64,000 bases of DNA from the NCBI RefSeq assembly GCF_036785885.1, contig NC_092323.1, forward strand, positions 2,954,501 to 3,018,500, in the 5' to 3' direction. Positions within the stretch are counted from its first letter, which is position 1. Every line of letters begins with the position of its first letter. Under the pieces are notes generated by a model. It was given only the letters and a program-made list of their open reading frames with translations. It ran no database searches and had not been told where the DNA came from. Source of the DNA: Coffea arabica. Its lineage: Eukaryota > Streptophyta > Magnoliopsida > Gentianales > Rubiaceae. Positions 1-64,000 of this stretch are shown in pieces. The translations under genes and the position numbers were made by a program.

Positions 1-2391
1 AAGAATTGCAAAAACTTTAAATTCTTCATTCATAAGTTCTTCATCTACAGAAGAGCATACAAGAAATAAACTAATATAATCTTTTGCTAAGAAATCTCCT
101 AATAAATTGCAACTAAAGATACTTCTAATTCAAAATACTTGAAAATATCAAAAAACACCAATTGTTGAACTACTCTAACAATTAACTAATAACTTAATTT
201 ATTAACCAAATAGACCTATTCTAATATTAAAAAGTTGCATTGTTTCAATGGTTTTCCTAGTTTTTTTTTTTAGTCAAATGGCAACATCTACTCTACTCCT
301 ACTCATATTCTAGTCTATACTAGGGTGAGGGAAGACCCAACTGGATCAATTGAGAAACGATGAGCTTTGAATCACCATCGGATCCGACGGGTGCACTACA
401 CACCCATATGAATTTTGGAGAAGCCACATATAGTGGCACAACAATGATGCGAGGAAAATTTTGAATTCTTGACCTCATATCCCACCAAAACTTAAAATCT
501 TTTATGGGAGACAAAAAGTTTCAATGGTCTTTCTAGTTACTTTGCTGCTTTTGTTGCAAATTTAGAATTGTCTTTTAAAAATCTTCAAACACAAGACTTT
601 TATAGAATATTTGTAAATTGATGATTAGCCTGGCGATGAACCACCTGTTTTGGCTTTGTAGGCCAGATTCTAAAATAAACGGTGACATCTTTGACGTATC
701 CAAATAACCTCTTTAAAGGTCCAAAATGGAACATCTTTCTGTAACATTTGAACATGAACAGAAAACTTGCAAGATGCAAAATATTTGCCAAAATATATTT
801 GCTTACATCATCATTACAATTTCCAACACACCTTTTTATCTTCCCAATTACCTTTTTATCTCACATACATCACATCACAAAAAGTGCTACAGTAAAAATA
901 TCTCTAATAATTCACAATCCAAACAAACCCTAAGGGTATTCGACACCTTCCACTTACCAAAAAAATAAAAAGTTGATTAAAAACAACTTAACTTATTAAC
1001 CAAATTGGCCTATTTTAAAGTTAGAAAGTTGCAGAAGAATTTGCATTATTCTAACAATAATGTTTGTCATATTTCCTGTACGGAAGCTGGATTATTCTAA
1101 CAATGTTTGTCATCTTTCCTTTTTCCTTGCTAATGGCCACGCATTGAACTCGTGGGTGGATCACTAAATATGGTGCAACAATACTTGGCAAAATGACATT
1201 TTGAAAAATTAAAATTTGAAACTTAAGTGGGCAAAGCAAGGGACTAGAAAATGATGGGAAATGACCGCGCATCCTTAGTTGATATCCACAAATTTTCACT
1301 ACCTTAGGTTGGCTAAAAATGCATTAAACATTATTAACGTGACGAGGAACATGGATATCACGGCGCTTAAAGCTTAAGGACTTCTTCAATGGTAAATCAT
1401 TTATCCGGACCAAGAAAATCCCTTCCCATCCAAGAAATAAAGAAAAGGAAAATGGACACAAATTAAAGGACGGTGACATGATATATACTCCCTCCGTCCC
1501 ACTTTGATAGTCCTGTATTCCTTTTTCATCTGTCCAAAATTGTAGTCCACTTTCCAATTGAAGAATGTAGTTGTATTTTAATTTTCTTAAAATACCCTTA
1601 TTCAATGTAAGTAGTTGTTACTATAAACCTACCCCATTTAATGAGAGTTGATTCTTTTTTACCATCAATTCAAGTTCTCATAAAGTTGTACCATATTTAA
1701 TGTGAGGGTATTTTAGGAAAATAGCAATCTAAATTTACTTTTCCAACAAAGTTAACTACTTTTTCTTAAATTGTGTGAAAAAAAATAGGACTATCAAAGT
1801 GGGACGGAGGGAGTAAGTAGGTCAAGCAACGTGCTGGCGAAATAAGATACAAGCGTCATAATCATAACCTGCTCGGTGTTTGAAATATGGCGGGCCAGAA
1901 AAAAGGACCAGTTTTTCTTCTTCTTCTTTTTCTTTTTAAATTTTTTTTATTAAAGGTTGCCGCATTTTGAATCCTTGGAGTTCATATACTTCTCTAGACG
2001 AACGTTTCATTCCTTGCAAGCATAATCCATTGCCCGCCAAGCAATTGAAATCCAATGCGTACCTCTATAAGCCAAATTATTAATTCACGACTCAAAAAAA
2101 GAAAAAGAAGAGAAAAAGGAGGCTAGAAAAATGTTCTAAACAGTCCTCAACATTACAGCGAAGTTGTATTAAACTAAATGAAATACATTGGAGAAAACAA
2201 TAAAAGAATGATCATATTTTACTTCCGGTGATCCTTAATTTACCGAAAAAGGGCAAAAAAAAAACGGAAGTCGATATAGACGTACAAAAACAAAATCATC
2301 ATCTAGGTGATTAGAGTAGTATACTTATGATTGCACCGTGCATCCCTGGAACGGCAGCTAGCGCAGACATGTTGTTGTCCCAAATCCCAAG
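1..2391. other. Intergenic, AT-rich, MITE remnants
   Basis: No coding sequence is supported here. About 780-935 holds a degraded repeat fragment ending in a run like AATCCAAACAAACCC. A clearly related fragment lies at about 49640-49785 inside a DEG9 intron; both share a stretch reading roughly CATCACATCACAAAAAGTGCT. This looks like one end of a hAT-type MITE. A Stowaway-like element at 1488-1813 is listed separately. The 2100-2391 stretch is probably the 3' untranslated region of the minus-strand peptide gene that follows. Confidence 0.5.
1488..1813. mobile_element. Stowaway-like MITE, family A copy 1
   Basis: The element is 326 bp with terminal inverted repeats starting CTCCCTCCGTCCCACTTTGA and is flanked by TA on both sides (1486-1487 and 1814-1815). 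This is the hallmark of Tc1/mariner-derived Stowaway MITEs. The inner sequence is nearly the reverse complement of the copy at 20839-21167, so the two copies are inserted in opposite orientation. There is no coding capacity. High similarity between the copies suggests fairly recent activity. Confidence 0.93.
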
Positions 2392-2667
2392 TCAATTATG
2401 CGTACCAGTAGTGAAGGAATGTCCTTGGCCGGGACTTGGGCCAGAACTCTTGACAGCTTGAAAAATAAGAAGAATGTCGTGGAGGCGATTCCTATAAGCT
2501 CCTTGAGCGTGATATGATGTTGTTTGAGCATGATACGGATGATGGTACCGATGGTTTGGGAGATTAAGACGGCGAGCTTCGATCGAGGTGACTTGAAGCG
2601 AGCTGAAGCACAAGCATAAGGCGATAGCAACTACTATTAGGAGATTGTTTTGCTGTCTGGTGCCCAT
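2392..2667 (-). CDS. PIP/PIPL-type secreted signalling peptide precursor
   Basis: An intronless 91-residue precursor. Residues about 8-30 form a hydrophobic signal peptide (after MGTRQQNN, with LLIVVAIALCLCF), followed by a basic, His/Tyr-rich variable region. The C-terminal part carries the core SGPSPGQGH, which matches the SGPSxGxGH signature of the PAMP-induced peptide (PIP/PIPL) family. These are secreted and processed peptides that amplify immune signalling; PIP1 is perceived by the LRR kinase RLK7. Here the GH is not the C-terminus: eight more residues (SFTTGTHN) follow. CEP and IDA peptides share parts of this pattern, but the SGPS opening favours PIPL. A TATAAATA box lies about 117 bp upstream. 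The start is the first Met and begins the signal peptide. Confidence 0.8.
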   Translation of the reverse strand: MGTRQQNNLLIVVAIALCLCFSSLQVTSIEARRLNLPNHRYHHPYHAQTTSYHAQGAYRNRLHDILLIFQAVKSSGPSPGQGHSFTTGTHN

Positions 2668-2783
2668 GATCGATACTCAAATTAAATCAGTGAGAAGCTG
2701 TTCTTTTTGCTGCAAGAGAGCAGCAAATTAGATGTGTATGATGTATGAAGCACTAACTCCCCAGTTGCTAATTCGTTTTGATG

Positions 2784-2791
2784 TATTTATA
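2784..2791 (-). promoter_or_regulatory. TATA box of the PIP-like gene
   Basis: TATAAATA on the minus strand, about 117 bp upstream of the peptide ATG. This is a typical plant spacing that would give an 80-90 bp leader. Confidence 0.6.
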
Positions 2792-5617
2792 CCGAGGCAA
2801 AGATTGTGGCTAAGATCGTTTGACCATATGAGAGATTGGAACGGAGCGGTGGCAAAAGTGGGCGGTTCAAACACGCTTGGGATGCTACGGCTGTATTAAG
2901 GAAGCATGGGTGGAAAAAATGCACATACGAGAGACGGAGTCAGGAAGAGGGTTTGAATTCTAAGGATGGAAATTTTCTCGGTGAACGAGGCCGAACTGCG
3001 AGTGTTTGAAAAAAAAAAAATGAGACGCAAGTTCACATGAGAGAGAGCGTGAGCTTTTACTTTCAAGTCCAGTCTAAAGTACGTGGTTGACCGATTAATG
3101 TTACTACCGCTGTTATTATGTGGTAATGAAATTTTGAGAGAGGACTTTTTTTTTTTTTATCTAAAGCTGAGAAACTCAGACTTTTTGAATTAATAAACCT
3201 AATCCCCGAACAACCTTTAAAAGGACTTTTTGAGAGAGGACTTGATGAGATTGAGTTTGGTATGATTCGGTCCAATCGTTGTATTTTTTAATATTATTTA
3301 ATGTATAATTACGTTACATTATTATATTCAAAAGTAAAAGTGATGTAATAGAATAAAATATTTAACATATATTTAGTACAGCATTATCATGTATTTTTAT
3401 ACCAAAACTTTAAACATGTACAATGATTGGACGAATCTGCACAAAATACAGGTCTGTTTGTCTAAAACTTTACTGTAACTTACTGTAGAAATTTTTTTAA
3501 AAAAATTTTGAAGTGTGTACATTTTTAAATATTTTGTAGTGTATAGTTTACAATTTTTGAAAATTTTTTTGAAATTATTATAATTAAAATTTTTAAAAAA
3601 CTTGTAACAGATAAACTTGACAAAAGACTTGCCTGCCAAACAAGATCGCAGTTTCACGGAGTCTTTGTCGGAAAATTCAATGGGGAGCTTCTTGCCTTGC
3701 GGCTACATTAGCATTTATTTTGACTATTAACCACTCCATTGAATTGAATACTTATTAGACTCTCTTTCGTTTGGCCTACATTTGACTATTTGTTTGATCA
3801 AGTCACCCAATTCAAGTTGAAATGTAGTACAAGCTCACCAACCAGGAGACTTGCCAATCCAAGAGAAATGGTAAGAATGGGAAGGAAGAAAAGTTGTCAT
3901 TTCCTAACAAGAAAAGAAAAGAAAAAAAAAAGGCCGAAACATCGCAATGAACTTACCACATTCGATTTGTACTTTTTTCTAGTCGAATACTGGTCAAAGG
4001 TACTTGGGAATTTCCTCAAATTAATCAATTAATTCCCAGAGTTTAAATTTTGTTCTTCCCCATCCCCGCCAGTCCTTTCTGGGCAGGTTATATTTCTATA
4101 CTGAAAATCGAAATATGTTTATTTATATATAGCCCCAAGAAAAAAGGGAAATAATTCCTAGTTAGCCATACGAATCACAAGAGACCCTATAGACAATTGT
4201 AGGATCTGTCCGAAGTTACGCTGAATATCAGATCCGATGGTGTTGAAACCAAAAAAATTGTCCTAAAGACAAATTGTTCAAAAGTGTAAGGTGGTACAAA
4301 TAAGTTTTTCTCGTTCAGCAGAAAATTCAAGCTGGGCATTCTTTTCCAATTTTTTCTCAGAATAACGCAGGCTAAATATTTTGATGTTTTGGGATCATGT
4401 AAGAAGGCCATCCCTATGAATTGGATTCATCCACAAATGGGTAAAAACTACTAAACCCATGAATTGAATCACATGATTCAGCCCACGGAAGGATGGCGAA
4501 CTACTGGCCCAACGGGTGTCAGACCTAATAGTCTGACACCGGAACCAAACTTGCTGGAAGAACATGACAAATGAAGAAATAATTGGTTGTTAATGCTCTT
4601 TACACAACTTTCTTTAGATTTTTTTTTTTTACACACTCTTTAAATGTTTTGCAGGCCATACGTAAACACGTAGAGTAACTGAACTGCTATAAAAAAAAAA
4701 GTGTATTACGAAGTCTTTTGGAACGTATAAAATATCACTCGCCTTTGTAAAATATGCAACTGGCTCAGATGACACTACTATTAATTTAAGTCACGGTTTG
4801 TCTAACGGGTGTTTTATGGATACTGAGGCGTTGAGTTTTTAGAAATATATAATTAATTAAAAATATATATATAAATATAAGAAAATTAATTTTAAAAAAA
4901 TATATAAATATAAGAAAAAATAGTACTTGTTACTGTATGTGTACAAGGGATGAGTTAAATGGAACGTAGCTGTGTTAATTAGTGCCTTGAGCAAAGTAAG
5001 CAGTAATTTAGTGAAAACACACGTAGACAATTACGAATGAATGCCGCCCAATCTGACGCCTACATCTGCTGAGTGACTCTGGGCATCCAAAGCGTTAGGT
5101 GGGAGGAGGGTCAGCCCTGCTTTCTGACTTTTTTGAGCACCGCCCATCTTCTTCTCCCGGAGTTGAAGAATTCTATAGTGAATCTTCAGACACCAATCAT
5201 TTCGCTCGAGCAGGACACAAACCAACAATCATTGTATAAAATTACAGTCATTTGAGTTCAATAAATTAAAAAAAAAAAAATTCTTAATGGGGTGTGTACA
5301 TATATATATATATAATTATTATTTTTCTTACATTTGTATTCTTTCTTTAATTATAATTGTTACATTTCTTTATATTTATATAATTTTTAAATTATTTTAT
5401 TTTTTTAAATTTAACACTTAAAATATATATTAACGGTGCCAAATGCGAGAGTAATACATGACAAACACGCACCTACCTAGTGAACTAGTAATAATAACAC
5501 TTGCAAGAAAAAAATAAAAGAGAAACATAGGTTGGCGACCGTTGTCAGACGAGGATTGAGGCCCCCTAGCACCATAAGCAATATATACTAATATATATAG
5601 TTCGGTGTATATATATA

Positions 5618-5941
5618 CTCCCTCCCTTTTTTTATAACTGACGTTTAAGGTTTTGCACACCAATTAAGAAAAGTTTTTCATTGTTTAAATCTATACACTA
5701 CTTTCCTTTTGTACCCTTATTAATTGTCCAATTCACCCATGTTTTCTCTCACTAGAGTATTAAATGGTGCTGTTTTACTAGGCCAAAAGCAATGCAAACT
5801 AACTCCCACCAATTATGAAAAGAGAGATAAAAGGGTAAAATTGTGAAAAAATAATTAATGCTGCATGGGGATAATAAAACGACAGATAAAAGTACTTAAG
5901 AGCAAATTTCTTAAACGTCAGTTATAAAAAAAGAGAGGGAG
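5618..5941. mobile_element. Stowaway-like MITE, family B copy 1
   Basis: A 324-bp element with inverted ends of about 30 bp that begin CTCCCTCCCTTTTTTTATAA and continue into ACTGACGTTTAAG. TA dinucleotides flank it (5616-5617 and 5942-5943). A second copy lies at 35075-35415. The inner sequence differs from family A. There is no coding capacity. Confidence 0.9.
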
Positions 5942-6865
5942 TATATAGTTGGAGATTTCCCTTTTTTAATTTTTGTCTTTTTTTGTCGATTAGTACTCAA
6001 GTGTTCAATAACAAGAATCAGTGACAGTTGAGCACCAACTAATACACCCACCTTAATTGCGGTACCTACTCATTAATCATCTCCCCAGTGCCCCCGCAAT
6101 CATAAAACCCTCTCGCCATGTCACAATTTTGAGAAACAATCCCAATCCATGATGGATATTTTACTCCCTTCCAAATATTTTACGTAGAAAATCATGGAAA
6201 TAAAAATAAACTTTTTCTGTGTGCAACAAATTGCATTTTCATAGTGTACCTATTTGTTTTTGTTTTTTTATTTAAAAAGAAAAAAGAAGACAAAGTGAAA
6301 ATGACATGTTAATGATAAGAATCCAAATGTCGTCGAAATTTAAAAGCAAAAAAAAAAAACACACTTTTAATTATCGTTGTATCTATTCCCCATTAGCCCC
6401 TTTTTAAAATTTTCATTTTTTTTATTTGGGAAATGAGTGTTTTTAGTAGTTTTTCATACTAGGAAAATGTTGTTGCACTTATTTTTTTTTTTGTTATTTG
6501 TATTACTATCATTTGTCTTATCCTATAATCTAATAAATAAAAATTATATGATTACAATAATAATAATGAAAGTGTGATTAATAAAAATGGGAGTAGAAAT
6601 AACAATTCCCTTCCAACTAATATCCACCTGCCTTTATGAAAAGTTTTGGGCTGGCCCCAGTCACTGGCTCCAGCTGTGACCTCCTTAGTTATTAACGGAT
6701 ATACTCCACTAATCAGCAGGCCCGCTCCCAAAGAGAGTTCCACCTCATTCACAGACACGGCGGGTAACCTTTTCCCAACGGTATTTTCGTTACGCTGAGT
6801 AGCCCCAAGGCTGCAGGCAGCCTACTATAGCTCACCCCTTCCCCTCTCTCCACCGTTCTGAGACT

Positions 6866-6972
6866 TATATAAGCCATTGAAGCTCTCAGGGCAAGGGAGC
6901 CGGGGGAGGGAAGATACATGGATAGATAGAGAGAGAGAGAGTGTGTGTGTGTGTGTGTTAGGGTTAGGGTTT
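6866..6972 (+). promoter_or_regulatory. Core promoter and leader: TATA box, GA/GT repeat, telo-box
   Basis: TATATAA at 6866-6872 should place the transcription start near 6895-6900. The leader then contains a (GA)n-(GT)n microsatellite (about 6924-6957), followed directly by TTAGGGTTAGGGTTT (6959-6972). This is two overlapping telo-box motifs (AAACCCTA on the other strand). Telo-boxes near transcription starts are known in plant growth-related and translation-related promoters. Confidence 0.6.
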
Positions 6973-7032
6973 CTCGAGAGTACGAGGGAAAAGCCCATTT
7001 CTCTCTCTATCTCTTCTTACTTTTGTGTGTTG

Positions 7033-7560
7033 ATGGCCGCACACAACAACAACATTCCGGAGTTTTCGTCAACGGAGACAGACTCCGATGAGGAAATGCA
7101 GGAAGAGTTGGCATTCGCCAACCGGAGGGGCTGCTGTTTCTGGCTCCCGTGTTTCGGCTCCGGCCAGTCCGACACGGTCTGGGAGAGGATATCTGCGACG
7201 CCAGAAAAAGAGGAGACATCCAGGTGGAGATGGGATTGGTGGGACAAAAGCTTGAACGCTTTAAAGAAAATCAGAGAATGGTCGGAACTGGTGGCTGGCC
7301 CAAAATGGAAAACGTTCATCCGCCGGTTTAACAAGACCCGCGGGCTCAAGGGCGGAGGGAAATTCCAATATGATCCTGTTAGTTACGCTTTGAATTTCGA
7401 CGAGGGACCGGGGCCAAATGGCCCTTTGTTTGGGGATGATGATCGTTTTTTCCGTGATTTCTCGTCTAGGTTTGCTTTAACTCCCGGGAGGGTAACGGCC
7501 AAGTCGCTCGTGGCGGAGGCGGGGAAGGATGGAAACAGCGTTCACGTGAGTTACACGTGA
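7033..7560 (+). CDS. Conserved plant protein of unknown function
   Basis: A single-exon gene of 175 residues. The reading frame stays open upstream to 6877, but the Met at 7033 is preferred because the upstream part is low-complexity leader encoded by the GA/GT repeat. The N-terminus is acidic and Ser/Glu-rich. It is followed by a Cys cluster, RRGCCFWLPCFG (about residues 36-47), a Trp-rich stretch (SRWRWDWWD), a basic helix-like segment (GPKWKTFIRRF) and an acidic part with KFQYDPVSYALNFDEG and FFRDFSSRF. No membrane segment or catalytic motif is visible. I know this layout as a conserved angiosperm family without an assigned function. The paired cysteines beside aromatic residues could be acylated at a membrane, but that is inference. 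Confidence 0.85.
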   Translation: MAAHNNNIPEFSSTETDSDEEMQEELAFANRRGCCFWLPCFGSGQSDTVWERISATPEKEETSRWRWDWWDKSLNALKKIREWSELVAGPKWKTFIRRFNKTRGLKGGGKFQYDPVSYALNFDEGPGPNGPLFGDDDRFFRDFSSRFALTPGRVTAKSLVAEAGKDGNSVHVSYT

Positions 7561-10500
7561 TGAATGAAGTTGTTTAGACGGATGGGGCCGCTTGCTACGC
7601 TGCGCTGAGGGATGGGCTGCAAGTGCGGCGCACAATTTGCCAACTTAAGGAGCCTGGAGCCCACTTAACGGGCTCTGACCCGTGTTGTCAAGCGGATTAG
7701 TTGGGATTTCCTTTTTCTTTTTTCATTTTCTATTACACAAAATTATGCATCTCCCAAATACTTCTCTATTTCTTGATTACATTCAATCTTTTTTGTACTC
7801 TCCTAGCACAGTGTTAAACTGTTTTCTTTTGTATTTATATTTTTGGCTGTGTAGGAGCAAAAAATAAAGGGGTTGTGGTTTTATAGGTTGGGATTAAATT
7901 ATACTTGTAGAAAACAGCGGAAAAGATTTTGTTTTTGTTCCTGTCTCTGGTTTACCGTATATGATTTTGTTTTTACAGAAAATTAAGAGATACAGCATAT
8001 AAATCAGTGAGAGACATATCCTTATCGAGCTCTGCTTGGTTACTGTCAATGACAAAAGGTAACAAACAAGGCTAACGAACGAACCTCTCAAGTATTGCCA
8101 ACTGAACAGGCTGTGTCGTTCTTTATGTGTTTCAACTTTATTTCTCTGCTTGTCTTCCCTTCCCTGGGCCAAAATTCAAGCGCTGGCCAAAGTATTACTA
8201 TCAAATTAAGGAGGGTTGTCTAAATCCACACCCTTAATAAAGCTTTGCTTTCGGTTAAGGAGGTTTGTCTAAATCCACGCCTTTGATACATTGATGACGA
8301 CCTGTGCTATTGTGGAGTTAAAATGGAGATGCGTATCCAGTGCCTTGCTCTAATTCCATACGTGTAGTGCACTCATCTGATCCGATGGTGGTTCAGTTTT
8401 CGGTTCTTCTGTAGATCATCCGTTTGATCTAATGGTGATACAGTCCCCGTCGATTTTCCTATAAATCCAGTTGGACCCTCCTCTTAGAATATATTAGAGT
8501 AGTAGTAAGAATAAAAGTAGATGCATGATAGATAAGTGACGATTGACAGGAAAAAAGAAAATAAACTGGATGGGGTTCATGGAAGCAACTTTGTTGTGTT
8601 TTGTTTCCTGAAAAAGGGAAAACAAATCAATTTTAATACTGAACCCTTTATTATGCGATAATTCAACGTCTGACCTTCCAATAACTTTAGAGGCGATTTA
8701 AAATCACTCAAAATCCCAGACTAATTGGAGGATGTTGTTGAGGTGAGTTAACTATGTTGCTATAGAACCCTGAAGGAGAAGTCGATGAGCCAAAAATAGC
8801 TTAGAGCATAGTTATTAAATTCGGCCGACCCGGTGAACCAATCGTTGGGCAGAGTTGGATTTCTAATTAGACCGTTTAAGCATAAGAATCGTTGACCGGT
8901 CAATGATTCGGCGGTTCAATTGGATTAACCTAGGAACCCGATCGATTTTCTCTATAAACAATTGTGGAAAAAATTTAGTTAGTTTTTGCTAAGATTCAAA
9001 CTTGGGATCTTAAGTGTATAACTAGAACTTAGTTACCACCAAACCACTTACCAAATGTTAGTAGAGTAACTTTCTTATAATATATAAATGTTTTGTCAAT
9101 TATATATATATTTTTATTTTTTTAAAACAAATTTATTTGGAATCTTTTAATAAAAACTTATGACCCCCCAAACTCTATAAGTTATAAAATGAATATAAAA
9201 AATAACATATTAAATAATTCATTTTAAAGACAAATGTTGTTTTTAATAATTTTTTGCACTTAAAATTCGTAAATAAGTTAGACAATTACACTAAATACGG
9301 ATAAAATTTTACACTTGAAGTTTGATAGATTACTAAATAAATTTATAATTTATTGATTCTTATATGAATTAATTATTCTATAGTGAATTAAATTAAATCA
9401 GCATTTGCTAAAGTATTGTTTATTACAATTTATATCATACATCTTATATCAAAAATTATGAAATATAATATTCAAATATATTTAATGATGCACTGATTGA
9501 ATCACTCACTCACTTATTGAACCAATAATCCGTTGATCGACCTCCTTCACTGGATTTCTTCCTGAGCCGGGTTTAATAACTATGACTTTAAAGAACGGAA
9601 GAGTGGCGCGTGGATTGCGAGAAGATTTCTTGGTGGTGCCTTGATACATGAAGAAAAAGGCTGTTCAGCAATCAGAAGGAGTCAGTCACTCAACTACTCA
9701 CAAGGTCTGGGTCCACTCTGTGATTGGGGCCTCCAAAACGCTGTGTGATTGTTTCCTTCCTTTTTTTTTTTGGTTTGAAAGATGTGATTATAATTGTTTC
9801 CTTCTTTTTCTCTTTACTAAAAAGCTTGAACAAAAGAACAAGGTCCTCGTTATGCATTTCATTTATACATTTATACTAGCACACTAAATGGGAGTATTTA
9901 CTTTGGCAGTTTGGTACAGATACTACAAGGAGCGAGTTTAACTTCAACCCTTAAAACTTTCAGAGACAGATAGAAGTGACCTCCATTTAGATTTACAGGG
10001 GAGTTCGATCGCTCATCAAAATCGGACAAAATTATCACCAACCATACAGGTTCATGGTTTCAAGCACTACTGTGACCAAAACAAAAGCGAAGCAGCGAGT
10101 AGGGAATAATTTCAACCATGTCACCGGACAATGAGGATTCATATTTCACAGTCATACCAACCAAGAGGAAGCCCACGTAGTGGAATGATACAAAAAGAGT
10201 CCAAACAAACAACACACAAATGCCATCCTCGGTCGGAGTTAAAAATCAGGAAAATTTCAGCCTCATCGAAACTGTACTCATGCAAGACAAAAGATTATTG
10301 CGCCGCCAATTATCACCCCCAGCTAAATGATAACAACTAAAGCAAATACTCCACCACAAAACTGAAAAAGGGGCACCTAGAGGCAACCAAAAGGCTGATA
10401 AAAAAGAAAAATAATTTGGATCCTTATCAAGACTAATCATTCTGTCATTCCAACAGCCAAAGACTTTCAATTCCTTGAAGATAAGATGTCCAAACCCCAA

Positions 10501-11014
10501 GGGCTGTCAATACTACTCTTTAGAAAAGGCCTGGGATCAGCTAACCTAAACCCTTGTATACTAAGACAAAGGGAACAATAAGGTGCAACAAAGTTGATGC
10601 AATCCTCATTACCATAACAACTCTTTGCTCCCATTCAATTCCTTTAAACAAACACACTTACCCCAACTTCAAAGAGGGAAAGTATACGTACAGATTTTGC
10701 TGGCTATGTAGACAGTGAAATATGGCAAAACTTAGAAGAAATGCTAATCAAGTCATGCATGCCCTTCCCTTCTCATGACATGAGGCATCAAAAGTTAGTA
10801 CACAAAATGTGCTTCTAAGCCCTGAAACGATTGAAGGAGGCGAAAGAGGAAGTATGCAGCATGAAAGCAGCTTTACCTTTCTAACGTATTATAGATCTCT
10901 CTGATGTCAATATATTATGCCACATCTTCTATCTAAAATTTTCTAAAATGAAAGCCAAATTGCAAACATTGACTCGCAGAGTGACTATCAATTGCACATG
11001 AAAATACTAACATA
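7561..11014. other. Intergenic with 3' UTRs and one inverted-repeat element
   Basis: About 7561-7900 is the likely 3' UTR of the preceding gene. 8206-8290 contains a short imperfect direct repeat (GGTTGTCTAAATCCACRCC twice, about 50 bp apart). An inverted-repeat element lies at 8807-9584. About 10000-11014 lies downstream of the minus-strand RING gene, is less AT-rich and probably includes its 3' UTR. No other coding exon is supported. Confidence 0.5.
8807..9584. mobile_element. Inverted-repeat non-autonomous DNA element
   Basis: The left end reads CATAGTTATTAAATTCGG. The right end, reverse complemented, reads CATAGTTATTAAACCCGG. The outer 14 bases match perfectly, and the arms continue with GGTGAACCAATC-like and AT-rich sequence. 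The element is about 778 bp with no coding capacity. Flanking 9-mers match only partly (6 of 9), so the superfamily is uncertain; a Mutator-like or hAT-like MITE is possible. Confidence 0.65.
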
Positions 11015-12124
11015 TCACATGCCTTCAGCTCTCCGCATCCATGGCAAATCTGCAGCGAAAGAAACATCTCCTGATGGGGTGTCTGCAGAACTTGCAAATT
11101 TGCCCTTCCTAGGCCATAGCCAGATCTTGGAAACAGAATAGCTATCAGTTTTTGCCCCAATGTCAATCTTCTTTCCTGCCCCATCCTCACTGACTGGAGG
11201 ATTGCTTTGTCCTCTGTCTTTCAGAAGGCTCACATCCCGACCAATATGGTCATGGCTCAAGGCCACCCTGAGGTGGGAATCGCCGACCACGTATTGGTAT
11301 GAACCCAGTGAGTAACATCTGCGGGCATCCAAGTTACTGCTACTAGTCTCTCCTCCTGCCTCCCCTTCTTCACCACTCAATTTTCTGAACTTGCCAAGCC
11401 TAACGGGAAAGACACCCTTTTCTACAGCAACTTCCTCAATTTCAACCGCCTTCTGGCGAGTTGAGATTCCATTCTCAGTGCTAACAGGGTATCCATCGTC
11501 TTCCCTTAGATCATCAAAATCATATACTGGGTTTTCAATAGAGAATCCCGGATTGAAAAGAGTCCCTCTACAAAGAGGACATGTTGAGTTGGATAGGAGC
11601 CAAGTGTCTATACAATTGATATGAAAGGCATGGCTGCACATTGGAAGCAATCTCAATTGATCCTTCTCAGAAAACTCACACAAACAAACAGCACAATCAA
11701 ACGGCTCCTTAGCACCCACAATCTCTTTGTACACGAAGACCGGTAACGCATCAATGAAAGATTGATCTAGACCCGAATCATGTAGATGGAAGAGTTGTTG
11801 CAACTGTCTTTGAAGGGCATCAGAGGTGGAAACTTCAGGGTATCGGCTAGACTGAGAAGAGGCTGAGGAAGATGGATGTTTGATAAGAAATCGAACCAGC
11901 AAGTGCAGAAGACCAGAAATGAAAAAGAGAACAGCTAAAATTACAATGATAAATAGAACAGCAGGACTAATCCTAGTTCCAGATGATGAAGATGTAGGAT
12001 GACTTGATTCTTTATGAAAATTATCACCAGTAACATAAGGAGGAGACGAAGATGAGAGGGGGAAAGGAGGTGGATATGTCAAGATACCATCTTTCTGATT
12101 AAGTTGATGCTGAATCCAAGACAT
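11015..12124 (-). CDS. ATL46: ATL-family RING-H2 E3 ubiquitin ligase (ATL46-like)
   Basis: An intronless gene of 369 residues from the Met at 12124. An in-frame Met at 12217 would add 31 residues. Order of parts: a Pro/Ser-rich N-terminus, one membrane helix (about residues 53-81), the ATL-specific GLD box (GLDQSFIDALPVF, about 118-130), then a canonical RING-H2 at about 144-185. The RING spacing is C-x2-C-x15-C-x-H-x2-H-x2-C-x10-C-x2-C, with the Pro before the third Cys pair and the Trp after the sixth ligand. A Ser-rich variable tail ends in DVSFAADLPWM. ATL proteins are membrane-anchored ligases, and many respond rapidly to elicitors. Assignment to the ATL46/ATL13 branch rests on length, on the start MSWIQHQLNQKDG and on neighbours. 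The family is certain; the exact orthologue is less so. Confidence 0.9.
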   Translation of the reverse strand: MSWIQHQLNQKDGILTYPPPFPLSSSSPPYVTGDNFHKESSHPTSSSSGTRISPAVLFIIVILAVLFFISGLLHLLVRFLIKHPSSSASSQSSRYPEVSTSDALQRQLQQLFHLHDSGLDQSFIDALPVFVYKEIVGAKEPFDCAVCLCEFSEKDQLRLLPMCSHAFHINCIDTWLLSNSTCPLCRGTLFNPGFSIENPVYDFDDLREDDGYPVSTENGISTRQKAVEIEEVAVEKGVFPVRLGKFRKLSGEEGEAGGETSSSNLDARRCYSLGSYQYVVGDSHLRVALSHDHIGRDVSLLKDRGQSNPPVSEDGAGKKIDIGAKTDSYSVSKIWLWPRKGKFASSADTPSGDVSFAADLPWMRRAEGM

Positions 12125-14447
12125 TTTCAAATGGGTATGCTGAGAAAGCCATCTCTGACGTCTTGTATCTGACATTGAACAGATCAACTTGATACACTCA
12201 GAAGCCATCTCGTCCACACTCAGTACACTAGAATTAATCTCATTTTCTGCTGAAGCAAACCAAAAGCAAGCATCCCTTTTTCGTTTTTTCTCCTCTCACT
12301 TCAACAAAGATAAAAACTTTTGACTGAACCCCACAATTTCAATGCCAACTTTAGCTCTCAGATTTGAGCAAATAATACCGAAGGTGGCAATGGTAACTTG
12401 TAGTGGTACTAAAAAGCAGCAATATTTATTGCTTTCAGATTGTAAAACCATATGTCACTAATTGATTGAGCAATTATAATGGGGAAACACGACGACACGA
12501 AGAGATTTACAAAAAGAGCAGCAGCTGATTGAAGCTTTCTGACCTCCTCGAATCCGCAAGTATCGTCAGCACTAATGAAATGAAGTCTTTATAACCCACT
12601 TCTTGCGCAGCAAAAACCCTAAACTCGCAGCCTCTGGCTCTCCATTAGGGATCTCGACACCCACTTTTTACATCAGGTAAAGAGGAAAAATGGATTTTAA
12701 AAATCCTCTCTCCCTCTCTTTCTCTCTCTCTCTCTATTCCTCTAGTCTCTTTCTACATTGACACCGCTGACTGATAAGCATATATACTTTATTAGTGTAC
12801 TCGTGGTATGTGAAATAAATAAAAATAGGAAGTTGGATATTTTTCACTTTTTTCTCAGTATTTTTTGTGTTGGGTAAGGAAGGATAGCCATGGAAGCCGG
12901 AAAATAGGCCCTGACAAACGGTAAATAGTTGCTGGCTTATTGCCAGAGTGAGGACTGAGGAGCTCTTGTTCTCTCTGTTTTTTCTCTTTTTTTTTTTTTT
13001 AAAAAAAATCTTTTCTCTTTTTGTAATTTCTGATCTTTGTCGACGTGCGGAATAAAGTATCAAAAAAGGAGCAACTATAACGTCAAAAAAGATAAAGGGC
13101 GAAAGATTTGGAAAAAAAAAAAAACAATTTTTCTGAATATCTAACGCGCCAAATTAGAGCGTGACAACTTCATAAACGACAGTGTCCGTACACCCAAAGT
13201 ATGGGCCTCGACTGGAGTTACCCGTCCAGGCCCATATAGTTGGGCTAATTACCGCCACTCTCTAGGGCGAAAATTAATGTATTGATGATAGAAGGCAACA
13301 TATACGGGAGCGTACCTTCCAGGTTTTTCTGTTATTATTATTATTTTTTGGAATCAAGTACCGAGTTATCACTTAATTTTGGAAGTATCAAACGGTTTAA
13401 ATATATTAAGATTTGAATTCATTAAATTTAAGTGCTGAACTGAGTTGTCATAAGTTACGAGAGGGACTCAAAGAGGAGATGGGAAAATATGGTACTCATT
13501 ATGGTTTGGGATGAAAAAAAATGTTTCGTAAAATTCAGCAGCTACTAGCACATATTACTAGAGAATTCTTATGCTGTCTTCTTGTTCGATTGTGATGGTG
13601 CTTTGTCAATCACACTTATCCTTTGCCCGTCAAAATGCTCTGTTTATCGAGCACCACCCAATTTGCAATCAGAATTCTATCTTGCAAGACTTACTGGCTT
13701 GTTGACAGTTGCAAGACCACAAACCCAAAATGGACGATTATCTTTGGTATTGGACAAGATGATGCACTACTCGGGTGGGGATAATGAAAAGAGTGGAGAG
13801 GTGATTGGATGTACGTGACAATAAACCTGGTGAAAGTGGAGCCACCGTCAAGAAAGAAAGTGAACAAAGATTTGTTAGTCGTAAACAAACATATGTGACT
13901 TTTTGCTCCGCTGCTTTTCCTTTCACTAATGTGTAAGTTCCTAGAAATTTGGTTTTTACGTGTCACTTTGTTTCTTTTTGTGGGGTTGGTCACCGAAGGT
14001 AATCCAAAGATGGAGCGCAGCTGACAAGACAAGAAGAGTTACTAGTAAAACAGACAGGCCATAGATAGATAATGCTAGGAGCTGGCAAGAGAAAATAGTA
14101 CAGGAAATTTCATTAATTTTTTTTTCTTTTTTGAACTTTATGATGAGTGGCGCCGTGGAGTAGGAAACAAGAAAAACTTGCATTAATGAATTCCCAAACT
14201 CGTAAGGTTTTACTCCGGAACAATCAACAGTGCAAGCAAGGTTCAAAAAGGGAATTTTCCTCTCTAGTCGAGTCGAGCTGCAACTTGAAGTGCTTAATTC
14301 GTAGTACTTCATATGCAACAGGGTAACGGTATGCCGTCTAACTCAAACAGTGATTCTACATTCATCAAAGAAATACTACTGGCATGGTACTTTGCTGTCT
14401 CTGCCTGGATGTTCCTGGAATTTGACAGCGGCAATTCTCTGGATCAA
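12125..14447. other. Intergenic: RING gene promoter/leader and LRR-kinase 3' flank
   Basis: 12125-12700 is the leader and promoter of the minus-strand RING gene, with a (CT)n run near 12705-12735. About 13190-13260 carries GGGCC/GGCCC motifs (GTATGGGCCTCG and AGGCCCATATAG), which resemble TCP or site-II elements. I could not support coding exons at 13560-14350. The open frames there are short and have no recognisable motif. Confidence 0.45.
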
Positions 14448-16785
14448 TTATGGCGATCTCTCAAAGACTGAGGTGCTAATCAATGCAGAAGCATCGTCCA
14501 TGGATTTGTCTTCCTCCTCTTTGAGTGTGCTTACCTTGGCAGCAATTTCATTCATGCTAGGACGGGCTTCCTGGGACCGATTAACACATTTAATAGCAAT
14601 CTGTAGCAAGTTAACCATCCTCGCTTCGCTAGCTCCTTCCCGAATCAATGTCCTATCAAATACTTCAACCGTCCACTCTTCTCTAACCACGGACACAACC
14701 CAGCTCGCCAGGTCCAGTCCATCACTCTGGACTAGCTTTCCTGTCAGCATCTCCAGCAGAATTACCCCAAATGCGTATACATCCGCCCTGAATATTGCCC
14801 TGTTGAGATGTTCTCCGTTTCCTTGGTAGGAATTATCACTGCCAGCTAATGAAGGATCTTGACTGTCCAACACCAGCCCATATTCGCTTATGTACGGCTC
14901 CATGTTCTGGGTCAACAGTACATTTGATGATTTCAGGTTACCATGAGCAATCCCGTCTTCTCGAAGCTCTTGATGCATGAAAGCTAAGCCGTCAGCTACG
15001 CTAGCAGCGACGTCCAGTCTAGTGCTCCAGTCGAAGGTTCGGCCCATCTGCGTTCCTGAAATTTTAAGGGAACATTATCAAAGCATACAAACTCAGCGCC
15101 ATCCTAGTGAATACAGATGGAATCTGCAATTGTTTAGTGTATGATGTTTCTTTATCTTTTCTTCATCTTCTTTTATCCTTTATTGCTTGGAAAAGAATTG
15201 CAGTACAGTACTTTTCTTAAAGATTTAGTAAGTTCCTTACAAGCAACTTGTCTAGGAATGTTCTTTACACTTGTGATCTGTTCTCTTGGGACTTGGGAGT
15301 TTCTAATTAATACAGGCACCAATTTCCATCCATTATGAAGGGCCAAATACACATAAGCACTTTTCTGAATCGTTGGGTGATGTAATAAGATCTTATAAGA
15401 CTTCAAGTAAGTGCGCAAAAAGTAGCCACATGAGATTTAATGGGGAAAAGGAAAATTGCAAGAAAATTACCATGGAGAAGATTGAAAAGACTCCCATGTT
15501 GCAGATATTCATACACCAGGAGCTTTTCTTGTTTGGAAGAATAGAAAGCGAGGGCAGGCAATATATTTGGATGTTTTACGCGGTCTAATCTCCGCATCCT
15601 CTGCTTGAAATCATAGCTAGATATTGTCCAATCCTTGATCCTTTTTACGGCCAAAATCATGCCCATTTCTTCGGAGAAAACCTTGTAGACGCTACCGTGT
15701 TTTCCTCTTCCCAGCAACTCAGCAGGAGCCTTGAGTAAATTCTCAAACCTTATCCCGCTCACCTCAGGGCTACTGAGAACTATTAGTGATGACGGTACCA
15801 CTGCGCTTTCACCTGAAGCAGTCGAGTAGTCAGACTTGCTGACTGGACCAGCCTTGAAGTTGCTCGGCGTGTAAATTTGCTTAGTGATGCTATCATCAAC
15901 TGAAGCTACTCTAGAATCTGCTTCGACCTTAGCTTCAGCTTTCTTGCACCTTCTGCAGAGAAAGACGATGGTGGCAAGCAACACAGTCAAGCCTAGCAAG
16001 AAATTGCCCAAGAACGTCAGAATCTCATCTTTTGAGTAGCTCCCCTTTGGCTTGTCGGATGAATCAGAGGACGCTGATGGGCAGCTATTTGGAAGCGGAG
16101 GGCCACATATTTGATCATTTTTTGTGAAGCTACTCGCGGGGAAGCGAACGCCACCACTCGGTATAGGTCCACTAAAATTGTTATTAGAAACATTAAATGT
16201 GTGGAAATTGGAAAATTCAAAACTGGGAAGAAACCCAGACAGCTGATTATTTTGAGCAGAGAACTCTATCAAACCAGATATCCGGGACAAATCAGGTAGA
16301 GTGCCAGAGAAGTTATTCGATGATATGTCAAGTACTTTGAGATTATTCAATCTCAGGAACGAGTCAGGAAGGCTGCCATTGAAGCGGTTTCCTCCAAGGT
16401 ACAGGCGTGTGAGTTGTCTGCAGTTGGCGATCTCCGCCAGGCTTTCTCCCTGGAGGTTGTTATCCTTGAGACTCATGACAGTTAGGCTAGCGGCTATAGA
16501 TTGCACGTCGCAGAGGAAACTGGCATTAAGATTTCCTGAAAGTTTTAAGCCATCAAGGGTGATATTCCTCAGAGAGTTCCTGTTATCACAGGCGACACCA
16601 TCCCAATGGTCCCTGCAAGGATAAGAGGTTAAATTCCATGGTGAAGCCTGATTTGGGGAAGCGCTTTCTGTGAGCCCCGTGATAAGATTACTCAATGCTG
16701 CTCTAAGCTCTTCTTCGTCTGATTTTATTGAATGGAAGTGGAGAAAGAATGAAAACAGGAGTACCCAGATGAAAATTTTGTTCAT
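14448..16785 (-). CDS. LRR receptor-like pseudokinase (LRR-III, PRK-like)
   Basis: Two exons: 16785-15471 and 15055-14448, with a GT-AG intron of 415 bp. They join at a Gly codon after FNLLH to give 640 residues. Order: signal peptide (MNKIFIWVLLFSFF), LRR N-cap (PCRDHWDGVACD), about five LRRs (for example LKVLDISSNNFSGTLPDL), a Ser-rich juxtamembrane part, a membrane helix (FLLGLTVLLATIVFL) with a basic stop-transfer CRRCKK, then a kinase-like domain. The Gly loop (GRGKHGSVYK) and subdomain II Lys (LAVKRI) remain. The HRD loop reads HGNLKSSN and DFG reads EYG, so catalytic Asp residues are lost. Such LRR-III pseudokinases act as scaffolds or co-receptors. In-frame Mets at 16803 and 16908 are alternative starts, but 16785 places the signal peptide first. 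Confidence 0.93.
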
Positions 16786-17889
16786 GTTAGATGATACTGA
16801 CATGATGAAGCCGGGAATTGTAATCAAGAATCCGGGTTGAGTTGAGGCTAGAGATTTGACATGATTTGCTGTGTGTGTGGGTGTTTTGGCAAGAGGAGGG
16901 AATTCCAATGCTCCATCAGTCTTTTTTAACTTCTGTTATCACAGCCATTTGGCGGCATTCACAATGGCAACTCGAGTGTCATTTGGCTTTGATTGACGAA
17001 GTCAATCCACCAGTTCCCTCACGGAACCCAATCGGATGCCGGCGAAGGGACACTGGTCTCCGTTTTTTTTTCCAGGCTCCCACAAAGGGAAGATTTTGTC
17101 TTTTACACTGTCGTCAAGCTCCAGCTGGACAGTTTTTAACACCAAAAACAATTGCAAATGAACCCATGATTACATTATGGCGAAGATTTTATAAAAATTG
17201 CGTGGCCATTATGGACAAAAGGCAGCTTTTGGATCCCAGACTTGCTGAGACGAGTAGCAAATCCTGTTAATTTCCTGTTTTCTTTGTCTCGTACTTCACT
17301 ATTTAAGAGACGAGCACTTATATTACAAATAGTTAAATACTAGGTCCGCATCACACATCTTAGATTACAGTTAGAACGCGGCCCAGCTTTAGGTTTACAG
17401 CATGAAAAAGTCTTGCCCTGTAAAAACCCATCTGCATATTAAATTGATAGCCATAAGATAATTGGAATTAACCCTGGCCAGCATCCAGTGAACTCACGAC
17501 CAATCTGACCTTCATTTTCTCCCACATTTCATCACCAGTTCATACAAAGTCTCAATCCTTAAAGCTACGAAATGTTATTCTCATGCTGAGCATATGAAAA
17601 ATTTCAAATGTTTGAATGAAAAACCAGCATATCAGCATCATAAATTAAATTTTACATTAATGGTCCAACCACATCAGAGATCTTTGCAACTCCATTGGTA
17701 GCATGCAATAGCTCATACAAACAAATAGGCAACAAACAGACCTGCTCATCAGCAAAAAGTGATAAACTTGGGTCGTAACAAGTTTTTTACACGATAGATC
17801 TAATCCTCCCAGAATAAAAGATCTCTAAGGGAAAAGGCAAAGGCAAAAGCCATTTGGCAGTCACATGACATAGAAGATTATTCAAAATA
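16786..17889. other. Intergenic: kinase promoter and HIG1 gene 3' flank
   Basis: About 1.1 kb lies between the start of the minus-strand pseudokinase and the stop of the minus-strand HIG1 gene. It contains the kinase promoter and the HIG1 3' UTR. I see no transposon ends and no coding exon. Confidence 0.5.
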
Positions 17890-19893
17890 TTAAAATTTAT
17901 CTCCATAGTAGTAAGCAGTCCCCACCATTAATGCAACAGTTGCACCTTGTGCAACCACACGAGCTCGCATCAACTTTTGACCTAATTGAGAATTGCCTTG
18001 TCTAAAGCTAATAAGTCCGGCCGTAAGCACTCCAGCTGTAATAAATGCACCTGTTTAAAGTGGATCGATACATTAGGTCGAGAGTCAGGTTGATTGTATC
18101 ACACAAAATAAGAAGACTACAATCTCTTACAAATTTCAAAAAATCAAAGCATCATTTCAATAAAAAAAAAATCTAACAATAAAGCTATTCTGAATTAACA
18201 GGGATATCGTGTAAGAGAAATGATTTCTTCAAACAAAGACATAATGTTGCACTACAAACTACATTTAAACACAAAAGACGTAAGAACTCTTAACATACTT
18301 AAGCTACAAAGTGCAGGGTGTGTACCGCAAAATCCCCGCAAGCAGATGTCTTTTAATCTTGTTCCTAGAGAGTCTATACTCTGTACTTGGGGGGGGGGGG
18401 CACAAAGCTCATTCTCTTCATCATGCCTTTTAGCTAGAGCCACATAAGTAACTGTCATTCCCAGCAGCAAAAAGTAACAATTTTATCAGGAGTAACCATC
18501 TCAACCGCTATCCCTCTCCTCATTTCAGCTAAAGTATAGCACATGGAAGACAACCATGCTACAACTGAGATCTCTTAGTCATGTGTCTCTGACTAAAATA
18601 AGCCACCACGATATACCAGGACAGAGTAAATTTTAACTATAAGTCAGTGGTAATAATCCAGCCACACCCATTTGTTAATTGTTGAGATTCATCCACATAT
18701 GGGGTCAAACATGAAATGTCTGCTGATTTTCTTCTGTATGCAGAACACACCTCATCACTAAAACATTTGGTGGCAGGATATGGGAGATACCGTCAAGAAG
18801 GAACATCTATGGTAATGCCTTGCCTCAAATCCCTCACACTATCATGCAAGTCAACACGGCCCCCAACTAAAGGTTTAGTTGTAGCTTCTGTTCTATCTGC
18901 TCAATACTTGAAATGGACGATGAGTTTGAACAAACAGAGTATTCCACTAATGCTGCAGTATTCGCTGGAAGAGGGAAATATGTATATTGGGACAAAGAGT
19001 CCAAAACCATTGATGAAGAAGTGAAAAAAGGGCCTCAAGCAGTAACTTCTATTGCATATTCCCTTCGGTTGTTAGATATTCATCTGAAACCACAATGTCT
19101 ATGTTGTATAACCCAATTCCTAGCCCATCATGGCTATGATGTAAGAAATGAAAGTATCGCTCGATTCATGTCCTCAAGGCGAACATACAGACTATTTAGA
19201 AATTCTAACACACCCATCTTTAAGGAACTGTTTATACGACAGGATAAGCAACTCAACAGGCAGAATAAATTCCAAAAAGCTGTAAGAAACTAGAGCACAA
19301 TATCGCTATCATGTTGACCAGATCGAGTTCCAAAGCTTGATGGGATTGGATTCATGGCACCAAAAACCTCCAATCATTTCTCACTCAATATGGACCAACG
19401 CGCCGACCACTGAGGCTCATGCATGGTTCACAGGAAGAGAATTCTAGTATTGTCACAGATACTAGTACAAGGAAACATTCATTCGCGGGCATCAAATATG
19501 TGTAACCGCGTATTTTCTATTTTGCAAGCTAATCGACTTGTAGCATTTCTTATTCTTATATCCTCTTGAAATGACTAAAAATTTCTAACCATCTCAGTGA
19601 AAAAAACGCTCATTCGACAATAGACCAATATAAATACTTCCAAACAGATATGGAGAGAATGCATTTTTGCTAAAACCCGGAAAGGAGAAAATCACGCATC
19701 GATACTGTGGTCTATCCAATCCCCATTTTGTTGTCAAGGACAATCAGAGATATAAAATATTTGTAATAACAAAATAGGATTTTTGAGAAAAGGGGCGAGA
19801 AGTTGTACCGAAGGGGACGAGGGGATTTCTGACGCGCTTCTTGTCCTCGAACAAATGTTCCAGCTCCCTGTTGGCGGTTCCCATCTTTTCCAT
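17890..19893 (-). CDS. HIG1-domain (hypoxia-induced) mitochondrial protein
   Basis: Two exons, 19893-19809 and 18050-17890, with a 1758-bp GT-AG intron, join at a Gly codon to give 81 residues. The joined protein reads ...KKRVRNPLVPFG then AFITAGVLTAGLISFRQG and continues with NSQLGQKLMRARVVAQG and ALMVGTAYYYGDKF. These are the two membrane helices and the basic loop (QLGQKLMRARVVAQ) of the HIG1/RCF1 family, which stabilises respiratory supercomplexes in the mitochondrial inner membrane. Length and motif agree with small plant HIGD2-like proteins. The start could also be the Met at 19884, or a Met as far upstream as 20025. The exon junction is supported by frame, splice consensus and domain continuity. 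Confidence 0.87.
18051..19808 (-). other. Large intron of the HIG1 gene
   Basis: The intron is 1758 bp within a CDS of only 246 bp. It has a GTACAA donor and a TTTAAACAG acceptor. It includes an 11-G homopolymer near 18391 and plus-strand open frames (18716-19293) without recognisable motifs. No transposon ends were identified. Confidence 0.7.
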
Positions 19894-20290
19894 CCACCAC
19901 TCTTCGAGGAGAAAAGACCACCAGCCAGACGTCCGTCTTCCTGTAGCCGCCGGTGGGCTGGACTGGGTTGGGTTCGGTTGGATTATTCTGCAGATCCCCT
20001 GTTTCCCCCACTCCGAGCAAATCAATGAACATCATAGCTCGATGCCTTCACCCATTTACGCCCTTGTATTCTATTTGCTTTTTCCATTATTTGCAAATTT
20101 CCCCTTGGCTTTTCATTTATTCTTTCTTATGCTTGAACATTTCGCTATTAGCACTTTAGCCCTTCAATTTCTTGATTTTTCCTTTATTGCTATTGCAAGT
20201 TGCAAACTTATCTAGTCAAAATTCTCTTCCGGTAGATGCTTGCTTCGGCTTTTCTCATGCTGGTTCTAGCCCAACAACATCGAAATACTG

Positions 20291-20736
20291 CAGGGGCAGA
20301 TTTAAGCTGGGGGCACAGGCCCCACTGCCCTCCTTTAAATTTCTTTGATACATATATAATTTTGACATTATTTTAAATGTGCCTCCAGAATTTTTTTAGA
20401 AAATATGTAAAAGAATAGGTCACAAAATTTAGTTTAGTTACTTATATTGAAAAAAATATATTTCGTGAAGTTCAAAATTAAAAAGTTATAAACCATTATC
20501 AAAATATGAAAACTCATCGTGAGTCATTGTAAATAGTTTAGTTAGTTTTTGAAATAAAATTATTATTACATTAATAATTTTGAGTTTCTCTTTTTATGTT
20601 TTTCATGGAATATACGTATCATTTGTACTTGTTGGTGAATTTATTTTTTGCGCTTAAAAAACTAGAAAAAAAAGTAGATAAAAAATTTTAGTGTTATTTT
20701 TGCCTCCACTAAGATTTTTTTCTGGCTCCGCCACTG
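20291..20736. mobile_element. TIR element with CAGTGGCGGAGC-type ends
   Basis: A 446-bp sequence starting CAGGGGCAGATTTAAG and ending GGCTCCGCCACTG. The ends are imperfect inverted repeats of the CAGTGGCGGAGCC type that is widespread in plant non-autonomous elements. Flanks AATACTG and AATACCG look like an imperfect target duplication, consistent with a hAT element. No coding capacity. Confidence 0.65.
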
Positions 20737-20838
20737 AATACCGGGTCAATTGAAGTTAACAAGATGAATGAAACTAACTATGTTATTTAAATAAGAGTCA
20801 ACAAAAGACAAATACAAAAAAAAGTGCCCTAAAAGATA

Positions 20839-21167
20839 CTCCCTCCGTCCCACTTTGATAGTTCTGTTTCTTTTTTCACACAGTTTAAGAAAAAATAGTT
20901 AATTTTGTTGGAAAAGTAAATTTAGATTGCTATTTTCCTAAAATACCCTCACATTAAATATGGTACAACTTTATGGAAAATTGAATTAATGATAAAAAAA
21001 GAACCAACTGTCGTTAAATAGGGTAGGTTTATAGTAACAACTACTTACATTGAATAAGGATATTTTAGGAAAATTAAAATACAATTACATTCTTCAATTG
21101 GAAAGTGAACTACAATTTGGGACAGATGAAAAAGGAATACAGGACTATCAAAGTGGGACGGAGGGAG
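20839..21167. mobile_element. Stowaway-like MITE, family A copy 2
   Basis: 329 bp with ends CTCCCTCCGTCCCACTTTGA and TA flanks (20837-20838 and 21168-21169). It is inverted relative to the 1488-1813 copy and very similar to it along its full length. Confidence 0.93.
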
Positions 21168-21768
21168 TATAAAATTATTATATCTTATCTTTTTATTTAA
21201 ATTACAAGCAATTTTTGTAACTTAGATGATATTAGTACTTTCATACAAAATATTTTTTAAATGTCTCTCTAAGAGAAGTGATGTATTATCACTTTCGTAC
21301 AAAAACACGTTTTAATGTCTCTTCTCCAAATATTTGATAACAGAGAAATTGAGGTTGTCATATTAAATAATGATCTCATATTATTTCCTTTTTTGACAAA
21401 TTATTCAGGTAATCATTATACTTTTTGAATAGTCGAGTTTTGGCTACTCAACTACTAATAGTATATTTGTACCTAATAAATTTATCAAAACTATAAATTT
21501 TGAGTAATTTTATCTAATTTTACTATTAATTTTGCCATATTTAACTATTAATAGCACGTCTCGTGAATCATACAAACCCTTATATCTGATAGAATTAACG
21601 GTAGAATCAAATGAAATGATTGAAAGTTTATATTTTTGATAATTTAGTAGATAAAAACATATTATTAAAAATTAAATGATCAAATTTTAACTATTCAAAA
21701 AATGTAGTGACTATCGAGATAATTTGCTCATGCTTTTGCACATGGTGAAAATCATAGAACGAAATGCA

Positions 21769-22840
21769 GGGCCTATTTGGAACCTGAGTTTTTTTGGAGT
21801 TTGTCTAAAATTTTATTGTTGTGCACTCTAGAAGTTTTTGAAAAATTTTTATAGAAGTTTTTGTAATGTGAAAAATTTTGTAGAAATTTTCGTAAGGTGA
21901 AATTTTTTTTCCCTTTTCTTTTTTTCTTTTTTTTTTTTCTCTTTTTCTCTTTCTTTCTTTCCTCTCTTCTTCTTCCTTTCCCCGTTACATCTGCTTCCCA
22001 CCTCCAGCACCTCCGCCAGCACCACTTATCTTCTTTTTTTTTTTTTTTTCTTTTCTCCTCTCCCCCCCCCTCCCTTTCCTTCCCCCGCCACCCATTTCCT
22101 CCCCTCTCCCCGCCACCCCCCTCCCACTCCCTTCCCCGTTCCTCCCCCCTCTGCCCGCCACCCCTCCCACTCCCCCCCGCCACCCCTCTATGCCCACCAT
22201 CCCTTTCCTCCCTTCTCCCCTGCCACCCTCTCTGCCCCTTCCCCCTCCCCTGTTCCCCTTCCCGCTGTCTCACCTTCCCTCTGCCCTTTTCTGTTTTTCA
22301 TATTTCCTCTCTCCCTCTCCTCCTGTCTCCTCTCCTTGCTTTTGCCGGCAGATGAAGCAGCGAAATGATTTTTTTTTTTTTTTGCAATTTTCCTTCTCCC
22401 CCCTCCTCCCCTTCCCCCGCCACCCTTACCCTCCCCCGTGCAATCTGGTCGCTAGACCAGATCGGCCAGAAGGGAAGGGGAAGGGGAAGAGTGGTGGGGC
22501 AGGAGTGAGGGAGACACAGAGAGCAAAAAAAAGATAGAGGGGAGGATGGCAGGGGAGGAAGAGGGGGAGAGGGAAAAAGGGGGAAAAAAAAAGAAGACCG
22601 GCACCGGAAGAGGTGATCGGCGCCGGAACTGGCGGCGGAGGTGGTGGCCGGCGACGAAGGTGGTGGTGGGTTGGGATGGGGGAGGAAGAAGAAGAAGAGA
22701 ATGGGAAGGGAGTTTTTTTTTTGTGTTTTGGATATTTTAAGTGTGTAGGTAAAAAATTTTTTTGGAGTTCTTGTAATAAAAGTTGTTAAAAAATTAGTAG
22801 GTAAAAAACTTGTCCAAAAACCTGGCTTCCAAACATGCCC
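21769..22840. mobile_element. Palindromic element with polypyrimidine and polypurine halves
   Basis: The left end GGGCCTATTTGGAACC and the right end, read in reverse complement as GGGCATGTTTGGAAGCC, form imperfect inverted repeats. Between them, about 21900-22345 is almost all C/T on the plus strand. About 22470-22720 is almost all A/G and reads as a degenerate reverse complement of the first half. GCA flanks both sides, a possible 3-bp target duplication. It resembles a foldback hAT- or PIF-type MITE. The long open frames here are low-complexity artefacts. Confidence 0.65.
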
Positions 22841-23090
22841 GCAATTAACAATAGTTGTGCCTTTAATTCCCCCATAACCCATAACCCCACCACCCAATTA
22901 CGCTCGAGCTTCCTATCGGCTATACGTTGTCGTTTTGGCAACCTCGGCTAACCGACTTTGCAGCAGCAAAGTCATCAGTTAGCTCCTCCTTCCTTGGCGG
23001 CAAAAGCATCCCAGATAAAATTCCAAAAAGAAAACTGGGTGATGGTTTTATTACACTGCACGGGACAGGCAGCATCAAATAAGCTAAAAT

Positions 23091-24689
23091 ATGGGCGTCC
23101 ACGGCCTGTGGGACCTCTTGGCCCCCGTTGGTCGCCGCGTTTCCGTGGAAACCCTTGCCGGGAAGCGACTCGCAATCGGTGAGCCCCTTCGTTTCTCCAT
23201 TCCAACCCTAATCATGCCAGATGCTAGATTCAGTTATGATATTAAGAGAATTGTAGTCGTGAACTATTGATGTCAATTTTTTAATTGTAAGCTCACTTAA
23301 ATTATGCTTAGACGCGAGTATATGGATGATTCAGTTCATGAAAGCGATGAGAGACGAGAAAGGAGAGATGGTAAGGAACGCTCATTTGTTGGGGTTTTTC
23401 CGACGAATTTGCAAGCTTCTCTACCTCCGAACCAAGCCGGTCTTCATCTTCGATGGCGGCACGCCCGCTCTTAAACGCCGTACTGTGATCGCCCGCCGCC
23501 GCCAGCGCGAGAATGCTCAAGCCAAGATTCGAAAAACCGCCGAGAAGCTTCTTCTCAATCAGGTCCCTTATTTCTTCCACCAATTATTATCAAATGCTCT
23601 GTATTTTTTTCCTTGTTTTATGTTCTCCTTTTCTAATAGCAAATGAGATGCCTCTTTAATTGTTTAATTTAAGCAAAAGGAATATTAAGTGCTTCTTGTA
23701 TTATGGATGAAATTTGGTTCATCTGTGTGTGTAATACGTGTTTCTGTTCAACCCTTTTAACAGCTCAAGCAAATAAGATTGAAAGAACTGGCTGCTGAAC
23801 TTGAGAAACAGAGAAGGACTAATGATGCTAAAGGTAAAAAGGTCGCGACAGATGAAGCACAGATGGCGCAGGAGACATCAGGACAAAGCTTACTGTTTAC
23901 AGATGGTTACAATCAGGAAGCATTGGATGAAATGTGTGCGCTAAACTATGTTATCTTGTTTATTTGTAGTTGTGAAAGTTTGAAAGGAAGTGTATGGCTA
24001 TAAAAAAAAAAATTCTTACTTTTTTTATGTTGAGTTAATCAAGGTTGGCAGCATCACTTGCAGCGGAGGAAGATGAAGGTTTCGCTGCTGCTGAGTCATC
24101 ATCTGGTGTGGGGATTCAAACTGAAGAAGAAGAAGGTGCTGATGAGGATGAAGAGATGATCCTTGTGAGCTTTTCTTTCTTGTCAGATATTCTAGTTATA
24201 TTATGAGGAGGTTCAGGGGGAATAAGAACCATATCCAAGTTTACAATTCTGGAGCTTAGGGCAAGGAATATCTGACACATTATTGAAACCTTTACCACCT
24301 AGAGTTCATTGCTGCAGTTTCTAATTTAGCCATCAATCTGTCACCAAAAGTTGCATCTTTTTACCTGCATATTTGGATTAAGGATCATTTTTACAGTTAT
24401 CAAAGTTAAAAACACAATATGCTCCATTTCTATTGCTTATTTAGTTTTTGGACCTACTCTACTTGACAGAGACTGATTTTGTTGTGCTTTGCGATGATAT
24501 TAAGATTGTAGAAGATCTAAGTGGTGTCTTGTTTGACTCTATTCAATCAATTGCAGCCAACCATGCATGGAAAAATTGATCCTGCTATCTTAGCTGCCTT
24601 ACCTCCATCCATGCAACTTGATCTTCTCGTTCAGGTAATTTGGTGATATGCTTATGGGTTGACTAGTCTGAAGCTAATATTTTTACTGC

Positions 24690-24722
<33 letters not shown>

Positions 24723-27700
24723 GATATAGATATAAGAAGTTTTGATAGACAAAGCTTTGTCAAACTTTTATTTCAAAAAAAAAAAGCTTTATTCTTTTCT
24801 GATATCTTGATTTCCTCACAGATGAGAGAGAGATTGATGGCTGAGAATAGACAAAAGTATCAACGGGTTAAGAAGGTATGATCTCAACCACCTTAAGAGG
24901 TAAATGTATATAAACGAGCTGTAGTCATAGTTTAGCACCTTTAATAGATGTTGAGCATCTCCTGGAAAATTTTTGGGAAGGTACTTTATTTTGTTTGCTA
25001 TAAAAACTATACTGTATTTTCTGCTGTCAGTATGTAATTACTAGTAAGACAAATTACATATTTGGTTTTATTTTAAATCTAGATCGTTGATTCTTTGGTT
25101 TACAGTAGCTTGATAGGATATTTATATGTGGTACAAAGATATACTTGTTACCTTTTGATTCTTCTTGCTGATGTAGATAAGAAATGCTCAATGCTTCTTG
25201 AGTGTTGCAGTCTTTTACCTCATTGCAAGTGTTTAGGTTTTTTCAGGACTGTGTGTCAGCTTGTGTCATTTCCTGCTTTTTACTGTTTTATGTTTATCCA
25301 TCTTCTCTAAAGTAATGCTAAAGTTGCAGACTCTTTAGGATGTTCCTCATCCTTCTTTTTTTCTTTTCTTTTTTGCTTCTGGGCATTTTCTTCGAATGTA
25401 CAAATAGGCCCCTTCTAGATTTTCGGAATTACAGATACAAGCTTATCTTAAAACAGTTGCTTTCCGCCGTGAGATAGATGAAGTGCAGAAATCTGCTGCA
25501 GGAAGGGGAGTGGGTGGGGTACAGACTTCAAGAATTGCTTCTGAAGCAAATCGAGAATTTATTTTTTCAACAAATTTCAGTGGGGACAAACAGTAAGTAA
25601 ACATCTTTTGATTTTTGACTATTGGTTTCTGCTCAACAGAGCTCGTTCTTGAATTTAATACATCTGCATAGAGTATTAAATTCAAGAACGAGCCTTTTTT
25701 ATTTTTAAAATTTTGTCTGAGACACCGTCCTTCAAGCAATAATATTACTTGTTGTGCACTTGAATTATTAGGGTCCTTACATCTACCGGAGAAGGGAGCA
25801 AGAAAAGTGAACAAAGTCAAACAGCACCAGCGAACCCTTCCATAAGTGCTGTCAATGATGTTGCATCAAAAACAAAACACACTGCTGTGGCTGGATCTAC
25901 TGTTGATGAACCTCAAAGGAATTTTGAGAATGATGTCGAGACATATCTGGATGAAAGGGGTCGGGTTCGAGTGAGTAGACTTAGAGCTATGGGTATTCGT
26001 ATGACTCGAGATTTGCAAAGAAATTTGGATTTGATGAAAGAGATTGATGGAGAGAGTGTGTGCATGACTAAAAGTGCAATAGAAGAATCTACCAATTGTA
26101 GCAGTGTAGTTGATATACCACACAATTCTTCTAAGGGGATCCCAAATTTAGCAACCTGTTATCAGGATTCAAATGGAATGACTTGTGTTGATGAGAACAA
26201 TGAAGAAAGTATATTGAATGCTGGAACTTCCATGGAGATATCTTTTGATGATAATGGTCAGCATGAACTGGGTGGTGAGGATATTGATCTATTTGCTCAT
26301 TTAGTTGCAGGAGATCCAGTAATGGAATTTTCTATTAATGATTCTCTCTCAAAGAAACAATCTTTGGATTCTGCTTCAGAACCTGAGTGGGAGGATGGAG
26401 ATATTGAAGTTGAAGCTGGTACTTCAAACAATAAACTGAAAGGTAAGCCACTTCTGCCAGATGGTATGCGTGATGAGAATGATTTGGAATGTGAGGATGG
26501 TTCTCTTGGTATCCGAGAAGAGGCCTCCTTTTCTGGTGAATACTTGGACATTGTTTCTAAAGGTGCTTTGGAAGAAGAAGCTGATCTAAAGGAAGCAATA
26601 AGGAGGAGTCTTCAGGACCTGGGTGATCAAAGGCTTGTTGATACACCTGATGAGGATGAAAAGTGTGGAGCAACGGCAGCAGTGGTTAGTTTGAGCAAGA
26701 ATTCTGGGTTTATTCATAAAGAAGTGGATGGAAAAATGTCACAACCTCCCTCCACATTTAATAATCAACAGCATGAGTCCCCTTGTCATGTTCAAGAGAA
26801 CACCAGGAGTCCTGATGGTAACATTGTGGAGACCAATAGTTCTTTGGACGGCCACTTGATTCCATATTTAGAAGGTAATTATGGTACGAAGGATCTTTTG
26901 CCTGAAAAAGCATGTGGAAGCTACCCATTCGTAGACCCACTAATGCAAGATGTGAGTGGAAATAATACTTCGCACCAAGAAGTATGTGGCACCCCTGTAC
27001 AAGAAAAGGATGTTTCACCATTCGAAGCGCAGCTTGCTTCTGGCACTGGGGATGGAATTGTTGCAGGTAATGAAAGTTAGTCGACATGTTCCTGTCATTT
27101 GTAACTCATCATTCTACTGATTTGCTGATGCCATTTTTGCAGATGGTTTACACAATGGGTTTGAGGCTGAGGCAGTAGTAGATGGCCATTTGAATAGGAC
27201 AACTGAAATAAAAGGATCCTCTTTGAAAGATTTAATGATTGACACTGCTCAACAATGCAGAGAGGGAGAAGTTCATGATTGTGGAGAAGAACATTTGGGT
27301 AAAGATGGTTCATCATATGGCAGAAAGGAAGAAGCTAGATTGGAGAAGGAAGTGCTACTTTTAGGTGAGGAGCAGAGAGAACTTGGAGATAAGCAGAAAA
27401 AGCTTGAGCGAAATGCTGAATCAGTAAGCAGTGAAATGTTTGCTGAATGCCAGGTGTGATATGACTTTATGTTGTTCTTAAATATTGATGGATCCAGATA
27501 TTATGGCTGTACATTCATAACCATTCAGAGTCTGAGCAGGATCTTCTTGTGAATTCTAGATAGTTTTGTTAAAATTGAGTTCCTTATTGTTTGCTAACCT
27601 GATTCATGACTGGTGTTTCTATTTCAAGTCAAAAGCATGCCTAGATACTGATAAATTTTTTATTCCTGTCTTTTGTCATGTTCTTCTTTCATTTAGGGAA

Positions 27701-30700
27701 CATTGTCCCTTTCTGTTTATCCAAATCTTGTATCTTTTGGTTCAACGAAGCAAAGCTTATCAAGCTTGTTGGGTTTCATTTTTTTCCCTTCTTGTAGGAG
27801 TTACTTCAAATGTTTGGCTTACCTTTTATTATTGCACCCATGGAAGCTGAAGCTCAATGTGCATTCATGGAACTTGTAAACCTTGTTGATGGTGTAGTTA
27901 CTGAGGATTCCGATGCATTCTTGTTTGGCGCACGAAATGTCTACAAGAACATTTTTGATGATCGCAAGTATGTCGAGACATATTTTATGAAGGTTTGTGT
28001 CGTCTTCAATTTGGGATTTCATTTACTCTTTACTCACATTTGAAGCACTAAAAAATAAGAAAGCTCCAGAACTAGTTGTCTTTATGCCCTGGCATGATGT
28101 TAAGTTTAGTTTGCGATGGTTTTCCATGGCAGTGTGTAAATATTACTTGTTTTGAGATTAGGATGATCTATCCTTGATTCCTTTCCTTCTCTCTTTTTTT
28201 TTTTTTTTGCCTTTTTATCCCATGTATTTATGTTTAACCATGCCATAGCTTCTTAATCTTCTTGGCAATAACATTCACATTCTAGCATGGGCTATCTAAT
28301 GTTGATGCAATTTATCTGGCTGGCCAGGACATAGAGAATGAGCTTGGCTTAAATCGGGAAAAGTTAATTCATATGGCACTGCTGCTTGGAAGTGACTACA
28401 CTGAAGGTGTAAGGTAAAACCTTTTCTCGATCAACTCAATCAGGAATACTGAATTTCCAATCCTTTATTTTGTTGCTTTGTGGTTGAGGCTGAAGATGTG
28501 CTGGCATGCTGTATTGATTTCATTTTATTTAGTTCTAGTTCCTGATTTATATTATCTTGGTTCAGAGTACATTATGACTTCGTGTCTGGTCTGTTCTAAT
28601 GTACAAAATTTTTCTAGTGGAATTGGCATTGTAAATGCTATCGAGGTTGTAAATGCTTTCCCTGAAGAGGATGGCCTCCGTAGATTTCGTGAGTGGATTG
28701 AATCACCAGATCCATCCATTTTGGGAAAGTTTGATTTGCAAGCAGGGAGTAGCTCAAAGCAGATACAGTCACAAGTTGGTGAGACTGATATGAATTGCTC
28801 AGATGCCAAGTTAAGTGGAGTTGCTGCACGTGATGCAGATGTTTCTGGGTCTGTTGATGACACCCAAAAGTTGAAGCAGATTTTTATGAATAAGCATGTA
28901 CTGTCGTGATTCTCGTGTTCGTTGTGTTACATGCATTGGTAAGGGACACTGCTCTTTCTTGGCTTTTATGTTCACTCATTAAATGTTCTATATGCAGAGA
29001 AATGTGAGCAAAAACTGGCACGTTCCTTCTTCTTTCCCGAGTGATGCTGTTATTTCAGCATATTCATCTCCACAAGTAGATAAGTCAACCGAGCCTTTCT
29101 CGTGGGGGAAGCCAGATCATTTTGTTCTCCGCAAGTATGTGTTTTCTGCTTGTCTCGCTTGAAATAGTCTTCTGGGGCATTTTAGAACCTGAGACTTGTT
29201 TGATTGTTGAGTGACAAGTGTTGTTGTAAAGTTATTTGTTCCTGGTTTAGATAATTTGATCCTTCAATTTGTGGGTGGGGGGAAGGGAGGGAGAGGGAGG
29301 ATTGATAGGTGGCACTTATTGGTTGTTATTGTGACAAATTCTTTAATATCAGTTTCTTTTTTAGCAAGAAAATAGACAGTTGCACTGGAAATTAAAATGC
29401 ATAGGAAAGTTCAGTTCTTTCTTTGCATTTGACATTTTCTTTTATAGTTTTACATTGAGCACTTGTTGGGAGCTGTGTTGCTTAGCTTAATTGGTATTGA
29501 TACAGATTGTGTTGGGAGAAATTTGGATGGAGCACCCAAAAGGCAGATGAACTATTGCTTCCTGTATTGAAGGAGTACAATAAACGTGAGGTTGACTCAT
29601 CTTCTCTCTTTCTCTCCGTATTGAGAAGTCTCGAGGGCAACCATACATCTCTCTCATATTTAACAGTTCATGTCCTGTTTCACAAGTAGTGTCTATCCCA
29701 TAGTATGAGGAAGATCTTGCGTTCAGGATTTAACTATCAGTCCTTTGGTGGTTCCATTTGTTCACTTCTTTGGCAGATGCATAAGGAAAAAGGCACTTAG
29801 CTCTTTGATGAACTCTTATCTTATTTGCTGGTTTAGATGTTGAATTGATTCTGAAAGAGTTCTATCCAAATTATGACATGCAAGTTGTTTTTCTTGTATT
29901 GCATTTCTAGTTTCAAATGCAATGTGAATGTCATTGCTTGTACTGTTGTATTTTTTTTTTTTTTTTTGCTGCATGATGATGTCTTGGTGTTTCTCTGCCT
30001 TGATTGCTGTAGACTCAACTGCGGTTGGAAGCATTTTACACATTCAATGAAAGATTTGCAAAAATTCGGAGTAAGAGGATCAAAAAAGCTGTCAGAGGTA
30101 TAACAGGGAAGAAATCCTTGGACTTGATGGATGAGTCTGTGCAAGATGGCCTGATAAGTAAAAAGAAAAGAAGAAGAAACCAAGATGTTGTGGCGGGGGA
30201 CAAACTAGAAGAAGCTTCCAGTGGACAAGAATATGCAGATGTTGGGAATGAGGCCAAGACTACAGAAAAAGTAAATGAAACGGAGTTGAGAAATATAGGA
30301 TCCCTGGGACGACCTTTACACCCTGGTGGTGGGAGTAGGAACAGATTACCCAGTGAGGAAAACTTTCAAGGTCGAAGTAGAGGAGTTACTGTTAGGAAAA
30401 GAGGTAAAGCTAGAGGTAGAGGTGGAGCAAGTGATCATCCTATTAACAAAGGAGGAATTAAATCTCATTCTTCAGAATATTCTTCATCTAGCCCGGATGA
30501 TGAAATCTATAGCGACAGTGCGCAAGATGTCCAAGTTAATTTTGGAGAGCAACACCAAGTACGAAGAGTAAGTCTTGTATTTTGTCTCATCATTCGTTCT
30601 GATCTTAAAGTTTGCTGTTGCACTAAGCATTGATGAAGAGTATAAGCTGGTAAATGTCTTGATAGCAGCTTCAAACTGACCATGTCTGGAAAAATCTGAC

Positions 30701-31707
30701 CTGATCTGAGCAATATTGTTTTCTTCACTAGCTTAAATAAATCCCATATTCTTAAAAGTCCTAATCAGCTCCTAACGTTGTTTGTACCTTTTGGTCCACT
30801 TAAGCCTTAATATACCCGCAGTAGTGGATAATCATTTCATTCAGTTTCACTAAAACTGATTAGATTCCAGCCCTTCATCAGTCTAATTAGAAGTCTTACC
30901 AGGCGTCTTTAGGAAGATCAGTTAGTTCACCTGGACTTCCTCTGCCCTTTTTCCCTCGCTCTAAATAGTTTTTGTCGTCATTCCTTCTATTTGGTTGTGA
31001 TTGGTATTCTATTTGTGAAATTTCAGTCGAGAAGGCCTCGGAAGGAAGTGAACTACTCTGAGTTTAACTTGAAATCTGATGATCCCGATTGGGGTGATGA
31101 AAGCTCCAGGGAGGGTAGTGGAGCAAGGAAAGTGTCGTCTGCAGACTTGCTCGAGGATCTTACAGCAGCTGTTCCAAGCAAAATTAATGAGAGTGAAAAT
31201 CTTGATCAAGAACTGTCCTGGGAATTTCTCGAAAAGGGTGATGGATATGGTGTTGGCAAAGCTAAAGAAGATATGGGGACAGATCAACTAAACTCCAGTC
31301 CTTCCAATGGTATCGTTTCCGATACCGAGTTATCCAAAGAATACCTGTCAGTGGGAGGTGGATTTTGCTTGGACGAAGATACTACTGATGGGGACTTGCA
31401 GGGATCATCTAAGTGCCCGGGGAAAGTGACGACATTTGAATCTGATCCATCAAAGTGCTCGGGATTGGGGGAAGATGACATCAGTAAGAGCCCCACCAGA
31501 GCAGTGAACCCTGTTCAGGCGGAGAGACTGGGGAACCTGGATACTTCGTATACCACCTCCACCAAGAATCCAGATGAGAGTGCAAATAGGGATAGGTCGG
31601 AGGTAGCAAGCTTTCAGGAAATTATCAGCGACGATGATTATGGTAAGGATTCTTCAAGATATTTCCGTGCAATGCCAAATTTAAGGAGAAAAAGAAGGAA
31701 AACTTGA
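23091..31707 (+). CDS. UVH3: XPG/ERCC5-type structure-specific endonuclease UVH3
   Basis: Sixteen exons join in frame to 1523 residues: 23091-23178, 23312-23562, 23764-23933, 24044-24164, 24557-24634, 24822-24875, 25408-25592, 25772-27066, 27143-27453, 27798-27992, 28328-28413, 28618-28897, 28998-29134, 29506-29590, 30013-30567, 31027-31707. It makes the 3' incision in nucleotide excision repair. The XPG-N domain (1-98) has Asp30 (LAIDAS) and Asp77 (FDGG), numbered as in human XPG. A long acidic spacer follows. The XPG-I domain (about 852-945) has Glu867 and Glu869 (PMEAEA), Asp888 and Asp890 (EDSD), and Asp939 (GSDYTEGV); all catalytic acidic residues seem present. The spacer holds a ubiquitin-interacting motif, [12 protein letters not shown], near 585-600. 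Basic nuclear signals are KKKRRR and the terminal RRKRRKT. Length fits plant UVH3. Confidence 0.95.
25641..25693 (+). repeat. Perfect 21-bp hairpin in UVH3 intron 7
   Basis: Bases 25641-25661 are perfectly reverse-complementary to 25673-25693, with an 11-nt loop, and a run of six T follows. It lies between the exons ending at 25592 and starting at 25772. Perfect pairing in an otherwise diverging intron suggests a recent event such as template switching, or a small structured RNA. Confidence 0.8.
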
Positions 31708-34700
31708 TGTTGCACCTTGAAGCATCGAGTGAAAAAAGAAGGAAAGAAGGTATTTCCTTCGTTTTTAATGGAAGTCGAATTTCTAGCGTATTGTTCTGTG
31801 CAATTTAGATGATTTGCGTTTTATGGGGTACGTGTCCGTTTCATTATCCTAAATGGAAACCCCCCCCCCCCCCTCCCTTTTTTTTTCCAAATTTTTCCGT
31901 TTTCTAAATGGAATTTTTTGTTTTCAAGTACTATATAAAAAGGAAAATGGTAAAATTAGAATTTGAACATTTTAAGGTAGAACAAAATTACCCGTTCAGC
32001 ATTTCCAACAAAAAAAAAAAAAAAACAAAGGAAACAAAATAAACTAGTTGAACAAGGAAGATCCAAGATAGCGAGCGAGTCATTAAAACAATTTAAGTAG
32101 TATGAGAAACGCATACGGTACTAGTGGCATGTGTACTTTGTAGAGAAGCTGGAAAGAAAGGAAGATGGATGGGGAGCCGTCGTTATGGGAGCGGTGTTGC
32201 CATTCACAGCCATGGTTACAGTGGTGTGAAGCAACGTTGGTTTGAGCACCACCTCCGAAGCAGCCACACACATTGAAGGGTTCTGGATATATTAACCGTT
32301 TTCATGTTACTACATTCTTGTATGATACTTTTCAGCTTTTCTTTTCCTTCCTTTGCGCTACTACCGTTGCTTATTCTAAGGTTCCGTTTGAAATCTGAAT
32401 ACTAAAACAATTAATTTGTTAAATTTTAAGCATTGAAAAGAAATATATGATGTTTGGATTTTAATGCTAAATCTATTTATACTATTCGATAAATATTTAT
32501 AACTGAATGCTTAATAAGTTTAATTTTATAATTTTGCTCTTATATGTTTTTATTCAAAAAAGAAATAGAATCTATGATTTAATTAATTTAAAATTGTTAG
32601 GTATGAAAATGACAATATTTATTTTTAAATTCAAATTAATATAAAAGATGAAATATATTATATAAAAAGTATGAAAAATATGTGAAAATCATTAAAAATG
32701 AAAAAAAGAGAAACAAAAAAACCGTTAGATAGAAAATATGAGAATGTTCAATTAGATAAAAATTTTGAACATAATTAATAAACAATGGTAGATAAGGTAA
32801 GATAGTTGAAGTAATTCTATTGATTCTTATCAGAATTAAGCATTCAATTAGGATTCTTATACTGAAAAAAATACGCACAAGTTCAGCAGATGAGCTTTCA
32901 TTTGTCAAACATTCAAAACATTTGAATGTCTGAAAAGATTCAGTTTCAACACTTTTTTATGTTATTAAACAGATCCTAAGTCAAAAGCTTTCTTGGTTTT
33001 CCTCTTTCGAGTTACTACATGATTATTTAACTGGTAACTTATTCAATTTCTTTTTATGAAATAATAGTAATAGAAGAACAAAAAACAAATCTTGACGGGA
33101 ACCAAAATCCATGATAATATTCGATTAACATGATCTGATCCTTGTGGTTTTACCTTCCGATAAGGGGAAAAGCACAGCAGGAGGGCAATGGCGAATATCA
33201 CAAAAGGGCGGGTACAAACAGCAAAGTTTATGGCATCTTACAACCAAAATGCTCCACTTGAGACGAATAAGATGATGCCACAAACGAATAACGTGTCCCA
33301 GCGAGTTGCTTAATTAACCTATTGCAATTATTTTCTAATAGGAACGCTCAACAATGATTTTCTCCTGCCCTTTTTTTTTTTCTTTTTGCAAATCTCGTGT
33401 AGATCTTGGGCGGGCTACGACGACCCATAGCATTCATGCATGTTCAAGGTTGCCCTCTCAATTGCAAGTTTACAGATACATACATGGTGTCCGGAGATGC
33501 ACTCAGTGGCGGCTTTTTATGGTCTATCGTTTTCTCGATTTGCTGACTACCAAAATCACAGGGAATCGTCGTATTCTAAGTATTAGCACACCATTGGAAA
33601 TATATTGCAAATTTCCTCCATCATTCTAAACAAAAGCTCTTACCTTCTCCTCATAATTTTCTTTCAAGTATTGTGTCTTTAAAGTATAGTTGTCATCTTT
33701 TCTCCCTAAATCCACTCCACTCTTATTCTTATTAAAATAAAAGATAGCTAGTAACGATTTTTTTTCCTTCTGTTTTCATGTTTTATGCATTCATAATCAC
33801 TTTTTTTTTTTTTTTGTTGGGAAGTAGCTTGTATCTATCAATTGATTTTGTTTGGATTCTATTTTTTCTAGACTTTACGTAGAAAAATTACTGTAGCGAT
33901 TTGATATTTGAAAGGTAAATAGGTGATTGGAAAATGTGTCAACAGAAAACGTAACAATTTTTCTTTGAAAAATTACAATCCAAACGCATCTAAAATTCTT
34001 ATACTAATTTATACAGGCGAATTAAAGATCATCCATCTGCTCCTCTTGATCACTGTCGCGTCACTCTTTTTATTTTGGTTAAAAAATAGTTTGGCAGCCT
34101 TGCATATTGCTCGATGTTTTGATGTACCAAAATTATCTAGCTTTTAATCCAATGCACATTTATATAGCTCGAGCTATCAAATTACAACTTCATAAGTCAC
34201 TTAAACTAATCCAACACGGAACTTTTTTTTATCATTATATTCTTTCAACATTTGGAAAAAAAAAATAAAATGTAAATATCCAAATTAGTTTAATATATAC
34301 AAGAGACTTCAACCGCTACTAAATTAGAATGGAAGTTTGTAAATATTTTAGGTATTTTGTTTGAGTAGATCATATTTTGTTTACATAATTGTCCACTATA
34401 TAAATGGGATCTGTCTAACGAATGCCCATTGGAGATTCATTATGATATATTTTAGGTATCATACTTTGAGAAATGTAAGATTAATTAGGTAAAGTAAATA
34501 AATACAAAGAAAAATTGGTAGAATTAAATAAAAAAAAACCAATATAAATGTAGGAAAGGGTATAAAATAGATTAGGTGAATTTTAGTGATGTTAACGAGT
34601 GACAATTTGACAACGGTTAGGAAAAACAGAGAGAATTAAAGCTACAAAAAGTTTATAAGTATGCTAAAGCTGACCGATGAAGTGCAATTTCAAAACGATT

Positions 34701-35074
34701 CCCACTACCATTTTATCTTCTCCCCAACACACACACCAAAACCACACAAAGCACCTGAAGTGTGGTGTGCGCGAAAATTGTGCGGTTGCAAGCCCAGTCT
34801 TTTGTTGCTACATTTCGGGGCCTTTTTTTAAAATAGTATAATTATTCCCTGTTCTTAACCATCACATTGCTCATTTATTTTAATAATAATAATACACACA
34901 AAATTATCTCAAATAATTTACTATCCAAACACACTAAATAATATTTTCAAACAATCTTCTCATTCATACACACATATTAATGATTTTTCATTAGTCCTCC
35001 CCAATATATGATTAATTTCTCGGATAAATGCTTGGAATTAATCTGAGTGCCTTGTGATTGGATCGTTTATAATA

Positions 35075-35415
35075 TTCCCTCCCTTTTTTTATAACTGACG
35101 TTTAAGGTTTTGCACACCAATTAAGAAAAGTTTTTCATTGCTTAAATCTGTACACTACTTTCCTTTTGTACCCTCATTAATTGTCCAATTCACCCATATT
35201 TTCTCTCACTAGAGTACTAAATGGTGCTGTTTTACTAGGCCAAAAGCAATGCAATAATTACTAGGAGTAGTAATTAAGAACCCTGTATTGAAAAAGAGAG
35301 ATAAAAGGGTAAAATTGTGAAAAAATAATTAATACTATATGGGGATAATAAAATTACAGATAAAAATACATTAGAGCAAATTTCTTAAACGTCAGTTATA
35401 AAAAAAGGGAGGGAG
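35075..35415. mobile_element. Stowaway-like MITE, family B copy 2
   Basis: 341 bp with ends TTCCCTCCCTTTTTTTATAA and its complement, and TA flanks (35073-35074 and 35416-35417). It is nearly identical to the 5618-5941 copy apart from a short insertion near 35255-35290. Confidence 0.9.
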
Positions 35416-35933
35416 TATTATATCATTGGGGTTTTACGCTGTGATGTGGGGAAAGGCACAGGAAAGGCAGGCACAGCATTTACCAGTTGTAAGTTGTGTG
35501 CCGTATTTATCCAGTCTCGATTCTCGATTCTCAAATTATAATTAGAATTATTTGATGCCGCTGAAAAATTCAAAGCATGAAATTTAGTGCCTATAGAATT
35601 AGAATTGAATTCAAATTCTCTGCAAAAAGTCAACATTCAAACAGCAGGAATAGAATTGGGACATTCAATTCCAATTCTATGGAACCAAACGCACGCTCAA
35701 AATTTTTGAGAAAATGCTTTTGTCTTGTCTTTTTATTATTATTACTATTATTTTCCTTTTTCTTTGTCATGTCTCTCGATAAAGGTATCAAGAAATGGAT
35801 TATTCACGGGATCCGCCGGCTGCGAAAGAATTTACCAAGTACTACATGCAGGCCGGGATCCGTCCGGTCACAAACTTTCTATCACAACTAACAATCTAAA
35901 CGCAAAATAAATAAATAAATAATAATAGGAAAA

Positions 35934-37294
35934 ATCGTTCAAAACATTTCTCATATTTTTTAAAATGACTTTTTTCGTCCCTCACTTTTAAAAGTGTACT
36001 TTTGCATCCCTTACAGATTCACATTAATCAAATTTGGTCCCTACCTTCCCTACTTAGGTTTCCGATTAAATTTTGGTCGGAATCTACTACGTACCTTGCA
36101 CGTGATCATTTTTTAACAGCAAAATTATTAAATTAAAATTTACATAATCCGGTCCATAATTCCTCACATTTCATAAAATGAATTTTTTTTATTCTTCATA
36201 TTTTATAAAATAATTTTTCATCCTTCATTAATCATGTGTACGAATAACTTTTTTTAAACTCATGTATATATCTATTTAATTTCTCCTGAATAGTACAAAT
36301 AGCACGTAATATATCTCTATTTCAAACGAAATCAAATAGAGATATATTACATGATATTCGTATTATTCAGGTGAATTTAAATAAATATATACAGGGATTT
36401 AAAAATTTGTTAGTTTTTCCCTCATGTTCATTTTCTTTCATTCGAAAATTGAAAATAAAGAAGACACTTAATCCTAAACATTATCAAGTGCTTATATTGA
36501 ATTAAATTTGGACAGAAAAAATAAACAAAAAAAGTATGATAAAAAGAAATAAGTGATTAGTACTTTCAAATTTTAAAACAATCACAAGGTAAGAAATTTA
36601 ACTGTTGGTCTTAAAGATGGCGAGTAGAAATTTCAGATTTAAATTATAATTTGTTAGCATGACTATAAAATTCGAATTAGGACTGATTAATTATATGGCT
36701 TTATTACAAAACTCAATAAATGAATTATTACCAAAAGAGAAAGGCCATAATATTGAACAGATTCACATGGTAAAATCAAATAGATATATTTGGGTTTAAA
36801 ACAAAATTGTTAGAGTTAAATTCATGTATATATCTATTGAATAACATGTGTACAACTACAATTAATCTGTTTAAATAAAATTAAGTGGAGATATATTATA
36901 TGTTATTCGAACTATTCAGGTGAAATCAAATAGACATATACATGAATTTAAAAATAAAACTATTCTTACACTTGGTGAATAAAGAATTAAAAGTTCATTT
37001 TATGAAAAGTGAGAAATGAAAACATTCATTTTGTAAAATGTGAGAGACGAAATAATTTATTTTATGAAATATAAGGGACTATAAATCGAATTATGTAAAT
37101 TTTAATTTGATAATTTTATCTCTAAAAAATGATCACATGCAAGACGCGTGATGAATTCTGATAAAAATTAGTCGAAAATCTAGGTAGGGATCAAACTTGA
37201 CCAATATGAGTTTGTAAGAGACATAAATTTACACTTTAAAAGTAAGAGACGAAAAAAATCATTTTACAAAGTATGAGGGACGTTTTGAACGAAA
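35934..37294. mobile_element. Long-TIR palindromic element with nested hairpins
   Basis: The left arm (about 35934-36260) and right arm (about 36960-37294) are inverted repeats. Both outer ends contain TCGTTCAAAAC, and both carry motifs such as TTTTCGTC and GTCCCTACC or their complements. Inside are two further palindromes, about 36255-36410 and 36820-36960, built on CATGTATATATCTATTT and AGATATATTA motifs. No coding capacity. No target duplication was found, so the superfamily is open; long arms suggest a Mutator-like foldback. Confidence 0.7.
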
Positions 37295-38426
37295 TCAAAT
37301 GTTGTGCAACTGCAAATGTCCTTAGGCACTAAAATCAATCTTAACTAAAATTTTGGCATTTTCTAGTCTCAACCTGTGTGTTCTAGACCTAATGAGGAGG
37401 GGAACTTTTATTCCCCCTTTCTTGGGATTTGGGATAAAAACGGTTAATAGAGAAATCGTTTGGACTGATTTTGTGTATTTTGCACAAGATGTAATTCAGT
37501 TTACACATGATGTAACTTATTTTACACAACGTATAACTATAAAACAAAATTTAATGGACCTCACATATAATGTAAAAAAATGATGTATAAAATAAAATCT
37601 GAATCTTACAATTTTTTTTTTAGCCAAATCTTGCTTATTAACCTTCCAGATGGTAGTTTCCCGTTGCTGCCCCAAATGCCCTTCTTGTGGGTTAGGCCAT
37701 CACATCATTGAAACGCAGCCAACATTGCTCCTTTTTACTCATTATCAAGCTTGGAAATATGAAGGAGACCCATTACGCACGAGATTTTAGACGGATCCAA
37801 CCAACCAACAACTGGTAGGCCTTAGGCCTCCTTTCTATAATCCAAAGGGGAAAAATGTGTGTATGTATATATATACAGATCCAACGAAATTAGACGAACG
37901 TGAATATCTTCTGCCACATTCCTTCACTTCCGTCGGTAAGCCAGCGCTCTCAAGAACCTAACAAGAAGTACATCATACAGACCAAACCCAATCGAGAGCT
38001 CAAATATTCGTAATGCATAATTTAAAAGAAAAGAATTGTTTGCATGAACAAGAAGAGAGCCACAGGGTCTAGAAAGATATTTTAGCCTGACGAAAGGGAT
38101 AATAGTACTGTTTTGGTCTTTCATGCTGTATAGCCGAAGGGATTTTTGCTATAAACTCAGCTCAATGCCTTTGCCAAATTTTGTATATATGCAAGAGATT
38201 CAGAAGATAAAATAAGAGAGTTGATGGAAGAGAAGCACCGGTAATGCTACTGCATGAAAAGTCTTAAAATTTTCTTTCCTTTTTTGCTTTTTTTTTTTTA
38301 AAAAAAAAAAACTTAATTTTATAGTAATGGAGAGGATCATCCAATCCAGCTACTGGTTTACATGTCATATTTCCTCAACCACCTTTGAGCTTTTGATTGA
38401 TCATTGATCCCTTCCTTGTCTCGTGC

Positions 38427-38436
38427 GATTCTAGTA
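38427..38436 (+). repeat. Target-site duplication, left
   Basis: GATTCTAGTA directly precedes the left terminal repeat. The same 10 bases follow the right terminal repeat at 43593-43602 in the same orientation. Confidence 0.9.
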
Positions 38437-38933
38437 GGATACCTTTATGGTGGGAACCTGCCTATGGTAGGAATGGTGGCAGGGAGCGACACGTGTTGGG
38501 GGCAAAACGGTCCAAACGGAGACGTTAAAGTGATGGTGAGCGCGTGGAGAGGAAATGAAGCAGACAGCGTGCGGAATGAAGCAAACAAAGCACACAGAGT
38601 TCCGTACTATCGTCCTGGGTTGGGACAGGATGTCTTATTGCAGGTTAGAAGGAGAGGCATTTATTGTATTTGCAAATGTACCCATTACCGCAGCAAAAAT
38701 GCTGCAAATGCCTTGGACAAAAAATGTGCGTAAAGAAGGTTCAGAAATTTGAAGAACGAAAGAATGATTAGCGCACAGCAGTTATGAAAAAAAACTTATG
38801 CGAAGCAGTTTTTTTTTGTTATTTGAAATAACAGAAAAGTGTTGTATTCATGATTAAAATTGAGTACGTTACTTAGTGTGGAGTTTTAATATACTTGGAT
38901 AAATACTCGATCGTATGTGAATAAATTAGTTTT

Positions 38934-38974
38934 TTTACACAAAAAATTTATGCATATATAAATTTTTTGTGTAA
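38934..38974 (+). repeat. 18-bp perfect hairpin
   Basis: TTTACACAAAAAATTTAT pairs with its exact complement after a short loop. It lies within the left half of the foldback element. Confidence 0.8.
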
Positions 38975-39599
38975 AAGTTTTATAGGAAAGTAACCGAAGA
39001 ATTTTGTCCGCGCCGCAGAAAAAATGGACAAGTCAAAAAACTTGGTCTGAAAGGGAAAGATACAGGTTAATAGCATTATTGTTTAAAGTTCTGAACAAAG
39101 AGATATATTTATGGTGGTTAAATGGCGGTACTTTGACATTTAGTAAAGGAAAATCATAGAAAGCAGTCCATTTACGGAAAAAAGGTGTCGGTAATAAAAA
39201 TACCAGCTCTCAACGGCTTTGTTATCAGACCTCCAAAGAATCAGCAAAGTCCCAATAGTTGAGATACTAATTTTTTGCAATTTATGCGGAATTAAATTGT
39301 TTGTTGCAATGTAAACATATTAATGAAAATTAGTGATTGGAAAGCACTTAAGTCAAAAGGATTTGTGTAAAAGGGAAAGGAAATGCCGAAATGTACAGGG
39401 CTTGTATTTCACGATCGAAGGACTAGAGTGCTGTTTTTGAAAAGTACCCAGAAAAGTATGTAAGCCAAGCGGAACCGAATGTTTGTTAATTAAAATACCA
39501 AACCTTTGATTGTGTTTGAAATGTTATCCATTGGCATGGTAAAGTACCAAGTTTGCATGAAACACCTCATCTCTAAAACCGCTTTTGGACGTTTAAAAA

Positions 39600-40430
39600 A
39601 TGTAAATGGTGGATTAAGCAAAATAAACCGGTTTTACAATAAAACACTTGCTCTTTATGGCTTTCCCGCATTATAGGAACAAAGTACCCAATTTTTGCAT
39701 AAAAAAAAGTAGGTTTTGGATAAAATGAAAAAAAAAACCCGTTTGCAATAACACAGCAGCTATTGACGGCTTTTTTCCGTAATACGAACAAAGTACCCAT
39801 ATTTGCATAAACCGCTTTATTTAGGAAATTAAATGAAATAATTCCATTTTGTCGTAAAACACCATCTCTTTATGGCTTTGCACTAGTATAAGAACAGAGT
39901 ACGCTTTGTTTGCATAACGGCTGGTTATTTATCCGGAAAAAAAAACCAGCCTGTTTTTCAATAAAACAGTAGCTGTTGATGGCTTTCGTCCGTTAATGGA
40001 ACACAGTGTCCGTGTTTCGACATACCATATTGTTTTTGGGATAAAAATATAATAAATCCATTTTGTCGTAAAACACTAGCTTTTTATGGCTTATCCAGCA
40101 TTATAAGAATAGAGTAGCCTTTTAATTTTTTTTTGCATAACACAATTTATTTATCGGATAAAAACAAAATTAACACCGGTGTTCAGTCGAACATTAGCTT
40201 TTTACGACTTTGCTCCATTATAAGAACAGAGAACCCCGTTTTCCATTTGAAAATGTATGTGGCGGAGAAAGTAAAATAAACCGATTTCGAATAAAACAGT
40301 AACTGTTTATAGCTTATAAGAACTGAGTACCCGTTGTAGGGGTGGAAAATTTTGTTTACGGGAACAAAATTTTAATCAGGTTTGCAATAAAACACCCTGT
40401 ATTTACGGTATTCGTGCAATAAATTTTGTG
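39600..40430 (+). repeat. Degenerate tandem array, about 108-bp units in two alternating types
   Basis: About eight units share an anchor like AATAAAACAnnAGCTnTTTATGGC, then a CATTATAAGAACAGAGTACCC-like stretch. Anchors fall near 39636, 39745, 39852, 39960, 40067, 40187, 40290 and 40386, giving a spacing of roughly 96-120 bp. Units at 39852 and 40067 share a CCATTTTGTCGTAAAACAC start. Those at 39745 and 39960 share a GCAGCTATTGACGGC/GTAGCTGTTGATGGC start. This implies a two-unit higher-order repeat of about 215 bp. Confidence 0.75.
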
Positions 40431-41285
40431 AATTGTAGTAAGTATATTTAAATTTCTAAATTTGAATTATGTATTTTAATATGTATATTTGAATTATATT
40501 TTAATATATTTCAATGATGTATTTGAATAGGTATATTTCAATTATGTATATTATATATATTATATCAATGTGAATATATTTAGTTCAATCATGTATAATA
40601 TTATATATATTATATGAATTGAAATAAATAATATATATTTATAGAAATACATTTATTTATATATAAATTAATAAATATATTTACTAAAATTTGTTTCATA
40701 ATATATATTAATATGTATATTATACATAAATTAAATTCAATATTAATGTGTATTATATATTTTATACATTTGTAATATTATATATTTATACATACAGATT
40801 ACAAATTTTTTATTTTATTTGTAGTATATTTTTATATATTTATAATATATTTGCATAAATATTAGATAATATAATATATAATATATTACACATTTATATA
40901 AATGTACATTTATACATAATATATAAATATTTATGTATATTTATAATAGACATTTATATTATGTATAATATCTAATATAATACATTTATACATTTACATT
41001 AATATACAAAATATTAATTTTACCTTTATACATAATATTAATGCATGTATACATTTATATTAATTATATTAATACATTTGTACATAATATTAATATATAT
41101 TTATAATATATTAATTTATACATTTTTATAATATTGATTTATAATTTATATGTTTTTAATAATATACACTTATACATGTAAATGTACATTTATATTATGT
41201 ATTATATACATTTATACATTTATATTAATATACATAATATTAATTATACATTTATACATAATATTAACACGTATATACATTTATA
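40430..41285. repeat. Almost pure A/T core
   Basis: About 0.85 kb made nearly entirely of TATA, ATTTATA and TACATTTATA words with scattered single C or G. It lies at the middle of the foldback element, where the loop would be. Such DNA unwinds easily and often causes assembly gaps. Confidence 0.85.
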
Positions 41286-41400
41286 TACTCTGTTCTTGTA
41301 ATAGATAAAAGCCATAAAAAGCTGCTGTTTTATGGGAAAATGGGTACTCTGTTCTTGTAATACATAAAAGCCATAAAGAGCTGGTGTTTTATTGGATGAC
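41285..41400 (-). repeat. Inverted copies of the tandem unit
   Basis: Two partial units read on the minus strand as CAGCTCTTTATGGCTTTTAT, then CAAGAACAGAGTACCC. They are opposite in orientation to the 39600-40430 array, as expected for the other arm of a palindrome. Confidence 0.75.
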
Positions 41401-42838
41401 AGATTTTTTTATTCCGATACATTATTTTGTTTGTGGCAAAAGAGCTGTTCAAGAACTGCTATTTCACCAAAAATATTATTTTACGAAACCATTGGATAAC
41501 AGTTCAAATACTTTCCCAAATTTGGTATTTTAAATAATGAATACTGTGATTTGAAATACCAAGTCTGTGAATGTGTTTCAACTGTTATTCATTGATATCG
41601 TAAAGTATCATTTTTTCATCAAATTTCATCTCTTTAAAACCCATTATTCCGAATACAACTTCTTTAACCCGATTAAATTTTAATGTACTTGTTTTCGAAT
41701 ACAACCCCACCTCTTTATGGCTTTATCTATTACAACAACATACTATCCATTTTCCCATAAACAAATTTATTAATTGGATGAAATAGAAATAAAACCGTTT
41801 TCCAATAATATACTGGGTATTTCAAATTTATTGGAAAATGGGTATAGTTTTATTTTATGTCATCAATAAATTTGTTTATGGAAAAAATGGGTGTTAAGGT
41901 GTTGGTATTTCGTGGGATAACGATGCTTTAGCATATCAATGGATATCAGTTAAAACACATTCACATATTGGGTATTTTAAATAATCAAAATTGGTTCCAT
42001 TTTAATTACATATTTTTTACGGTGTTTTTCACAAACATCACTGCAGTATTTTGAACGTCAAATACAGGTACATTACATATCTGCTATTCTTTCCCCTAAC
42101 ACACCAATCAAATTGACTTTTGTGCTTTGTCTTACACATTTTTCATTTTTTTTTTGTCGAAACTCAAAAAGAATTTTAAAACTTATATAAACCGAATAAA
42201 TTACCACATTAATTATTGCCACTTTCCTCATACATCGGACGCCTGATAACAAAGCGGTGAAGAGTTGGCATTTTTATTAATGAAAACTTTGCCTTCAAAT
42301 TTATGACTTTGCTTCATTATATGATTAAAGTATCCTGCTTTTTGGTATTGCCCACCAATTCATGTTTTGTGACGGTGAATTCAAAATTTTTTAACATCGT
42401 ATTTTCATTAATCAGTCTTTTTTTCGTACTGTCTTCAAATTTAATGAAAAATTTAGTTCCACGGTGTTTGGGAGCAAATTCTAAACTACATGTGCATAAT
42501 CATAAATATTTTTGTAATTGCTTAGTATATTTATGTCATGGGTATTTGTTGTTGGTATGTTATTATTAATTTTATTACAAAACTATAGTTTCACAATTTT
42601 TAAAAATGTATTAAAGCAGTGGGGAAACACTGCACATTAAACGCAGCAATTGGAGGGGAAAAAGGCCTGCATCCGCATACGTCTTGTTTTGTTTATCTGC
42701 ACGGGTGTTACCACTGCAAGATAACAGAGCGTCAACTCCTCATTTTACAAATACACCTGTTACGGGTCTGCCTACGTTACGATTGCTCAAAGGTTTCCTA
42801 CCATAAAGGTAGTGTTTGGAGCCGTTGTCTCGAAACTA

Positions 42839-43172
42839 CACCCTCCGTCCCACATTTACTGTTCAAATTTGTTTTTCGCACGGTCTAAGAAAAAGTAGTT
42901 AATTTTGTTCGAACAATCAATTTAAGTAACTTTTTTCCTAAAATACCATCACATTAATTACATTACAACTTTATGGAAACTTCAATTAATGGTAAAAAAA
43001 GAATCAACTCTCATTATATAAAGTGGGTATATAGTAACAACAACTTACATTTAATAAGGCTATTTTACGAAAATTTAAATACAACTAAATTTTTCAATTC
43101 AATTGAAAAATGTACTAGAATTTGGGACAGACGCAAGAGCAAAATTGGACTATCAAAGTACGATGGAGGGAG
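42839..43172. mobile_element. Stowaway-like MITE, family A copy 3 (nested)
   Basis: 334 bp with decayed ends CACCCTCCGTCCCACATT and GATGGAGGGAG, and TA flanks (42837-42838 and 43173-43174). It is the most diverged of the three family A copies and sits inside the right arm of the foldback element, so it arrived after that element. Confidence 0.85.
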
Positions 43173-43592
43173 TAGTACGGATACCTCTCCTCTGCTTTTC
43201 CTTCTTCCAAGTTATTATCCCGCTCGCATGCGCGGTTTACATTTATTATTTGTTCAAACTTCGGTTCGTTCTTTACGCATAATTTTTTGCCCAGGGCCTT
43301 GGCAGCATTTTCCCCTTGCTAACGGGTAGATTTGCAAATGTATAAATGAGCAGTGGTTCTGAGTTGCAATTACACTGCCCCGGCCCACCAAACTGCGTTG
43401 GAAAACGCAAACGGCTGTACGAACCTCTGCTGTTAACTTGCAGCAGCGGACAACATGTTAACGTTGCATCTCCACGCGCGATTCCACGGCTAAACGTCTC
43501 CGTCTGCAATCTATCCACCTGTAACACGTGTCGGCCTCTGGAGGCCTTCCTACCATAGGCACGGTCAACCCGTTCTCACCGTAAAGGTATCC

Positions 43593-43602
43593 GATTCTAG
43601 TA
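43593..43602 (+). repeat. Target-site duplication, right
   Basis: GATTCTAGTA, identical to 38427-38436, directly follows the right terminal repeat of the foldback element. Confidence 0.9.
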
Positions 43603-44170
43603 CCACTCACTCGCTCACTAGTCACTAGCATTATATTCTTTTTTTTTTTTTCATTATATTCTCAATCAGACTTTTTTAGCAGAAGACAACACGAGAAAGA
43701 AAGATGGTGGGACCAGTCCCTTCTTTGACCCGAGTGACTGTATGACGCGCCGCACCACACAATCAGAATCACAATCACAAAGGCCCCGGAAATCTTTGGG
43801 GGTAAGAAGAAAGTAACTGCTCAACTCTACCAACAAGGCAAGAACTCCCCCACTCCATGGGTTGTTAGTACTATAGTAGCCTCTCTGCATTCGTAAATTT
43901 AGCAGGCAAGTAATCATCTGAAATTAGATTCCTGTTGACGAAACCATTCATAAAATTTGGAGATTAGAAGGGGGGGGGGGGGCTTAATAATTTTTATTAG
44001 AGTTTTTTTTTTTTGAAACAAGGACTTTGCTGTCTCGTTGGTAATGGTAGATGAAATTTGCGAATTACTACTACAATTTGCTGATCTTTGGCTCTCTCTC
44101 TTTCTTCTTCTTCTTCTTCTTCGATGAGCATTGAGCAGCACCACTGAATTCTAATTTCCTAGCCTAGCAG
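43603..44170. other. Upstream region of the WAT1-type gene
   Basis: About 570 bp with a G homopolymer near 43971 and a (CTT)n run near 44101-44121. No coding exon or element end is recognised. It presumably carries the transporter promoter. Confidence 0.45.
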
Positions 44171-44177
44171 TATAAAT
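44171..44177 (+). promoter_or_regulatory. Putative TATA box of the WAT1-type gene
   Basis: TATAAAT, 113 bp upstream of the preferred ATG at 44284. With this TATA box the transcript would include the in-frame ATGs at 44227 and 44230. Confidence 0.5.
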
Positions 44178-44283
44178 CTGCTATTCTTTTAGGTGGAGTG
44201 TTTTTACAACTGGTGTTGTCCCGTGATTGATGCAGAGAAAGGAGAAGCCAAAAAAAAAAAAAACTGGGAAGGAAGAATTGAAG

Positions 44284-47200
44284 ATGGCAGCAGAGAGGGA
44301 ATACTGCTGTCACAAACAAGTGGTACCGTTGGTAGCCATGGTGAGCATGGAGTGCACCAACGTCGGACTGAACACGCTGTTCAAGGCGGCCACCGTCAAA
44401 GGGATGAGCCATCATGTCTTTATCGTTTACTCTTATGCTCTTGCTGCTGCCTTGCTTCTCCTTCCTTCGACTTTCTTCTTCATCAACCGGTCTCTCATCT
44501 CCATCTCCATCTCCCCACCTTGTCCTCACTCTTATCAGTTTTTAGTTAATAATTTAATACTACTGCTTGGTACCAAGTTTCTAACATGCTTCGTAATTGA
44601 TCGATGATCAATTGAATTGCTTCTAGTCGTAGCATCTACTTTTTCCGGTCTCTCTTTATTTGATTGATCTCGATGCACAGCTTTTTGTTTCTCTAATTGT
44701 TTTTTTTCAATTTGGTCAGATCAAATTCAAGACTGGATCTTCCTCCACTGAAATTCTCCATCCTCTCTAAGATTTTCCTGCTCGGACTGATTGGGTACAT
44801 CTTTCTTTTTTTTCTTTTTAAATTTGAATTTCACATTTCAATTTCCTATTCACATTAAAGAGACTGATTGAAGGTTTATCTGAATGCATTTCCTAATTCG
44901 TTGCATTATCAGACTCTAAAATCTTTTGCTTGTATTTGTCGTTATGGAAGTTAGGTGCACATCGCAGATAATGGGATACACAGGCATAAATTATAGTTCT
45001 CCCACGCTTGCTTCCGCCATCAGCAACCTCGTTCCAGCTTTCACTTTCATACTTGCCATCCTTTTCAGGTCCGGTCCGGTCCCTTTCATTTTAAAAAAAA
45101 ACCTTCTCCACTTTAATGTATTTTAGACTCGTAGTAGTAGTTGCATTTTTATTAGAGTGCCAACTAAAACAATAAATAAGTACATGATGGGTGTAAATTT
45201 ATAACCTGTAAAATGGGAATAAAAAAACCAAGAAAACAAGAAAACGCACACCCAAAAAGTTAAGGAAAAAAAAAACAGCAACAACTGAATAATTGGCTCA
45301 GTTTGGATTAGCTATTTTTTAGGGTGTTTTAAAAAAATTTTACTGTAGCAGTGTATATGAAAAATTTTACTATAAATTTTTTTGAAGTATTTAATATATT
45401 GTATGAATAAGATGTTTTTTGAATTCTTGTATATTAATGTAGCATTGTATTTAAAAAATTTGTTTTTGAAAAAATTTGTCAATCCAAACGGAGCCTTGCG
45501 AATAGCCCAAGAGGCTGTTGGTATCACCAAGACATTTAAATCTTGGTGAAGGTGGGAGGTCAAACAATCCAAACGGAGCCTTGCGAATAGCCCAAGAGAC
45601 TGTTGGTATCACCAGAACATTTAAATTTTGGTGGGAGTGAGAGGTCACCTTGTTCTTCCATCTTGTCGCTTAATTGTGGCTTCCTCCGACAGAAAAATTC
45701 CGTCGGCTTTTCCTCCTCTTAAACTAGACTAAAGTAGGTTATGCAAATGTTATCGTTACGATAAAAAAAATAAAAATAAAAAATTCATCTTTCTTTCTTT
45801 GCCATCTCCTCAATGGTTCTGCGTTTTTCGCAAGAAGGACCCAGACCCCCGTACAAATCTTTGTTGTCTTGACCTCCCCCATATGTATATTCTCATTTTC
45901 GCTATGAACTTTTCATAGCTTACAGAGTCACAGAATCACACTCTCTTGGTTCGCTTTTAGAATATCTTGAACAGACTGGAATTAGAAATACTACTACGAT
46001 GTACCAGTAGTAATGTATCTTCCATTCGGTACGTTTGAGAAATTCCTGTAACTCGATATCTTAGTTCCAAATATAAGCACCCTGGAAATTCTTAGCCTGC
46101 TTTATCTGGCGTTAGGGTAAAATTTGTCAGCACTGCAGCATCTGCCAATTTCTCTAGACCATCATCCCATTGTTGATCCCGCCCCAACTGATCAGAAACT
46201 CCATGGCTGTAAATCTTTTCTTGGTGCTATCCATGGGCGTGATTCATTTTATGCTGCCGAAGTGTTCCTAGTCCGAGACATAACATTATGATAAGAGTCG
46301 TAATCTACAGAATGTTGCAATCTGACTTGAGGCTGTGTCTGTGCAGGATGGAAAAGTTAGCATTTAGAAGTTCAAGCAGTCGGGCAAAGGTCTTGGGCAC
46401 CGTATTATCCATTTCAGGTGCATTTGTGGTGACCCTATACAATGGTCCAAGGATCAAACTAAGAAATACAATACCCATTCCCCAGCATCTCCATACAGCT
46501 CAATCCAACTGGAAGCTCGGTGGCTTGTTTCTCACAGCTGAATATATTTTGGTCCCCATGTGGTACATCGTTCAGGTCCGAGATTCTGATTCTTGATGAC
46601 TCTCTCGTACAATTGTCTATGTACCCTGAATTGCTTCACCCAAGAACAACGAAATTATATTGTATTATTTTCTTCTTTTTGGGTTAACACCAAATTACTA
46701 CTACAAGGTTTTCAAGTGCAGTATTGTATTGTCCAAATTTACACCATCTCAGGCTCAAATTATGAAGGAATACCCGGCAGAGATAACAGTAGTCTTCTTC
46801 TACAACTTGTTTGTCAGCATTTTGGCTGCATTTGCGGGCATCTTCATGGAACCGGACCTGAGCAGATGGAAAATTAGGCCTAACATGGCATTGGCCTCCA
46901 TAGTCTGCTCGGTGAGTAATAAGAGAAATTTATTGCTTTGCTCTTTTTATCCTTTGTGGATGTTAGTGCATATCGTAAAATTACGAGAGACTTAACTTAT
47001 AGACACAAGTACTTTCCCGGGATATGGACAGGGAATCTTTGGTTCTTTCTTGAACAACACAATTCACACTTGGGCCTTGCGGTTGAAGGGCCCCGTCTAT
47101 GTTGCAATGTTCAAACCATTATCCATCGTAATTGCCGTTGCAATGGGAGTCATCATCCTCGGTGATGCTCTGTATTTAGGAAGGTATGCAAAACAACTCA

Positions 47201-47432
47201 CTCCCTCTTTCAAACCCATGAAGAACTCCTCCTGTACGTCATGGCTCAAGTATCATGACATGCTTTCTTTTGGCTCTTGAGCAGCATTCTCGGAGCAACA
47301 GTAATAGCTCTTGGATTCTATACTGTAATGTGGGGAAAAACAAAAGAAGAGATGGAAGAATGTGATGATATTAGTTTTCTGGAGACCTCTGCAAACCACA
47401 AGCTTCCGTTGTTACAAAATTACAACGCTTAA
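44284..47432 (+). CDS. WAT1-related (nodulin MtN21/EamA) transporter
   Basis: Seven exons: 44284-44489, 44720-44794, 44955-45068, 46347-46575, 46753-46911, 47032-47183, 47285-47432. All join in frame with GT-AG introns to give 360 residues, the usual length. The protein has ten predicted membrane helices in two EamA halves. Family landmarks are [20 protein letters not shown], the helix-3 region [20 protein letters not shown] with [11 protein letters not shown] after it, [12 protein letters not shown], and in the second half [17 protein letters not shown] and GDALYLGS. UMAMIT-type members move amino acids or auxin across the plasma membrane or tonoplast; the substrate cannot be read here. The Met at 44284 matches the family start. 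In-frame ATGs at 44227/44230 would add a Lys-rich tail. The gene converges with DEG9. Confidence 0.93.
45480..45649 (+). repeat. 85-bp tandem duplication in transporter intron 3
   Basis: Copies at 45480-45564 and 45565-45649 differ at only a few positions. Each begins AATCCAAACGGAGCC, which looks like the right end of a hAT-type MITE whose left end is GGCTCAGTTTGGATTAG at 45295. Each contains a short palindrome around ACATTTAAAT. The duplication therefore copied a MITE end together with adjoining sequence. Confidence 0.8.
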
Positions 47433-47871
47433 AACAAGTAAAAGACCAGAGATTGATATCCCCCTTTAACTATACATTAACTAAAGCTAGTCATCTCTAT
47501 TTGTATATAACTACCTATTGCACTTGTATAACCAGTAAGGTGGTGTGCAGACGCATCAAACATTGGCTTCCGTGTTTTACATGAACCCCTGAATAGAACT
47601 AAATGATCTACAAAACTGTACTTCCCTACATTCTGATGCAAGATGAATTAAGCTGTAATACGGAAAACCTCAATCAAACATCATGTTGTCACACGATCAT
47701 CAGATGCGCGGAGTAGGGAAGCATCTTCTTGTGATACAAGTAACCAAAAGAAACAATCGATCTGCAAAAAGTTGACAGTAAGAAGCAAAGTCGTATATGT
47801 AAGTGAAGGGGAAAAGGAGAGCACAAACGGGAAGAGAATTTTTAGGGAGGCCCTACATCTGCAACCTGCTT
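47433..47871. other. Convergent 3' UTRs
   Basis: Only 439 bp separate the stop of the plus-strand transporter from the stop of minus-strand DEG9, so the two 3' UTRs may overlap. No other feature was found. Confidence 0.6.
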
Positions 47872-50800
47872 TCATGTCTTGAGATCATCAGACATCGGCG
47901 AAGGTATACAATGCATCGCTAGAATGTCAGCTGTTGCTGCTTTTGCAGATTTAGTCTGGAGAACCACAATCTGCATACAATAAAAAGCCAATGAGGTCCA
48001 TCCACATTAAATAATAATAGGTAAGCACAAAGGCCTCATGCTCCCGATAGTAGCGTGAAACTTGAAATCGAAATAATTTACACAAATTTTCAAGTTCTAA
48101 CCCCTGCTGCATAAAGAAGGGACGGAAGCACAGACAGAGAGAGTATGTGTGTGTCAGAAAGAGAGAGAACCTGGTCATATTCAAGATCGAACTTCAAAAA
48201 TTCTTCATCACAGGCTTCCACCATCGCAGCCAAGATTTTCAGGTTTTTGACGGGTTTTCCGTTGAAAGCCATAACCTATACCAGTCATTGTCAACTAATT
48301 AAGTTCAGAAGTTTGCTTCATTATAGTTTTGAGCCCCTAGCTATAACCAACCTGTGTGTTGACTATTTCCTCATAACCAATGTTGATATCAGCGACAAGC
48401 ACCTGATACACATTTCACAAGGCACCAATCTTTGAGTCCGATCAAAAACAATTTGCAAATGTAGTTTGTATGCAAGAAAGTAAAGATAATTTTACCTGAG
48501 AAACAAGAACAACTTGTTCGTCAACTGACTGTGCCATACCATGCAGATGTTTGTCCAACAATTTAACAGGAGCTTCAAATTCGTATTCTTTACCATACTG
48601 AAAAGAAAGCAACAAAACAAATTTATCAAGGTAGATAAAGGAAAATTCTAAATTTGGATAGTTTCAGAAACAAGGGAGACAAATAACATAGCGAGGATGT
48701 CCGATATTAAATTAGCCACACACCTCTGAACGTAAATATGGGACAGAAACAGCTGTAAAGACAAATCCACCAACAATGTAATAAGAAGGTGGTTTCTCCC
48801 TTATGTGGGCTGGAATAAGCCTTTTATGAGTTGCCAGCTTTATACTGAACTCGAACATCACAGAGTTCCTGAGCACTTTGACTGCAGCACTATCTCCGGT
48901 GTATTTTTGCGAGACAAGATAACTAAAACCAATGCGCTCTCCATGCCTAAAAGGAACTGAAAAGGAAGAGAATGCACACCTAGAGTTAGGAAGGATCAAC
49001 TACAAGTTGTGGAGTAGCCAACATGTACAACAAAAATAGGATTGCAATCTAGAATTTTGTGGAAAAGACGAAGAAGGCAATGGTTGATGGAACCAATTCA
49101 CTTTTGAATTATTCCTCCAAGCAGGTTAGTAAAATGCCACAAAACAAGGAAATGAGTTCCAGATAAAGCGCAATGCTAATAAATATCTGGAGAGACAGAA
49201 AAGAGAATAGCATGTAAAGGACTTGACACCACATAAGAATGAATGCTCTGAGTTATTAAAAAGAAAAGAACAGGAAACCAGTCAAGCTACCCTCAGAAAA
49301 GACTAGAAGTCTCTAAACAACACTAGTAGTTCTCAAAAATGTTGTATTTAGCATGTGTAAAAGCTGTCACCTCTTGAAACCATGATTCTGCAACAATACT
49401 GAGAACTGCAGAATTCCAGCATAGTTCATCTGGATATACATACATATTAACTGCTCACATATGTGAAGCTATGCTTGACTAAAATAAACACTCAAATGCT
49501 TATCCAAACACTTCAAGAAAAGGACATGAGAAGAAAAATAACACAGCAAACTTTATGCAGTACATTATATACTACTACAAAAAAGACCGTCTCATGAGTT
49601 GGATTGGTCATTATTTGCAAAAAAAAAAAAAAATTCTTGCGTCACAAACACATTTTCCAACCACCTATTTTATTTTCCCAACTATCCTTTTATCTCATAT
49701 ACATCACATCACAAAAAGTGCTAAACTAATTATTCCAAAAATTTTTCGAAATAATCTTCTATCCAAACACACTCTACTATTCAAGTTTAGATGATGCAAA
49801 TAAAAATGACTGGCAAATTTCCAACTCAATCTTCTGCAAACAATAGGCCACTGAAAGATCATAGCTAATGAAACTAAAGTTTTGGCATCTATTAGTCATG
49901 ACAATAGGTGGTAATTAAGGCTTGCCTGTTCCATCATTTGCAATATTCACCCCATCAAAGCTGATAATGACATCAGAAGGCTTCAAAACATGAGATTCTG
50001 GAGCAGTGGGCTCAATTCTTCGTATGCGTACACCCTTTTGGTTAGATGTCATGCCCATTGCCATGCGCAGATCAGGATTTTCCATCTTCTGCCACTCAAC
50101 CCCAAGCACAGGAAATCCTGGAATGTTGTCAATGTCCATAATGAGGCAAAGAGAAGCAATTACCTCACAGGCTCTGGAAAAGACAGCAATATAATATATG
50201 AAACATAGAATAACATTTTTGGACCTGCTACCTGTATATGCCCCATTCTTTTGGTAATCTTGAATGAAATGCATGATTACTGGTGTTGGTATCACGTAAC
50301 CAATATTCTCGACATCCTCATATTTGAGAGACTGAAATGCAATACCCACGCATTTGCCCTTATCACTAAAGGCAGGGCCACCTGAATTACCAGAGTTTAT
50401 GGCAGCATCAATCTGTAAAATCACCCTATCAGAAATTACAACAAGAAAAACCATAAAACAACATAACCAACAGAAGTTTCAGAATCCTGGAGTGAGGAGG
50501 AACGAAGAGGTTGAATCATGACCTGCAGTCCAAGAAGCTCAGTAGACCCATGAACGTAAGAAAGAATTTCCAAGCGCGAAACAACTCCACTTGTCACTGA
50601 GATTGTATCGCCCCCTATAGGGTAACCGACAACAGTCACAGCATCTTGCAATGCAGGTAAATCTCCAAATTCAACTGGTGTAACTCCTTCCCAGAATTCA
50701 TCATCGCTCACAGTCAGCATAGCTACCTCATCACAATTCAAAGCACAGGTAAGTCCCAAAAGGAATTGGAAATCCAACTACATTAGTCCCTCCCCCCGAA

Positions 50801-51636
50801 TGGGCTTTTCCTTGCCTCTTTTTTTCAATCAACAATCATGCAAGCTAAGTTAAATTTGTCGTCGAGATTACTCTTCTAAATCAAGAAACTGAATAATTGT
50901 AATTAAAAGCTGATGCTCCAATAAAGAATGCCAACCAATGATGAATCACCTTCACAGTAGCTAGTTAGTGCACATATGCAATTGCGAATTTGGTAACACA
51001 AAATTCTCCCCCCAAACACAGAATAAATAAACAAGAAATACCGATGTCGCATTCGTTGCCAATAGCAAGGACGGTAGCCAAGTATTTAGTATCAGAACCG
51101 CGTTTCTTAAGCTTGACTTGAGTGTGATGCTCCACAGAGTGAGCATTGGTGAGGACTCTCCGGCCTCCAATGATGAACCCACTGCTGCTGGAGCTGTACT
51201 GCCGCTTCCTCTGCCATGGCAGCGAGAAATTCGGCTCAGTGTGCACGCAGAAGACCTTCACCACAGCGTCCATCGACGGCACGGCCTTAGCCGCCGAGTG
51301 GACCACCTCCGCCGCATGCCTGGGGTCGCCGGTGGGAGCAGCCGCGAAAGCCAGAAACTCCCCTTCCCCTCCGCCGCCATTGATGTGAGCATGATCAGGC
51401 AACCTCGAGCCCCGTCTCTCCGGTGATGCTCCACCATCGTTCTTGGGGTCCTCAACTTGTTTCTTGGGACGGCCGCGGCCCCGGCGTAGGGTAGGAGGTT
51501 CTTGGCTGGTTGCTTCGGAAGTAGGGTTTGGAGGTATTCCGCCGTCGTACACGGCGGCGGTGGAAGTAGTGGTGTTGGCGTTCTGAGCAATGGAATTTTT
51601 GGGTTTTCGGCCTCTTTTCCTCTTTAAGCCTGCCAT
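47872..51636 (-). CDS. DEG9: DEG9-type nuclear serine protease
   Basis: Nine exons: 51636-51042, 50722-50523, 50412-50232, 50117-49926, 48956-48724, 48597-48496, 48402-48352, 48275-48171, 47970-47872. They join in frame to 585 residues. It is an ATP-independent Deg/HtrA protease; Arabidopsis DEG9 is nuclear/nucleolar and degrades the cytokinin regulator ARR4. The triad is His166 ([10 protein letters not shown]), Asp197 (ECDIAML) and Ser275 ([10 protein letters not shown]), followed by a PDZ-like part ([20 protein letters not shown]) and a long conserved C-terminal region. The N-terminus is basic (KRKRGRKPK) and has an AT-hook-like RRGRGRPKK. The intron after 49926 begins with GC instead of GT; exon continuity (GT then [10 protein letters not shown]) and an AGGCAAG-like donor support this. 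Length matches the family. Confidence 0.95.
49640..49785. repeat. MITE-like fragment in DEG9 intron 4
   Basis: It is related to about 780-935 (shared CATCACATCACAAAAAGTGCT-like core and a TCTATCCAAACACAC end). It lies in the 969-bp intron between exons ending at 49926 and starting at 48956. Probably one arm of a hAT-type MITE. Confidence 0.55.
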
Positions 51637-52463
51637 TGCAACGGAAAACTACTAGCACAAGTGCAGTATAACCCAAGTCGATTTAAACCGAAAAGCTTAA
51701 TAGTACCAATCCTAATTTAGTAGTAGCAGTACTGTAATAAGAAGGTTGATGACTGATGGTGAAGAAGGGCCTTTGTTTTGGCGACGAGAAGCAGAAAAAG
51801 CTGAAAGAGGCGAAAGTACGTAATAGGATTTGGGCCCGCTAAGCCGTAGGTTAATTGGGCTCACAAATGAGTTCCTTCACTTTACCCAGACCTTAGGCCT
51901 GATGTTATGATTTGACGTGTGACTCCACCGCGTCGACCGTGGACTGGACCTTTTGACGTTTTCTGTATGGGCCTAAATTCGTTATTTATTTATATATGTC
52001 CTTCTTGTCACTATCTGGCCTCGATCTTCAGGGAATGGGGAGTGGTTGGGGGTAGGGGCGGGGAAGAGGAAGAGGGCTAATTTCTTGGATTATTGCTGAG
52101 AAAATAAAAAATCGAAACAATGTTATTCTAAGATGCGTATGATATGAAACCATACCTGTCGAGATTAGTCAGTCCGACAGGAAAGAGAACAAAAAAAATT
52201 TTTTAAGTGTTGGGCTGCTGACTGACGAAGCACAGCAACAAAGAAATATATATTTTTTCAAATGCAGTAAGTGTGACAGCAAAATTTTTTTAAAAATATG
52301 ATGGCCATTGTGCGCATCTTTGATTCCTTGTTTGCCGCTTGATTCCTTTGAGCGCATCTTTTAAATATGAATCATATGATGGCCTTTGTGGGCAGCTTCG
52401 AGGAAATTCACTTTTCCATTTCCGAAATTTCCAAGTTCTGCAGATATTATGGTATATTTTATC

Positions 52464-52469
<6 letters not shown>

Positions 52470-52504
<35 letters not shown>
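52470..52504. repeat. (AT)n microsatellite
   Basis: About 17 uninterrupted TA units. Confidence 0.9.
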
Positions 52505-52509
<5 letters not shown>

Positions 52510-53648
52510 CTCGGAACATGTTCCAACTCAAACCCTTAGAACCCGAGTCGGCACACCAAACTAAAAGAGTGCTCCACGTTCCCACTAGCGACCTTGGACA
52601 GCCACGGGTTCAAGTCCAAGATAATTCAATATATTATTGTTATCATGATTTTTGACAAGATTCCGCAGATATTGTGGCCATTGGTGCTTATCATCTGGTG
52701 GTCCATTTAATGCATCTTTCATATATTATTTGTTTGTGTCTACATCCTCGACAAGTTTGAATACTTAGTGTTGCCCAAAATTGTTCCTTTACCGATTGAG
52801 ATAATCTCAAAAACCTCCCTTGAGATTTTTTAAAAAAATCACTTGACACGTTTAAAGTTTTAAAATATCACTTATCTCCCCTAATAATTATAAAAAGATT
52901 ACATTAACTCTAACTTGACACTTAATTCACATATCAAATAAATTGAGTTCAAAATTTTTTTTTTAAAAAAGAAATGAAAGTTACTTTATTCTCTTTTCTC
53001 TTTCTCCATCATTCTCTCTTACTCATTGTTTGGATAACTATGCAATATTTTATTTGTAAATTATAATAAATTAAATTTTATTTATCTTTTATTTTTTATG
53101 GTTGTGATAAAGTGTGGGAATAATTTTGTCCAACAACTATACGACCCTATTTCACATATTTAGAACAATTATCGACTAAATGGTCACAAATTTACTGATT
53201 AAGTTATTTAGTGATCAATTATTTAAAAAATAATTTAATAACTAAAATATGATCCGATCAATAGTACGGTGATCAGTTGAGTGTTTTGCCCAACAAAAAG
53301 AAGATGACTAGGATCGAACGTGGGCTATTGGAGAGAGAAGACAGATTGGCTGACGGACTTGTCAGCATTTAAAATTTTTTTTTCTTTGCTGTCGGGGACT
53401 GAATAAGCCCGACAGCCGGACTTTTTCAAGTTTCAACGTTATTACACTGTCAACGTTTTCTAGATGTCAGAATAATATAAAGGCTTCAATTTGTATCTTT
53501 CAAGCAGACAGGTTGATTTGTTTTTATGAAGAAGAAGCGGCAGCCAATAAAGTTTCTTTGACACATTGGGCAGCCGATAAAATACCGGAAGCTTATGCCG
53601 AAGAGCAGCCAAACGGGAAGTGAACGCTTAATTTGGAGCAAACATTAT

Positions 53649-54758
53649 GGATAATTTTAGAAACCTCTATTGACGTTTTGTAATAATATCACTTAATACC
53701 TCTAAACTTTAAAAAATTACTTGCCTCCCTATTTTTAACTATTTGTAACAATATCAACCCGTTTCAAATATATAGTATTTAAAAACTCATTAGTGGATAG
53801 AAAATATATTTTCATTCCAATATTACTCTTTTTGTGAATTATTTTAGTTTCATAACAAATCAAGTTAATCCCTCAACTTTTGAAAGCTTGGATGATATAA
53901 TTTTTTAATTAGGAATTACAGAGTGTTAATAAGGTTGAAAGACCTATTAATAATTTTCATGTCATTCGTCTACACAATAAATATAATAGATATTCTAAAT
54001 AAATTAGAAAATCGACGAAATTTATCTGCGAGTATTACAATGAAGAAAATAACATTTTGTATCTTAAAGATACCTCAATTAAGTTACTTAATATATAGTT
54101 AAGAATTTATCTTTTTCAAGTTTTCAAGCCATTAATCTAGACAAGAAATAGAAAATTTAAAAACTATTTACACAATTCATAAAATCCTTAAATTCATCTA
54201 CAAAGCACTTTTGAATTAAAAAATAATTGTTGTCTTTGGAAAAAAAAAACTCAAATGGGTCGGTAAGTGTAAACGCTCTACCTCTCTCTTTTTTTTTGGT
54301 TTTCAAGCCATCGATCTAAACAAGAAATTTTAAAATTTCTAAAAACGTGAAAATGTCGTCAAATTGATCGAAAGTACTTCACAATAGCAACAAAGGAATA
54401 ATATTTTTTTGGCTTGAAAACACTTTGAATAGAGTCTTACGACTTTTTTTTTTATTTTGTAAGTTAAAATACCTAATGTTATATTGTGTCGGTCAAAATT
54501 ATACATTTGTATAGTTTGCCTCTATTTTCAACATTTTATTGTGTGCTTTCAATTTTAGAAAAGAACTAGGACAACAATGGACACTTTTGAAATAAAAACG
54601 TCTTCTCTATCAAAAAATGAGTTTTTAAATAGTAATATATTTTAAAATGGGTTAACCATTTGTTATAAAAAGTTAAAAGTATGGAAGACAATTTTTTTAA
54701 AGTTAAGGGGTGTTAAGTGAAATAGTCAAAGACCTCAAGGGAGGTTTCTAAATTATCC
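53649..54758. mobile_element. Inverted-repeat element, GGATAATTT family copy
   Basis: The left end GGATAATTTTAGAAACCTC and the right end, reverse complemented as GGATAATTTAGAAACCTCC, are inverted repeats that remain recognisable for about 110 bp (both continue to a TAACNNTTTRTAACAA-like block). It is the same family as 58169-59271. No clear target duplication. A related solo left arm sits at about 52800-52930. Confidence 0.7.
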
Positions 54759-56123
54759 TAAAAAACTATGAAAGTATTAATAAATTTTCAGATCTACAAA
54801 TACTCTGATACACGAATTTGAAAAGTAAAACGTAGCGTCGTGATATTAACACAGTCTACATGTGGGAAATATATTTAACACTTGGCATGTGCTGTACCTA
54901 CCGTAATTGGATTCTCACGAGAAATTTCATACTTGGACATTTCGTCCTCTTGCGAGAAGAAAGCATCGCAGTCCACAGCGATCTTTATTAATATTTGAAA
55001 TAAGAAATCAATAGCGTAACGGAAACGTTAAAGATTGAATTAAAATTTTTCTCTCTAGACTGCATCCTATTCTTAAATTAACATTTGGATTCACCCAAGA
55101 AATTCCGCAATATCGCAGTCCACAGCCGATCATTATTACATTTGAAATAAGAAAACGATAGCGTAATGCCGTAATGGGATTGAATTGAAAACAATAATAT
55201 TATATCTCTCTGGACTATATCCGTATGTTTGGATATGCTCAACCAAAGGACGTTCAATTTGGTTGATGGCATGGCAAGCGAAAAATCGCAACGGATCTTC
55301 TGTCCTACATTCTGTGTCACTCTCGTTCCATTTTTTTATTATATTGCTATTTTTTTCTACATAAATATCATGTTTTAATTCTTTTTTGTTTCCTTAAAAT
55401 CCAATAACTATTCATTGAATAAAAATTAAATATAACAGTTTCAAAAAAGTAATATATAATAGGAAATTAGAAAATAAAGCAGAAAATTCATAAAAAATCT
55501 CATTTTTTATGTATTTTAATTTTTTGAGTTTGTTAAATTTTTTGTATTACTTAGTTAATGGTTATTGGATCTTAAGAAAATAAAAAAGAACTAAAATATG
55601 ATATTTATATAAGACAAATAGTAATATAATGAGACAGGGAGTAACACAGGATGTGGGACAGAAAATCCGTTACCGCGAAAAAAGCATAAAAATTTGACAA
55701 AAACCGGGGCGGCGAAGATCCTCGAAGTGTGCTAGACATACAACAGCACAGCAGCCGTCCATTCCACCCAAGTATGAGGTGGGGTGTAAAATTAAACCAC
55801 TCTCTATCTCTGCAGTAATTGGCGATTGGTAAGTAACACAAATAAGATAAGACAAGCGTCTGCGAAGTCGCATTATTCAGTTTTGAAAGAAATCTTTTAT
55901 TTAAATCTGCCAAATTTGCGTTTGTGACTATTCAGTTTCTGTGTCATTAACGTTTGAAAATTGAACAATCAAATTCAGACAGCAGAACTATCTATTCCTA
56001 AAGTAGTTGACCACCGTGAGAATTTTAAAATTATACTTGAACGTAGATTAAAAAATCAAATCTCTTTATCTACATTTTAAAATCTAGCTTTTTCTGAAAA
56101 AAAAAAAAAAAAAAAAATTTCTT

Positions 56124-56288
56124 GGTTGGCTATAACGTACATGTACTTTTTGACTAGTGATTTTGAGGGAGTAAAAGAAAAGATAGATTTGTAGTCCTAT
56201 CCTGGAGCCCCTAGATTGGCTAAAACATACATATAGTTTTTGACTAGTCACTGAGGGAGTTAATTAAACTGTAAAAGTCAAGATAGAT
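56124..56288 (+). promoter_or_regulatory. Duplicated promoter module with W-boxes
   Basis: Two diverged copies (about 56124-56189 and 56214-56288) share TTGGCTAWAACRTACAT, TTTTTGACTAGT, GAGGGAGT and AAGATAGATT. Each holds a TTGAC core followed by T (56150-56155 and 56240-56245), the W-box bound by WRKY factors. They lie 215-310 bp upstream of the alpha-dioxygenase ATG, which suits its known pathogen induction. Confidence 0.65.
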
Positions 56289-56364
56289 TACCAATGCCGT
56301 GAGGCCCGTGAGTCCGTGACCTGCATTCCAAGCAGCCAATCGGCAGGCCAGGGTCCGTGGATGT

Positions 56365-56372
56365 TATAAATA
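56365..56372 (+). promoter_or_regulatory. TATA box of the alpha-dioxygenase gene
   Basis: TATAAATA, 96 bp upstream of the ATG, in the expected position for a leader of about 60 nt. Confidence 0.75.
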
Positions 56373-56460
56373 GATCACCATCGATGCGCATTTTCTTCTT
56401 CTCATATAACATAACAGGGAGATCGATCCGTAGTTAAGCTCAAAAATCGATCGAACAAGT

Positions 56461-59400
56461 ATGGCTACACTAGTAGCTAATTCTGTTAAGGCCGTCTTGG
56501 TGGCCCCTTTTCATAACTTCATCCACAAAGATTTCCATGAAGTTGTAAAGCGGATGACTCTCGTTGACAAGCTTCTCTTTCTCGTAATAATTAGTTCTCT
56601 TGCTTATTCCTCCTCCACACAATCCTTTATCAGTTTACGAGCCATTATTATTATTATTGTTAAACTTTATCAATTCACTTGAACTACGATTTCTATTTGT
56701 GTGATGAAATCATAAGTGATGAGGTTCATTCATTTATCATTAATGTTAAACTGTTTTAACACACATTAGATGATGAACTAGCTGCTACTTCATTCACTTT
56801 AATGTTTGGTCCTTGACATGATGCAGATCATTCACTTCGTGGACAAGCTGGGAATTTGGCATCGTTTGCCGGTGTTCCTGGGGCTAATATATCTGGGCAT
56901 TCGTCGCCACCTGCATCAGGAATACAATTTGTTCAACGTTGGCAAAACGCCAACAGGTGTTCGATTCAACCCGGCTGATTTTCCTTTTAGGACGGCCGAC
57001 GGAGAGTTTAATGATCCCTTCAACGAAGGTGCTGGTAGCGAAGATTCCTTCTTTGGGAGGAACGTTCTTCCCGTTGACCAGCGTAACAAGGTATATATAT
57101 TCAAGTATATATTGCTTGCTTCTTCAATTACTTGTTTGCTGGCAAATGTTTTGGAACTAACAAGAGGCTACGAAATACGGAGCTCCTGAGGCAGATCCAT
57201 GTAGTCTTCGCACCAAATCTCGAAATCCGTATTCTTGCCTCTGCAATTTCATGCATTGGCAAGTGGAAATGATTTACTTCTATAAGAATTGCTTGAGCAG
57301 CTTCATTCTCATATTTCTTCGTAGAGAACACAGTGCTCAATAAATCATGTTTAATTTTCAGTCATAAAAAAAACCCAGAATATTTAGCTTCCTAGTTACG
57401 ATTCTTATGATTTCTATTGGGAGCCATAACCATTTAATCGTGTCTTTTTCCATTTTCTGCAAAAGCAAGTTTCCTTGAGCATTGATTAGCTCTAATTGCA
57501 GAAACATTTTGTTTACGTCAATAAATGTTAAATATATATATGCATGATGCAGTTATTGAAGCCGAATCCTATGGTGGTCGCAACCAAGCTTCTAGCACGT
57601 AGAAATCTCAAAGATACGGGGAAGCAATTCAACATGATCGCAGCTTCCTGGATACAATTCATGATACACGACTGGATCGACCACTTAGAAGATACCCAAC
57701 AGGTCCTGCTCAACACACACACACACACACATACTTGTATATAAATAAAAAATGGGCATATATATATTATATACTTATACTAGCTGGTACTAGTAAACTT
57801 CTTTGTTGGACGGCATTAATTTGATGGCGCACGACGTCTGTTTGTGTTTATCTGTTTAAGTATATATTACTCCTATATAATTTGATAACGTTGGCGGTGG
57901 GCCATATCGCTAATATCAAAGTTGAAATGTCGGGTTCAGATTGAACTTACTGCACCGGCTGAAATCGCAAGCCAGTGCCCTCTCAAGTCTTTCAAGTTTT
58001 ATAAGACGAAGGAGGTTCCTACAGGCTTCTACGAGATTAAGACCGGTCACTTGAACCGCAGAACACCTTGGTGGTAAGAAATTTCAGTATAGTCAACAGC
58101 AAAGCCAAGCTTCTTCTTAATTATCTTTTTGAATTAGGATGCATGTGTTAATATATAGTTTAATACTAGGGATAATTTCAGAAACTTCCCTTGAGGTTAT
58201 TAACGATTTTGTTTAGTTGCCTCAAACTTTTAAAAATTACACCTACCTTCTTATCATTTAAAATGACAATACTGTTCTTAAATATTTTACTCCCTCCGTC
58301 CCATTTATTTAGTCATGTTTGGGGAATCCAACTTTTTAAAAATAGTGGTTTGATTGTGATATTTGTCATTCTCTTTCCAATTTTACTTCCATAAATTCAA
58401 AATTTAAATTTGAATGGTAACTTATGCATATAGTTAGAAAGAAGAGCTATATTGAAAAGAGAGACTAAAAGGTGTTTTGACTTTTTTTAACATGATAATT
58501 GTTTCGGGATATTCCAAAACGGAAAGTATGACATTTTTAATGGGACAGAAGGAGTAATGAAATTCCTTTATTTGGTATGCTTATACTTAGAATGACTTTT
58601 AAAATTATTTTTTCATTCTTTTTCCTTCTTATTCCTTTTTTTTTTTTTTGCCAATAAAACTATACCACTGTTTCCTCTAGTTTCTATTGTAATCAAATGT
58701 CGAACTAGTAATTTTTTTGATAAGTTAACTTATATATAATCTAATGTTTTTGCTGATCTTTATTTTCTATTTTTCAGTATTAAAGTTAACAATAAATCAA
58801 AAAGGAAATGGCTCCAAACCATTACTAAATAATGATAATCCCACTACTCGAAAAATTCATAAATTTTAAATGAATTATTTCAACATTTTCTTTTCTATCT
58901 TATAAATCTAAATTCGTAATAAATACCATCAAAAGTACCTTATCATAGTGATAAATTTATTATTGTAGTTGTTTATCAAATAGTAGGTGTGGACATGAAA
59001 ATTTGGCATAGTTGTTTATCATAGTGATAAAATATGGCACATTTGCCTTATAATTATACTAGATCATCTTATAATTGTATAGAAAAATAAATTAAAACTC
59101 ATTATACAAGGGTATTTTTGGATATTTATTTAAAAATTTGACCAAGTCAATATTATTTTAAGATTTTGTTACTAAAACTATGAAATCAAGAGAGTTAAGT
59201 GTAATTTTTCAAACCTCAGGAGAGTTTAGTGAAATTGTTAGAAACCTCCCTGAGGTTTCTGAAAATATCCCTTAATGCTACCATAAGCTGAGTATGAATT
59301 AATTGAGTGGTGCTGGTGCATGCATGTACTGCGCGTGTAAACTGTTAGGGATGCGAGTGCTATTTACGGGAGTGACGAGAAGAGCCTGAAACAAGTGAGG

Positions 59401-61762
59401 ACTTTTAAAGATGGAAAGCTCAAGATATCCAGGGATGGACTTCTTCTCCACGAGGATGATGATGGACGTGCCATCTCCGGCGACGTCCGTAACAGCTGGG
59501 CCGGCGTATCTCTGCTCCAGGCCCTCTTTGTCATGGAGCATAATTCGGTCTGCGATGCCCTGAAGGTTGTCATTAATTATATATATATTGATGCATGCAC
59601 TTAAATTAACTTATTAACCAACCAGTACTACTGATAATCTCTAATCATGTCACGGCTCAGTACTCGAATATTTAGGAATACACGAATTGGCTTTTGAATA
59701 AATATGGTCTTTAAATATCTATTCTGACTTTTTGTGGTGTTGAATGGAATTAAATTACCGGAGCAGAAGGAATATCCGGAGCTGGGAGACGAGGAATTGT
59801 ATCGGCATGCAAGACTGGTGACTTCTGCTATCATCGCAAAGATCCACACCATTGATTGGACTGTTGAGCTCCTCAAAACCGACACTCTGCATGCAGCAAT
59901 GCGGGCTAATTGGTAACAACTACACACACACATATATATACACACACATATACACACACTACTCCAGTCCTTCCCCTCCTACAAGTGCGTGCCAATGACA
60001 ATGATAAATTATTTTCTCCGTACGTGGTTTCCAGATTCAGCAGTCCAGCATACACCTATGTCAATTCTGAAACAGGGAAATTAATAGCATAAACGATGAC
60101 TAAGAGAACTAAGCATTCAATATATATATATGGCACCGTGAGACAAATACGCAGGTCCCAAAAATGGGGCTCGCATCGCCGGTCTATGTTAAACATTCTC
60201 CCACTATATGTTATACTACTACTAAGCTTCTTATCCGTCATTATTGAATTATTAGCGTCTGAGATCGACTCTGGTTTCTTCAGCAATTTAAATGAACCCA
60301 ATGATAATTGAAAAATAGGTATGGCTTGCTGGGAAAGAAGTTTAAGGATACATTTGGGCACGTTGGAGGAGCCATCCTGAGCGGTCTAGTGGGGCTGAAG
60401 AAGCCTGACAATCATGGGGTACCTTACTCCTTGACTGAGGAATTTGTGAGCGTTTACAGGATGCACTCCCTCCTGCCGGATGACCTTCTCCTCAGAGACA
60501 CCAATGCCGCAACAGGACCCAATAAATCTCCTCCTCTGTCCAAACAGTATGATTACTCTTTAACAGTACTTATTGCTCTGCTTTTAATTAATTAGGCATT
60601 TATACAAAAGAATATCTTCAGCAGCCCATTATACATAACTAATTAATGCTGCCCTATTTCAAAAAGAAAACAGGAAAAGACTGTGTAGTAAGTAAGTAGT
60701 GCAGTACATTCTTTTTTTTTGTATAATAATAAGTTCTCGGTGATCATCCTCATATTGCAGGATTGCCATGCCCAATCTGATCGGTATAAATGGGGAAAAG
60801 GTGTTGTCAGGAATTGGATTCACCAGGCAAATGGTATCAATGGGTCACCAAGCATGTGGAGCACTTGAGCTCTGGAATTATCCTCTGTGGCTCAGGGATG
60901 TTATTCCACAGAATCCGGATGGAACCGAAAGGCCTGATCACGTCGACCTTCCAGCTCTTGAGAGTAAGTTATCAATTGCTTCCTCTCTAGGATTTTTTGG
61001 GGTTTTAATTTGCTTTGGATTCTAGAGAATGATAAAGAGTTTTGAGTTCTAGTTTTGCCTAAAAGAGTATTAATCAAACAGTGATGTGATGTGATGCGTA
61101 TTTGACACTCGGGTGTTATGCGACGCAGTTTTTAGGGACAGGGAAAGAAGCGTAGCTAGATACAATGCTTTCAGGAGGGCCCTCCTGTTAATCCCCATCT
61201 CCAAATGGGAAGACCTCACAGATGATGCTGAATCCATCAAAACTCTTCGTGAGGTCTATGGTAACGATGTTGAGGAGTTGGATTTGTTAGTGGGGCTCAT
61301 GGCAGAGAAAAAGATCAAGGGTTTCGCCATTAGCGAGACAGCATTCATCATATTCGTCGTCATGGCATCGAGGTATGCTTAGGCTAGCAGCAGCAGCAGC
61401 AGTTTATTATAATGTCACTCAAATCAGTTCAATATAGAAAGAATCCTCTCTCACTTAATTTAGTCTTTCTCAGTATAAATAAAGGCTTAATAATCCTCTC
61501 ACAAGCTGAACGTTTGCCATTGGTGTATATCTCCAGGAGACTAGAGGCAGACAGGTTCTTCACAACCAATTTCAACGAGGAGACGTACACCAAGAAAGGT
61601 CTGGAACGGGTGAACACAACTGAGAGCCTGAAAGATGTATTGGACCGCCACTACCCTGAGATGACAAAGAAATGGATGAACTCCAGCAGTGCATTTTCAG
61701 TTTGGGATTCAGCTCCCAATGCTCGAAATCCTATCCCACTTTACCTGCGTGTTCCTCAGTGA
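56461..61762 (+). CDS. DOX1: Fatty-acid alpha-dioxygenase (PIOX/DOX1 type)
   Basis: Ten exons: 56461-56583, 56827-57090, 57553-57702, 57940-58073, 59349-59565, 59767-59912, 60319-60546, 60761-60963, 61129-61372, 61537-61762. All are GT-AG and join in frame to 644 residues, the usual size. The haem enzyme adds O2 at C-2 of fatty acids to give 2-hydroperoxides used in oxylipin defence signalling. Active-site residues are present: distal His168 (FMIHDWIDHLEDT), and Tyr391 and proximal His394 (SVYRMHSLLPD). These equal rice His157, Tyr380 and His383 with a constant offset of 11. Other family blocks are NSWAGVS, KIHTIDWTVELLKT, MGHQACGALELWNYP and GFAISETAF. Intron 4 (1275 bp) carries a transposon. 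DOX1 rather than DOX2 is inferred from overall resemblance. Confidence 0.96.
58169..59271. mobile_element. Mutator-like MITE with 9-bp duplication in DOX intron 4
   Basis: The ends GGGATAATTTCAGAAAC and, from the right in reverse complement, GGGATATTTTCAGAAAC are inverted repeats. Flanks TTAATACTA (58160-58168) and TTAATGCTA (59272-59280) are a 9-bp target duplication with one mismatch, as in Mutator-like elements. It is 1103 bp including a nested 264-bp Stowaway. It sits wholly inside the intron between exons 58073 and 59349. Confidence 0.87.
58291..58554. mobile_element. Stowaway-like MITE, family C (nested)
   Basis: 264 bp with ends CTCCCTCCGTCCCATTTATT and ATGGGACAGAAGGAG and TA flanks (58289-58290 and 58555-58556). 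Internal TTTAGTCATGTTTGGGG differs from families A and B. It is inserted into the left arm of the Mutator-like MITE. Confidence 0.88.
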
Positions 61763-64000
61763 AAGCAAATTAATTATAGCATCAGTTGTACTGCTTTAAG
61801 AAGTTTTGCAGGTGCCATTCGCGCACAAACGTTGTACCGTGTTCTTCGGTTTGAAGGAAACTGTAAACTCTTTCTTGGGCCTCTGCTGTTCTCATTACTG
61901 TTAAGTCGGCCATATACGTAGTTCCAGGCCTTGTTTGGATTGCGTTACCTTTAGGCGCTGTCCTAGCCCGTTCAGATCAATATCCTTTGTTATTTATTTA
62001 TTTATTTTCGAGTGAATTGCTGACATCCACATCTTCTTGTCTTCTTATCTTTCTTATTCTCAAGTAAAGAAGAAAAGGCAAAAGGGGAGTTTGTGTCACA
62101 TAAAACGTTTTATTCTTGCAGTGTTGTGGGCACGAAAATTGAAAACTCCCAAGCATTATGCTTAGTTTAGGAGTTTTATTAGCTTTTCACTTTTTAAGCG
62201 ATTTGCCAAGGAGATCCCAATTCCACCTATACCTATTTAATTTGGTGTTAAAAAGGTTGGAAATACTATTAACTACTAATTGATACTTTCGATTGAAACA
62301 AACCAAAGAACCTACTTCTTGATTGTTGCTGCTTGTGTCTTCATACGCGTTATTACCTACTTTTCGTGTTGGGTAAAACCCAAAGTTACACTGTACTATC
62401 ACCGTAGACTAAACATATGATTAATCATCATACATCAAATATTGGCTTCAAGCCAATATGCATGATAAGTGTTTATGACCAAATTAGTTCAAAAGTTTTT
62501 CAGTTATATACCCGCGGAATCAAGAGTGATTTGTGCGTCCATTTTGAAAAGACTAGCACCTTCAAGACAGTTTCTTGAGGTCTGATTATACCACTTGCTA
62601 TTAATATTGTTTCCTTTTTTTTGTTTGGAGTACAACATTATACGAAATGGTCCTATACTAAGGGGTGAGGGAAGGGGGATGGAGATGGATCAAACTAAGG
62701 CCTTGTTTGGAACCTAAGTTTTTTGCCAAGTTTGTCTGCTACAAGTTTTTTAAAAACTTTAGCTATAGTAATCTCAAAAATTTCTTAAAGTTTTTAAACT
62801 ATACACTTCAAAATATTCAAAAATCTACACATTTCAAAAATTTTTTAAAAAACTTTTACAGTAGGCTAAAATAAAGTTTTAGACAAACTCCCAAAAAACT
62901 CACCTTCTCTAGAAGTGTTTGAAAAATTCTTGAATAGCCAAGGGATTTGGAGCCCCTTACCTACAAAATTCCCTCCCTTGGTGTTTCTAAAACTCGAAGC
63001 GCTTTTTTTTACCATAGTCCAAGGTAGAGTTGCAAACGAATCGAACTGTTCGCGAGTCGCCTGAGTCAAAGTTCAATTCAAATTCGATCAATATCGAGAT
63101 CAAGTTGGCCAAATCGAACTTAAGTTCAAAAATATTAAGATTGTTAGCGCGCGATATATATTTTTTATTTTTTATTTTAATAGTAAAATTACACATATAT
63201 CATTTATATTTTATTATTTATTAAGAAAAAAAATATAATTTTTTTTTTATTTTTTATTTTTTATTTTTTTGAACTCGAACTTTAAATTGGTAGCTCGTCG
63301 AGCTCAAGCTCGAATTGGAGCGTGATAAAACTAAGTCAAGGTTCAACTCGATTAGATCAAAGTTCGACTCGATTCGACTCATTTGCAGCTCTAGTCCAAG
63401 GATTCTACGCTGTAATTGGGGGAGGGTTGGGTGATAAGTTGGGAGAAGTTATAAGTAACAGATTTTAAATTCAAATTTTCTTACTTAAAAAAAAATCTAC
63501 ACCGTGCTTTAATTAATTAAAGAATAAATTTTATATACATTGACAGTGTATATATTATAATCATTGGATAAAAATCTACACAATACTTTAATTAATTAAA
63601 ATATAAATCTTATATTTATTGACAGTGTATATATTACACTTGTTGAATCCATGATATCTGTCAATATAGTAAAAATTAATCTTTAATTTAAAAAAAATTA
63701 AGGAGATGTACTACTTAAGAGTAGTATGATAGTTGAGCATTTTCCTACCCTCTTACTTTTTCTCCCCGTCCCCGGCCGCAGCGATCGAAAGAAATTTCTT
63801 GGGACTATTTTATTTCCAACTCCCCCCAAGACTAAGCTATCCAGCCTGCTTTGCTCCTAACCCTTTTTTATTTCCATGGGTACCCCCTATTCCTTGTGTC
63901 CTTTTCCTTGTTAAAGCATCAAAACTTCAACACAGAAACTTTTTAATACATATTCCCCCTCCTCCGCACTTCAACTCTAGTTTTTGTTTTTCCATTTTTT
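61763..64000. other. Intergenic downstream of the alpha-dioxygenase gene
   Basis: 61763-61900 is the DOX 3' UTR. No further gene is supported to the window end. 62699-62910 is a repeat with CCTTGTTTGGAACCTAAG at its left end and arms of alternating A and T runs. It is similar to 3430-3655 and to the edges of 21769-22840, so it belongs to the same broad hAT-like group. A complete hAT MITE follows at 63025-63393. 63480-63680 contains a short direct repeat (ATTGACAGTGTATATATTA twice, about 80 bp apart). Confidence 0.5.
63025..63393. mobile_element. hAT-type MITE with perfect 8-bp duplication
   Basis: 369 bp with ends TAGAGTTGCAAACGAATCGA and, in reverse complement from the right, TAGAGCTGCAAATGAGTCGA. 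Flanks GTCCAAGG (63017-63024) and GTCCAAGG (63394-63401) are an exact 8-bp target duplication, as for hAT elements. The middle is A/T-rich and there is no coding capacity. Confidence 0.92.

Follow-up and report, generated by a model that had tools for sequence, protein, structure and literature searches.

Is a transposase-free element that can fold back on itself a family of its own, or what is left of something larger? This question is raised by a 5,156-bp element in a window of 64,000 nucleotides from Coffea arabica (contig NC_092323.1, positions 2,954,501 to 3,018,500), the window being the whole stretch of DNA that was analyzed. A sequence-only reading had described it as a foldback-like and Mutator-like element, perhaps of an undescribed non-autonomous family.

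Anatomy of the window element

The element is bordered on both sides by a perfect 10-bp duplication, GATTCTAGTA, as had been read from the letters alone (Table 1). It is a genuine insertion, since a related chromosome segment keeps the empty site, where the target sequence occurs once; a search for such a site had been proposed as a check. Both flanks of this site match those in the window, and the similarity carries on at window positions 44500 to 45275 (93%).

The tips of the element are GGATACCTTTATGGTGGGAA and, inverted, GGATACCTTTACGGTGAGAA. In the outer 320 and 343 bp of the two ends, 232 of 294 aligned bases are identical (79%, with gaps), and inverted similarity between the arms spans about 2 kb. 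The inverted-arm alignment, which covered the left 1,990 bp, scored 589.5, compared with 333 in direct orientation and 195.5 ± 19.0 (maximum, 241.5) in 30 shuffles that kept local composition, which confirms the inverted ends and the self-folding described earlier. From about position 39605 inward, the left arm contains direct repeats spaced 105 to 118 bp apart, which recur in inverted form in the right arm. The right arm starts with one unit of ~0.9 kb that forms tandem arrays in longer copies. Long inverted arms with internal repetition, as seen here, are a trait of foldback elements. The interior had also been called satellite-like, which is correct insofar as the arms include a few diverged repeat units and goes too far beyond this; the A/T core was recovered. 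No stop-to-stop ORF of at least 130 amino acids was found within the element, in agreement with the reported lack of a transposase. The internal copy of the TIR tip is also present in L009, L010, L013, L014, L017, and L020. A full-length tandem TIR in the right arm was considered and rejected, as the match covers 17 bp only.

Table 1. Features of the window element (positions within the window).
Feature	Position	Strand	Remarks
Left target-site duplication GATTCTAGTA	38427..38436	+	Single-copy GATTCTCGTA at empty site C13:1241089-1241098
Right target-site duplication GATTCTAGTA	43593..43602	+	
Non-autonomous Mutator-like element, 5,156 bp; very probably an internal-deletion derivative of a giant MULE	38437..43592	+	Ends as in the C6 and C10 giants
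Left inverted arm	38437..40426	+	Outer ~320 bp 79% identical to right end
A/T-rich core, from left half of parent element, stops at deletion junction	~40427..41285	.	
Internal-deletion junction	41285..41286	.	C6 giant position 3852 joined to 45652; common to C22 copy L009
Right inverted arm	41286..43592	-	97-98% identity with right ends of the two giants read
Internal TIR-tip copy	42793..42814	-	17-bp match to left tip

Related copies, giant elements, and their genes

Genome-wide, at least 42 pieces matched the left arm, including 14 with an identity of 96% or more, and at least 41 pieces matched the right arm. Pairing was carried out with 41 of the at least 42 left-arm and 40 of the at least 41 right-arm matches: 24 of these 41 had a same-strand right-arm match no more than 70 kb away, against a random expectation of 0.18. 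All 14 left-arm matches at 96% or more were paired, with spans of either 5.1 to 7.0 kb or 34.8 to 52.8 kb. Duplications of 9 to 10 bp were present at 14 of the 18 loci where both ends were read (9 perfect, 5 with one difference), a count that leaves aside L024, L025, L027, and 19 further left-arm loci; those of the C6 giant, C10 giant, C17, C13, C19, C7, and C6-outer were read by eye. Other copies with duplications of their own, for which a search had been suggested, thus exist, and their lengths are within the ~9 to 11 bp typical of the Mutator superfamily. The duplication was absent at 4 of the 18 loci (L020, a C14 locus, and a pair on C5). The 990-bp flanks of the C5 pair are identical between the two loci, and the left end of the C14 locus is rearranged.

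Nine loci measured 32 to 53 kb. Two of these giants, on C6 and C10, were read from end to end, and the remaining large sizes come from paired arm matches. The C6 giant (46,979 bp; duplication, CTTTTTATG) and the C10 giant (39,238 bp; duplication, TTCAAGGACT), with duplications of 9 and 10 bp, are colinear at 94.8% to 97.7% identity. Nested insertions set aside, they have in common a colinear core of ~31 kb (30,846 bp in C6), in which a FAR1-MULE transposase frame is accompanied by an F-box/TPR gene and, in antisense orientation, a Ulp1-type region. The extra DNA in C6 is a 16,128-bp LTR element (4.3-kb LTRs, 99.6% alike; duplication, AATGC), and that in C10 is a 1,786-bp insert with duplication ATCACGGG, plus another 5.7 kb. 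One giant was itself found nested inside a short copy. For L011 and L018, termination near 12.5 kb with no TIR on the right was considered and rejected, as their right arms lie 39 to 47 kb from the left ends; what looked like an end in L018 is the border of a nested insertion.

In a profile search, a 748-codon open frame between the ends of the giant matched the MULE domain (PF10551, E = 4e-25) and, at its N-terminus, the FAR1 domain (PF03101, E = 4e-17, residues 104 to 192), while a SWIM domain (PF04434) stayed under the cut-off (E = 0.068). A long member with a MULE-domain transposase, another trait of the Mutator superfamily, is therefore present. The Ulp1-type region, on the strand opposite to the transposase, matched PF02902 (E = 9.7e-6), with a second piece at only E = 0.073. 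Matches to the Pfam families Sdh_cyt, TMEM234, VG15, and an apicomplexan microprotein were all under their cut-offs and were set aside.

The order transposase, F-box gene, antisense Ulp-type ORF was found at 34 of 73 F-box loci, not all of which are independent, as several are near-identical or segmental duplicates. This count took in 64 transposase, 76 F-box, and 145 Ulp-type rows, with three second F-box pieces merged to give the 73 loci; Ulp-type partners, counted over all rows, numbered 64. The same order is found in a distant clade, in which the transposase is 43% to 44% identical. No F-box was found within 60 kb of 26 of the 64 transposase rows, 15 of which had a Ulp-type ORF within 40 kb, and F-box-free MULEs therefore exist too. 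At 5 of the 73 F-box/TPR loci, no MULE part was found within 40 to 45 kb (C15:3151202 and C16:3236010, 73% to 74%; C3:3469397 and C4:3497234, 48% to 49%; C10:26324357, 55%). Transfer may have gone from a host gene to the element, as in Pack-MULEs, or in the opposite direction. The transposase search scored 60 of 1,231 candidates, so that a missing neighboring transposase is no evidence of absence.

Origin of the short copies

The left 2,849 bp and the right 2,307 bp of the window element match the corresponding ends of the 39- and 47-kb elements with 97% to 99% identity. Judged by its sequence, the window element is two giant ends fused by an internal deletion, with no clear microhomology at the junction. 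Among six young short copies, five junction types were distinguished: the window element and the C22 copy (L009) have one in common, differing by 24 substitutions in 5,153 aligned bases and 29 gap columns, and L010, L013, L017, and L020 each have their own. Because one junction occurs at two loci (the window on C14, and C22) with different duplications, the deletion derivative itself has moved. The young short copies all have the same pair of diverged arms, which makes arm divergence uninformative on the age of the insertion; dating on this basis was rejected. The combination of diverged arms and an intact duplication, which had been singled out as unusual, is real, and ceases to be odd because the divergence was inherited from the parent.

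It is very probable, from the observed ends, duplications, empty site, parent copies, and differing junctions, that the window element is a non-autonomous MULE formed from the two ends of a giant with a ~31-kb core, the middle of which was lost by internal deletion. This middle would have comprised the transposase, the F-box/TPR gene, and the Ulp1-type region. The FAR1-MULE transposase from full-length copies would recognize the TIR, and perhaps subterminal repeats, cut both ends, and insert the element at staggered cuts of 9 to 10 bp. Incomplete gap repair after excision, or end joining, could have caused the deletions, at varied points within subterminal regions rich in A/T and in repeats. 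The inverted arms, long and diverged as they are, would be ordinary subterminal regions of the giant, and the foldback appearance would result because little besides the arms remains. The ends, 9- to 10-bp duplications, arms, and lack of a transposase thus agree with the earlier description as Mutator-like, foldback-like, and non-autonomous; the suggested stand-alone family did not hold up, and several internal-deletion derivatives of one giant MULE take its place.

The short forms could also stem from recombination between arm repeats instead of from abortive repair following transposition. In 4 of 5 junction types, the right breakpoint falls within the tandem units of the right arm or where these begin, and two junctions have overlaps of 6 bp and 4 bp. 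However, the left-hand breakpoints occupy five different positions, one junction has a filler of ~32 bases, and the right breakpoint of L010 lies outside the tandem units, the last two being as expected from end joining or template switching. We consider this route unlikely, although it is the strongest of the alternatives. A very improbable reading is that the giants are composites, in which a smaller MULE and neighboring transposons lie between two stray arms and do not form one mobile unit: although nested elements do occur in the giants and one giant is located within a short copy, two copies at separate loci, each bounded by a 9- to 10-bp duplication of its own, are colinear over ~31 kb, and the three genes recur in order and orientation at 34 of the 73 F-box loci, including the clade with 43% to 44% transposase identity. 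Least probable of all is an undescribed foldback family of independent origin, without a long parent at any stage, which fits the foldback anatomy, the lack of a long ORF, and the several short copies, but not the 97% to 99% match of both halves to the giant ends or the different junctions with the giant's interior, and which requires the giants to be later products that gained a ~26-kb middle colinearly at several loci.

Relation to known elements

The Jittery/FAR1 group (group 36, PMC6446971) has an N-terminal FAR1 and a MULE domain, as has the transposase frame of the giant. Its TIRs are given as 39 to 292 bp or none and its duplications as "not indicated/8 bp," whereas the coffee family has inverted arms of ~2 kb, duplications of 9 to 10 bp, and a core of ~31 kb. 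A C-terminal SWIM or CCHC finger is a further trait of the group; the SWIM match in the giant is weak (E = 0.068). MULEs carrying Ulp1 are known as Kaonashi or KI-MULE in Arabidopsis, and also from melon, rice, and grapevine (PMC2528002, PMC13317346); their Ulp1-type peptidase region is reverse to the transposase, likewise in the coffee giants. KI-MULEs are described there as non-TIR, in contrast to the long TIRs, F-box/TPR gene, and ~31-kb core found here. By its description, Arabidopsis FARE combines foldback-like arms with a MULE transposase, as here. No description of giant F-box MULEs was found in searches of open-access papers.

We tentatively suggest, as a possibility somewhat short of even, that flowering plants contain an old lineage of giant Mutator elements (~31 kb and more), with transposase, F-box/TPR, and antisense Ulp1-type genes in fixed order, in which both cargo genes serve the element and from which short foldback derivatives are repeatedly shed. 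VANC proteins of VANDAL MULEs counter silencing. By analogy, the cargo could serve to remove ubiquitin- or SUMO-linked silencing factors, and an element that pairs F-box with Ulp1 clearly lends itself to tests of transposon counter-defense.

A review of giant transposons (PMC6431247) states that the length of carried DNA may be limited in eukaryotic DNA transposons, that the Pack-MULEs of Jiang et al. were all 7 kb or less, and that efficacy falls above 6 kb of cargo. A ~31-kb MULE moving as a unit, with recent copies and recurring cargo, would make this size limit directly testable, and a long-armed element losing its middle offers a concrete origin route for foldback elements.

The internal TIR-tip copy in the right arm recalls multiple-TIR MULEs (PMC3310237), although the match of ~17 bp only does not make it a full tandem TIR. 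Finally, the account of the Tm1 Mutator/Foldback elements of root-knot nematodes (PMC3169594) reports, as in coffee, a transposase-coding form accompanied by short foldback forms that are non-autonomous, and 9-bp duplications and repeats within TIRs occur in both. The transposase-coding copy of Tm1, in contrast, measures 2,593 bp and has a Phantom-type transposase, and similarity between the two TIRs of an element averages 93%.

The window element and its insertion site

The window element, on chromosome C14, is an insertion. The sequence-only reading had described a foldback element with a perfect 10-bp target duplication and no transposase. The duplication is indeed perfect, and an ORF scan of the element found no ORFs of 130 aa or more. 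Its ends are inverted repeats, as claimed, with near-identical tips and inverted similarity through ~2 kb of each arm, so that nearly all of it could fold on itself. The inverted alignment of the arms scored 589.5, whereas 30 shuffles made locally gave 195.5 ± 19.0, with a maximum of 241.5; in direct orientation the arms scored 333, likewise exceeding the shuffle maximum, an excess that probably reflects repeated units and a skewed composition. The left arm contains repeats spaced at 105-118 bp, with inverted counterparts in the right arm, and the A/T core that had been noticed lies at ~40427-41285, with short irregular repeats within.

The reading had further suggested looking for an empty site, and one was found in a paralogous segment of chromosome C13, where a single GATTCTCGTA is present and both flanks align through. 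The left flank (401 bp) matched C13:1240687-1241098 at 81%, and elsewhere only a 45-base piece on C12. In the right flank (508 bp), bases 1-333 matched C13:1241089-1241370 at 70% and bases 316-486 matched C13:1241504-1241683 at 92%. The C13 matches of the two flanks have precisely the ten bases of the target in common. As a 93% match continues from window 44500-45275 to C13:1242451-1243247, the empty site is syntenic, and we infer that C13 and C14 carry duplicated (homeologous) segments.

Features of the window and the two giant copies read end to end
Feature	Window position	Length	Target duplication
Window element	38437-43592	5,156 bp	perfect GATTCTAGTA, 38427-38436 and 43593-43602
C6 inner giant		46,979 bp	9-bp CTTTTTATG
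C10 giant		39,238 bp	TTCAAGGACT
RING-H2 finger, ordinary plant-type gene piece	11018-12295
LRR receptor kinase, ordinary plant-type gene piece	15406-16935
Trypsin-like protease, ordinary plant-type gene piece	49918-51648

The window also contains a dispersed repeat of ~200 bp, SINE- or MITE-like, at ~45295-45500, for which a genome search gave 2,250 candidate positions.

Family copies and the giants

A search with the outer ends, proposed in the sequence-only reading as a way to find further copies, did reveal them, and most of those read at both ends carry 9-10-bp duplications of their own. At least 42 pieces genome-wide matched the left 354 bp of the window element, and at least 41 matched its right 400 bp, with 40 candidates scored for each. 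Arms on the same strand and at most 70 kb apart were paired, using 41 left and 40 right matches (one short second piece was omitted per side). Among the matches listed, 24 of 41 left arms paired with a right arm, against 0.18 expected by chance, as did all 14 left arms of at least 96% identity. The spans fell into classes of 5.1-7.6 kb and 32-53 kb, plus one of 19 kb. The 52.5-kb C6 "outer" pair is a 5.6-kb copy harbouring the 47-kb copy; with it set aside, the giants, long MULE copies bounded by the same arms, number nine loci among the matches listed.

Eighteen loci were read at both ends. Perfect 9-10-bp duplications were found at nine (the window element, L009, L010, L013, L017, L026, C6 inner, C10, and C6 outer), duplications with one difference at five (L028, C17, C13, C7, and C19), and none at four (L020, C14, and two C5 copies whose flanks are identical). 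Two pairs of loci in separate places, L015/L016 (C5) and L024/L025 (C15/C12), have 100% identical 990-bp flanks, and are either recent segmental duplications or assembly artefacts. At C19:9776920-9777532, two family left arms stand back to back, with ~14 bp between the tips.

The C6 inner and C10 giants are 94.8-97.7% identical and colinear except for extra DNA. In the C6 giant this is a 16,128-bp LTR retrotransposon (4.3-kb LTRs 99.6% alike; duplication AATGC), without which it measures 30,846 bp. The C10 giant has an insert of 1,786 bp, bearing the duplication ATCACGGG, and a 5.7-kb stretch in which a search for repeats found none; subtracting both leaves ~31.7 kb, including one additional right-arm unit of ~0.9 kb. 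We therefore put the mobile unit at ~31 kb rather than 47, since nested elements may predate or postdate a given move.

Internal to the left arm and A/T core of the giants is an open frame of 748 codons that has both a FAR1 and a MULE domain; it is followed on the same strand by an F-box/TPR_27 gene. As separate pieces, this gene gave TPR_27 at 1.3e-16 and 6.1e-11 and F-box-like at only 0.1; a spliced model of three open pieces gave 2.3e-33 and 1.2e-6, respectively. Beyond it, on the opposite strand, an Ulp1-type peptidase region (9.7e-6; a second piece weak, 0.073) is split among several short frames. An adjoining 264-aa ORF, for which a Pfam search gave no match, was taken to mark the Ulp-type gene because of its proximity and shared strand; we infer that ORF and peptidase region are one gene.

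Origin of the window element

The first 2,849 bp of the window element correspond to the left end of the C6 giant (98.7%) and the last 2,307 bp to its right end (98.2%), with bases 3853-45651 of the C6 copy (script coordinates) missing. L009, the C22 copy, differs from the window element by 24 substitutions over 5,153 aligned bases, with a further 29 gap columns, and has the identical junction. It occupies a different locus with its own duplication, GTTAGAGTAG; therefore, the deletion derivative itself moved. Junctions were compared among six young short copies (the window element, L009, L010, L013, L017, and L020), leaving out the older L026 and L028. The left breakpoints of L010, L013, L017, and L020 are unlike that of the window element, giving five junction types, of which two have overlaps of 6 bp and 4 bp and one a filler of ~32 bases. 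The left part of the C6 outer copy reaches ~365 bp past the junction point of the window element, and may represent a sixth type.

The transposition steps proposed here follow general knowledge of Mutator elements. A giant-encoded transposase would act in trans on the element ends, cutting with a 9-10-bp stagger, and gap fill-in would yield the target duplication. Excision of a giant, followed by incomplete copying or end joining, could leave the two ends joined. The ~107-bp repeats might, at a guess, form a binding array. The F-box and Ulp1 genes could hypothetically act against silencing, by analogy with VANDAL/VANC elements (PMC13317346).

The parent of the window element is a FAR1-type, Ulp1-carrying MULE. 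The element works like Tm1, a Mutator-type foldback element (PMC3169594). Its family departs from KI-MULEs by possessing TIRs, and its TIR and duplication lengths are unlike those tabulated for the Jittery group in PMC6446971. As neither description matches, the family is filed only to the Mutator superfamily. Literature searches confined to open-access papers found no description of giant F-box MULEs.

Recurrence of the gene order

Locus counts used all matches from the transposase, F-box, and Ulp-type ORF searches. Among the transposase matches listed, 38 of 73 F-box loci had a same-strand transposase no more than 45 kb upstream; one had a same-strand transposase downstream, and no locus had an opposite-strand one in either direction. 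At 64 of the 73 the Ulp-type ORF lay on the opposite strand, at most 40 kb downstream; other placements were downstream on the same strand (2) and upstream on the opposite (4) or same (2) strand. Both partners were present in order at 34 loci, only the transposase at 4, only the Ulp-type ORF at 30, and neither at 5, again among the matches listed. Related MULEs do not all carry the F-box, since 26 transposase matches had none within 60 kb.

In 23 of the 34 triads, identities were 50-58% for the F-box, 43-44% for the transposase, and 32-34% for the Ulp-type ORF; the spacings had medians of 16.0 and 11.5 kb. Such identities are indicative of an old lineage in which the arrangement has been retained, its distant clade, these 23 triads, being recognized here by internal ORFs.

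Old triads also occur at C9:10440032-10459552 and C10:8460715-8486762, apparently duplicated positions, suggesting that the giant lineage predates the genome duplication. On C9, F-box/TPR matches at 8988077, 9019406, and 9050735, each followed by an Ulp-type ORF, are spaced by exactly 31,329 bp and constitute a tandem array whose repeating unit has the size of a giant MULE. Finally, F-box/TPR loci on neighbouring-numbered chromosomes (C15:3151202/C16:3236010 and C3:3469397/C4:3497234), with no MULE parts found nearby among the matches listed, may be host sources of the cargo gene or domesticated copies of it. The C15/C16 loci are 73-74% identical to the window-family cargo, closer than the distant-clade cargo (50-58%).
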